This document shows positions 1 to 43,926 of a stretch of DNA of 43,926 nt, piece by piece (within the stretch, counting starts at the first letter, position 1; each line of letters starts with the position of its first letter). The notes under the pieces are model-generated. The model was given only the letters and a program-made list of their open reading frames with translations, made no database searches and was not told the DNA's origin. The stretch is from the NCBI GenBank assembly GCA_009841145.1, contig VXMJ01000100.1:1-43926 (forward strand). Reading direction: 5' to 3'. Position numbers and translations under genes: made by a program. This stretch comes from Caldilineaceae bacterium SB0661_bin_34. GTDB taxonomy: Bacteria; Chloroflexota; Anaerolineae; Caldilineales; Caldilineaceae.

Positions 1-87
1 GCCCTTCAGGCTCCAAGCCTTGACCGTGTTCTTGTGGACCCCAATCTTGGCCGCGCACGCGGCGGCCCGATGGATCTTCATATCCAT
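1..87 (-). CDS. N-terminal fragment of a helix-turn-helix protein (runs off the window)
   Basis: Reading leftwards from an ATG at 87, 29 codons remain open to the window edge. The segment AAKIGVHKNTVKAWSLKG has the spacing of a helix-turn-helix: an alanine-rich first helix, a V-H-K-N turn, and a T-V-K-A-W recognition helix like those of MerR/excisionase-type or transposase HTH domains. It starts 20 bases beyond the stop of the DUF6932 gene on the same strand, so the two may be co-transcribed. Only the N-terminus is visible, so it could be a regulator, an antitoxin or a transposase HTH. Confidence 0.45.
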   Translation of the reverse strand, partial: MDMKIHRAAACAAKIGVHKNTVKAWSLKG

Positions 88-107
88 AGAATACTACAGA
101 ATGTCCT

Positions 108-455
108 TCAGTACCGATATGTCGTGCTAGTAAGATGCTCCCCTATGTACTTGGCCTTCTGGGCAACCCGCCCCGGATCGAAGATCAGAAGCACGGGATC
201 GAGGAGCACCGGATCAACGCCGGTCTCTTCCCAGCAAGCGTTGTAGTCGTTGGGGATGGCCTTGTGCGTCACGAAGCTTCCGTCGATGTAGACGGTCCGG
301 CAACCTGCATCCCTCAAGTTCTCCAATGAGGCCTTGAGTCCCCTCATGAGATGCTGACTCCATGGATTGTGACCGAACCTGGTCATCAATTCGTTCCAGT
401 TGGTCCAGTACATGCCTGGCGGCAGGAGTCCGTCTGCATTGAACGAAGGTGCCAT
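108..455 (-). CDS. DUF6932 family protein, short form
   Basis: The 115-residue protein starts MAPSFNADGLLPPGMYW and contains RTVYIDGSFVTHKAIPNDYN followed by a DPVLL repeat. This matches my memory of the DUF6932 family: an N-terminal LPPG segment, then a Y-I-D-G-S-F-V-T core with an acidic D-Y-(D/N) strand resembling a minimal nucleotidyltransferase fold. Family members usually run on for roughly 40 more residues after the Q-K-A-K segment. Here the frame ends early with an unrelated-looking tail (IGEHLTSTTYRY), which suggests a frameshifted or truncated C-terminus. I prefer the ATG at 455 over the GTG at 461. There is no Shine-Dalgarno, and a good promoter ends just before the ATG, pointing to a leaderless transcript. 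Function is unknown; the family is often found beside small DNA-binding genes, as here. Confidence 0.6.
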   Translation of the reverse strand: MAPSFNADGLLPPGMYWTNWNELMTRFGHNPWSQHLMRGLKASLENLRDAGCRTVYIDGSFVTHKAIPNDYNACWEETGVDPVLLDPVLLIFDPGRVAQKAKYIGEHLTSTTYRY

Positions 456-490
456 ATACACAATAATAATGTTGTGGTCTGGGTTGTCAA
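456..490 (-). promoter_or_regulatory. Sigma70-like promoter giving a leaderless mRNA for the DUF6932 gene
   Basis: On the minus strand a perfect -35 TTGACA (490-485) is followed by a 16-base spacer and a -10 TATTAT (468-463). Only seven bases separate the -10 from the ATG at 455, so transcription would begin at or next to the start codon. This fits the lack of any ribosome binding site. The element is seen directly; its activity is inferred. Confidence 0.55.
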
Positions 491-1045
491 GGACTAAGCC
501 GTTATGGACATCACATCAGTGGCGCAACGGTGCACCGGTTATCCCGACTGGTCGGATTGACAGCTTCTGACTCGACAGTTGGTGGATGTGGCCTTGCCTC
601 GCCGCGGCTCCCTGGTAGACCAGACTGGGCGGGAACATTGGCTATCGAGCGACGCGGCCATCTGCCACATCCTGTGTAACTTCTGCCAGTGCTGGACCCT
701 GCAAATCCTGAAGACGACCAGGTTGCGAGCGTAGGCCGTTGCGATAACAGGGGAGACCGGTGCAGTGGGGGTAGGTCTCGGGTGGACCGGGTCGGTGTTT
801 TGGCGATCGGAATGGACAGGGGCTGGAATGAAGCCCACGATAAGGGGGCTTTTGGGTTTGTTGCGCGAAGCCAATTGTCTGGGATCCCTTCGTCTGTTCC
901 GGGCCTCGAGCCAATATCAAGAAAACCGAAACAGTGCCGCCGGTCGGGTGGAATCATCCGGATTTCCCTATGCTACGATCGATGCTTGGTCTGCCCTCTC
1001 TGCTGGTGACAACAAGACATGCACCCACGGCAGACATCAAACCCA
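491..1045. other. Intergenic stretch without a supported gene
   Basis: About 550 bases lie between the divergent promoter of the DUF6932 gene and the ribosome binding site of the first sugar operon. Several overlapping open frames exist on both strands (for example 511-957 minus and 689-1009 plus). Their translations are rich in P, S, R and C with no recognisable domain and no good start signal. The promoter of the sugar operon must lie at the right end, but I could not identify convincing hexamers. Confidence 0.5.
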
Positions 1046-1058
1046 ATAGGAGGCCTCT

Positions 1059-2396
1059 ATGAAGGCGGTACAAGTGTCCCGAAGGGATTTTCTCAAGGTG
1101 TCGGGTATGGCCGGAGCCGGTTTGGCCTTGGCGTCCTGTACGGCGGTAGTCCCCGAAACTGGAACGGAAGCTGCTCCCCAGGAAGTCACTGTCTTCTTCT
1201 GGGACGGTCCGCCCTTGATTGGGATCCGGGAAGAAGCACTGGCGCCCTTCGATGAAGCCTATCCGGGCTGCGAGCTCAACTTCACCTCCGTGCCCGGGGG
1301 CTGGAACGCCGGCTACAGTGAAAAGCTCTATGCCGGACTGGCCGCCAATGACCCGCCGGATCTCTTCATCATTCGCATCGCCGACTTGCCGGAATTCCTC
1401 AGCAAGGACCTGTTGCTGGATCTGAAGCCCTATGTGGACCGCGACTCCTACGATCTGAACGAATTCCCGGCTCTGGCCATTGAGTCGTATACCCACGACG
1501 GGGGTATCTATGGCATGCCGGACAACGTGGCCTCCGTGGCCATGTTCTGCAATCAGGACATGATTGAAGAGGCCGGCGCGCAGGTACCCACCAACCAGTG
1601 GGATGATCCCGGTTGGACCGTGGACGACTTCTTCAACATGTGCGAGGCCGTGACCCAACGCGATGCCAACGGTGATACCACCCAGTATGCCTATCAGGTG
1701 ACGGGCTGGAGTGTCATCTGGCAGATCTGGGTGCGCATCTTCGGCGGCCAGCTTGTGGACGATCCGTTCTTTCCCACCGAGTGCACCCTGAATGAACCCG
1801 GTGCCGTGGAAGGCCTGCAGTTTTACGCCGACCTGATCCACAAGTACGGGTTCGCCCCGCGCTTCGATGTCATGCAGGACCTGGGTGCCGTCGAACTGAT
1901 GCACACCGGCCGCCTGGCCATCATCAACAACGGAAGTTGGTCCTTCCCCAACTTCCACGATGTCGACTACGAGGTCACGCTGGGCCACTATCCCAGCGGT
2001 CCCGGCGGTCGGGCCAATTACGTTTACTACTTCCCGCTGGTGATCCCCAAGACCACCCAGGTCCCGGACTGTGCCTGGAACCTGCTGAAGTACTTCAATG
2101 GCCCCGCCATGGAAAAGATCATCCAGGACGGCGGTCTGCAGGGCACAACCCTGTCCGCACAGCAGGCGTACTTCCTCACCGACACTCGTCCGCCCCAGAA
2201 CAAGCAGGTGATGGTGGACGCGGTGCGCAACTTTGTGGCTCCGGATCCGGTGCTCACCAACTACAACGAGGTTTCGCGCACCATGCAGGCCGAGGTCGAT
2301 CTGCTGCTCAATGGCGAGGAGCGGGACGCCAAGGTCGTGGCCGACCGGATCAAGGCAGCGGTTGACCCGCTAATCCAGGAAGGCCAGTGGCGGTAG
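1059..2396 (+). CDS. Carbohydrate ABC transporter substrate-binding lipoprotein (family 1)
   Basis: A 445-residue extracellular solute-binding protein that would capture a sugar or oligosaccharide outside the membrane and hand it to the permeases encoded downstream. The N-terminus has a twin-arginine motif (SRRDFLK, residues 7-13), a hydrophobic segment and a lipobox ending at Cys27 (L-A-S-C). It is therefore exported folded by Tat and lipid-anchored. The rest has the UgpB/MalE pattern, with D-P-P-D-L-F about residue 99 and many surface Trp/Tyr residues that could stack on sugars. AGGAGG lies five bases before the ATG, fixing the start. It heads an operon with two permeases and a GH127 arabinofuranosidase, so an arabinose-containing oligosaccharide is a reasonable ligand, but this is inference from context. 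No ATPase gene is present in the operon. Confidence 0.92.
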   Translation: MKAVQVSRRDFLKVSGMAGAGLALASCTAVVPETGTEAAPQEVTVFFWDGPPLIGIREEALAPFDEAYPGCELNFTSVPGGWNAGYSEKLYAGLAANDPPDLFIIRIADLPEFLSKDLLLDLKPYVDRDSYDLNEFPALAIESYTHDGGIYGMPDNVASVAMFCNQDMIEEAGAQVPTNQWDDPGWTVDDFFNMCEAVTQRDANGDTTQYAYQVTGWSVIWQIWVRIFGGQLVDDPFFPTECTLNEPGAVEGLQFYADLIHKYGFAPRFDVMQDLGAVELMHTGRLAIINNGSWSFPNFHDVDYEVTLGHYPSGPGGRANYVYYFPLVIPKTTQVPDCAWNLLKYFNGPAMEKIIQDGGLQGTTLSAQQAYFLTDTRPPQNKQVMVDAVRNFVAPDPVLTNYNEVSRTMQAEVDLLLNGEERDAKVVADRIKAAVDPLIQEGQWR

Positions 2397-2420
2397 CCCC
2401 TACGGTCTTCTGTCCTCGAC

Positions 2421-2462
2421 ATGACACGCCTCCAGCACTGCTACGGCCTGGAGGCGTGTCAT
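2421..2462 (+). promoter_or_regulatory. Perfect 15-bp stem hairpin between binding-protein and permease genes
   Basis: ATGACACGCCTCCAG (2421-2435) is repeated as its exact reverse complement at 2448-2462, leaving a 12-base loop. It starts 24 bases after the stop of the binding-protein gene and lies before the permease gene. There is no U-tract, so it is more likely an mRNA 3'-end stabiliser or partial attenuator, which would keep binding protein in excess over permease as known for malE-malF type operons. The role is inference. Confidence 0.6.
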
Positions 2463-2480
2463 CCCGGCGGTGTGCCGGGA
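2462..2480 (+). promoter_or_regulatory. Second short hairpin adjoining the first
   Basis: TCCCGGC (2462-2468) and GCCGGGA (2474-2480) form a perfect 7-bp stem with a five-base loop, directly abutting the larger hairpin. Tandem stem-loops in this gap strengthen the case for an RNA-level control or processing site between the binding protein and permease messages. Confidence 0.45.
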
Positions 2481-2527
2481 ACACCACAGCATCCCATTCC
2501 GACTGACAGGGCAGTTTCTCTTCAGTC

Positions 2528-3433
2528 ATGTTGAGTGGCCTGACCTTTCGGCGCCGGGAAGCCATATTGGGCTGGGTCATGGCCTCGCCCTGGCTGCTCG
2601 GCTTCCTGGCTTTCACTCTGGGGCCGATGATCGCGTCCCTCGTCCTGTCGCTGTACGACTGGGATCTCATCTCGCCTGCCCTCCTGGTTGGCTGGGGCAA
2701 CTACCGCGAGTTCTTTGTGGATGATCCCCTGTCCCTGCATTCGCTGCGCATTACCCTCTTCTACTCACTGATGGCGATCCCGCTGCACCTGGTACTGGGC
2801 GTGATCCTGGCCATGCTGCTGAACGCCAACATTCGGGGTCAGTCGGTGATCCGCACCGTCTACTACCTGCCTGCCGTCCTGGCGGGGGTCGCCGTGGCCA
2901 TGCTGTGGCGCTGGATCTTCTCGCCGGATTTCGGGCTGCTGAATCTCTTCCTCTCCTACTTCAACATTGAGGGACCAAACTGGCTGGGCAACCGAACATG
3001 GGTCCTGCCCTCCTTTGTCATCATGAGCCTTTGGGGTGTCGGCGGCGGCATGGTCATCTATCTCGCAGGCCTGCAGGGCATCCCCACCGATCTGTACGAG
3101 GCGGTTGAGATCGATGGTGCCACGGCCTTCCGCCGGATCTGGCACATCACCCTGCCCATGCTGAGTCCGGTCATCTTCTTCCAGCTCATCATGGGTGTCA
3201 TTTCCTCGATGCAGATTTTCACCCAGGCCTTCATCATGACCGATGGCGGTCCGGCCAACGCATCCCTGTTCTACATGCTGTACCTGTACCGCCAGGCGTT
3301 CGAATACCGCAACATGGGGTACGCCTCGGTGCTGGCCTGGATCTTGTTCCTGTGCATCCTGGCCTTGACCCTGCTCCTCTTCCGTACGGCTTCGGCCTGG
3401 GTGTACTACGAGGCTGAGACGCAGCGAACATGA
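2528..3433 (+). CDS. Sugar ABC transporter permease, MalF/UgpA type
   Basis: A 301-residue inner-membrane permease. Hydrophobic segments are visible from the first helix (WLLGFLAFTLGPMIASLVL, about residues 22-40) through about six helices to the last one near residue 280. The cytoplasmic EAA loop that docks the ATPase is present as EAVEIDGATAFRRIWHITLP (about residues 191-210). This and the following MalG-type protein form the heterodimeric channel. No strong ribosome binding site precedes the ATG at 2528, which lies 131 bases after the binding-protein stop and after two hairpins. The last codons overlap the next gene by four bases (ATGA), indicating translational coupling. The cognate ATPase is not encoded nearby. 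Confidence 0.92.
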   Translation: MLSGLTFRRREAILGWVMASPWLLGFLAFTLGPMIASLVLSLYDWDLISPALLVGWGNYREFFVDDPLSLHSLRITLFYSLMAIPLHLVLGVILAMLLNANIRGQSVIRTVYYLPAVLAGVAVAMLWRWIFSPDFGLLNLFLSYFNIEGPNWLGNRTWVLPSFVIMSLWGVGGGMVIYLAGLQGIPTDLYEAVEIDGATAFRRIWHITLPMLSPVIFFQLIMGVISSMQIFTQAFIMTDGGPANASLFYMLYLYRQAFEYRNMGYASVLAWILFLCILALTLLLFRTASAWVYYEAETQRT

Positions 3434-4314
3434 ACACGGCGGACAGCATGGCCGTGGCTCCCCCTGCATCCACAGGCCTGGGAAAGCGACGCACCCAACT
3501 GATTCACCGTATCGTGGCCTACGGCGTGCTGGGCGTTGGCAGTCTGTTCATCCTGGCTCCGCTGGTATGGATGCTGTCCACATCCCTGAAGACCCGTTCG
3601 CAGGTGTTCCGCTTCCCTCCCGAATGGATTCCGGAACAGTTTCTCTGGCAAAACTATGTGGAAGCGCTGACTCTGCTGCCCTTTGAGATCTTCCTGCTCA
3701 ACACGGTGATCATCACCGGCCTGTCGGTGGCTGGTGAACTGGTATCGTCGGCCGTGGTGGCCTATGCCTTCGCGCGCCTGCGCTGGGCCGCCCGCAACAC
3801 CCTCTTCATCGTGGTGCTGGCCACCATGATGCTGCCCCGGCAGGTCACACTGATTCCCACGTTTATTCTGTTCACGCGGGTGTTCGGCTGGAAGGACACG
3901 TTCTACCCCCTGATCGTGCCGTCTTTCTTCGCCGTGCCCTTCTTCGTGTTTCTGCTGCGCCAGTTCTACATGACGCTGCCCTTCGAACTGGATGATGCCG
4001 CCACCATCGATGGCTGTTCCAAGTTCGGGGTGTTCCTGCGCATCCTCCTGCCCCTGTCCAAGCCGGCCTTGGCCGCAGTGGCGATTTTCTCCTTCCAGTT
4101 CCACTGGAACGACTTCTTCTACCCACTCATTTATCTCTTTGACAAGGACAAGTTCACGCTGGCGCTGGGCCTCCGGTTCTTCCAGGGCAACTATGGCACC
4201 GACTGGCACTACCTCATGGCTGCGTCGCTGGTGGTGATGCTGCCGGTGATCCTGGTCTTCTTCTTTGCCCAGCGCATCTTCATTCAGGGGGTTGTTTACC
4301 AGGGATTCAAGTGA
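3430..4314 (+). CDS. Sugar ABC transporter permease, MalG/UgpE type
   Basis: A 294-residue permease of the second subunit class, coupled to the preceding gene by a four-base ATGA overlap. A soluble N-terminus of about 30 residues precedes the first membrane helix (VLGVGSLFILAPLVWMLS). The EAA loop reads DDAATIDGCSKFGVFLRILL near residue 190, and the C-terminus IFIQGVVYQGFK is typical of MalG-type permeases. It partners the MalF-type protein to form the transmembrane channel for the sugar delivered by the 1059-2396 lipoprotein. The next gene, a GH127 enzyme, starts 63 bases downstream, so transport and cytoplasmic hydrolysis of the imported oligosaccharide are probably one transcript. Confidence 0.92.
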   Translation: MNTADSMAVAPPASTGLGKRRTQLIHRIVAYGVLGVGSLFILAPLVWMLSTSLKTRSQVFRFPPEWIPEQFLWQNYVEALTLLPFEIFLLNTVIITGLSVAGELVSSAVVAYAFARLRWAARNTLFIVVLATMMLPRQVTLIPTFILFTRVFGWKDTFYPLIVPSFFAVPFFVFLLRQFYMTLPFELDDAATIDGCSKFGVFLRILLPLSKPALAAVAIFSFQFHWNDFFYPLIYLFDKDKFTLALGLRFFQGNYGTDWHYLMAASLVVMLPVILVFFFAQRIFIQGVVYQGFK

Positions 4315-4377
4315 TCCCCAACATCAGCAGTCCCCCACTCACCTGTTCCCATCCTGTCCATCCTTTCACCCGGTCCA

Positions 4378-6357
4378 ATGGAACACTCCGGCATGCACGA
4401 CAGTCCCCGTCTCAGGTTTCATCCCCTGTCCACCGGACAGGCCCAATGGCGCGAAGGCTTCTGGGGCGAACGTTTCGCGCTCTGCCGCGATAGTGCCCTC
4501 CACGCCATGGAGGAGATTCTGAACACCACGCCCCATGGTGCCTCCCTGCACAACTTCCCCAAGGCAGCAGGGCAGCAGGCCGGTGCACACGAGGGTACCA
4601 AGTGGAGTGACGGCGACTGCTACAAGTGGCTGGAAGCCCTCACCCACGTCTATGCCTTTACCCGGGACGAGCAGACCCGCGCCACGCTGGAAACCCACAT
4701 CGCGGACATCGCCGCGGCACAGGAGGAGGATGGGTACATCAGCACCCAAATCCAGTTGACCGACAAGGAACGCTGGACGGACCTGCACGACCACGAGCTC
4801 TACAACATGGGGCACCTGCTGACCGCCGCCGCGACACATCACCGCGTCACAGGCTCCGAAACGTTTCTGACTGTGGCCCGCAAGCTGGGCGACTACCTGT
4901 ACGAGTTGTTTGTTCCGCGTCCCCCGGACTTGGCCCACTTCGGGTTCAATCCCTCGCAAATCATGGGCTGTGTCGATCTCTACCGCGCTACCGGCGACAC
5001 CCGGTATCTGGAACTGGCCGGAGTGTTCGTGGACATGCGCGGATCGCAGGAGGGCGGCTCCGATGTCAATCAGAGTTACATGCCCTTGCGGCAGGAAACC
5101 ACGGCGGTGGGACATGCCGTAACGTCCGCGTACCTGTATAGCGGAGCCGCCGATGTGTTGGCTGAACGCTCCGATCCGGCCCTGCAGGACGCGCTAACCC
5201 GGATCTGGCGCAACGTCGTGGACACCAAGAGCTACGTGACCGGCGGAACGGCGGCCCTGCACCACGGCACATCCCAGCGTCCCGAACTCTTTAAGGCGCG
5301 CGGATCCGCCAACGGCCAACTGACCACGCCGGCACCCCGCCGAAGTGATGTGCATGAGGCTTACGGCCTGGAATACCACCTGCCCAACGCCACCGCCTAC
5401 AACGAAACCTGTGCCAATATCGCCCAAGCCATGTGGTCCCTGCGCATGTTGCGCCTAACGGGTGAAGTCCAGTACGCGGACAATATGGAACTGGTGCTGT
5501 ACAACAGCATGCTGTCCGGCATGAGCCTGGACGGTCTGCGCTTCTGTTACACCAATCCGCTGCGATGGTACGGAGAAGAACACGTACTACTGAGCCAGGA
5601 TTACACGGAGCGCTGGGCCGACTTCCACTGCTACTGCTGTCCCCCCAACGTGCTGCGCACCCTGGTCTCGCTGCATGAATGGGCTTACGGCCGGACGGAA
5701 GGGGAATTGTGGGTGAACCTCTACGGTGCCAGTGAGGTCAGCACGGATCTGGGCGATGGCCGGACGGTGGCCCTGCGTCAGGACACCCAATATCCTTGGG
5801 ACGGGACGGTTGAGCTTACGGTGACGGAGGCATTCGGGTCATCGTTCGCCCTACTGCTGCGTATTCCGGCCTGGGCCCGCGGTGCCACGGTCACCGTCAA
5901 TGGCGTGCCGGGTCCGCAGGTGGAACCTGGTACCTACTGTCGCATTGAGCGTCAGTGGCAGGAAGGGGATCGCGTTGAGCTTCAATTGCCCTTGCGGGTA
6001 CGCTGTCTTCAGGCTCACCCCAAGGTGGAGGAGGTCCGCAATCAGGTAGCATATGCACGAGGTCCTTTGGTGTACTGTGCGGAGACAGTTGATTTGACTG
6101 GCATCGTTGACATCACCAGTCTGTACGTGACGCGTACCGCCGACTTCACCCCACAACGCGAACAGGGTCCTTTGGGGGACGTGGTCGTCCTGCGGGGCCA
6201 AGGGCTACGTGTGTCAGCGACGGCCGGTCCCCTTTACACCGAGGTAGAGGATGTGGATCTGTCGTCCAAACCGCTCACCTTGATCCTGATCCCCTACTTC
6301 GCGTGGAACAACCGAACCCAAGGGCAGATGAGTGTATGGCTGCCTCTGTATGCCTGA
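4378..6357 (+). CDS. Glycoside hydrolase family 127 beta-L-arabinofuranosidase
   Basis: A 659-residue protein with the GH127 layout: an (alpha/alpha)6 barrel (motifs FWGERF, YKWLEAL, QEEDGYI, HELYNMGHLL) followed by C-terminal beta domains. The zinc-cysteine catalytic centre known for the family enzyme HypBA1 is complete by pattern. Glu327 precedes the ETC motif (Glu343, Cys345), and the CYCC motif supplies Cys420 and Cys421, at nearly the same spacing as the Glu/Glu/Cys/Cys/Cys set of the type enzyme. No signal peptide is seen, so it should act in the cytoplasm on imported arabino-oligosaccharides, releasing L-arabinofuranose. It is the last gene of the plus-strand operon. The start at 4378 is the first in-frame ATG; the ATG at 4393 is an alternative. 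Exact linkage specificity cannot be read from sequence. Confidence 0.88.
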   Translation: MEHSGMHDSPRLRFHPLSTGQAQWREGFWGERFALCRDSALHAMEEILNTTPHGASLHNFPKAAGQQAGAHEGTKWSDGDCYKWLEALTHVYAFTRDEQTRATLETHIADIAAAQEEDGYISTQIQLTDKERWTDLHDHELYNMGHLLTAAATHHRVTGSETFLTVARKLGDYLYELFVPRPPDLAHFGFNPSQIMGCVDLYRATGDTRYLELAGVFVDMRGSQEGGSDVNQSYMPLRQETTAVGHAVTSAYLYSGAADVLAERSDPALQDALTRIWRNVVDTKSYVTGGTAALHHGTSQRPELFKARGSANGQLTTPAPRRSDVHEAYGLEYHLPNATAYNETCANIAQAMWSLRMLRLTGEVQYADNMELVLYNSMLSGMSLDGLRFCYTNPLRWYGEEHVLLSQDYTERWADFHCYCCPPNVLRTLVSLHEWAYGRTEGELWVNLYGASEVSTDLGDGRTVALRQDTQYPWDGTVELTVTEAFGSSFALLLRIPAWARGATVTVNGVPGPQVEPGTYCRIERQWQEGDRVELQLPLRVRCLQAHPKVEEVRNQVAYARGPLVYCAETVDLTGIVDITSLYVTRTADFTPQREQGPLGDVVVLRGQGLRVSATAGPLYTEVEDVDLSSKPLTLILIPYFAWNNRTQGQMSVWLPLYA

Positions 6358-6703
6358 TACAGATGTCGGCTCGGAACTGATGGAGGCCTGCGCGAGACCG
6401 ACGGATGACAATCTGGTGCAGGACGAATCGACCAGGTATCGAGTCAATTCGGCACATGCAGTCCCAACCCAGCCAGCCAATTGCACAACAACGAGGGTTG
6501 CTGCGGGTCTCATAGGATGAAGCAATTCCTATACAGGACATGCTGCAAGACACTGTATACAGTGTTGCTGGTCTGGCCGCGTTGAAGCAGGGTTTGTGGG
6601 TCACGCCACCGTTTCGTTCACAGCCGGATTCGTCCTGCGCGTCTCGGGGGCACCCTATTCGCTGTCCGTCATTGGTTACGATTCTTTCTTGGAGGACATC
6701 CCC
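6358..6703. other. Intergenic region between the sugar operon and the restriction-modification genes
   Basis: These 346 bases hold no convincing gene. They contain the perfect palindrome at 6550-6565 and, at the right end, the ribosome binding site of the methyltransferase (TTGGAGGA, seven bases before the ATG at 6704). Base composition becomes AT-richer here, marking entry into the defence segment. Confidence 0.5.
6550..6565. promoter_or_regulatory. 16-bp perfect palindrome, candidate operator
   Basis: ACACTGTATACAGTGT is an exact palindrome about 140 bases upstream of the methyltransferase start. Its size and two-fold symmetry suit a dimeric HTH repressor. The half CTGTATAC recurs upstream of the small gene at 11113 (11069-11076), but also inside coding sequence near 8048, so the recurrence is weak support. 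No regulator gene is adjacent. Confidence 0.4.
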
Positions 6704-8341
6704 ATGCCTACGCTGGATTTCAAGGGCAAGCAGCACGTCTATGCCCACCACTTGACCGTGCCCTACAGATCACTGGTTCGAGAAGTGGAGCGTTCTGAGG
6801 GGGACGATACAGATGCTGCCGCAGATGGCAACCTCATCATCCACGGAGACAATCTGCACGCGCTGAAAGCGTTGCTGCCCCGCTACGCTGGCAAGGTCAA
6901 CTGCATCTACATTGATCCACTCTACAACACCGGTAACGAGGGGTGGCGCTACAACGACAACGTGAACAGCTCTCTCATGAGGGAATGGCTAGTGGCGAAC
7001 AGTCCGGTGGACGGGGAAGACCTGGAAAGACACGACAAGTGGCTCTGCATGATGTGGCCGCGTTTGCACCTGCTCAGGGAGCTGCTGTCCAACGACGGTG
7101 CGATCTTCGTGTCCATTGACGACCATGAACAGCATCACCTGCGGATGTTGATGGATGAGATTTTTGGAGACGATAATTTTGTTGCCAACATCACTTGGCG
7201 AAAAAAGGCTGGAGGCGGTCAAGACAGTAAATATCTGGCTAGAGAGCACGACTACATTCTGTGTTACCGCAAGAGCCAAGATTTCTCAATAAATTTCCGC
7301 AGTGTCCAAGTTTCGGAGAGTGAGTTCCGAAAGACCAAGAACGGACGCAGATGCAAATTCATCAAACTAGAAAAGTGGGGTTCTGGTGCCTATCGGACTG
7401 ATCGGCCAACGTTGTTCTACCCAATTAAGGATCCAGATGGAAACGACTTTTATCCTCAGGCTCCGAATGGCCAAGAAGGCCGCTGGCGTACCCGTCCAGA
7501 GGCGTTGGATGATGACCACATTTACTGGGAAAAAAGGAATGGCCGCTGGACGCCACATGAAGTAAAGTATTTCGATGAGGCGACCAAGGTTAAAACGATA
7601 AAGGAAAGGACTGTCTTTTATGATATGGGTACAACGACAGACGCGGCAAAAGAACAGAGAATGATTTTTGGCAACAAGGTTCTTGACAACAGCAAACCTG
7701 TGGACTTGATCTACCGGATATTGGCTATTGGTTCACCCAAAGACGGTGTGATTCTCGACTCCTTTGCTGGCAGCGGCACCACCGCACACGCGGTCTTGGC
7801 CCTCAACAGTGAGGATGGCGGAAACCGTAAGTTCATCCTCGTCGAATGTGAAGACTATGCCGACACCATTACCGCGGAGCGCGTGCGACGCGTCATCGAG
7901 GGTGTTCCCAAAGCCAAGGATGACGACATCCTGAAGGAAGGATTGGGCGGCTCGTTTACCTACTGCACTCTTGGAAAGGCTATTGACGTGGAGGAGATGC
8001 TCAACGGGAAGAATCTGCCGGAGTACAGTGAACTGGCATCCTACCTGCTGTATACTGCGTCGGGTCTGTCCTTCGACAAAAGCGAGGGGATGCAGGCGCA
8101 AACCGACGAGGGTTTGTTTTGGAGCGGCGACGACGTTGACTACTACTTGCTTTACCGGCCCGACATCGAGTGGCTGCGCAGCAACGAGGCTCTTCTGAAT
8201 GAAGGGCAAGTCTGGCGCATCAGTGAGCGAGGAAAAAAGGCCGTGGTGTTCGCCGCAGGCAAGCATATGGGCCAGCATTTCCTCACCGACAAAGGTATCA
8301 CCTTCTGCCAGATACCCTACGAAATGCATCGATTGGGTTAA
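6704..8341 (+). CDS. Type III restriction-modification system methyltransferase (Mod), beta-class N6-adenine
   Basis: A 545-residue DNA methyltransferase. The catalytic motif comes first, as DPLYNTGNE at Asp71-Tyr74 (a DPLY variant of DPPY). The S-adenosylmethionine-binding FAGSGTT motif lies near residue 354. That order defines the beta class used by type III Mod subunits. The region between is the target-recognition part and is visibly AT-richer. I chose the ATG at 6704 because GGAGG sits seven bases upstream and the protein then begins MPTLDFKGKQHVYAHH, a familiar start for these enzymes; upstream in-frame ATGs lack a binding site. The Res partner starts eight bases after the stop, so the pair is an operon. 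Mod protects and directs the complex by methylating one strand of an asymmetric site. The recognition sequence cannot be deduced. Confidence 0.9.
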   Translation: MPTLDFKGKQHVYAHHLTVPYRSLVREVERSEGDDTDAAADGNLIIHGDNLHALKALLPRYAGKVNCIYIDPLYNTGNEGWRYNDNVNSSLMREWLVANSPVDGEDLERHDKWLCMMWPRLHLLRELLSNDGAIFVSIDDHEQHHLRMLMDEIFGDDNFVANITWRKKAGGGQDSKYLAREHDYILCYRKSQDFSINFRSVQVSESEFRKTKNGRRCKFIKLEKWGSGAYRTDRPTLFYPIKDPDGNDFYPQAPNGQEGRWRTRPEALDDDHIYWEKRNGRWTPHEVKYFDEATKVKTIKERTVFYDMGTTTDAAKEQRMIFGNKVLDNSKPVDLIYRILAIGSPKDGVILDSFAGSGTTAHAVLALNSEDGGNRKFILVECEDYADTITAERVRRVIEGVPKAKDDDILKEGLGGSFTYCTLGKAIDVEEMLNGKNLPEYSELASYLLYTASGLSFDKSEGMQAQTDEGLFWSGDDVDYYLLYRPDIEWLRSNEALLNEGQVWRISERGKKAVVFAAGKHMGQHFLTDKGITFCQIPYEMHRLG

Positions 8342-8349
8342 GGAGGCGG

Positions 8350-10896
8350 ATGATGGAACTGAAGGAGTACCAGACGCGCGCCCTGGAGGCGTTCGTCCGC
8401 TGGTTGGATGTACTTGCCAGCAAGCAGACCGAACTGGAAGCCGCCAAAGCTGCCTTGCAGAGCATTGGGCAAGATGTTTCTGTGGACACTCTCAACGACA
8501 ACTATCCCAAGTTGGCGTGGAAGCAGTTGGCGGATGTAGGCGAGGTAGCAGACAGTGCCGGACCCTATGTCGAACGTACTTCCACTAGCGGAAATCCTAT
8601 ACCCCATGTTTGCTTCAAGGTGCCCACCGGCGGGGGTAAGACGCTGCTAGCTGCCGCAGCACTGGAACGTCTAAACCGTCCAACCGGCTTGGTTCTGTGG
8701 ATGGTGCCCAGCAGAGCAATTTACCGTCAGACCAAACAGGCTTTGTGGAACCGGGAGCACCCTTACCGCCACATGCTGGAGCGCGCCAGTGGCGGGCGTG
8801 TCAAGATGCTGGAAAAGGATGATCCTTTCAACACTGCCGACGTTGAAAACTACCTTTGTGTGATGCTCATTTCCTTGCAGTCGGCTAACCTCGGGACCAA
8901 AGATTACCGCCGTATGTTCCGGGATTCCGGGCGCTATACGTCCTTCTTTCCCGACAACGATGATGATCGTGGCGACGCGAGACTGCGTTGCAGGTTTCCC
9001 GATCTTGCCCTATCGGATGATGAGCATCCAGTGACTCAAAGCCTCGTCAATGTGTTCAAAATGCAGCGTCCTGTTATCGTACTAGATGAGGCCCACAAGG
9101 CCTATGGGAAACAGGTAAAAGATGAATTCGTGCGCTCTATCAACTACCTCAACCCCAGCTTGGTAATTGAACTGTCTGCTACGCCGAGTCGCCGCAAAAG
9201 CAATCTGCTTGTGGACATATCTGGCGTTGACCTGAAATCTGAAGAGATGATCAAACTGCCCGTGGAGATAACGTCCTTCACTGACGTGGAATGGCAACAT
9301 ACGCTGGGCGCAGCCCATGCCCAACTCGAGGCACTTGACAACGAAGCTCTCTCGTTGGATCATCAAGAAGGACGCTACATCCGTCCTATCGCGGTGGTGC
9401 GAGTGGAGCACACCGGCAGCGCACAGATTGGTCGAGATACCGTTCATGCCGAGGACGCACGGGCATACCTCACGCAGAACTTGGGTGTCCCTGCAGCAGC
9501 AGTAAGGGTCAAATCGTCAGAAAACGATGAGTTGGGTGCCGAGGACTTGCTGGACAAGGCTTCGCCCGTCCGCTGGATTATTACTCGTGACGCACTGCGC
9601 GAAGGTTGGGATTGTTCATTCGCCTACTTGCTGGTGCTGTTGGACAACACCAAGGCTAAGACCGCCATTACACAACTTGTAGGCCGGGTGATGCGACAAC
9701 CCGAAGCTCGACGAACTGGACGGGAGACTCTGGATCGATGTTATGTCTATTGCCAGAACATGGATGTCAACGCTGCCGTGCAGTACGTCAAGATTGGGTT
9801 GGAGCAAGAAGGGATGACGGGCCTTGAAGACGACATTCAGAGCAAGGACGAGCCCAGCCAAAGGCTGGTCAAGGTCCAACCTCGTCAGATGTTCCGCGAT
9901 GACGCCATCTTTCTGCCCAAAGTATTGCACAAAGACAGGAGGGAAGGCTGGGTGGAGCTGGATTACCAGCGGCACATTGCGTCTTCACTGGAGTGGGTGA
10001 GTATAGGTGCCCCCGACCTGCAAATTAGCATGACACAGGGACCGCAGGAGACCAAGGCAAGTGTTGATCTAGCGATGACGACTGTTCCGACGGTGTACGA
10101 TGACCCTCGGGCTCTGTGCATCGACACCGACGTGAAAATAGCTTGGTACGCCCGTCGCATCTCCCATGTGATACCCAATCCCTTCCACGCGGCGCATATC
10201 GCACAACAGATGGTACAACAGATGCACGATGCGGGGTTTGACAGTGAAGCCATTTATGGACAGCGTTCATCTCTGGCTGATCAACTGCGCCAGCATGTGG
10301 TAAAGGAGGCTGACCGTCTGGCCGAACAGATCTTTCGTGCCAAGTTGGCCAAAGGCCAGATACGCTTCGACCTGGAAACCGGCGATCGGAACTACCGTAT
10401 ACGTGAAAGCTACGAGATACCAGTTGGCGAAGGCGACAACCTATTGCAACGTTATGGACAACAAATACAATTGAGTCTCTTTGAGCCGGTGTTTGAAAAG
10501 GGTTACAATGATCTGGAGCGCAGATTTGCATTTTATCTGGATCAGCAGAAGGCATTGCAGTGGTGGCACCGAGTGGCTGTCCGACAGCATGGTGAGTACT
10601 ACCTGCGGGGCTGGCGGAATGAACGCATCTGGCCTGACTTCGTGGCAATGGCATGTGAAACCGACAGCAAGCCCAGTGTGCTGGTATTTGAAACCAAAGG
10701 TGACCATTTGAAGGATGCCGACGACACCAAGTACAAGAAGAAGGTGTTTGAGGCCCTTGAGAAGGCGTTCAACGTTGGTAAAATGACTGTCCATGCCGGC
10801 TTGGCCGAGGGTGTGTTTCGCTTGGTGTTTGACAAAGAAGGGTTTCCCGACGCGGAAGAGGCTATCACCTACCTCTACGACGGACGCGCAAGGTAG
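8350..10896 (+). CDS. Type III restriction enzyme Res subunit (SF2 helicase plus PD-(D/E)XK nuclease)
   Basis: An 848-residue protein. Helicase motif I is VPTGGGKT (residues 91-98), motif II DEAH (246-249), motif III SATPSR, and motif VI QLVGRVMRQP (from 442) with arginines 446 and 449. The C-terminal nuclease shows Asp763 (WPDF) and E781-T-K783, the expected D...ExK. It translocates or scans DNA with ATP and cuts when two unmodified sites are engaged, in complex with Mod. A full AGGAGG lies just before the tandem ATG-ATG at 8350/8353; the second ATG has better spacing, so the true start may be one codon later. All active-site motifs look intact, so the system is probably functional. Confidence 0.9.
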   Translation: MMELKEYQTRALEAFVRWLDVLASKQTELEAAKAALQSIGQDVSVDTLNDNYPKLAWKQLADVGEVADSAGPYVERTSTSGNPIPHVCFKVPTGGGKTLLAAAALERLNRPTGLVLWMVPSRAIYRQTKQALWNREHPYRHMLERASGGRVKMLEKDDPFNTADVENYLCVMLISLQSANLGTKDYRRMFRDSGRYTSFFPDNDDDRGDARLRCRFPDLALSDDEHPVTQSLVNVFKMQRPVIVLDEAHKAYGKQVKDEFVRSINYLNPSLVIELSATPSRRKSNLLVDISGVDLKSEEMIKLPVEITSFTDVEWQHTLGAAHAQLEALDNEALSLDHQEGRYIRPIAVVRVEHTGSAQIGRDTVHAEDARAYLTQNLGVPAAAVRVKSSENDELGAEDLLDKASPVRWIITRDALREGWDCSFAYLLVLLDNTKAKTAITQLVGRVMRQPEARRTGRETLDRCYVYCQNMDVNAAVQYVKIGLEQEGMTGLEDDIQSKDEPSQRLVKVQPRQMFRDDAIFLPKVLHKDRREGWVELDYQRHIASSLEWVSIGAPDLQISMTQGPQETKASVDLAMTTVPTVYDDPRALCIDTDVKIAWYARRISHVIPNPFHAAHIAQQMVQQMHDAGFDSEAIYGQRSSLADQLRQHVVKEADRLAEQIFRAKLAKGQIRFDLETGDRNYRIRESYEIPVGEGDNLLQRYGQQIQLSLFEPVFEKGYNDLERRFAFYLDQQKALQWWHRVAVRQHGEYYLRGWRNERIWPDFVAMACETDSKPSVLVFETKGDHLKDADDTKYKKKVFEALEKAFNVGKMTVHAGLAEGVFRLVFDKEGFPDAEEAITYLYDGRAR

Positions 10897-11112
10897 ATGA
10901 CTCTGTACAGGAAAAGGTTCAGAGTTTAGGATGTCCGGCGTGGATCCTAGAAGTCCAATTGAAAGGGGATTATAGCCAATAGTGGGCAGAATGAAATTGC
11001 CCCTTAATCGAGGGTGTTTGATTGTAATAGTCAGATTTTGAAGGATTACAGCCTGAATCTAGAATATGCTGTATACTGCACTTCTGAGTCCCAAGCATGA
11101 GGCAGACGGTCA

Positions 11113-11427
11113 ATGAGCGTACAAAACCGATGGGAAACGAGCCCAGGACCCTTGGACCCGCATGCGGTCAAGTTGCGGCGCGCCATTGTAAACAAGACAA
11201 GCGTGGGTTCCATTGAACCCGACAAGGATTACCCGGAGCACACGGTTCTCGTGTTCTTGGATTCTTCGGTAGTCGCCGGTTCTCCAGTTGTGATCAAGCA
11301 AGCATCAGAGGCTCTGGGGCCTCGCGAACCGTTGGTGCTTCGCCCCGCAGATGCGCAACAACTCGCCCGGTCCCTGCTAGCACACGTGGAGGAACTGGAG
11401 AGGGACGCCGAAGATGCCCCTGTGTGA
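11113..11427 (+). CDS. Small protein of unknown function beside the restriction-modification operon
   Basis: A 104-residue acidic protein starting MSVQNRWETSPG. I do not recognise a family. The middle (YPEHTVLVFLDSSVVAGSPVV) looks like one or two beta strands, and the C-terminus (AQQLARSLLAHVEELERDAE) is an amphipathic helix. A GAGG lies about ten bases before the ATG, and a terminator-like hairpin follows 33 bases after the stop, both supporting a real single-gene unit. It sits 216 bases downstream of Res on the same strand, between two defence modules. It could be an accessory or regulatory protein of the island, but that is only position-based. Confidence 0.45.
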   Translation: MSVQNRWETSPGPLDPHAVKLRRAIVNKTSVGSIEPDKDYPEHTVLVFLDSSVVAGSPVVIKQASEALGPREPLVLRPADAQQLARSLLAHVEELERDAEDAPV

Positions 11428-11460
11428 CAATCCCGGTTCTGCCACCCAGAAACCGAGGAA

Positions 11461-11480
11461 CCCCGGCCGCATGGTCGGGG
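11461..11480 (+). terminator. Rho-independent-like terminator
   Basis: CCCCGGCC-GCAT-GGTCGGGG forms an eight-pair stem (one G-T pair) with a four-base loop, followed by the T-rich TCTCGTTCTT. It stands 33 bases after the stop of the 11113-11427 gene. Confidence 0.6.
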
Positions 11481-11739
11481 TCTCGTTCTTGGGTAGGCCC
11501 CTATGTATCTGGTTGGGGTAAGTGCAGAGTTGAGCGTCTCCGGCTGCCGATGCGCGGATCAACAGCCCAGCACTTGTCCCTTGGCTGTTGATCCGCGTTT
11601 CTGTACCGTGGGTCCGCGCAACAGCAAAGCCAGTGCCTTTCGGGCTGGAAGCCGACGCTGTGGAAGGTGCTGCAGCGCATCCAAGTCAGACTCAGAGGAA
11701 TAGTCCACGCCTACCTCCGAAAGAACTCTTAGGTTGTGG

Positions 11740-12091
11740 CCTGCTCGCGAACCACCATGATTGGAATACTTGAGTGTCAGCGGGTAGGGCCTGCCGGATC
11801 CAGCGCCAGTAGCACAGTCGCCGCACCCGTACCAGGTCGGCCTGCCATGCCTTCAGGATGGGCTCAAGGGCCTCCTGCTTGGCCTGAAGGAAGGGATAGA
11901 CCTGCCCTTCGACCGCCCTGCAACTCCAGAAAAAGGCGCTCAACCGGATTCAGTTCGGGGGAATAGCGCATTCGCACCACCCAGGCCGCGTCCACGGCCT
12001 GCATCACCTCGTCCGTGTGGCCGCCGGCCCCGCCCCAGACCCAGCCGTTGATGGCCGGCTCTTGCGCCCAAGCTCCCCAGATGCGGACCAT
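11740..12091 (-). pseudogene. IS630-family transposase, C-terminal remnant with frameshift
   Basis: The minus strand reads RYSPELNPVERLFLELQ, the final DDE glutamate region of an IS630-like transposase, then loses frame near 11930. A different frame continues the same domain (RAVEGQVYPFLQAKQEALE, then VRRLCYWRWIRQAL). The N-terminal HTH and the first catalytic aspartates are missing. The remnant starts only about ten bases from the stop codon of the RloC-like gene. It is a dead insertion-sequence fragment of a different IS630 lineage from the copy at 14804-15493. Confidence 0.65.
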
Positions 12092-12101
12092 CTCCTCATA
12101 G

Positions 12102-14420
12102 TTACGGGCGAGCCAAAGACAAAGCCCGTTCTACAAATCCCACTAGTTCAGCTGGGGAGATACGTTCAGCTTGCCATGCAGGATTAGTGTCGTGGTGGAA
12201 ACGGTTAGCATATTCCAAGACATTATCCAATTCCACAATAGTTGCACTATCGATAACTTCATCTGTTTGACCGCTGTGTTTTCTGCACTTTTCAATGAAC
12301 TTACCGATACCAAATTTCCTGCCAGGAGGAAATTGACCAGGACATGCTACTCGATAGTAACCTTCCAAGTAAAAGCGAATTGCACGGGCAACTTCCTTTT
12401 CGTTGCCCGATTGATCATCAACGTATCCTTGAAGGAGACGATATTGTTGATCATGCTCTGTGATCGCGTCCCGAGAAGCGTCCCAACTTCGAATTGTAGA
12501 TTCATTCCCATTTGGCGCGATTTCCAAAGTAGCATAATCCTCATTGCCAATCATCCCGTCCAAAATACCACAAAGGAACCGCTTGTTGTGTGACAACACA
12601 ATGGTTTGTTTTGTCCGACGTGCCAAGTCTCTTACAGTTTGTACAGTAGCCAATGAGCGGTGATCATCCAAGCTGGCCATTGGATCATCTATCACTGCCA
12701 CTGTCTTGTCAAGATTGGGATTACGGTCTAAAGAGGAAAAGAACAGCGCAAGAGCCAATGTGTTTCGGTCGCCAGCACTGAGCGAGTTTCGAAACGATGG
12801 TTTGCCAGGAGGGTTCCTGTTGCCCTTTACAGCGATTGGTTCATCATTGATTATCACATTGTAAGTGCAAGAAGATCCTGAACCCCTTCCAATATTGGAA
12901 GGGGTTAAGTTTCCAACACAAAAGCCTGCATTGAACCGTTTGAGATAAGCATTTACTCCACTTTGCAACTCAGGGAAGACGTTATTTCGATATTCTTCTA
13001 ATTCTGCCCTGACTTCATCCCGTGCCTTTTCTGTAATGTCTTTGGCCTTCAACTCTTCCATGTAGTCATCGCACAAAAGAACAATGTTCTCTTGGAAACG
13101 GGATTTTGTTGCCTTCAGTCTATTTAATGTATCGATGATTTGGCGAGTGTCAGCTGTGCCCGCCTTTTGTTTCACTCTTTTTATCTCTTTATTGGCATGC
13201 AACAGTGTTTCATTAATTTTCTCTATGTCTTGCATATGGGCAACATACGTATTGAGTGCATCGATAGTAGATTGGTTTAAGGCCTGCGGTTCGAGGGGGG
13301 CAGACTGTTTTGCAGCCAGCTGCTGGGCAACCATTTCTCGCGCTGTGTTCCAATCATTTATGATAGCATTTGTATCAACATTGATGGTTGGTACATTGCA
13401 GTAGCTGGACCAAAACCGCAAGGCTTGTGCTAGTGTGCTGACTGAACGCTCGAATTCCAATTGCTTTCTGCTTGCATGGTTGCGGTTGATGTCATTGAGC
13501 AAACGGGTAACCGTTTTCTTCAAGTACGTATATTCTTGACTAAAATACGCTCGGTAGTGCAAAATCAAGTCGATGGCCTCAATGTCTTGGCCACAGAATG
13601 GGCATCGGTATTCATCTTGGTGGGCAACTCTATTCATACCATCAGCGACCCAAGGTTCTCCACCTTCTCCGAGAGTCTGTATATGTGCCTGAACTTGGGT
13701 TTCTGCAGAGTCATCCAGATCAGATAAGCCTGTCAACAGTGCGTTTTCAATCTCTTCTCTCTCAAAATTGGGAAGTTCGATACTTGCCAACAGTGGTTCG
13801 TTGTGTACGGATGCGTGGTCTTGTGCAGCTTGTAAATTGCGCTCCACTGTGGATATCTTGTTGTCTAATTTAGATTGATTAGTTAGAGCACAATACTCAT
13901 CAACTGACAGACCAAATCGGAGACTTTCAGGTATAGCATTGGCTTTCTCGGTTTTAGCCGTGTTGTGTTCTTCAACGCGGTTGACGAGAGCTTGCAATTT
14001 GCGGTTGAGAGCGACACCTTGATCACCAAGAATTAATTCATGAAGATTCTGTCGATGTCGGGCGTCTACGTCTAACCCTGAATATACATTTTCATCGATG
14101 AAGTTGTCGTTGAATACTTTGAGATCAGTTAGGTTGAAATTCCATGCATCGTTTTCGAATATCATTTTTGTTGATTTGTCTGTTGGTTCGTTTTGCCAAC
14201 TCAGCACTGCGTGAGCAGGGTGCTGGGATCCAAGCCGATGTCTTTCGATTATCGGTAATGGATCGCCACTCGCAAGGGAGCGCAAGACCGCGGTGAGAGT
14301 TGTCTTGCCTTGAGCATTGTCTGCGTAAAGCAAAGATAATTTGCTCAGTGGATGATGTTTACCAGGGTTAACTGATCTGAACCTGCCAATGTTTCTTAGT
14401 AAGTCAATTTGTGTGAACAT
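12102..14420 (-). CDS. RloC/PrrC-like ABC ATPase with candidate anticodon-nuclease domain
   Basis: A 772-residue AAA_13-type protein. An ABC head is split by a long helical insertion. Walker A is ADNAQGKTT (33-41), the signature is LSAGD (547-551), Walker B is VIDDP with Asp578-Asp579, and the H-loop is LSHNKRF. The insertion carries a zinc-hook-like CPFC (Cys273, Cys276), as known for RloC. The C-terminal part has RFYLE, an R-x-x-x-E at Arg682/Glu686, and a later His pair (742-743). This resembles the Arg-Glu-His triad of PrrC/RloC anticodon nucleases, which cut tRNA when restriction is disarmed or DNA is damaged. I chose the ATG at 14420 because AGGA lies upstream and conserved sequence starts there; the open frame extends to 14870 with no homology. 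The gene is much AT-richer than the sugar operons and lies between IS remnants, suggesting acquisition by transfer. The nuclease assignment is inference. Confidence 0.75.
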   Translation of the reverse strand: MFTQIDLLRNIGRFRSVNPGKHHPLSKLSLLYADNAQGKTTLTAVLRSLASGDPLPIIERHRLGSQHPAHAVLSWQNEPTDKSTKMIFENDAWNFNLTDLKVFNDNFIDENVYSGLDVDARHRQNLHELILGDQGVALNRKLQALVNRVEEHNTAKTEKANAIPESLRFGLSVDEYCALTNQSKLDNKISTVERNLQAAQDHASVHNEPLLASIELPNFEREEIENALLTGLSDLDDSAETQVQAHIQTLGEGGEPWVADGMNRVAHQDEYRCPFCGQDIEAIDLILHYRAYFSQEYTYLKKTVTRLLNDINRNHASRKQLEFERSVSTLAQALRFWSSYCNVPTINVDTNAIINDWNTAREMVAQQLAAKQSAPLEPQALNQSTIDALNTYVAHMQDIEKINETLLHANKEIKRVKQKAGTADTRQIIDTLNRLKATKSRFQENIVLLCDDYMEELKAKDITEKARDEVRAELEEYRNNVFPELQSGVNAYLKRFNAGFCVGNLTPSNIGRGSGSSCTYNVIINDEPIAVKGNRNPPGKPSFRNSLSAGDRNTLALALFFSSLDRNPNLDKTVAVIDDPMASLDDHRSLATVQTVRDLARRTKQTIVLSHNKRFLCGILDGMIGNEDYATLEIAPNGNESTIRSWDASRDAITEHDQQYRLLQGYVDDQSGNEKEVARAIRFYLEGYYRVACPGQFPPGRKFGIGKFIEKCRKHSGQTDEVIDSATIVELDNVLEYANRFHHDTNPAWQAERISPAELVGFVERALSLARP

Positions 14421-14803
14421 GTAAATCCTGACTGTTGGTTCGAGGGGTGCTGATTGAAACGTGTGGCCTCCTGCTTCAGAGTGTCCGAAACCTGTGGCCA
14501 ATCTGCGACAGCCGTCATTGGAGAAATTTGGTTCGTCTCGGCTGAAGTCTGAAGAAGGGTTAACGTTTCGATGGGGCGTGTGATCTGGCCCGGCTGCAAA
14601 GCGTTGGTTAAACGTCTCGGCTGATTGTGCTACGTTACATTGTATGTTGTCAAGACAACGTTCGGTTTGGTGGGGTAGATCGCGTTCGATTGGCAGTATC
14701 CTGAGCGAAGTCCCCTGGTGGCAAGCGGGATGTCCCCGCTGGTAGCTTCTTCGGTGGTTGTCTACTGACGGGGCAAGTTTGGACCAAGTGTCCCAGTTAG
14801 GGC
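14421..14803. other. Non-coding stretch upstream of the RloC-like gene
   Basis: The ATPase frame stays open leftwards from 14870, but residues coded here look random (rich in H, P, T, Q) and carry no domain. An inverted repeat GTTGTC-AA-GACAAC (14646-14659) includes a minus-strand TTGACA, though no good -10 follows at normal spacing. The right side probably holds the lost 5' part of the IS630 element. Confidence 0.4.
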
Positions 14804-15493
14804 ATGTGGTGGGTGTCGTGGCCGGTGGCCGCGGCTCATGGCCTTCTGAATGGGGAGGTCCAAGTGCCATCTGAAGCGGGCCTCCTATCCCCCGAAGCTA
14901 CGTTCGGCCTGTACCTGAAACGGATGGGAACCCAGTGGTGGCGCACGCTGGCTGAAAATAAGTTCCAGGACGCGCAGTTGGACCTCTTCTGCCTCGACGA
15001 AGCCGGTTTTTGCCCCTCCCTGCCGCCCACTTACACCTAGGCCCTGGCCGGTGTGCGCCTGGTCGTCCCCTGCGAGAACTCCTAGGGTCGGCGCGTGAAC
15101 GTCCTGGCCGCCCGCGCTGTGCCCGGCACCCACCGGCACACACCCCTGACCTAGCGGACGGCGTCCCGTCCCTGGAAGAGGGAGCATATCCTCGGCTGCC
15201 TGCGCCACGCCCTGCCCGGACGCGCAGGCACCCAACGCATCGTGGTCCTCGACAACGCCTCCTGCCACTACTCCCGAACGGTGCGGCAGGCCCGGCGGGA
15301 GCTGGCGAAGCAAGGGATCTGGCTGTTGTACCTGCCGGCCTGCAGTCCGGAGTTGAACGACATCGAACGTACCTTCCGCACCGTTAAGCACGGGGCCATG
15401 CCCCAGCGCACCTTCACGACCATCAAGACGCTGACGACGGCCGTGGAGGCGGCCTTCGACCAGGTCAACGCCCAGCTGTTACCTTCAGAGTAA
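14804..15493 (+). pseudogene. IS630-family transposase, 5'-truncated and interrupted by three in-frame TAG codons
   Basis: One reading frame from 14804 to the TAA at 15491 carries all three catalytic DDE elements of an IS630 transposase: LDEAGF, VVLDNASCHYS, and SPELNDIERTF. It is broken only by TAG at 15038, 15083 and 15152. At the first, the family has Trp (TYT-W-ALAG). At the second, Gln is expected (CENS-Q-GRR). The N-terminal HTH is mostly missing; only the end (YLKRMG) is present. I treat it as a pseudogene made by point mutation. Terminal inverted repeats were not identified. Confidence 0.75.
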
Positions 15494-15936
15494 GTCATGC
15501 GGAATGTTTAGGCACCTCTGATTCTGGCCGCCTTACGGTGTTGGATGACTCGATGGGTTGTGCCACACTTAGCCAGTGCCTACCATGTCCGCTCCGTCCC
15601 TCTCCGACCGTCTGGCTCTCATCGCCGCCGGTCCCTCCCTGGTCGGCTATCCAGTCGTGGCAAGGCTGGTGGTGGGCGAACTGGAAACTGAGTTCGGAAA
15701 TCAAACTTCGAAGACGGGTTCATTGTTATCCATATATCCGTGACGGAGCCATCAGATATGTCATGCGTACTGGCTATTGATCCATCTGGTGAATCGGCCA
15801 TTAGGATGGACGGTTGAGATCATGAATGGATGAGCGTAAGGTCGCAACCGTCCCATCGGACCAATATTTGCGAGAAGGTGAAGGATTTCTTGGGACACTA
15901 TCTTTCCTTTCAAAACCCTTGAACTCGCATTGACAC
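15494..15936. other. Intergenic region without a supported gene
   Basis: These 443 bases separate the IS630 remnant from the 3' end of the sulfatase gene. Short open frames on both strands give low-complexity translations without start signals. I saw no terminator with a U-tract and no clear right inverted repeat of the insertion sequence. Confidence 0.4.
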
Positions 15937-17319
15937 CTATGCGTAGCCGGCATTGATGTAGTCCGGGTACGCGTTTGACCCAAACCCCAATTCTCCACAT
16001 CGGTATCGGAACCGCTGGCAGGCATCGGTATACTCGGGATCCTCAATCAGATTCACCCGTTCCTGGGGATCCTTTCCCAGATCGAACAGTACCTCCGGCA
16101 TGTCGGGTCCATAGTACTGGTATTTGAGGTCTCCCTGCTTGATCATCAAGTTCCGACCCCCAAACTGCGACACCGACTCCCCACTCCAGTTGGTTGTGTC
16201 CCCTTGACAGAGCGGTACCAGACTGCGACTGTCCAAACCGTCCGGTGTCGGGACACCGGTGAAATCGCACAGTGTGGCAAACAGGTCGCACAGGTTGACG
16301 TTCTCCGTCACCGTATGACCCTCGGACCCGAACCCCACAGGCCAACGGATGAACAGCGGTACTCCGACACTGGCCTCGAAGAACTTCTGCTTCTCCCAGA
16401 TGCCGTGCTGGCCCAGCATCTCGCCGTGGTCCGACGTGTAGATGATGATCCACTCATCGAGGTCCTGGCCAGCCGCCTCCAGGGCGTCCAGCACAACTCC
16501 GTAGTACTCGTCGATGGTTTCGATCATCCCGTAGTAGGCGGCCGTGGCCCTCTGTATGTCTCGTTCGGTCACGTCGGTGCCGACATCCACTTGCCGCTGG
16601 GACAGGAATGGATGGTCGAAGACCGGTTCGTCCAAGTAGGGTCGCACCCGGTTCAGGTAGTACTCGAACTTGCCCTGATCCGTCTGGTAAGGGTAGTGGG
16701 GCTGGTTGAAGGACACCTTGAGCAAGACCGGCCGCTCCGGTCTGGACCGGTCGAAGTACGGGTCTGTGAAGTGGTCACGGATGAAGTTCAGAGTGCCCTG
16801 TAGAGCGTATTCGTCCGCTACATGGCTGGGCGGGCGGCCAACTCCGGCGCGCAGCACCTCCTTGGTGTCGGACCACTTGTGCCTTCGGAACGTTTCCGCA
16901 TACGGCGCGAAGCTGTCCTCGTCCCGGTCTTCGATCCGATGATCCGCCATCCGTATTTCGGAACCCAGCCGCTGCATCCAGCCCTGCATCTGGTCCGGAC
17001 CGGTATGGTGCAGCTTGCCGGCCGCGACGGTGTGCCACCCGTACTGGGCCAGCCTTCGGGCAAAGGTCATGTAGCCGGGTGCCAAGTCTTGACCAAAGGA
17101 CTCGACCCCACAGGTTCGGGGCAGCTGTCCGGACATCATCGCTTGTCGCCCGGGAATGCAGATGGGCGAAGGCGTATAGGCCTGGGTAAACACTACCCCT
17201 ATTTCCGCCAGTGCATCAAGCCTAGGCGTGCGCACAATCGGATCCCCCGCATAGCCCAGAATGTCGCGACGGTGCTCATCGCTCATCAGAAACAGGATGT
17301 TGGGCTTGTTTCCGGGCAT
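15937..17319 (-). CDS. Type I (formylglycine) sulfatase
   Basis: A 460-residue sulfatase. The N-terminus PNILFLMSDEHRRD supplies the first metal-binding aspartate. The maturation motif CIPGR (Cys54, C-x-P-x-R) is where the formylglycine nucleophile is made. AAGKLHH and YTSDHGEMLGQHG give the other metal and substrate residues. It hydrolyses sulfate esters, probably on a sugar. I chose the ATG at 17319, with AGAGGGA upstream, over a TTG two codons earlier. No signal peptide is seen, so it is probably cytoplasmic, unlike many polysaccharide sulfatases. It is the last gene of the minus-strand transport operon, 40 bases after the glycosidase-like gene, which suggests sulfated oligosaccharides are imported and then desulfated inside the cell. 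Confidence 0.9.
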   Translation of the reverse strand: MPGNKPNILFLMSDEHRRDILGYAGDPIVRTPRLDALAEIGVVFTQAYTPSPICIPGRQAMMSGQLPRTCGVESFGQDLAPGYMTFARRLAQYGWHTVAAGKLHHTGPDQMQGWMQRLGSEIRMADHRIEDRDEDSFAPYAETFRRHKWSDTKEVLRAGVGRPPSHVADEYALQGTLNFIRDHFTDPYFDRSRPERPVLLKVSFNQPHYPYQTDQGKFEYYLNRVRPYLDEPVFDHPFLSQRQVDVGTDVTERDIQRATAAYYGMIETIDEYYGVVLDALEAAGQDLDEWIIIYTSDHGEMLGQHGIWEKQKFFEASVGVPLFIRWPVGFGSEGHTVTENVNLCDLFATLCDFTGVPTPDGLDSRSLVPLCQGDTTNWSGESVSQFGGRNLMIKQGDLKYQYYGPDMPEVLFDLGKDPQERVNLIEDPEYTDACQRFRYRCGELGFGSNAYPDYINAGYA

Positions 17320-17359
17320 GGCCAATCCCTCTGCTGCGTGCTTGTTTCGAGAAGGTTCT

Positions 17360-19711
17360 TCAGTCCGAGTTCAGCCAGGACTTCTTGCAGAGCACGATTT
17401 CCGACATGTCGCAGATCACGCCAGAACTGGACACTCCCTCGTGCGGCCTCCAGATCAGGTTCAGGGTGCCGTCCACAACCGCGGCGGCAGGAACATCGAA
17501 CCGTTGCAGATCGGGAGTCTGGGTGGTGGGCATATAGTCGTGAATCTCTACCCCCTCCTCTGTGTCCAAGCGAACATAACTGCGCGAGATTCCGGCATAG
17601 GCAATCCGCAGTTCATAGTCCTCGCCTGGTTCCAGGTTCTCGTAGCGGATGCGGAGAGGTGACGTACCCAACATCACCAGTCCTCCTCTCCAGGAGATCG
17701 GCAGGTTCTGGGAATCCTTGCGATAGGGGAAACGTCGGCTGGGTGTGCGCAAGGCACCCGGATCCTCCGCATACGGCCTGAGGTCCTGGACCCGCGACAG
17801 GTCGTGCGGCCGCACAAGGTCGTCGTGGAAGCCGCCTGGAGTGGCGTCCAATCGGCTCAGAAGGCTGTCAAGAGCGGCCAGCCGCTCTTCCTCGGTCTTC
17901 AGCGAAATGACCTCGCTCAGGCGCATCCGCCACCAGACACGATCGTTGAGCGGATAGTCGATGGCATCCAGGTTCGCGCCGCGCGTCTCGTACTGTGCAC
18001 CATACATGGGCACGCTCAGCTGCATGCGGATGCTCTGGAACAGGGCCTCCGCCAGCTGAAAGACCCGCGTGCGCAGGCTCTGGGCGATGGGCGCGGTGAC
18101 TGCCCGGTCCCAGATGTGGAAGGCTTCGCGAATGGAGGCGCGGCTACCCTGCACGGTAGCTTTGCCCAAGGCATCCAAGGCTTCGGCCTCCAGGCCGGTT
18201 TCATACAGCAGACGCTGGTGCACATAGGCATCGTAATAGGCTCGGTACAGCGCCTGCTGGAAGCGCCAGTTGCGCAGCAGGAAGGGCGAGGCGGCCTTCT
18301 CTATGGCCTGGAACTGCCGCAGTGTGGTCTGGACACCCTGATTCACAGCCAGGGGACCGCGCCAGTTACGCTCCAAGGCCAGCAAACCGTGGGCGAAGTC
18401 ATGGGCTATGTCTGGATCGATATACATCCGGCTGTACTCGACTAGGGTTTGGAAGACGTCCTGCTGGTCGCCCCAAGACAGGCTGCTCCAGACGAACTTG
18501 TTGACGTCGTCGTTGCAGCCCTCGGAGTAGGTCAGCATGCCGGTGGTACCCGGCTGGCTGATGCGGAAGCAGTGTTCCTCGTCCACGGGCCGCGGGTTGA
18601 CTGGTTCGCGCCCGATGGTCGTGGCAAAGGCCACGTCCCAGTCCGGAACCGGGAACTGAGAACTCAGTGTGTGGGTGATGTCCGGGTAGTTGCGGATTGG
18701 GTAGCGGTCCGGAACCATCTCGCGGAATTGGCCCATCGGGATGTTGACCCAGGGACCGTGCACGACTCCGCCCACCCAGTCCGGGCTGCGTTCCTCTAGG
18801 TAGTTGAGGAAGTAGGGCATGTCCTCGTGGTCGAACCCCTGCGGGGAGATCCAGATGCCAACTCCTTCGTGGTGCTTGGCCACCACCTTCGACAGCCGCT
18901 CCAGCAGGTCCATCAGGACCGGTGCCCGCGTGTGGCCCGGATCGCCGCCCGGCACGAACACATGGTTCAGACGCGGCATGCGGGAGATGACCTCGTCCCA
19001 GAATTCACACTCGCCTTCAATCTGGGCTTCGTCCGTGTAATCCGCCTGCATGACCGGGAACCAGATCCAGACATCCATGTCCAACTCGTCGCAGATGCGG
19101 GACTGCACCTCCAGCATGTCCAGGTGGGGAATGGGGAAGTGGGGACTGTCGTCCAAGTCGTCCGTGCGCGGCGGAATGACCTCGATGGCGTTGGTGCCGA
19201 ACAACGCCAGATCCAGGATGTAGCGCCGGAACTGCGCCTCGTCCCAGGCACAGTAGGAGTTGGTCTTGTCTCGGTAGCCCAGTTGGTGGCCGATCAGCGA
19301 GTAGTCCGGTACGGCATCGACCGAGATGCTGTCCGATCCAGTCCAACGAGACTTCGTCATGTGCATCTGGCGCAGCACGCGGCCCACGCCAAACAGCACG
19401 GCGCGCGCACTGTTGCCAAGGATTCCGATGGTCTCCCCTTCGCCGGAGCCGGTGGTCCGGATGCGGTAGGCGTCCTTGGCGTCCGTGCTCAGGTTCAGGT
19501 CCGAGCTGCTCCACAGGCCTTGCAGGTGGCCCGGTGCCTCAACGGTTCCCAGTACGAAGCCGGCGGCATCGGAAGGCGGGTTTTCGACAACGGCCAGGTT
19601 CCTGTCGGTCCGGGACGCGATTTCGTCGGCCAGGATCCGAGCACTGCGCGCCACCAGTTCCGAAGGTCCGGGCGGGGTCGCGACGAATCGAAAGTTGTCG
19701 AGGTTTCTCAT
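17360..19711 (-). CDS. Large glycosidase-like protein (GH20/GH67/GH84-like architecture), uncharacterised
   Basis: A 783-residue protein. Residues 1-125 resemble the small alpha/beta domain that precedes the barrel in GH20, GH67 and GH84 enzymes (GFVLGTVE; IGILGNSARAVLFGVGRVLRQM). Then a TIM-barrel-like region begins with VPDYSLIGHQLGYRDKTN (from about residue 135). It continues through GTNAIEVIPP, VPGGDPGHT and WISPQGF. An alpha-helical part spans roughly 440-640, and a beta-rich C-terminus (ISWRGGLVMLGTSPLRIRY) follows. I do not recognise a characterised family, and the catalytic pair cannot be assigned by eye. AGGTGA sits before the ATG at 19711. It lies between the MalG-type permease and the sulfatase, so action on an imported, possibly sulfated, oligosaccharide is likely. 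No signal peptide is apparent. Confidence 0.65.
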   Translation of the reverse strand: MRNLDNFRFVATPPGPSELVARSARILADEIASRTDRNLAVVENPPSDAAGFVLGTVEAPGHLQGLWSSSDLNLSTDAKDAYRIRTTGSGEGETIGILGNSARAVLFGVGRVLRQMHMTKSRWTGSDSISVDAVPDYSLIGHQLGYRDKTNSYCAWDEAQFRRYILDLALFGTNAIEVIPPRTDDLDDSPHFPIPHLDMLEVQSRICDELDMDVWIWFPVMQADYTDEAQIEGECEFWDEVISRMPRLNHVFVPGGDPGHTRAPVLMDLLERLSKVVAKHHEGVGIWISPQGFDHEDMPYFLNYLEERSPDWVGGVVHGPWVNIPMGQFREMVPDRYPIRNYPDITHTLSSQFPVPDWDVAFATTIGREPVNPRPVDEEHCFRISQPGTTGMLTYSEGCNDDVNKFVWSSLSWGDQQDVFQTLVEYSRMYIDPDIAHDFAHGLLALERNWRGPLAVNQGVQTTLRQFQAIEKAASPFLLRNWRFQQALYRAYYDAYVHQRLLYETGLEAEALDALGKATVQGSRASIREAFHIWDRAVTAPIAQSLRTRVFQLAEALFQSIRMQLSVPMYGAQYETRGANLDAIDYPLNDRVWWRMRLSEVISLKTEEERLAALDSLLSRLDATPGGFHDDLVRPHDLSRVQDLRPYAEDPGALRTPSRRFPYRKDSQNLPISWRGGLVMLGTSPLRIRYENLEPGEDYELRIAYAGISRSYVRLDTEEGVEIHDYMPTTQTPDLQRFDVPAAAVVDGTLNLIWRPHEGVSSSGVICDMSEIVLCKKSWLNSD

Positions 19712-19800
19712 CGGGTCACCTGACCGCGGGCGCGGTCTGCTTGGTTTGGAATGTGCGGGGTGTTGCCGTTCGGAACAGGGCCGACTGCAACCACCGGTCG

Positions 19801-20616
19801 TCAGCCCTTGAGGCCTGTCAGCACAATGCCTTCGATGAAGGCCCGTTGGGCGAGGAAGTACAGGATGAGAACCGGCACCACCATGATGGTCGACACGACC
19901 ATCATGTAATGGGTCCAGTCCAGGCCGGACTCGAATTCCCTAAGGGAATTGACCAGCAGGGCCAGCGTGTAGAGCTTGGTCTTGCGCAGGTAAATCAGCG
20001 GTTCAAGGAAGCCGTTCCAGTTGAAGACCAAGGCCAGGATGGAGGTCACCACCAGCGCCGGCCGGGCCAGGGGGATGATGACCTGCAGGAAGATGCGGGG
20101 CCGGCTGGCACCGTCGATTCGGGCGGCCGACTCCAGCTCCAGGGGAATGGTGCGGAAGAACTGGCGCAGCATGAAGATCGTGATCGGACCGCCGAACCAG
20201 TGGGGCACGATCAGAGGCTTGAAGCTGTCTACCCATCCCAGGCGGGAGAACATGATGAAGATCGGGATCATGGTCACCACGTAGGGGAGCATGACCGTCG
20301 ACAGCAACAGGGAGAAGGTCAGGTCGCGGCCGCGGAAGCGGAGGCGGGCGAACCCGTAGGCGGCCATTGCCGAACTCATGATCACGCCGATGCTGGCAAA
20401 CATGGTGATGTAGACGGTGTTCCAGGAGGCCCTGAGCACCGGCACCGCGTCGAACACCTCCACGTAGTTCTGCCAGCGGAACGGGTCCGGGATCCATTGC
20501 GGCGGAAAGACGTAGATGGTGGCCGGCGTCTTGAACGAACTGGACACGAGCCAGAAGAAGGGCGTCAGCATCAGGATGCCGCCACCGACCAGAATCGCGT
20601 AGCGGATGACGTTCAT
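19801..20616 (-). CDS. Sugar ABC transporter permease, MalG type
   Basis: A 271-residue permease with a first membrane helix right at the N-terminus (YAILVGGGILMLTPFFWLVS), a domain of about six helices, and the EAA loop ESAARIDGASRPRIFLQVII near residue 160. The C-terminus FIEGIVLTGLKG is typical. Its start overlaps the stop of the MalF-type gene by four bases (ATGA), so the two are translationally coupled. It forms the channel with the 20613-21575 product for the ligand bound by the 21678-23048 lipoprotein. As in the first operon, no ATPase is encoded. Confidence 0.92.
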   Translation of the reverse strand: MNVIRYAILVGGGILMLTPFFWLVSSSFKTPATIYVFPPQWIPDPFRWQNYVEVFDAVPVLRASWNTVYITMFASIGVIMSSAMAAYGFARLRFRGRDLTFSLLLSTVMLPYVVTMIPIFIMFSRLGWVDSFKPLIVPHWFGGPITIFMLRQFFRTIPLELESAARIDGASRPRIFLQVIIPLARPALVVTSILALVFNWNGFLEPLIYLRKTKLYTLALLVNSLREFESGLDWTHYMMVVSTIMVVPVLILYFLAQRAFIEGIVLTGLKG

Positions 20617-21575
20617 TCGTTGTCGTCCCCGGCCTCGTAGTAGACCCAGCGGTTTTGGGTCTTGAAGAGGATGAACGTCAGGATGGCCACCGTCAGGAAC
20701 AGCAGCCAGGCCATGGCCGAGGCGTAGCCGTTGCGGAAGTAGCCGAAGGCGTTGCGGTACATGTACAGCATGTAGAACAGCGCCGCGTTGCCGGGTCCGG
20801 CCACGGAGCCGGCGGCATTGGAACCGAAGAGGATGAACGCGGACGTGAAGACCTGGAAGCTGTTGATGACCGTGATGATCAGCTGGAAGAAGATGATGGA
20901 GGAAGTCAGCGGCAGCGTGATGGTCGTGAACTGCCTCCAGATGCCGGCGCCGTCCACTTCGGCGGCCTCATAGAAGGAGCGGGGCACCCCGGTAATGGAG
21001 GCCAGGAAGATTAGGACGGAGTTGCCCAGGCTCCAGAGGCTGATGAACACAATGGAGGGCACAATCCAGTCCGGGTCCGCCAGCCAGCGCGGGGCGGGCA
21101 GGCCCAGCACCTTGAGCGGGAAGTTGATGGGGCCGAATTCCGGGTGCAGGCCCCAGCGCCACACAGCGGCGGCGGCCACGGACGGCACGATCGAGGGCAG
21201 GTACCACATCGTGCGCCAAGCGGAGATGCCGCGGATGCGGCCGCTCATCAACAGCGCCACCAGATAGGCGAAGATCAGCGCTGCCGGCACGTAGATGACG
21301 ACGTACTTGAGTGTGACCTGGATCGACTTGATCCAAAGGTCGTCCTGGAACAGCCGAGTGTAATTGTCCAAACCGGTCCAGGTCGGCCGGTTGATGATGT
21401 CGTATTTGGTGAACGAGAGACCCATGCTGACCAGCACAGGTCCCAGCTGGAAGAGGATCAGGCCCAGCACGGCCGGCAGGATGAACAGCCAGCCGAACAC
21501 TGTCTCCTCGAAGCTCAGTCGCTGCCAAATCTTCAGGCGCGGCTGGGCGGCGGGCGTGGTCGAAATCGAAGCCAT
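20613..21575 (-). CDS. Sugar ABC transporter permease, MalF type
   Basis: A 320-residue permease with a cytoplasmic N-terminus of about 30 residues and a first helix VFGWLFILPAVLGLILFQLG. The EAA loop is EAAEVDGAGIWRQFTTITLP near residue 205. It is the first permease of the minus-strand operon and lies about 100 bases after the binding-protein gene, separated from it by a very strong hairpin. With the overlapping MalG-type gene it completes the membrane part of the importer. Confidence 0.92.
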   Translation of the reverse strand: MASISTTPAAQPRLKIWQRLSFEETVFGWLFILPAVLGLILFQLGPVLVSMGLSFTKYDIINRPTWTGLDNYTRLFQDDLWIKSIQVTLKYVVIYVPAALIFAYLVALLMSGRIRGISAWRTMWYLPSIVPSVAAAAVWRWGLHPEFGPINFPLKVLGLPAPRWLADPDWIVPSIVFISLWSLGNSVLIFLASITGVPRSFYEAAEVDGAGIWRQFTTITLPLTSSIIFFQLIITVINSFQVFTSAFILFGSNAAGSVAGPGNAALFYMLYMYRNAFGYFRNGYASAMAWLLFLTVAILTFILFKTQNRWVYYEAGDDNE

Positions 21576-21613
21576 GGGCCGGGTTGGCGGTGTTGAGGTG
21601 TTTCGGCGACGCG

Positions 21614-21647
21614 CCGGGAAGGGCGGACCGCGGTCCGCCCTTCCCGG
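21614..21647 (-). promoter_or_regulatory. 34-base perfect palindrome between binding-protein and permease genes
   Basis: The 17 bases at 21614-21630 (CCGGGAAGGGCGGACCG) are followed immediately by their exact reverse complement (21631-21647). In RNA this gives an uninterrupted GC-rich stem (about 15 pairs once the loop is allowed for). It lies about 30 bases after the binding-protein stop codon and before the permease start, the same position as the hairpin at 2421-2462 in the first operon. No U-tract follows, so mRNA stabilisation or partial attenuation is more likely than full termination. Confidence 0.65.
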
Positions 21648-21677
21648 TGTCTACATTGAAGTCGTGGACGTTGGGGA

Positions 21678-23048
21678 CTAGCCCAGCTCGCCCGTGGCCA
21701 GGATCTGTTCCGAACCGGCCCGGACCTCGGCGGCGATGTCCTCCCACCGGACTTCGCCCAGGAACAACTGGTCGTTGTACGGGGCCCAGTAGTCCAGCAG
21801 CGGCTGGTACCAGCCACCAAAGTAGGAGCCAATCGTGTCGCCCGGCCAGCGGAAGGTGTCCATGTTCTCGAAGGCATCGTAGAACACTTGGCGGGACGGT
21901 CCGTCCGGGCCCTCCGGATTGTTCAGGAACTGCTCGCGCAGGTCCTTGCGGATGGGCTGCTGCATGCCCAGGTCGACCAGGATCTTCTGTCCATCGAAGC
22001 TGCAGCAGGCGAACTGGACGAAGTCGTAGGCTTCCTGCTGCACCTTGCTGCGGGAGAAGACGCACAGCGGGGAGTAGTGGCCGTAGGAGACCGGGGTCGT
22101 GTTGTACGGCACCTGTGTCGTGCCCCAGTTGACCTCGGCGGCATTGATGCGGCCAATCGACCAGGCACCAATGTGCTGCATGGCCAGGTTCTTGGAGCGC
22201 ATGTCCACGGGAGCCGCGGTCTCGTAGGCCGGCGAAGGCGCCACGTAGTGCTCCAGGCCCAGGCTGGCAAGCCAGTTCATGGTCTGGACGAACTCGTCGG
22301 AGTCCATGGGCATCGTTCCATCTTCGGCAACGATTTCGGCATCGTTGGCCCAGAGGTAGGTGTAGCGGCCGTGGCCCAGACCCGGCTTGAAGCCGTACTG
22401 CGCCACGCGGGCCGGATCAAAACCCGAATCCCCGGGCTTGTTGCCGTCCAGGTCGATGGTCAGCTGCAGGGCCAGCTCCAGCACGTCGTCCCAGGTCATC
22501 CAGACATCGGGTGCCGGGTAGTCGAGGCCGGCGGCATCGAAGATATCCTTGTCGTAGCCCAGGCACATGGCGCCCGAGTCCCAGGGCAGGCCCCAGCGCT
22601 TGCCGTCGTAGGTCTGGGCGATCCACACGTTGGGCACGTAGTCGTCTTCGTTGAACGTCGGATCCGCGGCCAGGTAGGGCTCGAGGTCCGTGGTCACGCC
22701 CTTGCGGGTCAGCATGCCCGTGGTGCGGTTGGCGTCGAACCAGCAGTCCGGACCGGTACCGGCCGAAATCATGAGCAGCAGGGCTTCCTGGTGGGAGTAG
22801 CCGGCCACGGCGTTGATTTCAAACTCGACGTGGGGGTTGCTCTCCCGGTAGAGGGCCATCTGCGTATCCATGACCCCCTCGATGAAGGCGCCGCCCCGGT
22901 TGAAGAAGTTGATGGTTACCGCTTCCGGCCCCATGTCTCCCGCGGCCGGTGCCATGGGTACCGCGGTGCAGGCCGCCAAGGCCAACGAGCCGGCTGCTGC
23001 GCCGGAAACGCGCAGAAAGTCGCGGCGACTGACATTGTGTCTCGTCAT
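21678..23048 (-). CDS. Carbohydrate ABC transporter substrate-binding lipoprotein (family 1)
   Basis: A 456-residue solute-binding lipoprotein. The Tat motif SRRDFLR is at residues 7-13 and the lipobox cysteine at Cys27 (LAAC), exactly the same geometry as the 1059-2396 protein, so the two signal regions are close paralogs. The mature domain has the extracellular solute-binding family 1 pattern (WGLPWDSGAMCLGYD; AYDFVQF) with many aromatic residues for sugar stacking. I chose the ATG at 23048 because AGGAG lies eight bases upstream; an ATG at 23081 would add 11 residues ahead of the Tat motif. It leads a five-gene operon with two permeases, a glycosidase-like protein and a sulfatase. The ligand is probably a sulfated or modified oligosaccharide, by context only. 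Confidence 0.92.
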   Translation of the reverse strand: MTRHNVSRRDFLRVSGAAAGSLALAACTAVPMAPAAGDMGPEAVTINFFNRGGAFIEGVMDTQMALYRESNPHVEFEINAVAGYSHQEALLLMISAGTGPDCWFDANRTTGMLTRKGVTTDLEPYLAADPTFNEDDYVPNVWIAQTYDGKRWGLPWDSGAMCLGYDKDIFDAAGLDYPAPDVWMTWDDVLELALQLTIDLDGNKPGDSGFDPARVAQYGFKPGLGHGRYTYLWANDAEIVAEDGTMPMDSDEFVQTMNWLASLGLEHYVAPSPAYETAAPVDMRSKNLAMQHIGAWSIGRINAAEVNWGTTQVPYNTTPVSYGHYSPLCVFSRSKVQQEAYDFVQFACCSFDGQKILVDLGMQQPIRKDLREQFLNNPEGPDGPSRQVFYDAFENMDTFRWPGDTIGSYFGGWYQPLLDYWAPYNDQLFLGEVRWEDIAAEVRAGSEQILATGELG

Positions 23049-23378
23049 AGTGATTCTCCTGTCGGTTAAAAACGCCCGCACCGGCAGGGCAAACCTGCCT
23101 CGACGGACGCGGTAATCATAAAACAGTGGTGGTGCAGACCGGCTCCATCCGGGCGGCTTGCACTGAATCTGTCCTGTGGGAGACGGTCAGCAGACACACT
23201 GGTTTAAGGTGCCCTACGGATGCCAGTCGGTCCTGCTCATCCCAAGGTAGCCAAGCCCCCTTATCGTTGCAGGGGTAACGCTTGATGGTGCAGGAAGGAA
23301 TAGGGCGTGAGGCTGGACTGACAGAGTGTCGGCCCCTTAATTGGTTGGGTTCCAAGGATCAGGACACCGGTTTGCAGG
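23049..23378. other. Leader region of the minus-strand sugar operon, no gene
   Basis: These 330 bases contain the AGGAG site for the binding protein and a minus-strand TATGAT about 75 bases upstream of its ATG that could be a -10 element, without a recognisable -35. The rest has only spurious short frames. Confidence 0.4.
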
Positions 23379-23735
23379 TCAGTTGCTTGGAGGGTGTGAA
23401 ATGCGGATGCGCCGACCTTGTAGTGTAATCACGGCGCGTTCCTCAAGCTCGGGACCGTAGGTTTCGATAATCTCTTCGATCATTTTGATCCGCTGTGACA
23501 TCCGAACGTCAGGCAGGCGTATGAGGCCGGCATGGGACACTCGGTGCAGGAAAATTAGTTCGCCGAAGTCCTTGTCTATAGTGATGAGGATCCGATTTTC
23601 TGATTCCGCCAGTTCCAACAGGGCTTTGTCGCCGGGATCCGGGCCCAGGGCCAAGGCTTCAAGCGCATCATGTCCCTTGTTGTGGAGCCACTCCGCCAGT
23701 CGGTGTCCAGCGCATCTGTCAACCAGAAACCTCAT
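23379..23735 (-). CDS. DUF5615 (PIN-like) putative toxin
   Basis: A 118-residue protein starting MRFLVDRCAGHRLAEWL. The early aspartate (LVD), the ITIDKDFGEL segment and the LIRLPDVRMSQR segment match the DUF5615 PIN-like fold, in which acidic residues would bind metal for RNA cleavage. The usual pattern is LxDENLP; here the second acidic position is Arg-Cys, so the active site may be altered. The ATG at 23735 overlaps the stop of the DUF433 gene by four bases, the classic arrangement of this toxin-antitoxin-like pair, so I reject the longer frame up to 23801. Confidence 0.75.
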   Translation of the reverse strand: MRFLVDRCAGHRLAEWLHNKGHDALEALALGPDPGDKALLELAESENRILITIDKDFGELIFLHRVSHAGLIRLPDVRMSQRIKMIEEIIETYGPELEERAVITLQGRRIRISHPPSN

Positions 23736-23983
23736 GCGTCGGCTACTGAAACCGCGTTGAGGCTGTCCCTGGCAATGACAGCGTGGGCATAGGCGACGCA
23801 TGCTCGAATGTCGTCCGGTTCCAACCCCGGGTAATCATCCAGCAATTCCTCCGTAGTGGCTCCCTGGCTCAGCAGGCTGAGGATGAGCTCCACGGATATG
23901 CGCATGTCGCGGACAATCGGCTTCCCTCCGAAAACGTCGGGACGGGCCGTGATGCGTTTCAACAGGTCTTCGTTGGCAGGCAT
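23732..23983 (-). CDS. DUF433 putative antitoxin
   Basis: An 83-residue protein with the DUF433 core: ITARPDVFGGKPIVRDMRISVELILSLL is the characteristic G-G-K-P-x-x-x-x-x-R-I stretch, followed by ATTEELLDDYPGLEPDDIRACVAYA. It forms an HTH-like DNA- or toxin-binding domain. The ATG at 23983 gives the usual family length; the longer frame upstream has no conserved sequence. A GGGA about nine bases upstream is a weak ribosome binding site. It is translationally coupled to the DUF5615 gene through an ATGA overlap and probably neutralises it. Confidence 0.8.
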   Translation of the reverse strand: MPANEDLLKRITARPDVFGGKPIVRDMRISVELILSLLSQGATTEELLDDYPGLEPDDIRACVAYAHAVIARDSLNAVSVADA

Positions 23984-24493
23984 GAGTTTTTCCCAGGGTT
24001 GGGGCCGTGATACTGCCAAGGCACGACCAGCAGGCTCGCGTGTCGACTGCCTGGCAAGTACACAGCCAAGGTGTGATGACTGGAAACTGACAATGTAACT
24101 CGATTGGGAAACCATGTTGATTGTTAGGAACCGTTGCCATGCGTGTGGGCATGAAGACGATCGTGTGCAACGGTACCACGATAGTTATAGGGAAGCGGCG
24201 CAGGTTGTGGCGGATTCAACAACCCACATCCTGTCGGTTGACCTCCTTTTCGCGCCACAGTGTCCATGCCTACATTCGTTGCAACGGCCCCTGCGCCTGC
24301 CAAAACACGAACCAGGGCTGCCGGATCGGGAATTGTCCGGCTGCGGATCATCCCGATCATGCGATTCCCTTCAGACCGCGACCACAGGCGGCCGATTGGA
24401 GGGTATGGTCATGTTACGGAATTGGTGCAGCCCGGCCGCCACGGGGCTCGCGTTCGGCCAAGTAGAATGGGGCCCTGTGAAACGGGAGCGGCA
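23984..24493. other. Intergenic region between the DUF433 gene and a Uma2 gene
   Basis: About 510 bases without a supported gene. Open frames in several phases run through it, but none has a domain or a ribosome binding site. The right end holds the GGGAG site of the Uma2 gene at 24494. Confidence 0.4.
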
Positions 24494-25654
24494 ATGAATG
24501 CGGCTGGAATTGCGGAACGGGCACGGCTTCCGGTATTGCCGGAAGTCAACGGGCGCGCGGAAGAACCGCACCCCGATGCCGACCCCACCATGACGCGGGA
24601 AGCGCGGAAGGAACGGATCGCTTGGCGACTGGAGCACCTCGACGAATGGCAGCGCGACATTGAAAGCCTGGACCACTACGATCCGGGCTACGCATACGAC
24701 GTTGCCCACGAGTACGATGTCGATTGGACGACCGATCCCGACTACGGTCCTGAAGGCATCCACCTCTATGAATTCGATGAGGACGGCGTGCCGTATCCCG
24801 ATGACGACCGACCGCTGGCCATTAGGGTGCGCATGTATGAGACCGCCCGCGGCTGGCTCGGTCACCGCGTGGTGTCCCAGACCCGCTACGGTTTTGTGCC
24901 GGAGATCGCGGAACGCGTGGGGTTGCGCACCCATCAGGGGCGCCCTTCGAACACGGTGAAGCCGGATCTGATCGTGATGCCATCGGAGGAGGATCTGGAT
25001 CCGTCCCGGTTTCCGGAGGATGGCCAGCCCCGGCCGGACGATGCCGTCCCGGAGTTGGTGCTGGAAATCCTGTCGGAGTCCACGGCGGTGCGGGACCAGG
25101 AAGGCAAGCGGCGGCTGTATGAGTATCTGGGGGTCCGCGAGTACCTGCTGTATGACCTGGGCGGCAAACGCTGGGACAATTCGCCGCGGGAACTGCTGGT
25201 GTACCGACTGGAAGGCGACACCTACCGGCAAGTGCCGGCCGAGCCCAGGCTGTCCGAACCACAGGCACAGGCCTTCTGGAGCGACGTATTCAACGCATAC
25301 ATCCGCATGCTGCCGGACCCACAGGAGGATACCGAGGAGTTTCGCCAGTTGCCGGCAGGGCGCAGACCGCCGCCGCTCTTTCAGTGGCGGGACGCTGTAC
25401 AAGGCCGTTGGCGCGACCGCGCGACCGACGAACGGGACCGCATCAGGCAGGAAGGCAAAAACGAAGGCAGGACAGAAGAACGGTTGGAAGCGACCATTGA
25501 CACGATGCGCGAGTTCCTGGGGCCGGAACTGGCGGATGTGCATCTGGACCGTATCGAGTTGATCTGGCGACGGGATGGCCCTCCGGCGCGTCCGGGACAC
25601 ATTGCGGGCACCGAGCGAATGGCGGTCCCTGCTGCTGCCGGACGATCCCGATAA
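24494..25654 (+). CDS. Uma2 family protein (DUF820, PD-(D/E)XK-like), long form
   Basis: A 386-residue protein. The core TVKPDLIVMPSEEDLD, then PELVLEILSESTAVRDQEGK and RLYEYLGVREYLLYD is the Uma2/DUF820 pattern. In it Asp (KPD), Glu (LEI) and a Lys of the D-Q-E-G-K segment correspond to a PD-(D/E)XK nuclease site. A roughly 100-residue acidic N-terminal region (DHYDPGYAYDVAHEYDVDW) precedes the core. The tail (RIRQEGKNEGRTEERLEAT) is a charged helix found in many such proteins. GGGAG lies before the ATG at 24494; the open frame upstream to 24260 lacks conserved sequence. It is on the opposite strand to the other two Uma2 genes. The biological role of Uma2 proteins is unclear. Confidence 0.75.
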   Translation: MNAAGIAERARLPVLPEVNGRAEEPHPDADPTMTREARKERIAWRLEHLDEWQRDIESLDHYDPGYAYDVAHEYDVDWTTDPDYGPEGIHLYEFDEDGVPYPDDDRPLAIRVRMYETARGWLGHRVVSQTRYGFVPEIAERVGLRTHQGRPSNTVKPDLIVMPSEEDLDPSRFPEDGQPRPDDAVPELVLEILSESTAVRDQEGKRRLYEYLGVREYLLYDLGGKRWDNSPRELLVYRLEGDTYRQVPAEPRLSEPQAQAFWSDVFNAYIRMLPDPQEDTEEFRQLPAGRRPPPLFQWRDAVQGRWRDRATDERDRIRQEGKNEGRTEERLEATIDTMREFLGPELADVHLDRIELIWRRDGPPARPGHIAGTERMAVPAAAGRSR

Positions 25655-25703
25655 CGACCGTGCAGCGGGACGCGAACCGCCAACGAACGGCCGCCAACGG
25701 TGA

Positions 25704-25726
25704 AGGCCGGCCAATACGGCCGGCCT
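25704..25726 (+). terminator. Stem-loop after the Uma2 gene
   Basis: AGGCCGGCC and GGCCGGCCT form a perfect nine-base-pair stem around a five-base loop, about 50 bases after the Uma2 stop. No U-tract follows, so it may be an mRNA 3' end stabiliser or a non-canonical terminator. Confidence 0.45.
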
Positions 25727-25884
25727 CTGAACCAAGCAATCCTGTTCCGCGGGTTTCCGGTTCTGGTGATCGAACAGCCGATACGGAGGGTTTGTTCGGA
25801 CACGCCGGAATTCGCCGACAACGGTGCTCCGGGCTGCGTCATGACCTGAACAATCCGTTCGCGGTTCGTAAGGGCTAGACAGAT

Positions 25885-26284
25885 TTAGCCGTCGTGTTCC
25901 TCTGCGATGCGCACGAGGTCGTACAGGCGGTTCATCGCCTCCATGGGCGAAAGGCTGTTGACATCCAGTTGGCGGAGGGCCTGCAGGGCCGGGTGTTCCT
26001 CCAGGAACAGCGTGGACTGCACCGTCTGATCCGACCCCGGTACCGGGATCAGGTCGGTTAGGCTGTCGGACACGACGGCTCCACTCTCTTCCAGTTGTCC
26101 AAGGATTTCAGCTGCACGTTCATGGACCGCCTTGGGCAGGCCGGCCATGCGGCCCATATGAACGCCGAAGGAACAGCCCGCGCCATCTTCGGCAATGGTA
26201 TGCGGGAAGGTGATTGAGCCGCCCGAATCATCCACCTGAACGTGACGGTTCTGGATGTTCGGCAGCCGGTCCGCCAGGTCCGTC
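25885..26284 (-). pseudogene. Duplicated 3' fragment of mutS
   Basis: The minus strand encodes about 130 residues (TDLADRLPNIQNRHVQVDD through LYDLVRIAEEH) that copy the C-terminal end of the intact MutS encoded at 28587-31211. A 71-base stretch (25904-25974) is identical in DNA to 28606-28676, and the homology breaks sharply at about 26284, opposite 28987. The ATPase Walker motifs are not included, so this cannot be a working MutS. The frame is still open without stops and extends to an ATG at 26361 through unrelated sequence, so the duplication is recent or the piece is still expressed. Confidence 0.85.
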
Positions 26285-26514
26285 TCCTGTGCAACAGACC
26301 CGCGGCAATGTTCTGGACGCTTGGACGCGATACGCGAGTGTTGACTCCTGAAGGAGATCATGATGACCTCTTCCTTTGGGAGCCAAACTGATCTTGGCTA
26401 CAGGGCTACAGACAGGGATGCCGGATGGATGGTAAAGGCAGGTAGGGGATCCTGCCCCCGAAGAGGCGCCGATGCAGGGACCGAAGCCATGTCGACGAGA
26501 TTGAAACAGTGCCT

Positions 26515-27342
26515 TCAAGAGGCGTGTCGGTGCAGCTTCGCTTCCAGTTCCCGGATGCGTTCCGCCGCGATGCATTCCGCGTTCAACCGGGCCTGCCGCT
26601 CCGTTTCCTCGCGTCGTTCCGCTTCCTCAACGCGTCGTTCTGCCTCCATCCGGGCTTTCTGTTCCTCCAGCCGACCTTGGCGTTCTTTCTCGGCAATGCG
26701 CTGCATCTCGGGCAGGTCCATGATGGGCTTGGTGGTTGTTGGGTCGTAGCACTTCAACTGTCCCTTCTCCCAGCGTAGTTTCAGCCCCAGTGCCTTGCTG
26801 TAGCCCTCCAGGTTGCCCTTGGGCAACTTCGCGATTGCGATCGGCTCGTAGCGGTCCCCCACTAGCCGATCCCCTGCCAGCCGCGCGCCGTAGCTCTCGC
26901 CGGTCTCGTCGAAGCGCCAATACTCCGGGATGCCCAGGGCCGCGTAGTCGGCCGGCTTGTCGCGGACATCGATGCGGCCGGTGGAAAGAGAGGCCACCTC
27001 CAGCACGAAGTCGGGCGGCTTGCCCTGCTCGGAGATGACGTAGGCATTGCGCCGCGCACAGGCGTCCGGGTCGGCATTGAAGGCAATCAGCATGTCGGGG
27101 GCGCGCAGCCCCTTGATCTCCGACAAGGAGTGCGGCGCGATGTACACCTTTCCGTTCATTACGGTGGTCTCAGGGGTACCGAAGTGCCAGGACAGGAAGT
27201 AGGAAACACCGGATAGGGCGAGAACACGGAACCAAGTCCACTCGTCGGGATTCCGGGGCGGGTCGGGAAAGGATTTCAGGTGGCCGATGTCCGGTTCGAC
27301 CGGACCGTGGGGAGTGGCGTTACCGTGGGGTGTGGTGTTCAT
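26515..27342 (-). CDS. Uma2 family protein with coiled-coil tail (copy A)
   Basis: A 275-residue Uma2/DUF820 protein. The core RAPDMLIAFNADPDAC, KPPDFVLEVASLSTGRID and KPADYAALGIPEYWRFD contains the acidic and lysine residues of a PD-(D/E)XK-type site. The last 75 residues or so are Arg/Glu-rich helix (EEAERREETERQARLNAE), predicted coiled coil, ending LEAKLHRHAS. The ATG at 27342 has AGG upstream and aligns with the start of copy B; the longer frame to 27483 is not conserved. The next gene upstream on the same strand is copy B, from which it clearly arose by duplication or shares a recent ancestor. Confidence 0.8.
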   Translation of the reverse strand: MNTTPHGNATPHGPVEPDIGHLKSFPDPPRNPDEWTWFRVLALSGVSYFLSWHFGTPETTVMNGKVYIAPHSLSEIKGLRAPDMLIAFNADPDACARRNAYVISEQGKPPDFVLEVASLSTGRIDVRDKPADYAALGIPEYWRFDETGESYGARLAGDRLVGDRYEPIAIAKLPKGNLEGYSKALGLKLRWEKGQLKCYDPTTTKPIMDLPEMQRIAEKERQGRLEEQKARMEAERRVEEAERREETERQARLNAECIAAERIRELEAKLHRHAS

Positions 27343-27519
27343 GTCAAACCTGGTTGGTTCGGACAGGCGGGGTAGCGCCCGCAGGAGTGCACCCGGCACG
27401 GTCCCGGACTGCGTCCAATGGGGCTGCCTGTCCTTGACGCGGCAGGTCGCGGAGTCTAGGCTCCGGTATGCCGGAATGGACACGCTCCCGCAGGACCGGT
27501 TGGGATGCTACCAATGCCT

Positions 27520-28362
27520 TCAGTGCCTGCGTTGGTGCAGCTTCGCCTCCAGTTCCCGAATCTGCTGCTCTGCCTCCAGCCTGGCTTGTCGCTCTTCCTC
27601 GGCTCGTTGCTCCGCTTTCAGCCTAGCTTGCCGCTCCGCCATTTTGGCTTGTCGCTCCTCCTCGGCTCGTTGCTCCGCTTCCAGCCGGGCTTTCTGTGCC
27701 TCCAGCCGACCTTGGCGTTCCTCCTCGGCGATGCGCTGCATCTCGGCCAGGTTCATGATGGCCCTGCCCGTCTCGGGGTCGTGCCATTGCAGCCATCCGT
27801 CATCCCAGCGCAGGTACAGCTCCAGCACCTCGCTGTAGCCCTCCAGGCCGCCGTCGGGCCGCTCGGTGATCTCGATCGGCTCGTAGCGGTCCCCCACCAG
27901 CCGGTCCCCCGCCAGCCGTTGGCCGTGGTGCTCGCCGGTCTCGTCGAAGCGCCAGTACTCGGGGATGCCCAGGGCGGCATAGTCGGCCGGCTTGTCGCGG
28001 ACATCGATGCGGCCGGTGGAGCGGGAGGCGACCTCCAGGACGAAGTCGGGCGGCTTGCCCTGCTCGGAGATGATGTAGGCGTTGCTGCGGTGGCAGGCTT
28101 CGGGGTCGACATCGAAGGCGATCATGAGGTCGGGCACGCGCAGGCCCTTGATGCCCGACCGGGGTTCGGGGGCGATGTACAGTTCGGCGGTGATCAGGGT
28201 GGTGTCGGGGTTGGCGAAGTGCCAGTTCAGGAGGTAGGGGGCGCCTTGTTCGGAGAGATGACGGTGGCTGCTCATTTCGTCGGGATGGCGGGGCGGCGGG
28301 TCGGGGAAGGGCACCAGAATGTCGGTGTCCGTCCCGACCGGGCCGAAGGAGGTGGTGCTCAT
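27520..28362 (-). CDS. Uma2 family protein with repeat-expanded coiled-coil tail (copy B)
   Basis: A 280-residue Uma2/DUF820 protein, closely similar to copy A through the core (VPDLMIAFDVDPEAC; KPPDFVLEVASRSTGRIDV; DKPADYAALGIPEYWRFDE). The tail is longer in repeat content: the unit RAEEERQAK/RLEAEQ occurs twice because of a 63-base DNA repeat. AGGA precedes the ATG at 28362. It follows mutS on the same strand after about 220 bases. The function is unknown; a DNA nuclease role is suggested by the fold only. Confidence 0.8.
   Translation of the reverse strand: MSTTSFGPVGTDTDILVPFPDPPPRHPDEMSSHRHLSEQGAPYLLNWHFANPDTTLITAELYIAPEPRSGIKGLRVPDLMIAFDVDPEACHRSNAYIISEQGKPPDFVLEVASRSTGRIDVRDKPADYAALGIPEYWRFDETGEHHGQRLAGDRLVGDRYEPIEITERPDGGLEGYSEVLELYLRWDDGWLQWHDPETGRAIMNLAEMQRIAEEERQGRLEAQKARLEAEQRAEEERQAKMAERQARLKAEQRAEEERQARLEAEQQIRELEAKLHQRRH
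27582..27686. repeat. Imperfect direct repeat in the Uma2 copy B tail
   Basis: Two 42-base copies (27582-27623 and 27645-27686) differ at two positions and are spaced 63 bases apart, that is 21 codons, preserving frame. They encode a repeated charged heptad segment of the coiled coil, a likely site for length variation by slippage or recombination. Confidence 0.75.
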
Positions 28363-28586
28363 GTCAATCCTGGTTGAGCCGCGTGGGGCGGGTGTGGTCC
28401 GAGCCGATTATACCGGTTGGTTTCACTTCGCGCAGGGCCGTTGTTGGTTGATTGAACATGCTGACCAGTGAGCCCCAACAGATCCGGGGAGGGCGTCATC
28501 GAACCGGTTGGATGCCACGAGGCATATCACGGAACCGGTGCCGTCCGGCCAAAGCTCCTTGTACCATCTGCTGGGGCAGGACGGGT

Positions 28587-31211
28587 TCAGCTGCCGTGTT
28601 CCTCGGCGATGCGCACGAGGTCGTACAGGCGGTTCATCGCCTCCATGGGCGAAAGGCTGTTGACATCCAGTTGGCGCAGGGCCTGCAGCGCGGGATGTTC
28701 TTCCAGGAACAGTGTGGACTGCACCGTCTGATCCGGTGCGGGAGCCTGGATCAGGTCGGTTAGGCTGTCGGGCACGGCGGCTCCGCTGGCCTCCAGTTGC
28801 CCGAGGATTTCGGCCGCGCGTTCATGGACCGCCTTGGGCAGGCCGGCCATGCGGCCCACGTGAACGCCGAAGGAACGGCCCGCGGCTCCTTCGGCAATGG
28901 TGTGCAGGAAGGTGATCGAACCGCCTGAATCATCCACCTGGACATGGCGGTTCTGTACCTTCGGCAACCGATCCGCCAGGTCCGTCAATTCGTGGAAGTG
29001 CGTGGCAAACAGGGTCTTGGCTCCCAGCCCCTCGGCGTTGTGGACGAACTCGAGGATGGCCCAGGCGATGGCAAGGCCGTCGTAGGTGCTCGTGCCGCGG
29101 CCGATCTCGTCCAGGATCAACAGGCTGCGGCGGGTGGCGTGGTTGAGGATGTAGGCCGTTTCGATCATTTCCACCATGAAGGTGGACAGGCCGCGCTGGA
29201 TGGCGTCGCTGGCGCCGATGCGCGTGAAGATCCGATCGACCAGGCCCAGCCGGGCCGATTCGGCCGGAACAAAGGAGCCCATCTGGGCCATGAGGCAGAT
29301 AACGGCCGCCTGGCGCAGGTAGGTGGACTTGCCGGCCATGTTGGGTCCGGTCAGGATTTGGATCGCGCTTTCCTCCGTCATCCGCAGGTCGTTGGGCACG
29401 AATCTGGTCTCGGACAGGGTGGCCTCGACCACGGGATGCCGCCCCTGGGCAATCGCGATGTCGAAGCCGTCGTGCATCTCGGGCCGCACATACCGGTTGT
29501 CGCGCGCCGCCTGTGCCAGTGCAGCCGCAACGTCCAGCCGGGCCAGGCGCCGGGCCAGGCCGCGCAGCTCCTCCGCATGGGCCTGCAGCGACTGGGCCAC
29601 TTCCCGGAACAGTTGCTGTTCCAGTTCCGCCGTGCGCTCCTCGGAATTTAGGATTTCCGTTTCTATGTGCTTCAGTTCCTCCGTGAAGTACCGTTCGGCA
29701 TTGACCAGTGTCTGTTTGCGGATGTAGGTGTCGGGCACCCTGGTCGACTGTGCCTTGGGCACTTCAAGGTAGTAGCCGAAAACCCGGTTGAAACCCACCT
29801 TGATGCCGGGCAGGCCTGTGGCGCTGCGTTCCGATTCCTCCATGGCCAACAGGCGCTCGCGCGCCGCCTGCGCCCGGCGCTTCAGATCGTCCAGCTCCGG
29901 CCGGAACCCCTCGCGGATCAAACCGCCTTGGGCCAGGGTGGCCGGCAGTTCGTCGGGCAACGCGGTCTGCAGCAGGTCCAGGGCCGCTGTGCATTCGGGC
30001 ACGGGCTCCAGGAACTCCGGTGCGGCCGCGGTCCCAAATTCCTGCAACGACTGGTTGAGGTCGGGCATCAGCCCCAGGGTGTCCCTGATGCCGCCCAGGT
30101 CGCGGGGGGAGGCGGAGCCGTAGACGACCCGCTGTACCCAGCGCGTCAGATCCCCGACGCGGCTCAGCAGCTCCTGCACGTCGCTCAGGGCAAGACCGTT
30201 TTCGAACAGGGCCTCAACGGCATCCAGCCGTGCATTGATGCTGTCCGTGTCCAGCAGGGGGCGGCCCAGCCAGTCCCGCAGGAGACGTGTCCCCATGGGG
30301 GTCCGGGCGTGGTCGAGCGTTTCCAGCAGGGACCCTTCCACCTGCCGCGTTCGCAGGTTCTCCACCAATTCCAGGTTGAGCCGGGTGTACTCGTCCAACA
30401 GCATGAACCCCGAAGTTTCGTAGGTCTGGACTCGGTTCAGGTGTTCCGCGATGGCGGGTTGGTACTCCCCGACATAGTGGAACAGGGCGCTGACCGCGGC
30501 GACTGCCTGTGGCTTGTTCGTCAACCCGAAGCCGTCCAGCCGGGCGATGCGGCAGTGTTCCAGCACGCGCCGCGTGGCGCCCGGTTCCGCCCAAATCCAG
30601 GGTTCCAGTTCGGACACGGATGCATCCAGGCGATCCAGGGCCGGGGCCAGGGCCGGAACCCGGTCCGTTGTCGCGGCGGGCAGCAGCACTTCGCTGGGTT
30701 CCAGCCGGATGAGTTCATCGATGACGCGGGCGCACAGTTCGTCGGGATGGCTGTCCTGCAACTGGGTTGCCTGGCAGGAGCCTTCCGTCACATCGCTCGC
30801 CGCAATGCCCGCGCTCAGCCGATCCGGCGCGAAGTGGACGGCCGCCAAGCGGTTGCTGCGCGCCGTCAGGAGATCCGGGGACGTCAGGGTGCCGCGCGTG
30901 AGGACCTGGGTGATCTTCCGGTCCACGAGGCCCTTGCCCGGTTCGCTCACCTGCTCGGCGATGGCGACCTTGATCCCGCTGTCCATGAGCTTGGCCAGAT
31001 AGGAGTCGACCGAGTGGTATGGCACACCCGCCAGCGGCACCCTCTGGTTCTGGCCCACCGGACGCGAGGTCAGTGTCACCTCGCAAACGTCCGCCAACAC
31101 CTCGGCATCTTCGTCGAACGTCTCGTAAAAGTCGCCTAGGCGGAACAGCAGTAGTGTGTCCGGATACTGCTGTTTCAGTTCCAGGTACTGGGCCCGCATC
31201 GGGGTGGTCAT
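28587..31211 (-). CDS. mutS: DNA mismatch repair ATPase MutS
   Basis: An 874-residue, full-length MutS1. The mismatch-contacting F-x-E is in GDFYETF (Phe28, Glu30). The connector, lever and clamp regions follow. The ABC ATPase has Walker A TGPNMAGKSTY (Lys628), the STFMVEM segment, Walker B LLILDEIGRGTST and the ATHFHELTDL H-loop. The C-terminal region ends with the LYDLVRIAEEHGS segment that is duplicated at 25885-26284. It recognises base mismatches and recruits MutL. No mutL is visible here. The start is the ATG at 31211, with the family-typical M-x-Q-Y-L-E-L-K context close by. It lies 37 bases after the unknown gene 31249-32484 and appears to be the distal part of the long minus-strand run. 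Confidence 0.96.
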   Translation of the reverse strand: MTTPMRAQYLELKQQYPDTLLLFRLGDFYETFDEDAEVLADVCEVTLTSRPVGQNQRVPLAGVPYHSVDSYLAKLMDSGIKVAIAEQVSEPGKGLVDRKITQVLTRGTLTSPDLLTARSNRLAAVHFAPDRLSAGIAASDVTEGSCQATQLQDSHPDELCARVIDELIRLEPSEVLLPAATTDRVPALAPALDRLDASVSELEPWIWAEPGATRRVLEHCRIARLDGFGLTNKPQAVAAVSALFHYVGEYQPAIAEHLNRVQTYETSGFMLLDEYTRLNLELVENLRTRQVEGSLLETLDHARTPMGTRLLRDWLGRPLLDTDSINARLDAVEALFENGLALSDVQELLSRVGDLTRWVQRVVYGSASPRDLGGIRDTLGLMPDLNQSLQEFGTAAAPEFLEPVPECTAALDLLQTALPDELPATLAQGGLIREGFRPELDDLKRRAQAARERLLAMEESERSATGLPGIKVGFNRVFGYYLEVPKAQSTRVPDTYIRKQTLVNAERYFTEELKHIETEILNSEERTAELEQQLFREVAQSLQAHAEELRGLARRLARLDVAAALAQAARDNRYVRPEMHDGFDIAIAQGRHPVVEATLSETRFVPNDLRMTEESAIQILTGPNMAGKSTYLRQAAVICLMAQMGSFVPAESARLGLVDRIFTRIGASDAIQRGLSTFMVEMIETAYILNHATRRSLLILDEIGRGTSTYDGLAIAWAILEFVHNAEGLGAKTLFATHFHELTDLADRLPKVQNRHVQVDDSGGSITFLHTIAEGAAGRSFGVHVGRMAGLPKAVHERAAEILGQLEASGAAVPDSLTDLIQAPAPDQTVQSTLFLEEHPALQALRQLDVNSLSPMEAMNRLYDLVRIAEEHGS

Positions 31212-31248
31212 GTGGCCAACCGATGTCTTTAGGCCGGGTTCACGGTGT

Positions 31249-32484
31249 TCATACGCGGGCCTCGTTCAGGGCGCCTACAAGCTCCAGCCATCCGCACTGG
31301 CTGAACTCAAGCAGGTTGTAGGCCGGAACCGGCCGGGACTGGGGCATGTAGACCGGCAGGTCCAGGCTTTCGGGCGGCGCATCCGCGGCGTCCTCCGGCA
31401 TCACAATCAGTTCGGGGGTGTTGCGCTGCAGGTCCAGGATGCCGTTGAGTGCATCCAGCAGTTCCGTCAACACCACCATCCCGGCGTCGGTATGCGCCAC
31501 GGGCAGCAGGTTCAGCTGGAACTGAATCTTGCGCATGAAGTCGAATAGATCCCGGTAGGGATTGCCGAGATCGTCCGGATTGAACCGGGCCCGCAGGTAG
31601 GCGGCCTCCACGGTGCGTTCGCGGTTCAGCAGTTGGCGGGACCGATCAACGAACTGGCTGCACAGAAAGTGCAGTTGCGAAACCCGGGAGGATACGAAGC
31701 CATGGCGTGCGGCCGGTGCGCTTCCGTGTGCCTGAAGCTGTCGGAGCAGTTCCAGACCGGATCGGGGTGCCTGGTCCGCGGTTGCCAGCCACCGGAGCAG
31801 GATGCCGGCCAGTTCTCCCTGCTGCCAACTGGCCGTCACCTCCGCCTCTGTCCGCAACTGGAAGGCGGTTTCAGCGGCGTGGGGCAGGCACCGGTCGGCC
31901 ATCAGCAACTGGAACCCTTGGCGGCCGCCCGGCCGCGCATCCTTCAGGGCCGCGGCAACTTCCAGCGTGTTGAGAATGCCGGTCAGGACCGCGAAGTCCG
32001 GTCCGGACAGGTTGGTCAGGGACCAGTCCGCGTGTCCGGGCAGTTCCGCCAGGACCGGTGCAGTTTCGGGAAACAGGGTGTGCAGTGGTTGACGGGTCTG
32101 ATGCTGCGGCAGCAGGCACAGCACAACTTGCTGTATGCCCGTGACCGCGCGGACGGCCTCCAGCCAGCGGGTCAGCGTGACGGAATGCTGAAGGTAACCG
32201 TCCAGGCCGGCCAGCTGGGTTTGCGTCCCGGTCCGAACCTGCAGGGCTGGATGGCGGCCGTACCGGATGTCCAGTGCTGCGGCAACGGTCAGGCCTTCGG
32301 GTAGCGGCTGGGCCAGCAGCGCGGCCAGGGTGCCGTGTCCGTGGTGGTGCAGCAGACTGGTTACGTCTTCCAGCTCCGCATGTCCGGGCAGGTGCAGTGC
32401 CGGCAATCCGGGACAGTAGCAGCACAGGAGCCAGGGGCGGTCCCGGATGAAGGATCGGGTTTCGGGAGTTGCCTCGTCGGCCAT
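31249..32484 (-). CDS. Unknown 411-aa protein upstream of mutS
   Basis: I do not recognise this protein. It begins MADEATPETRSFIRDRPWLLCCYCPG if the ATG at 32484 is used; a TTG nine bases earlier is possible, and neither has a clear ribosome binding site. The first half is Leu/His/Gln-rich with alternating hydrophobic segments (LLCCYCPGLPALHLPG; VVLCLLPQH). The second half looks helical (FLCSQFVDRSRQLLNRERTVEA, then LFDFMRKIQFQLNLLPVAH). No signal peptide or transmembrane helix is obvious. Length, codon use and the tight fit between the enolase-superfamily gene (62 bases) and mutS (37 bases) support a real gene. Function cannot be stated. Confidence 0.6.
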   Translation of the reverse strand: MADEATPETRSFIRDRPWLLCCYCPGLPALHLPGHAELEDVTSLLHHHGHGTLAALLAQPLPEGLTVAAALDIRYGRHPALQVRTGTQTQLAGLDGYLQHSVTLTRWLEAVRAVTGIQQVVLCLLPQHQTRQPLHTLFPETAPVLAELPGHADWSLTNLSGPDFAVLTGILNTLEVAAALKDARPGGRQGFQLLMADRCLPHAAETAFQLRTEAEVTASWQQGELAGILLRWLATADQAPRSGLELLRQLQAHGSAPAARHGFVSSRVSQLHFLCSQFVDRSRQLLNRERTVEAAYLRARFNPDDLGNPYRDLFDFMRKIQFQLNLLPVAHTDAGMVVLTELLDALNGILDLQRNTPELIVMPEDAADAPPESLDLPVYMPQSRPVPAYNLLEFSQCGWLELVGALNEARV

Positions 32485-32545
32485 GCCAGTCAAGGCCGGG
32501 GCAGGTGGTATGAATCCTGTCGCCGCAGCCCGTTTGTCTCCTTGG

Positions 32546-33724
32546 TCAGTCCAGGTGTGTTGCCTGATGTCTGAAACAGTGTCGCATCACCGCGTCCTCG
32601 TTGATCTCCACACCCAGTCCGGGACCCTCGGGCACCTGCACGCGGCCATCCGTGAACCGGAACGGATGGCGGGCCAGCTCGTCCCGGAGCGGGTTCGGCG
32701 TCCGGTCGTATTCCATGACCGGTTCCTGTAGGAAGGGATGGGCCGTGCCCGACGTGGCCGCGGGAGGCGTAACGCTGGCCAGGTGCAGCGAGGCGGCCAC
32801 CATCACGGGCGATCCCCAGACATGGGGATGCACGCGCACGCCGTGCGCTTCGGCCAGCTGGGTGACGCGGTGCTGCTCGGTGATGCCGCCCACGTTGCCG
32901 ACATCTGGCTGCAGGATGTCCACCGCCTGCCTGCGCACGTAGTCCAGGCATTCGAACCGCGTGCGCAGTACCTCGCCGCCGGCGAGCGGCAAGCCGGGCA
33001 CCGCCTGCCGGATCCGCAGGTAGGCCTCGATATCCTTGGCGTTGACCGGCTCCTCAAACCAGTGGACGGCCAGGTCCCTGAGGTCCCTGCCGATCCGGAT
33101 GGCGCCCGCGGCGTCGTAGGCCTGGTTGGCGTCCACCATCAGGAACACGTCGGGTCCGACAAGGTCCCGGATGCCGGCCACCCGGTGCAGATCGGCGGAC
33201 AGCGACAGGCCGCCGACCTTGGTCTTCATGCCCAGGAAGCCCTGATCCAGGTAGCGGCGCACCTCGTCGTGGAGCCGGGCCCTGACGGCCGGGTCGCCTT
33301 CCGGCCGGCCGTAGTAGAGGCCGGTGGCATAGACCAGGATCCGATCGCGCAGGGCGCCGCCCAGGAGGGCATGCACCGGCAGTTGGGAGGCCTTGCCGGC
33401 CAGATCCCAGCAGGCCGTGTCCAGGGCGCTGATGGCGCTGGCCCCGATGCCGCCGGTCAGGCCGCCGTTGTACAGGGCGTGGAACTGGTGCTGCCAGAGC
33501 GTATTGCGGTCCATGGGATTCCCGCCCAGCACCCGTTGCGCCAGCATCTCGTGGATCAGGTGGGCGGTGCCCGCGGCACCGCACTCGCCCCACCCGGACA
33601 GGCCGCTGTCGGTGTCCAGCCGGACCAGGGTCAGGCTGCGCCGATCGATGAAGTCCTGGGACCAGCCGAAGGGCTCGTCGATGGAACAGCCGAGTTCGAA
33701 GGTGTGGACAGCCTCGATGCGCAT
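32546..33724 (-). CDS. Enolase-superfamily (MLE/MR) enzyme, D-galactarolactone cycloisomerase-like
   Basis: A 392-residue mandelate racemase/muconate lactonizing enzyme. The KTK motif gives Lys167 and Lys169. The metal ligands are Asp198 (VDANQAYD), Glu224 (WFEEP) and Glu251 (GGE). The base His301 is in HVWGSP. The C-terminal part EPVMEYDRTPNPLRD and EGPGLGVEINEDA closely follows the pattern I remember for Agrobacterium galactarolactone cycloisomerase, which opens D-galactaro-lactone to 2-keto-3-deoxy-galactarate. Other acid-sugar dehydratases of this superfamily remain possible. It lies 19 bases after pyruvate kinase in the hexuronate cluster, and a uronate-dehydrogenase-like epimerase is two genes upstream, consistent with an oxidative hexuronate branch. 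Confidence 0.8.
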   Translation of the reverse strand: MRIEAVHTFELGCSIDEPFGWSQDFIDRRSLTLVRLDTDSGLSGWGECGAAGTAHLIHEMLAQRVLGGNPMDRNTLWQHQFHALYNGGLTGGIGASAISALDTACWDLAGKASQLPVHALLGGALRDRILVYATGLYYGRPEGDPAVRARLHDEVRRYLDQGFLGMKTKVGGLSLSADLHRVAGIRDLVGPDVFLMVDANQAYDAAGAIRIGRDLRDLAVHWFEEPVNAKDIEAYLRIRQAVPGLPLAGGEVLRTRFECLDYVRRQAVDILQPDVGNVGGITEQHRVTQLAEAHGVRVHPHVWGSPVMVAASLHLASVTPPAATSGTAHPFLQEPVMEYDRTPNPLRDELARHPFRFTDGRVQVPEGPGLGVEINEDAVMRHCFRHQATHLD

Positions 33725-33743
33725 GGGCCGGGACGCGCAGCCC

Positions 33744-35522
33744 TCAAATGTTCCGGACCTGAGCCAGGTCGAACACCCGGCCGGTAATCGTGTCCATGAT
33801 CAGGGTCCGGCATTCCGCAACCCGGGAGAAATCGCCCACCGCACCGTAGATGGCCAGCCAGTCGTGCGTACATCCTTCCGGCAGCATGGCCGCGACGGTC
33901 TCTGCGCTGCAGCCCGTGATCAGGCCCAGGCTGTGGCTCGCAAACTCGATGCACTCCGGCGTGAACTTGGGCGCCACCAGGATGCAGTCCTGCGGATCGA
34001 CGATGCCGTTGTGCAGGATCTCCGCCAGCTGGACACAGGAGCCCATGACCCGCTTGCTGCCTTGGCCGACTCCCTTGAACAGGGGACGGGTGGCACTCCT
34101 GACGGTGATCATGTTGGTCATGCCGGACTGGCCGATGACAGTGCCCGCAGTGATCACGACCCGGTCCCCTTCCTCTACGAGGCCGGAATCCAGGGCGCGG
34201 TCGATGGCATCCTGGATCACCTCGTCCGATGTGTCGTGATCCTCGGCCGGCAGGCTCTGGATGCCATGGTGGACCGTCAGCATGCTGCGCACCCGCGGGT
34301 TGGGCGTGAGGGCGACGATCGGCACGGACGGGCGGAAGCGGGACAGGTTCTTGGCCGTACCGCCGGAGGCCGTGGGGGTCAGGATGGCGGAAGCGCCCAC
34401 GGCATCCACCAGGTGGACCGTGGACCTGGCAACGGAATCGGCAATGCCTTCCGCGGGATCGTCCGAATCGCTTTCGGACCGGAGCAGCGGGGTGACGAAC
34501 TCGTTCTCGACGGCCGTCACGATGGAGGCCATGGTGCGAATTACGTGTGCCGGGTCGCGGCCCATGGCGGTTTCGCCGGACAGCATGATGCAGTCCGTGC
34601 CGTCGATCACCGCGTTGGCCACGTCGCTGGCCTCGGCGCGGGACGGCCTCGGATTGTGCATCATCGATTCCAGCATCTGCGTGGCCGTGACGACCGGCAT
34701 GCCCGCCAAGTTGCAGCGGCGGATCAGATCCTTCTGAATGAGCGGCACCCGTTCCGGACCGGTTTCGATGCCCAGATCGCCTCGGGCCACCATGATGCCG
34801 TCCGACAGTGCCATGATGTCGTCGATGGCCGTCACGGCACCGGGCTTCTCGATCTTGGACATGACCGGGATCGGCATGGCCCCTGTGGGCAGCAGGCCGT
34901 ACATCAGGCCCTTGACTTCGGCCACGTTCTCGGGGCCCTGCACAAAACTGAGCGCGATCCAGTCCGCTTCCTGCTGCACCGCGAATTCCAGGTCCACGCG
35001 GTCCTTGTCCGTCAGGGGGGAGACAGCGGCCCGGTCGTTGAGCAGGTTGATGCCTTTGTTGTCCCTGAGCAGGCCGCCGTGGATAACCTCGGCCCGGATC
35101 CTGGTTCCGGTGATGTCGAGGATGGCCAGCTCCAGCAGCCCGTCGTCGATCACGAAGTGGTCGCCTCGGGCCACCATGTCAAAAAATTCCTCGGCTTGGA
35201 TCGGGATCCGGTTTTCGGTACCGGGCTCGCGGTTTAGGTCCAGGGTGATGGAGGCGCCTTCCTTTAAATCGACCCCGCCGGTCTGCATGACGCCGGTGCG
35301 TAGCTTGGGGCCCTGGAGGTCGGCCATGATGCCAACAGTGCGCCCCAACTGTTCCGCCAGGCTTCGCACAAGCCGGATGGTGCGGGCATGGGATGTGTGG
35401 GTGCCGTGGCTCATGTTGACCCGCGCCACATCCATCCCGGACCGGATCATGTCGGCCAGGACAGCCCGACCCGAGGATGCCGGGCCGAGGGTGCAGACGA
35501 TCTTGGTGTGGCGCACGCTCAT
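33744..35522 (-). CDS. pyk: Pyruvate kinase with extra C-terminal PEP-utiliser-like domain
   Basis: A 592-residue pyruvate kinase that converts phosphoenolpyruvate and ADP to pyruvate and ATP. Catalytic features are present: ARVNMSHG (33-40), MADLQGPKLRTG, MSKIEKPG with the active Lys223, MVARGDLGIETG, TATQMLESM and IMLSGETAMG. The usual enzyme ends near residue 476. Here about 116 further residues follow (VMGSCVQLAEILHNG; CILVAPKFTPECIEFA; DTITGRVFDL), resembling the swivelling PEP-utiliser domain fused to some bacterial pyruvate kinases. The G-G-x-x-S-H histidine segment of that domain is not recognisable (GCSAETVAAM instead), so it is probably regulatory or structural. The start at 35522 fits MSVRHTKIVCTLGP. 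It lies within the hexuronate cluster, close to its neighbours on both sides. Confidence 0.93.
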   Translation of the reverse strand: MSVRHTKIVCTLGPASSGRAVLADMIRSGMDVARVNMSHGTHTSHARTIRLVRSLAEQLGRTVGIMADLQGPKLRTGVMQTGGVDLKEGASITLDLNREPGTENRIPIQAEEFFDMVARGDHFVIDDGLLELAILDITGTRIRAEVIHGGLLRDNKGINLLNDRAAVSPLTDKDRVDLEFAVQQEADWIALSFVQGPENVAEVKGLMYGLLPTGAMPIPVMSKIEKPGAVTAIDDIMALSDGIMVARGDLGIETGPERVPLIQKDLIRRCNLAGMPVVTATQMLESMMHNPRPSRAEASDVANAVIDGTDCIMLSGETAMGRDPAHVIRTMASIVTAVENEFVTPLLRSESDSDDPAEGIADSVARSTVHLVDAVGASAILTPTASGGTAKNLSRFRPSVPIVALTPNPRVRSMLTVHHGIQSLPAEDHDTSDEVIQDAIDRALDSGLVEEGDRVVITAGTVIGQSGMTNMITVRSATRPLFKGVGQGSKRVMGSCVQLAEILHNGIVDPQDCILVAPKFTPECIEFASHSLGLITGCSAETVAAMLPEGCTHDWLAIYGAVGDFSRVAECRTLIMDTITGRVFDLAQVRNI

Positions 35523-35552
35523 GAGCGGGTTTCCGTCTGTCCGGCCCGTGGC

Positions 35553-36542
35553 TCAGCCGTCCAGTTGTCCCAAATCAATCCGGTTGTCGGCCAGCAGTTC
35601 CCCGAAGTGGGCGGCTGTGTCGGCGATGCCCTGCGGCAGGGGCGTGTGCGGGACCGTACCCAATATGGAGCGCAGGCCTGATACGTCCATGTCGTGCGGA
35701 AACGGGAGGGGACTGTTGTCCGTCCATGATAGGTCGGCCGACGGAAACTGGTGTCGCAGCTCGGTGACAAACTCCTGCACGGTGACGACATCGTTGCGCA
35801 GGTTGCAGGCTGCCGCGCCGCGATGGCCGCTGCGCGCGCACGCGATGAAGATCCGGGCGGTGTCGGCGGCCAGCTGCAGGGCCACCGGTCCGTCGAAGCG
35901 CAGCGTGTAGGGCCGTCCCGCCACCGCGGCCAGGATGGCCTTGGCGATGTCGGACGTCATGCCCTGATCGCGCGCCACTCCGTAGACGATGTAGGGCCGC
36001 AGGCCGACACTGGACACGCCGTACTCCTCCCAGTAGACGCGCAGCGTGCCCTCGTTGGCCTGCTTGTAGACACCGTACAGCGTATCCGGCACGAGGCGGG
36101 CGCTGTCCGGCACCGGACTCTCCGGATAGAGTTCCGGCACCCCGAAGACGGCCTGGGAACTGGCATAGCTGAAGCCCCGGATCCGGTCGCCGGCCTCCTT
36201 GACCGCCTCGCAGATGTTGACCGTGCCCACCACGTTGACCATGGCGCCCAGGGTCGGGTTGGCGCGGCAGAACGGAACCTGCAGGCCGGCCAGGTGGATG
36301 ACGTGGGTAACACCTTCATCGGCCACCATGCGTACGACGGCGTCCCGGTCCGTGACGTCCAGCTGCCGGAATTCGACCGCGGCAAGTTCCTCCTCGCTCA
36401 TGACCAGGGCCGGCCGCACCGGATCGTCGCTGAGGTCTGTGGCAACGACGCGTGCGCCGTCCTGCACCAGCGTGCGCAGTACCCAGGCGCCGATGCACCC
36501 GAAGGAGCCGGTGATCAGAAAGGTTTCGTCGGAATGCGGCAT
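35553..36542 (-). CDS. NAD-dependent epimerase/dehydratase (extended SDR)
   Basis: A 329-residue extended short-chain dehydrogenase. The Rossmann glycine motif TGSFGCIG is at residues 11-18, the catalytic Ser is in YASSQAVFG (about 128-129), and Tyr156-x-x-x-Lys160 is in LYGVYK. It oxidises or epimerises a sugar or nucleotide sugar with NAD. In this setting, between tagaturonate epimerase and pyruvate kinase with a galactarolactone-type enzyme downstream, a uronate or aldose dehydrogenase role is attractive. The sequence is not clearly the uronate dehydrogenase family, however. I chose the ATG at 36542 because it places the Rossmann motif at the normal distance; the frame to 36608 overlaps the neighbouring gene. 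Confidence 0.8.
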   Translation of the reverse strand: MPHSDETFLITGSFGCIGAWVLRTLVQDGARVVATDLSDDPVRPALVMSEEELAAVEFRQLDVTDRDAVVRMVADEGVTHVIHLAGLQVPFCRANPTLGAMVNVVGTVNICEAVKEAGDRIRGFSYASSQAVFGVPELYPESPVPDSARLVPDTLYGVYKQANEGTLRVYWEEYGVSSVGLRPYIVYGVARDQGMTSDIAKAILAAVAGRPYTLRFDGPVALQLAADTARIFIACARSGHRGAAACNLRNDVVTVQEFVTELRHQFPSADLSWTDNSPLPFPHDMDVSGLRSILGTVPHTPLPQGIADTAAHFGELLADNRIDLGQLDG

Positions 36543-36600
36543 GGGACTGGAAGCGGTTGAGGTGAAGACGGTCCGAAGGGACGTATGTCCCGTGTGCCGG

Positions 36601-38139
36601 TCAGACAAACGGCTGCAGATGCTTGATGAAGTGCGTGATCAGGAGTTCATTGTACTTGGCCGCGCCGGACCTGAGAGTCGCCATGAAAGGCGGGCGCAGC
36701 TCAGGGTCGTTGAGGACCGAGCCGAAGGTCACGTGCAGCACCTGCCGGGTGTGGAAGTCGTTGAGCACCGAGGGGAGGTCGCGGTTTGCCATGGTCCGCC
36801 ACGGGTCCATGCGGTCGAGTTCGGCCGACACGTGGTAGGCCTGGCGATCCTCCGGGTACCGATCCACCGCGAAGGCCAGGATGCTGCGCATCAGGTCCGG
36901 GTCCAGGTGGCCGATCGTGCGCACGGCCTCCAGGTAGCTGGTGCCGGCGGTCTTGAGATGAATCAGGTCTCCGCCCAGTTCGGCGGCGATCGGGTAGATG
37001 CTGAACTTGTCCGAGCCGGAGTGCAGGCTGAGCTTGTACGGGCCGAAGTGCCGCGATACCGCGATGTGATCCGCCCAGGAACGGGCGAACTCGTCCAGGT
37101 CCCCGATGAAGTCCACGCCCTTCTCGAACATCCCGGTGTAGCGGGGCGCCAGACTGACCACCGGCACGTCCAGCCGCTGCAGTTCCGCGCCAATATAGAT
37201 GTGTTCCGTCAGCGACGTGATGGTGGCCGTCTCGTCGACGCTCATTTCGAGGTCGTAGGGCGTGTCGCCGCACAGATCGGCCAGGTGGCGCGCCATCCGA
37301 ACCGTGTGGGACAGCGAGGGCCCGTACTTGCCGGCGGCGCGCAGGACATCCTCTTCGCTCAGGGTTACCGAGCGGTCGCCCAGATCCAGGCTCAGGCCCG
37401 CCAGCCGCTCGCAAAGGTCCGTCGGCGAACTGTCCAGGACGGCCCAGTCCAGGGCCGCCACCTTGTGCTGGACGGTGGCCATGTCGCAGGTGTTGGCTTC
37501 GTCGTCCACGCGGTCGCCCGGATCAATCGTGAAGAAGGTGAACCCGGCCGCATGGCAGACATCGATGTCCGCCGGTTCCTTGAGATGGTCTGCGTCGGCG
37601 CCGTAGCCGTGTTGCCAGCCGCACTGCAGGACGCCCCACATCGCATCGTCGACGACTTCCTGCGGCGTGCGCCCGGTCCGGTCGTTTTCGCGGATGGACT
37701 GCTGGGCCAGGATGGGGAAGAGAGGATGGACCGTTTGGCCGTCCGCATCCGTTCGGGCGATGGCCTCGAAGGCACCGATGTGCCCCGGCGTGGCAATGCC
37801 CAGCCGATCCCCGGTTCCCGCCGACTTCGCCAGTTGGCACGGTATGGGACTGAGCCACGCAAGCCTGGTTCTGAGGGCCGCGGCATTCGCGGGGTCGGCC
37901 TCTCCCAGGGTCAGTTGGCAGTCTCCGGCATCCGGTGCGGTCGCGGCCTGCGTCCGGCCCTGCAGGATCGGAGCGGAGCCCGGGGCATGGGCCTGCCCGG
38001 CCACCAGGTCCACCCCGTGACGCCCGACAAAGAACAGATCGTCGCCGTCGATGGTGACCGAGGCGGAATGGATGTCGAGCGATGTCGTTTCGGCCAGCCA
38101 GGAACAAAGGGCCTCGGTCGAGGCGGATGCGAATGTCAT
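36601..38139 (-). CDS. uxaE: Tagaturonate epimerase (UxaE-type)
   Basis: A 512-residue protein with the pattern of the UxaE family described in Thermotoga. Key segments are DRLGIATPGHIGAFEA (about 109-124), QQSIRENDRT, ADADHLKE, FFTIDPGDRVDDEAN, DLEMSVDETATITS and LSLHSGSDKFSIYP, with many His/Asp/Glu metal-ligand candidates. It interconverts D-tagaturonate and D-fructuronate, joining galacturonate breakdown to the glucuronate branch. GGAGAG lies seven bases before the ATG at 38139. The next gene upstream encodes a D-mannonate oxidoreductase that uses fructuronate, a coherent two-step module. Confidence 0.85.
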   Translation of the reverse strand: MTFASASTEALCSWLAETTSLDIHSASVTIDGDDLFFVGRHGVDLVAGQAHAPGSAPILQGRTQAATAPDAGDCQLTLGEADPANAAALRTRLAWLSPIPCQLAKSAGTGDRLGIATPGHIGAFEAIARTDADGQTVHPLFPILAQQSIRENDRTGRTPQEVVDDAMWGVLQCGWQHGYGADADHLKEPADIDVCHAAGFTFFTIDPGDRVDDEANTCDMATVQHKVAALDWAVLDSSPTDLCERLAGLSLDLGDRSVTLSEEDVLRAAGKYGPSLSHTVRMARHLADLCGDTPYDLEMSVDETATITSLTEHIYIGAELQRLDVPVVSLAPRYTGMFEKGVDFIGDLDEFARSWADHIAVSRHFGPYKLSLHSGSDKFSIYPIAAELGGDLIHLKTAGTSYLEAVRTIGHLDPDLMRSILAFAVDRYPEDRQAYHVSAELDRMDPWRTMANRDLPSVLNDFHTRQVLHVTFGSVLNDPELRPPFMATLRSGAAKYNELLITHFIKHLQPFV

Positions 38140-38241
38140 ATGACACTCTCCGGCCGCTTGGGCGGCTTTGAAGCGAGGCGCGCTGGCTGCGCGGGTCCCG
38201 CCGGGTGGGTGCGTACCGGTACCGTGCGGACAGGCTGGTGA

Positions 38242-39057
38242 TCAGACTCCCGAATAGGCGGAGAAGCCGCCGTCGACCGGGATTACAGTGCCCGTCACGA
38301 AGCGGCTGCCGTCGCCGGCCAGCCACACTGCGATGCCGGTCAGTTCGTCCGGCTCCCCGAACCTGCCCATCGGGGTATGGTCGACGATCTGTTGGCCGCG
38401 GGCCGTCAGCGAGCCGTCCGGCTCCATGAGCAGGGCGCGGTTCTGCTCGCCCACGAAGAAGCCGGGTGCAATTGCATTCACGCGGATGCCCGGCGCGTGG
38501 TTGAGGGCGAGTTCCACGCTCAGCCACCGGGTGAAGTTGTCGATGGCCGCCTTGGCTGCGGCATAGCCCATGACCCGGGTCAGCGGCTGCTGGGCCGCCA
38601 TGGACGATATGTTGATGATGGATCCCCGTCCCTGGCCGGCCATGGGTTCGGTGAACACCTGGGTGGGCAGGAGGGTGCCGGTCAGGTTGAGCCCCACCAC
38701 CTGATCAAAGGCCTCCCGCGACAGCCCGAAGAACGAAATGTCGCCGAAGACAGTGGCCTCGGGCACGTTGCCGCCGGCTGCATTGACCAGAATGTCGACC
38801 GTGCCGCCCTGGTTCAGCGTTTCCGCGCGGGCCTGGAGCAGCGAGTCGCGGTCCAGAACGTCGGCCGGGACCGCGAATGCGGATCCGCCTGCTCCCTCGA
38901 TCTCCCCGGCCACCTCTGCGGCACGAGCGGCGCGGCGGCCCAGAATGCCCACGCGGGCTCCGGCTGCAGCCAACCCCCGGGCCATGGCTCCGCCCAGGAC
39001 GCCGGTGCCGCCTGTGACGACGGCGGTCCTGCCTTTGAGGGAGAAGGGATGGGTCAT
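38242..39057 (-). CDS. SDR-type D-mannonate oxidoreductase (fructuronate reductase, YjmF-like)
   Basis: A 271-residue classical SDR. It has TGGTGVLGG at residues 15-23, NAAGGN near 92-97, catalytic Ser151/152, and Tyr165-x-x-x-Lys169 in GYAAAKA. The segment APGFFVGEQNRALL, the HTPMGRFGEPDEL motif and the C-terminal PVDGGFSAYSGV are hallmarks of YjmF-type D-mannonate oxidoreductases, which reduce D-fructuronate to D-mannonate with NAD(P)H. I chose the ATG at 39057; it overlaps the propeller gene stop by four bases (ATGA), showing translational coupling. It lies directly upstream of tagaturonate epimerase. A mannonate dehydratase and KDG kinase are not in the window. Confidence 0.87.
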   Translation of the reverse strand: MTHPFSLKGRTAVVTGGTGVLGGAMARGLAAAGARVGILGRRAARAAEVAGEIEGAGGSAFAVPADVLDRDSLLQARAETLNQGGTVDILVNAAGGNVPEATVFGDISFFGLSREAFDQVVGLNLTGTLLPTQVFTEPMAGQGRGSIINISSMAAQQPLTRVMGYAAAKAAIDNFTRWLSVELALNHAPGIRVNAIAPGFFVGEQNRALLMEPDGSLTARGQQIVDHTPMGRFGEPDELTGIAVWLAGDGSRFVTGTVIPVDGGFSAYSGV

Positions 39058-39911
39058 GCCGACGTTCCGTTGAGATTGACCTTCCGCAAGCCGTCCTGGC
39101 TGCCGGCCCAGACCTTGCCGACGGCTTCCTGCAGCACCAGGCAGGGATCTTCGCCTTGCAGCGGTGTCCAGTTCAGGCCATCGGGGGAATGCCACAGGGT
39201 TTCGGCATCGCTCATCACGAAGCCGCCTCCGGCCAGGGCCGTCAGCGCGTTAATCTGTTCGGGGGTGTTGTCAAGGCGGCGGAAGCGGCGGCCCTGATCG
39301 TCCGAGAACCAAAGCCCGTCGGTTTCCGTGCCGGCCAGCACGATGTGGGTGGTGTGGAAGCGGCTGTCCACGGCGGCCACCTGGAACGCGCCCTCTGCGC
39401 CCTCGCAGCGCTTCCAGCCGCGTCCTGCGGCCGGCGAGCGGTAGAAGCCCTCGTCCGTGCCGGCGAAGGCCAGCCGCCAGCGGGGCCAGGCATCCCGCGG
39501 CCAAGGCGGAGCCCAGCAAATGTGCAGGACGGCGAGGCTGCGCAGGCCGTAGTTGCACACGTAGAACCCCTCGCCGCGATTGGCCGAGCGCAGGATGCCC
39601 TTGTCCTCGGTGCCTGCGAGTACGATGTGGGAGTCCGCCACATCCGGTGCCGCGGCGATGGCCACCACCGGACTGTCCACGAAGTCCATCCAGGCGGCCT
39701 GCCAGGTCTGTCCGCCGTCCCGGCTGAAGGCGACCCCGTGCGGAGCGCCGCCCACCAGCACCCGATCGTCCAGGCTGTCCGTGGCGTACAGATGGCTCTC
39801 CGGCTGGATGACTTCCGTCAGGTCCCCTTCGGCTCCCACGCTGAACATGCCCTGGGGACCGGCGGCGAAAAAGCCCGCGTGTGCCTCGGACAGGGAAAGA
39901 ATGATGCTCAT
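39054..39911 (-). CDS. BNR/Asp-box beta-propeller-like protein
   Basis: A 285-residue protein made of repeated units with the form V-L-A-G-T-x-x-x-G-(I/L)-x-x-S-x-(D)-x-G-x-x-(F/W). Examples are VLVGGAPHGVAFSRDGGQTW, IVLAGTEDKGILRSANRGEG, FAGTDEGFYRSPAAGRGW and IVLAGTETDGLWFSDDQGRRF. These look like Asp-box/BNR propeller blades as in sialidases and Ycf48-like assembly factors. No signal peptide is seen, so it is probably cytoplasmic. It is coupled to the D-mannonate oxidoreductase gene through an ATGA overlap and follows the chaperonin-like gene by 47 bases. It could be a sugar-binding or scaffold protein; the function is unknown. Confidence 0.65.
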   Translation of the reverse strand: MSIILSLSEAHAGFFAAGPQGMFSVGAEGDLTEVIQPESHLYATDSLDDRVLVGGAPHGVAFSRDGGQTWQAAWMDFVDSPVVAIAAAPDVADSHIVLAGTEDKGILRSANRGEGFYVCNYGLRSLAVLHICWAPPWPRDAWPRWRLAFAGTDEGFYRSPAAGRGWKRCEGAEGAFQVAAVDSRFHTTHIVLAGTETDGLWFSDDQGRRFRRLDNTPEQINALTALAGGGFVMSDAETLWHSPDGLNWTPLQGEDPCLVLQEAVGKVWAGSQDGLRKVNLNGTSA

Positions 39912-39958
39912 GGCAATGTTGTGGTCCGTTTTGGAATGGCTCCGGCGTCCCCGAAGGA

Positions 39959-41632
39959 CTATTCGTTGGGGCTAAAGGACTGTTCCGGTTCCTTGTGGTA
40001 CACGATCGTGTCCGTGGTGATGGCCATGATGGCGTTGCTGACCGCGGTCTGCAGAACCCTGATCATGGTTTCCGCCACATCGAAGATGGAATGTTCGAAG
40101 GCGTCCACCACCTCCCCCTGCACGGCGTCGAACGTGGTGCGCGGCCCGGCGTCGAAGATGCGTTCGAGGTAGACCTTGGTGTTTTCCACGTACGCATTGC
40201 GCAGAATCTGCTCGAGCGGTGCCGTCAGGGACCGCAGCAGCACCTGTTTGCCGGCCCGCCATTCGGGGTTGGAGTCCAGGTCGACGCTGGCGCAGGCATG
40301 GGTATAGCCGGCTGCCGCGCCCGGCAACACGCCCCCGCGTTGCGCGGTGGACAGCACGTTGACGGTCCGCTTGGTCAGTTCCGACAGGAGTTCCCGCTCG
40401 ACCTTGGAATCCGCTCCGATCTTGATTTGGCCAACGCCGCCGGTCAGGGCCGAAACGCGCCGCACGGTCATCTCGTAGTCGTCGTGATCGAGCGACATCT
40501 CCTCCAGTTGGGTCTGCAGTTCCCGCACGCGTGCCTGGGTCTCGGGCCCGAACTGGTGGGCGGCCTGGACGTACATGCTGTCCCGGTCCACTTCGGAGCG
40601 GAACACAATGCCCAGGTCGTCCGCGGTGATGTCCTCGACCGACTTGGCGATATCGCTGCCCACAATCGTGGAACCGGTCAGCAGTTCCAGATCCAGGTAG
40701 GCCAGGCGTCGTTCCTCGCCGACAAACTTCATCTGCGCGGCCGAGATGGGGATCTTGCCCTGCTGCTTGGCTTTCGAGTCCTTCTTTTCCAGTGCGGACT
40801 CGTCGAAGTCGGCCATGTCGGGCGGCCGGTTGTTGGCCATCAGGATACCGATGATCTGGTCGCTGAAATGGTTGGCCAGGATGGTCAGGGATTCGGCACC
40901 GGCCTGTTGGGCGGCCTGCAGGATGGCGATGATGTCCACCGGATCCTCGAGCCGCTTGTCCACCAGGGCCATGCGGCCCGTGGGCATGACGGCCTTGCGG
41001 TTGGCCTTGTCGGTGTAGAAGTGCATCGACGCAATCTGCGCCTTGTAGTGGCCTCCGGGGTGGTAGTACTGCTGGAGGTAGGGGGCCACGAACTTGTGGA
41101 CGTTGACATGGGCCTCGGTCCCCAGCATGTAGCTCATCTCGCCCAGGACCTGGGCCAGATCCGGATCATCGATGATGCCTCTGGCGACATGGGACAGTTG
41201 GTTCTCGTCTTCCACAGGCTGGGCGCTCTGCTTCAGATAGGCGACCACATCCTCGGTGGCGGCCCGGATCCCGTTGGCCAGTACGATGGGGCTCTCGCCG
41301 GCGGCGATCAGGCGCTGGCTCTCGTCGAAGAGGGTTCGGGTCAGGATCGCGGCCACGGTGCCGCCGTCCCCGATTTCCTGGCCGACCTGCCAAATCATCC
41401 CGCGCATGAACATGGCGCCGACATCGGTGTCCGGGGCGCCCAATTCAATAATCCGGCGGACGGCCGTCGAGGAGTCGTTCAACAACTCCGTCTTTTGTCC
41501 GACGTTGGGCTGGTTGGCCACGACTCCGCCAACAGGTCCCAGGGTGGGGGACAGCAGGTCGGCTATCGCATGGATACCGTTCCCCAGATGCCGACGAGCC
41601 TCGGCTCTAACCGCGATTCGTGGTACAGGCAT
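39959..41632 (-). CDS. Divergent Cpn60/GroEL-family chaperonin paralog
   Basis: A 557-residue protein aligning along its whole length with GroEL. TLGP is at residues 30-33, the same numbering as GroEL. GDGGTVAAIL (Asp89) matches the nucleotide-binding DGTTT loop, and GGVGQIKIGADSKVERELL and GGVLPGAAAGYTHA match the region around the catalytic aspartate. By alignment by eye, the position of GroEL Asp398 is occupied by Arg/Lys in TKRTVNVLSTAQRGG, and DGTTT has become DGGTV. ATP hydrolysis is therefore probably lost or strongly changed. The C-terminus is QSFSPNE, without a Gly-Gly-Met tail. No groES gene and no CIRCE element are nearby. It heads a run of sugar-acid genes, an unusual setting for a chaperonin. 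Confidence 0.8.
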   Translation of the reverse strand: MPVPRIAVRAEARRHLGNGIHAIADLLSPTLGPVGGVVANQPNVGQKTELLNDSSTAVRRIIELGAPDTDVGAMFMRGMIWQVGQEIGDGGTVAAILTRTLFDESQRLIAAGESPIVLANGIRAATEDVVAYLKQSAQPVEDENQLSHVARGIIDDPDLAQVLGEMSYMLGTEAHVNVHKFVAPYLQQYYHPGGHYKAQIASMHFYTDKANRKAVMPTGRMALVDKRLEDPVDIIAILQAAQQAGAESLTILANHFSDQIIGILMANNRPPDMADFDESALEKKDSKAKQQGKIPISAAQMKFVGEERRLAYLDLELLTGSTIVGSDIAKSVEDITADDLGIVFRSEVDRDSMYVQAAHQFGPETQARVRELQTQLEEMSLDHDDYEMTVRRVSALTGGVGQIKIGADSKVERELLSELTKRTVNVLSTAQRGGVLPGAAAGYTHACASVDLDSNPEWRAGKQVLLRSLTAPLEQILRNAYVENTKVYLERIFDAGPRTTFDAVQGEVVDAFEHSIFDVAETMIRVLQTAVSNAIMAITTDTIVYHKEPEQSFSPNE

Positions 41633-42126
41633 GGCAGAACACCAAAGGGGTGATGCAAAAGGGTAGGTTGCAACGGGCGGGGCAGTGCCGCATAGGGCAC
41701 CGGGATGGAAGATTGCAGGCGAGCCCGGCCGCGCCGACCCGGTATCTTAAGTCGAATCCGGTCCGGGCAACAACAATCCATCGGGATCGTATGCGCCCGT
41801 TTGCCCGCCCGACCAGGTGCCGCAGATGCGAACAACCCCCCGCCTGCGGCGTCCGGCCGGTATCCGCCATGGTCATCTGCCGGCGGGCAGCCACAAGGCG
41901 GTCGGCTGTTGACATTCGTGGACGGCAGCGTACTTCCTGTACCTGTTGGAAGGGACTTGTGTACCTGATTCGCCAGAGGGCATGCCATGTTCACGGTTCC
42001 ATGGTCTGCCGCACGAATACATCCTCGCTGTGCAGCAACCTCCGTTCCTCGGGTCGGGGGGATGCTCACTTGTGTCTCCTGCTGACACATGGCCAAACGT
42101 GTCCGTTCCCTTGGACAGAGGCCTAT
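41633..42126. other. Upstream region of the chaperonin-headed gene run, no gene
   Basis: These 494 bases hold no supported gene. Overlapping frames on both strands (for example 41563-42096 minus) are low-complexity. The promoter for the long minus-strand run should lie near 41640-41750, but I see only a minus-strand TTGCAA without a matching -10. No inverted repeat of the CIRCE type is present. Confidence 0.45.
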
Positions 42127-42567
42127 CTAGCCCACGGGATGAGCCCCTTTCATTGATTGCCCCTGTTCCTGTTCAGTCGGCCGGCAGGTGGAGCATACGG
42201 GATAGCGGTCAGGGTAGTTTCCGCTCATGTAGACGGACACTCGCTGATAGGTCTCGCCGGGATTGATCTTCCCGCGGCACAGTTCACAGGTCCATTCCTT
42301 GCGCGCCCGTGTGGGTTTGGCCTTGTCAGACAGAAGGCCGTCTCGGAGTTCCGCCTGCCTATCTGCCTGGTACTCTTCCCAGAGACGCCACTCTTCGGCT
42401 TCCTTGCGGGCCGCCCATGCTTCGTAACAGCTCTGGCAGCGGTGATGGTACGGGTCAACTTCCGCGGCCAGTTCCAGGCTCATGGTGTCCCAATTCGTGC
42501 GCCACGAAGTCCGGTTGTTGCATCCCTTCTCGATGCATATGGGTGGCTGTTGCTTCCTGCGTCCCAT
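42127..42567 (-). CDS. Small protein with two cysteine-pair (zinc-ribbon-like) modules
   Basis: A 146-residue protein. An N-terminal CIEKGC pairs with CQSC about 38 residues later. A second module has CELC (in WTCELCRGKINPGETY) paired with CSTC some 30 residues later. Each set is two CxxC-type knuckles that could bind one zinc. A charged helix (AWAARKEAEEWRLWEEYQAD) joins them. AAGG precedes the ATG at 42567. I do not recognise a named family; the C-terminal module resembles zinc ribbons of HNH-type or phage-encoded proteins, but no HNH catalytic pattern is visible. It sits 66 bases after the MNT-HEPN gene on the same strand. Confidence 0.6.
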   Translation of the reverse strand: MGRRKQQPPICIEKGCNNRTSWRTNWDTMSLELAAEVDPYHHRCQSCYEAWAARKEAEEWRLWEEYQADRQAELRDGLLSDKAKPTRARKEWTCELCRGKINPGETYQRVSVYMSGNYPDRYPVCSTCRPTEQEQGQSMKGAHPVG

Positions 42568-42633
42568 GGCGACCTTGTTGGCCCACCTCCACGCTGTTCT
42601 GTCAGGTTGTCGTTGGACAGTCCATCACGATGA

Positions 42634-43770
42634 TCATCCCGGTTCGAGGGGTGTGATGTCCTTGTCGTCTGGATCGGGCGGCATTCGGCTTAGACCCATG
42701 ATGTCCTCAACGGAGGGCCACCGATCCGGTGGTTCCGTGTCCAACCGCCGCAGAATCCGGTCCCGCACAGTCGGAGCAGAGATGGCCATCTCGGCCAACT
42801 GTCGCAGCATGGCTTGTCGCTCTTCTTGTCGCCCTCTTTCAAAACGGTCTAGAGAACCGGGATCCATGTACTCCAGTCCCCCGAAAGGAGCATCCTCTTC
42901 CCAATGTTGGTACCCCACATCCCGCGGCTCCTTGTCCATCCGCCGCAGCGTGGCTTCCGCCATCCGGCCACACAGATATTGCACCGCCTCCACGGTCTCT
43001 TGAGGATCCTCGGTGACCAACACCGTTTTTTCGCTGCCGCCTCCGAATTCGGCACTGTAGGGCTGGATCCGGCGTAATTCGGTTAGGGCATCCAGCCACG
43101 CATCGGACGGGAGATCGATATCGGGTTCGCAGGCGCGCACTACCATCCCCAATGCCTTCAGGGTATGGATGTGCGGAGGAGCTCCTCGATGTACGGCGTA
43201 CAGGGCCTTGAGGGCATTTTCCAAGGCGTGATGCGCCTGCGTCAAAGCTGTTGCCAAACGATCGTGCGCGAAGCTGAAGAGACTCTCGTACAAGGCATCT
43301 TGGGCCACTTTCAGACTTGCTTGGATGCCGGGCCAGGGATTGTTCTGTGCCATGGGCTTGAGATGCCTTCCATCCGGATTGAGACCGTCCCGCTGCACAG
43401 CACCGGCCAAGTGTGAGGGGGAGTCGCGATTGGCGAGGAACTTCTCCCAGTCATAGGGGAGTGACATCACGTCCACATCCAAGCCCAGTTGTGCGGCTTG
43501 CGAATGCAGCCCCTGCGGCCAAGTCGAAGAGTTGTCTTCCCCCAGCACAATGAGGTCGATGTCGGAGTGGGGTTTGTAATCACCGCGCGCGCGGGATCCG
43601 AAGAGCAGGACAGTGTGATTGGGCAACCGCGCCTGCAGCCAACCGGCCACTTTAAGGGCCCGTGCATCGCACGCAGGCTCCCGCGGTCCCCATTCCAATT
43701 CTGGACTGCCAATCTCCTGATGGGGACAAGATGAGTGCACTCCGTTGGAGGAGGATGGAGGAGTGCTCAT
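42634..43770 (-). CDS. Nucleotidyltransferase (MNT)-HEPN fusion protein with C-terminal helical tail
   Basis: A 378-residue protein. Residues 50-105 form a minimal nucleotidyltransferase: LLFGSRARGDYKPHSDIDLIV gives the G-S-x-x-x-G and S-D-x-D motifs (Asp70, Asp72), and LDVDVM adds a third aspartate (Asp100). Residues about 145-260 look like a HEPN helical domain (ALTQAHHALENALKALYAVH), with RGAPPH as a possible R-x4-H. The tail (RFERGRQEERQAMLRQLAEM) resembles the charged tails of Uma2/Rpn-type proteins. MNT and HEPN normally form separate antitoxin and toxin; a fusion could be self-regulating. The start is uncertain: ATG 43770 or GTG 43776, with AGGAG 11 bases before the GTG. Confidence 0.72.
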   Translation of the reverse strand: MSTPPSSSNGVHSSCPHQEIGSPELEWGPREPACDARALKVAGWLQARLPNHTVLLFGSRARGDYKPHSDIDLIVLGEDNSSTWPQGLHSQAAQLGLDVDVMSLPYDWEKFLANRDSPSHLAGAVQRDGLNPDGRHLKPMAQNNPWPGIQASLKVAQDALYESLFSFAHDRLATALTQAHHALENALKALYAVHRGAPPHIHTLKALGMVVRACEPDIDLPSDAWLDALTELRRIQPYSAEFGGGSEKTVLVTEDPQETVEAVQYLCGRMAEATLRRMDKEPRDVGYQHWEEDAPFGGLEYMDPGSLDRFERGRQEERQAMLRQLAEMAISAPTVRDRILRRLDTEPPDRWPSVEDIMGLSRMPPDPDDKDITPLEPG

Positions 43771-43926
43771 GACCACACGTGCCTGTTCTCCTGGATACAG
43801 GTATGTCCCTGCCAAGTATATAGGGCCGGTCTCCAGAACCTATGCCAACCTGTCACTATCCGGTGCAATCACCGAACAGGGAGGCTGGCTGTCTGGTAGA
43901 CGCTTCACGGACCGTGCGCAAGCCTC

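Follow-up and report, generated by a model that had tools for sequence, protein, structure and literature searches.

An RloC-like ATPase with a predicted HEPN nuclease domain, probably acting without a dedicated restriction partner, near type III restriction genes

Two families of ABC ATPase with R-x3-E and H nuclease residues, PrrC and RloC, have been described as tied to type IC restriction systems and as rarely restriction-linked, respectively. The published RloC pattern is R-X3-E-X36-52-H, and G. kaustophilus RloC loses its activity when R692, E696 or H737 is mutated (PMC2610378). Davidov and Kaufmann (2008; PMC2610378) counted 8 RloC genes with type I or III linkage among 73, with a type III case named, and described an RloC in a transposon next to an hsdR relic. 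Klaiman et al. (PMC3874168) reported that RloC is rarely linked to restriction-modification (R-M), that A. baylyi RloC works without R-M, and that DNA breaks activate RloC even in R-M mutants. RloC-like genes were also placed in R-M neighbourhoods in a survey of HEPN domains (PMC3710099).

We analysed a stretch of 43,926 nucleotides (the window), for which the original prediction had proposed a zinc-hook ABC ATPase with R682-x-x-x-E686 and His742/743 at 12102-14420 and a type III pair about 1.2 kb away on the other strand. We found an intact ORF of 772 aa on the minus strand (12102..14420), running from an ATG at 14420 to a stop codon at 12102. A longer ORF-caller version, reaching 14870, is an unlikely 5' extension because homologues begin at M1. 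Pfam identified the protein as AAA_13 (9e-37), and the best PADLOC match was to PDC-S06 (model PDLC04895, E 2e-69, residues 1-690); PrrC matched weakly, via the ATPase part only. The ATPase motifs were all found on the minus strand: a P-loop, ADNAQGKTT, with its first G replaced by A (residues 33-41; 14298..14324; N35, G38 and K39 invariant in the 92 family members described below), an ABC signature, LSAGDR with core LSAGD at 547-551 (residues 547-552; 12765..12782; S548 and D551 invariant), a Walker B / D-loop region reading IDDPMASLD at 577-585 (residues 574-585; 12666..12701; D578, D579 and D585 invariant), and H611 as the His switch. The zinc-hook CPFC (residues 273-276; 13593..13604, minus strand) aligned with the CxFC of RloC-type AAA_13 proteins; C276 was kept in 92/92 and C273 in 91/92, and the hook is predicted to bind zinc.

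The family alignment comprised 92 full-length proteins, namely that of the window and homologues with 22-50% identity, taken from plasmids and from genome or viral contigs. R682 (codon 12375..12377), E686 (12363..12365) and H743 (12192..12194, all minus strand) were identical in all 92, which shows that R682-x3-E686 and H743 are not chance occurrences; beyond residue 620 they were the only fully invariant positions. The first two aligned with the R and E of RloC-type proteins. The predicted histidine pair was likewise present, but H742, kept in 89/92, is not fully invariant, and H743 is therefore likely to be the catalytic residue of the two. The E-to-H spacing was 56 in the window protein (E686 to H743) and 51-56 across the family, and the histidine pair reads HH, where in RloC the His often has a Ser before it. 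No conserved arginine was found 5-7 residues before H743 in the 92 proteins, so the family departs from the HEPN Rx4-6H motif; some other HEPN families likewise have no such arginine.

Distribution of the family was sporadic, with plasmids and viral contigs among the carriers. A full-length homologue occurred in just 1 of 60 relatives (54% identity), and none was found in the phage collection searched. Seven of about 101 homologues look broken by a frameshift or early stop (L009, L037, L051, L055, L056, L059, L068), which might fit the expectation for a toxic gene, assembly errors being an alternative. We also noted that a more distant relative sits in a larger island (L061, 4519-21126), together with genes of 1242 and 521 aa and a large methyltransferase-like gene overlapping its end.

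Profiles were used to relate the family to RloC and PrrC, the RloC reference being RloC-type AAA_13 proteins found by the Pfam model, which stood in for the experimentally studied proteins of G. kaustophilus and A. baylyi. The RloC-type proteins (n=11) kept a CXXC hook preceded by WVxxG, R-x3-E and SH, and the aligned PrrC proteins (n=12) kept R-x3-E, with SH in nearly all. The family matched the RloC-type profile with E 3.5e-51, starting at residue 1 and with R682-x3-E686 in register; the histidine was without confident alignment. RloC-type and PrrC profiles matched each other with E 8e-17, spanning R-x3-E and SH. When the HEPN part was compared by itself, hhalign gave chance level against that of PrrC (probability 0.5%), and the probability against the RloC-type counterpart was 59%, over the first half only. 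Judged from these profiles, the tie of the family to PrrC passes via RloC-type proteins.

We then considered the fold. The C-terminal domain (residues 653-772; 12105..12464, minus strand), modelled alone, gave pLDDT 93.6. VIA-align, run on Foldseek candidates, returned HEPN AF0298 (2hsb) as the top structural neighbour (Z 10.2, 2.7 A over 106 residues), then sacsin HEPN (Z 9.6) and Csm6' (Z 9.0), and HEPN domains filled most of the top rows (Z 7-10), values that for helical bundles are not conclusive by themselves. Foldseek with the HEPN model gave no match at E 0.001, and searches of PDB sequences, by phmmer with the whole protein or with a profile of the HEPN part, gave SMC/RecF heads and noise only. 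In the model the triad sites lie in helix 2 and just past helix 3, as expected of HEPN nucleases. Since HEPN entries dominate the top rows and the triad placement fits, a HEPN fold is a reasonable assignment for this predicted RNase domain, and the expectation of a nuclease-like C-terminus was borne out by the model. The full-length model (pLDDT 90.5) has a head of SMC/Rad50 type (VIA Z 21-23) and long helices at 120-161, 284-314 and 383-495 around the hook, the CPFC itself being modelled with low confidence.

A head closest to SMC, Rad50 and RecF would also suit a DNA-repair or chromosome ATPase of the RecN/SbcC kind without nuclease function. We consider this highly improbable, given the invariant triad within a HEPN fold, the sporadic distribution and the carriage on plasmids and viral contigs. 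A different possibility is that the HEPN RNase answers to the same DNA-end trigger and cuts RNA other than tRNA anticodons, such as mRNA, rRNA or other tRNA sites. The RNAs targeted by HEPN domains are diverse (PMC3710099), and the spacing, HH for SH and the lack of an Rx4-6H arginine set this domain apart from RloC; the R-x3-E and H residues that G. kaustophilus RloC requires to cleave tRNA (PMC2610378) are nevertheless strictly kept, and we regard another target as unlikely.

The type III pair was confirmed by PADLOC on the plus strand. Mod, the DNA methyltransferase, spans 6596..8341 with a probable start at 6704 (MTase_III 2e-161), and Res, the helicase-nuclease, spans 8350..10896 (REase_III 4e-197) and contains DEAH and PD..ETK. 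Motif IV of Mod (residues 107-110) reads DPLY, against DPPY in three sampled relatives; weakening or decay of the methyltransferase is possible, and its activity is uncertain. A second Res-like gene (38% identity) was seen in the same genome (G000:C76:46143-48599, L124). The res gene and the RloC-like gene are convergent, with stop codons 1.2 kb apart. Between them lie a 104-aa ORF (11113-11427), without a convincing match in Pfam, PADLOC or NCBIfam, and the 3' remnant of a multicopy IS630-like element (11752..12097, minus strand; assigned by reading the translated remnant) with 78-81% matches to several copies in its own genome. This remnant ends 4 nt past the stop codon of the RloC-like gene, and the longest matches to genome copies stop at 12097. 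On the other side of the gene is a decayed DDE_3 transposase remnant with in-frame stops (14898..15515, plus strand; Pfam DDE_3 2.3e-14 at 15242-15493).

The type III pair, the RloC-like gene and the transposon remnants lie in a variable insert (about 6380..15935) between GH127 and sulfatase genes, whose flanks are syntenic in same-genus genomes and whose cargo differs. In one genome (G002) the same site is occupied by 2.9 kb containing a PIN/Phd pair, a transposase and an MmeI-like gene that is broken, and another (G003) has a TIR-domain NTPase on the sulfatase side; neither mod/res nor the RloC-like gene was found in the three same-genus genomes. Such a variable defence site can explain the juxtaposition with mod/res without functional pairing. 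The GC content was 0.445 for the RloC-like gene (0.415 at third positions), 0.524 for mod, 0.541 for res and about 0.60-0.62 for host genes, and on sequence grounds the RloC-like gene is horizontally acquired. Joint arrival of the three genes is not favoured; the difference in base composition and the intervening IS remnant argue for separate acquisition. The same features weigh against a dedicated guard in the manner of PrrC, which this Mod/Res would keep silent until a phage factor disabled type III restriction. The presence of type III genes 1.2 kb away would suit such a guard, whereas the convergent orientation, the separation by about 1.2 kb that includes an IS remnant, and the differing composition would not.

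Evidence from the wider family bears on the same question. We counted neighbours in 52 close-clade loci left after removal of near-copies at 80% identity. A restriction gene lay within 3 kb in 20/52 (17/49 without L003, L005 and L006, whose proteins served as search references, so that these loci count by construction) and within 150 bp in 12/52. Restriction genes were about 20-fold denser beside the gene (0.150 per kb at 0-1.5 kb) than at 7-9.5 kb (0.007 per kb), so the neighbourhoods are not random; general clustering of defence genes accounts for part of this pattern. Among the sampled neighbours, PADLOC confirmed type I systems at L011, L017, L018, L023 and L091, type II at L014 and L015, and type III at L055, L057, L059, L080 and L092. 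At L091 the gene sits between hsdS and hsdR and overlaps both. At L092, L057 and L080 the gene comes directly after type III genes, 3, 24 and 37 nt away respectively, an arrangement that would favour a dedicated guard. Against one, the nearest homologue (L105, 54%) had no restriction gene in its flanks (about 10 kb on one side and 2.4 kb on the other). Restriction classes, labelled by a mix of PADLOC-checked and HMM-only calls, were scattered on the tree, with 20 changes for four labels, and the type III label needed 5 changes for 5 rows, i.e. it fell in 5 separate places. Activity of A. baylyi RloC without R-M (PMC3874168) points the same way. We therefore find a guard dedicated to this Mod/Res quite unlikely, and a functional link to the pair is possible and not favoured.

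The family, then, tends to adjoin restriction systems of every class (I, II and III), and the original proposal of a functional pair with mod/res does not fit a family that adjoins all three alike and whose nearest homologue adjoins none. Nor does the type III neighbour depart from known guards, as had been suggested: linkage of RloC to type I or III systems, reported in 2008, and RloC-like genes in R-M neighbourhoods are already published, so a type III neighbour is not new for RloC. What we add is the frequency and the class mix in this subfamily. It is possible, and we offer the idea tentatively, that the subfamily is a plug-in guard for any restriction class, able to pair interchangeably with types I, II and III because it senses the DNA ends that all of them make or leave, and that it then blocks translation through a HEPN site with a distinct arrangement.

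The reading that we favour, and consider probable, is that of a stand-alone RloC-like abortive-defence protein with no dedicated type III partner, in which sensing of DNA ends leads to tRNA cleavage by the HEPN domain. The Rad50-like ABC head and zinc-hook coiled coil would detect DNA in an abnormal state, the likeliest being ends produced by restriction or damage. An ATP-dependent rearrangement would then free the C-terminal HEPN RNase (R682, E686, H743), which would cut tRNA and so stop translation. In this scheme we infer the RNase activity, the tRNA substrate, the DNA-end trigger and the defence phenotype; architecture, motifs, conservation, RloC-type homology, neighbourhood enrichment and variable site are read from sequence, and the fold from a model. 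The guard would have been acquired apart from mod/res. Whether such guards sense restriction products or one particular enzyme can be tested directly with a subfamily found next to all three restriction classes, several times within one operon.

Compared with known systems, the protein shares its head-domain fold with Rad50, SMC and RecF, which are without a HEPN domain. PDC-S06, its best PADLOC match, is a candidate defence family for which the library gives no mechanism. The window protein resembles PrrC in combining an ABC ATPase with R-x3-E and H nuclease residues and in its restriction linkage. PrrC is, however, about 370 aa long (341-416), has no hook or coiled coil, is linked to type IC systems and keeps the Rx6H arginine, whereas the window protein has 772 aa and a hook, and type III rather than type I genes nearby. 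The closest likeness is to RloC of G. kaustophilus and A. baylyi, with a Rad50-like ABC head whose ATPase is split by a coiled coil bearing a CXXC hook, the full set of ABC motifs (Walker A/B, signature, His switch), a C-proximal R-x3-E...H, a size within the 658-897 aa of RloC, a mobile distribution and occasional type I/III linkage. It differs from RloC in its E-to-H spacing (56 against 36-52) and in HH for SH, and the family lies beside restriction genes, type II included, far more often. Because the spacing and HH depart from RloC, we file the protein, on its alignments, as RloC-like and as a member of a sister group to RloC, and not as RloC proper.
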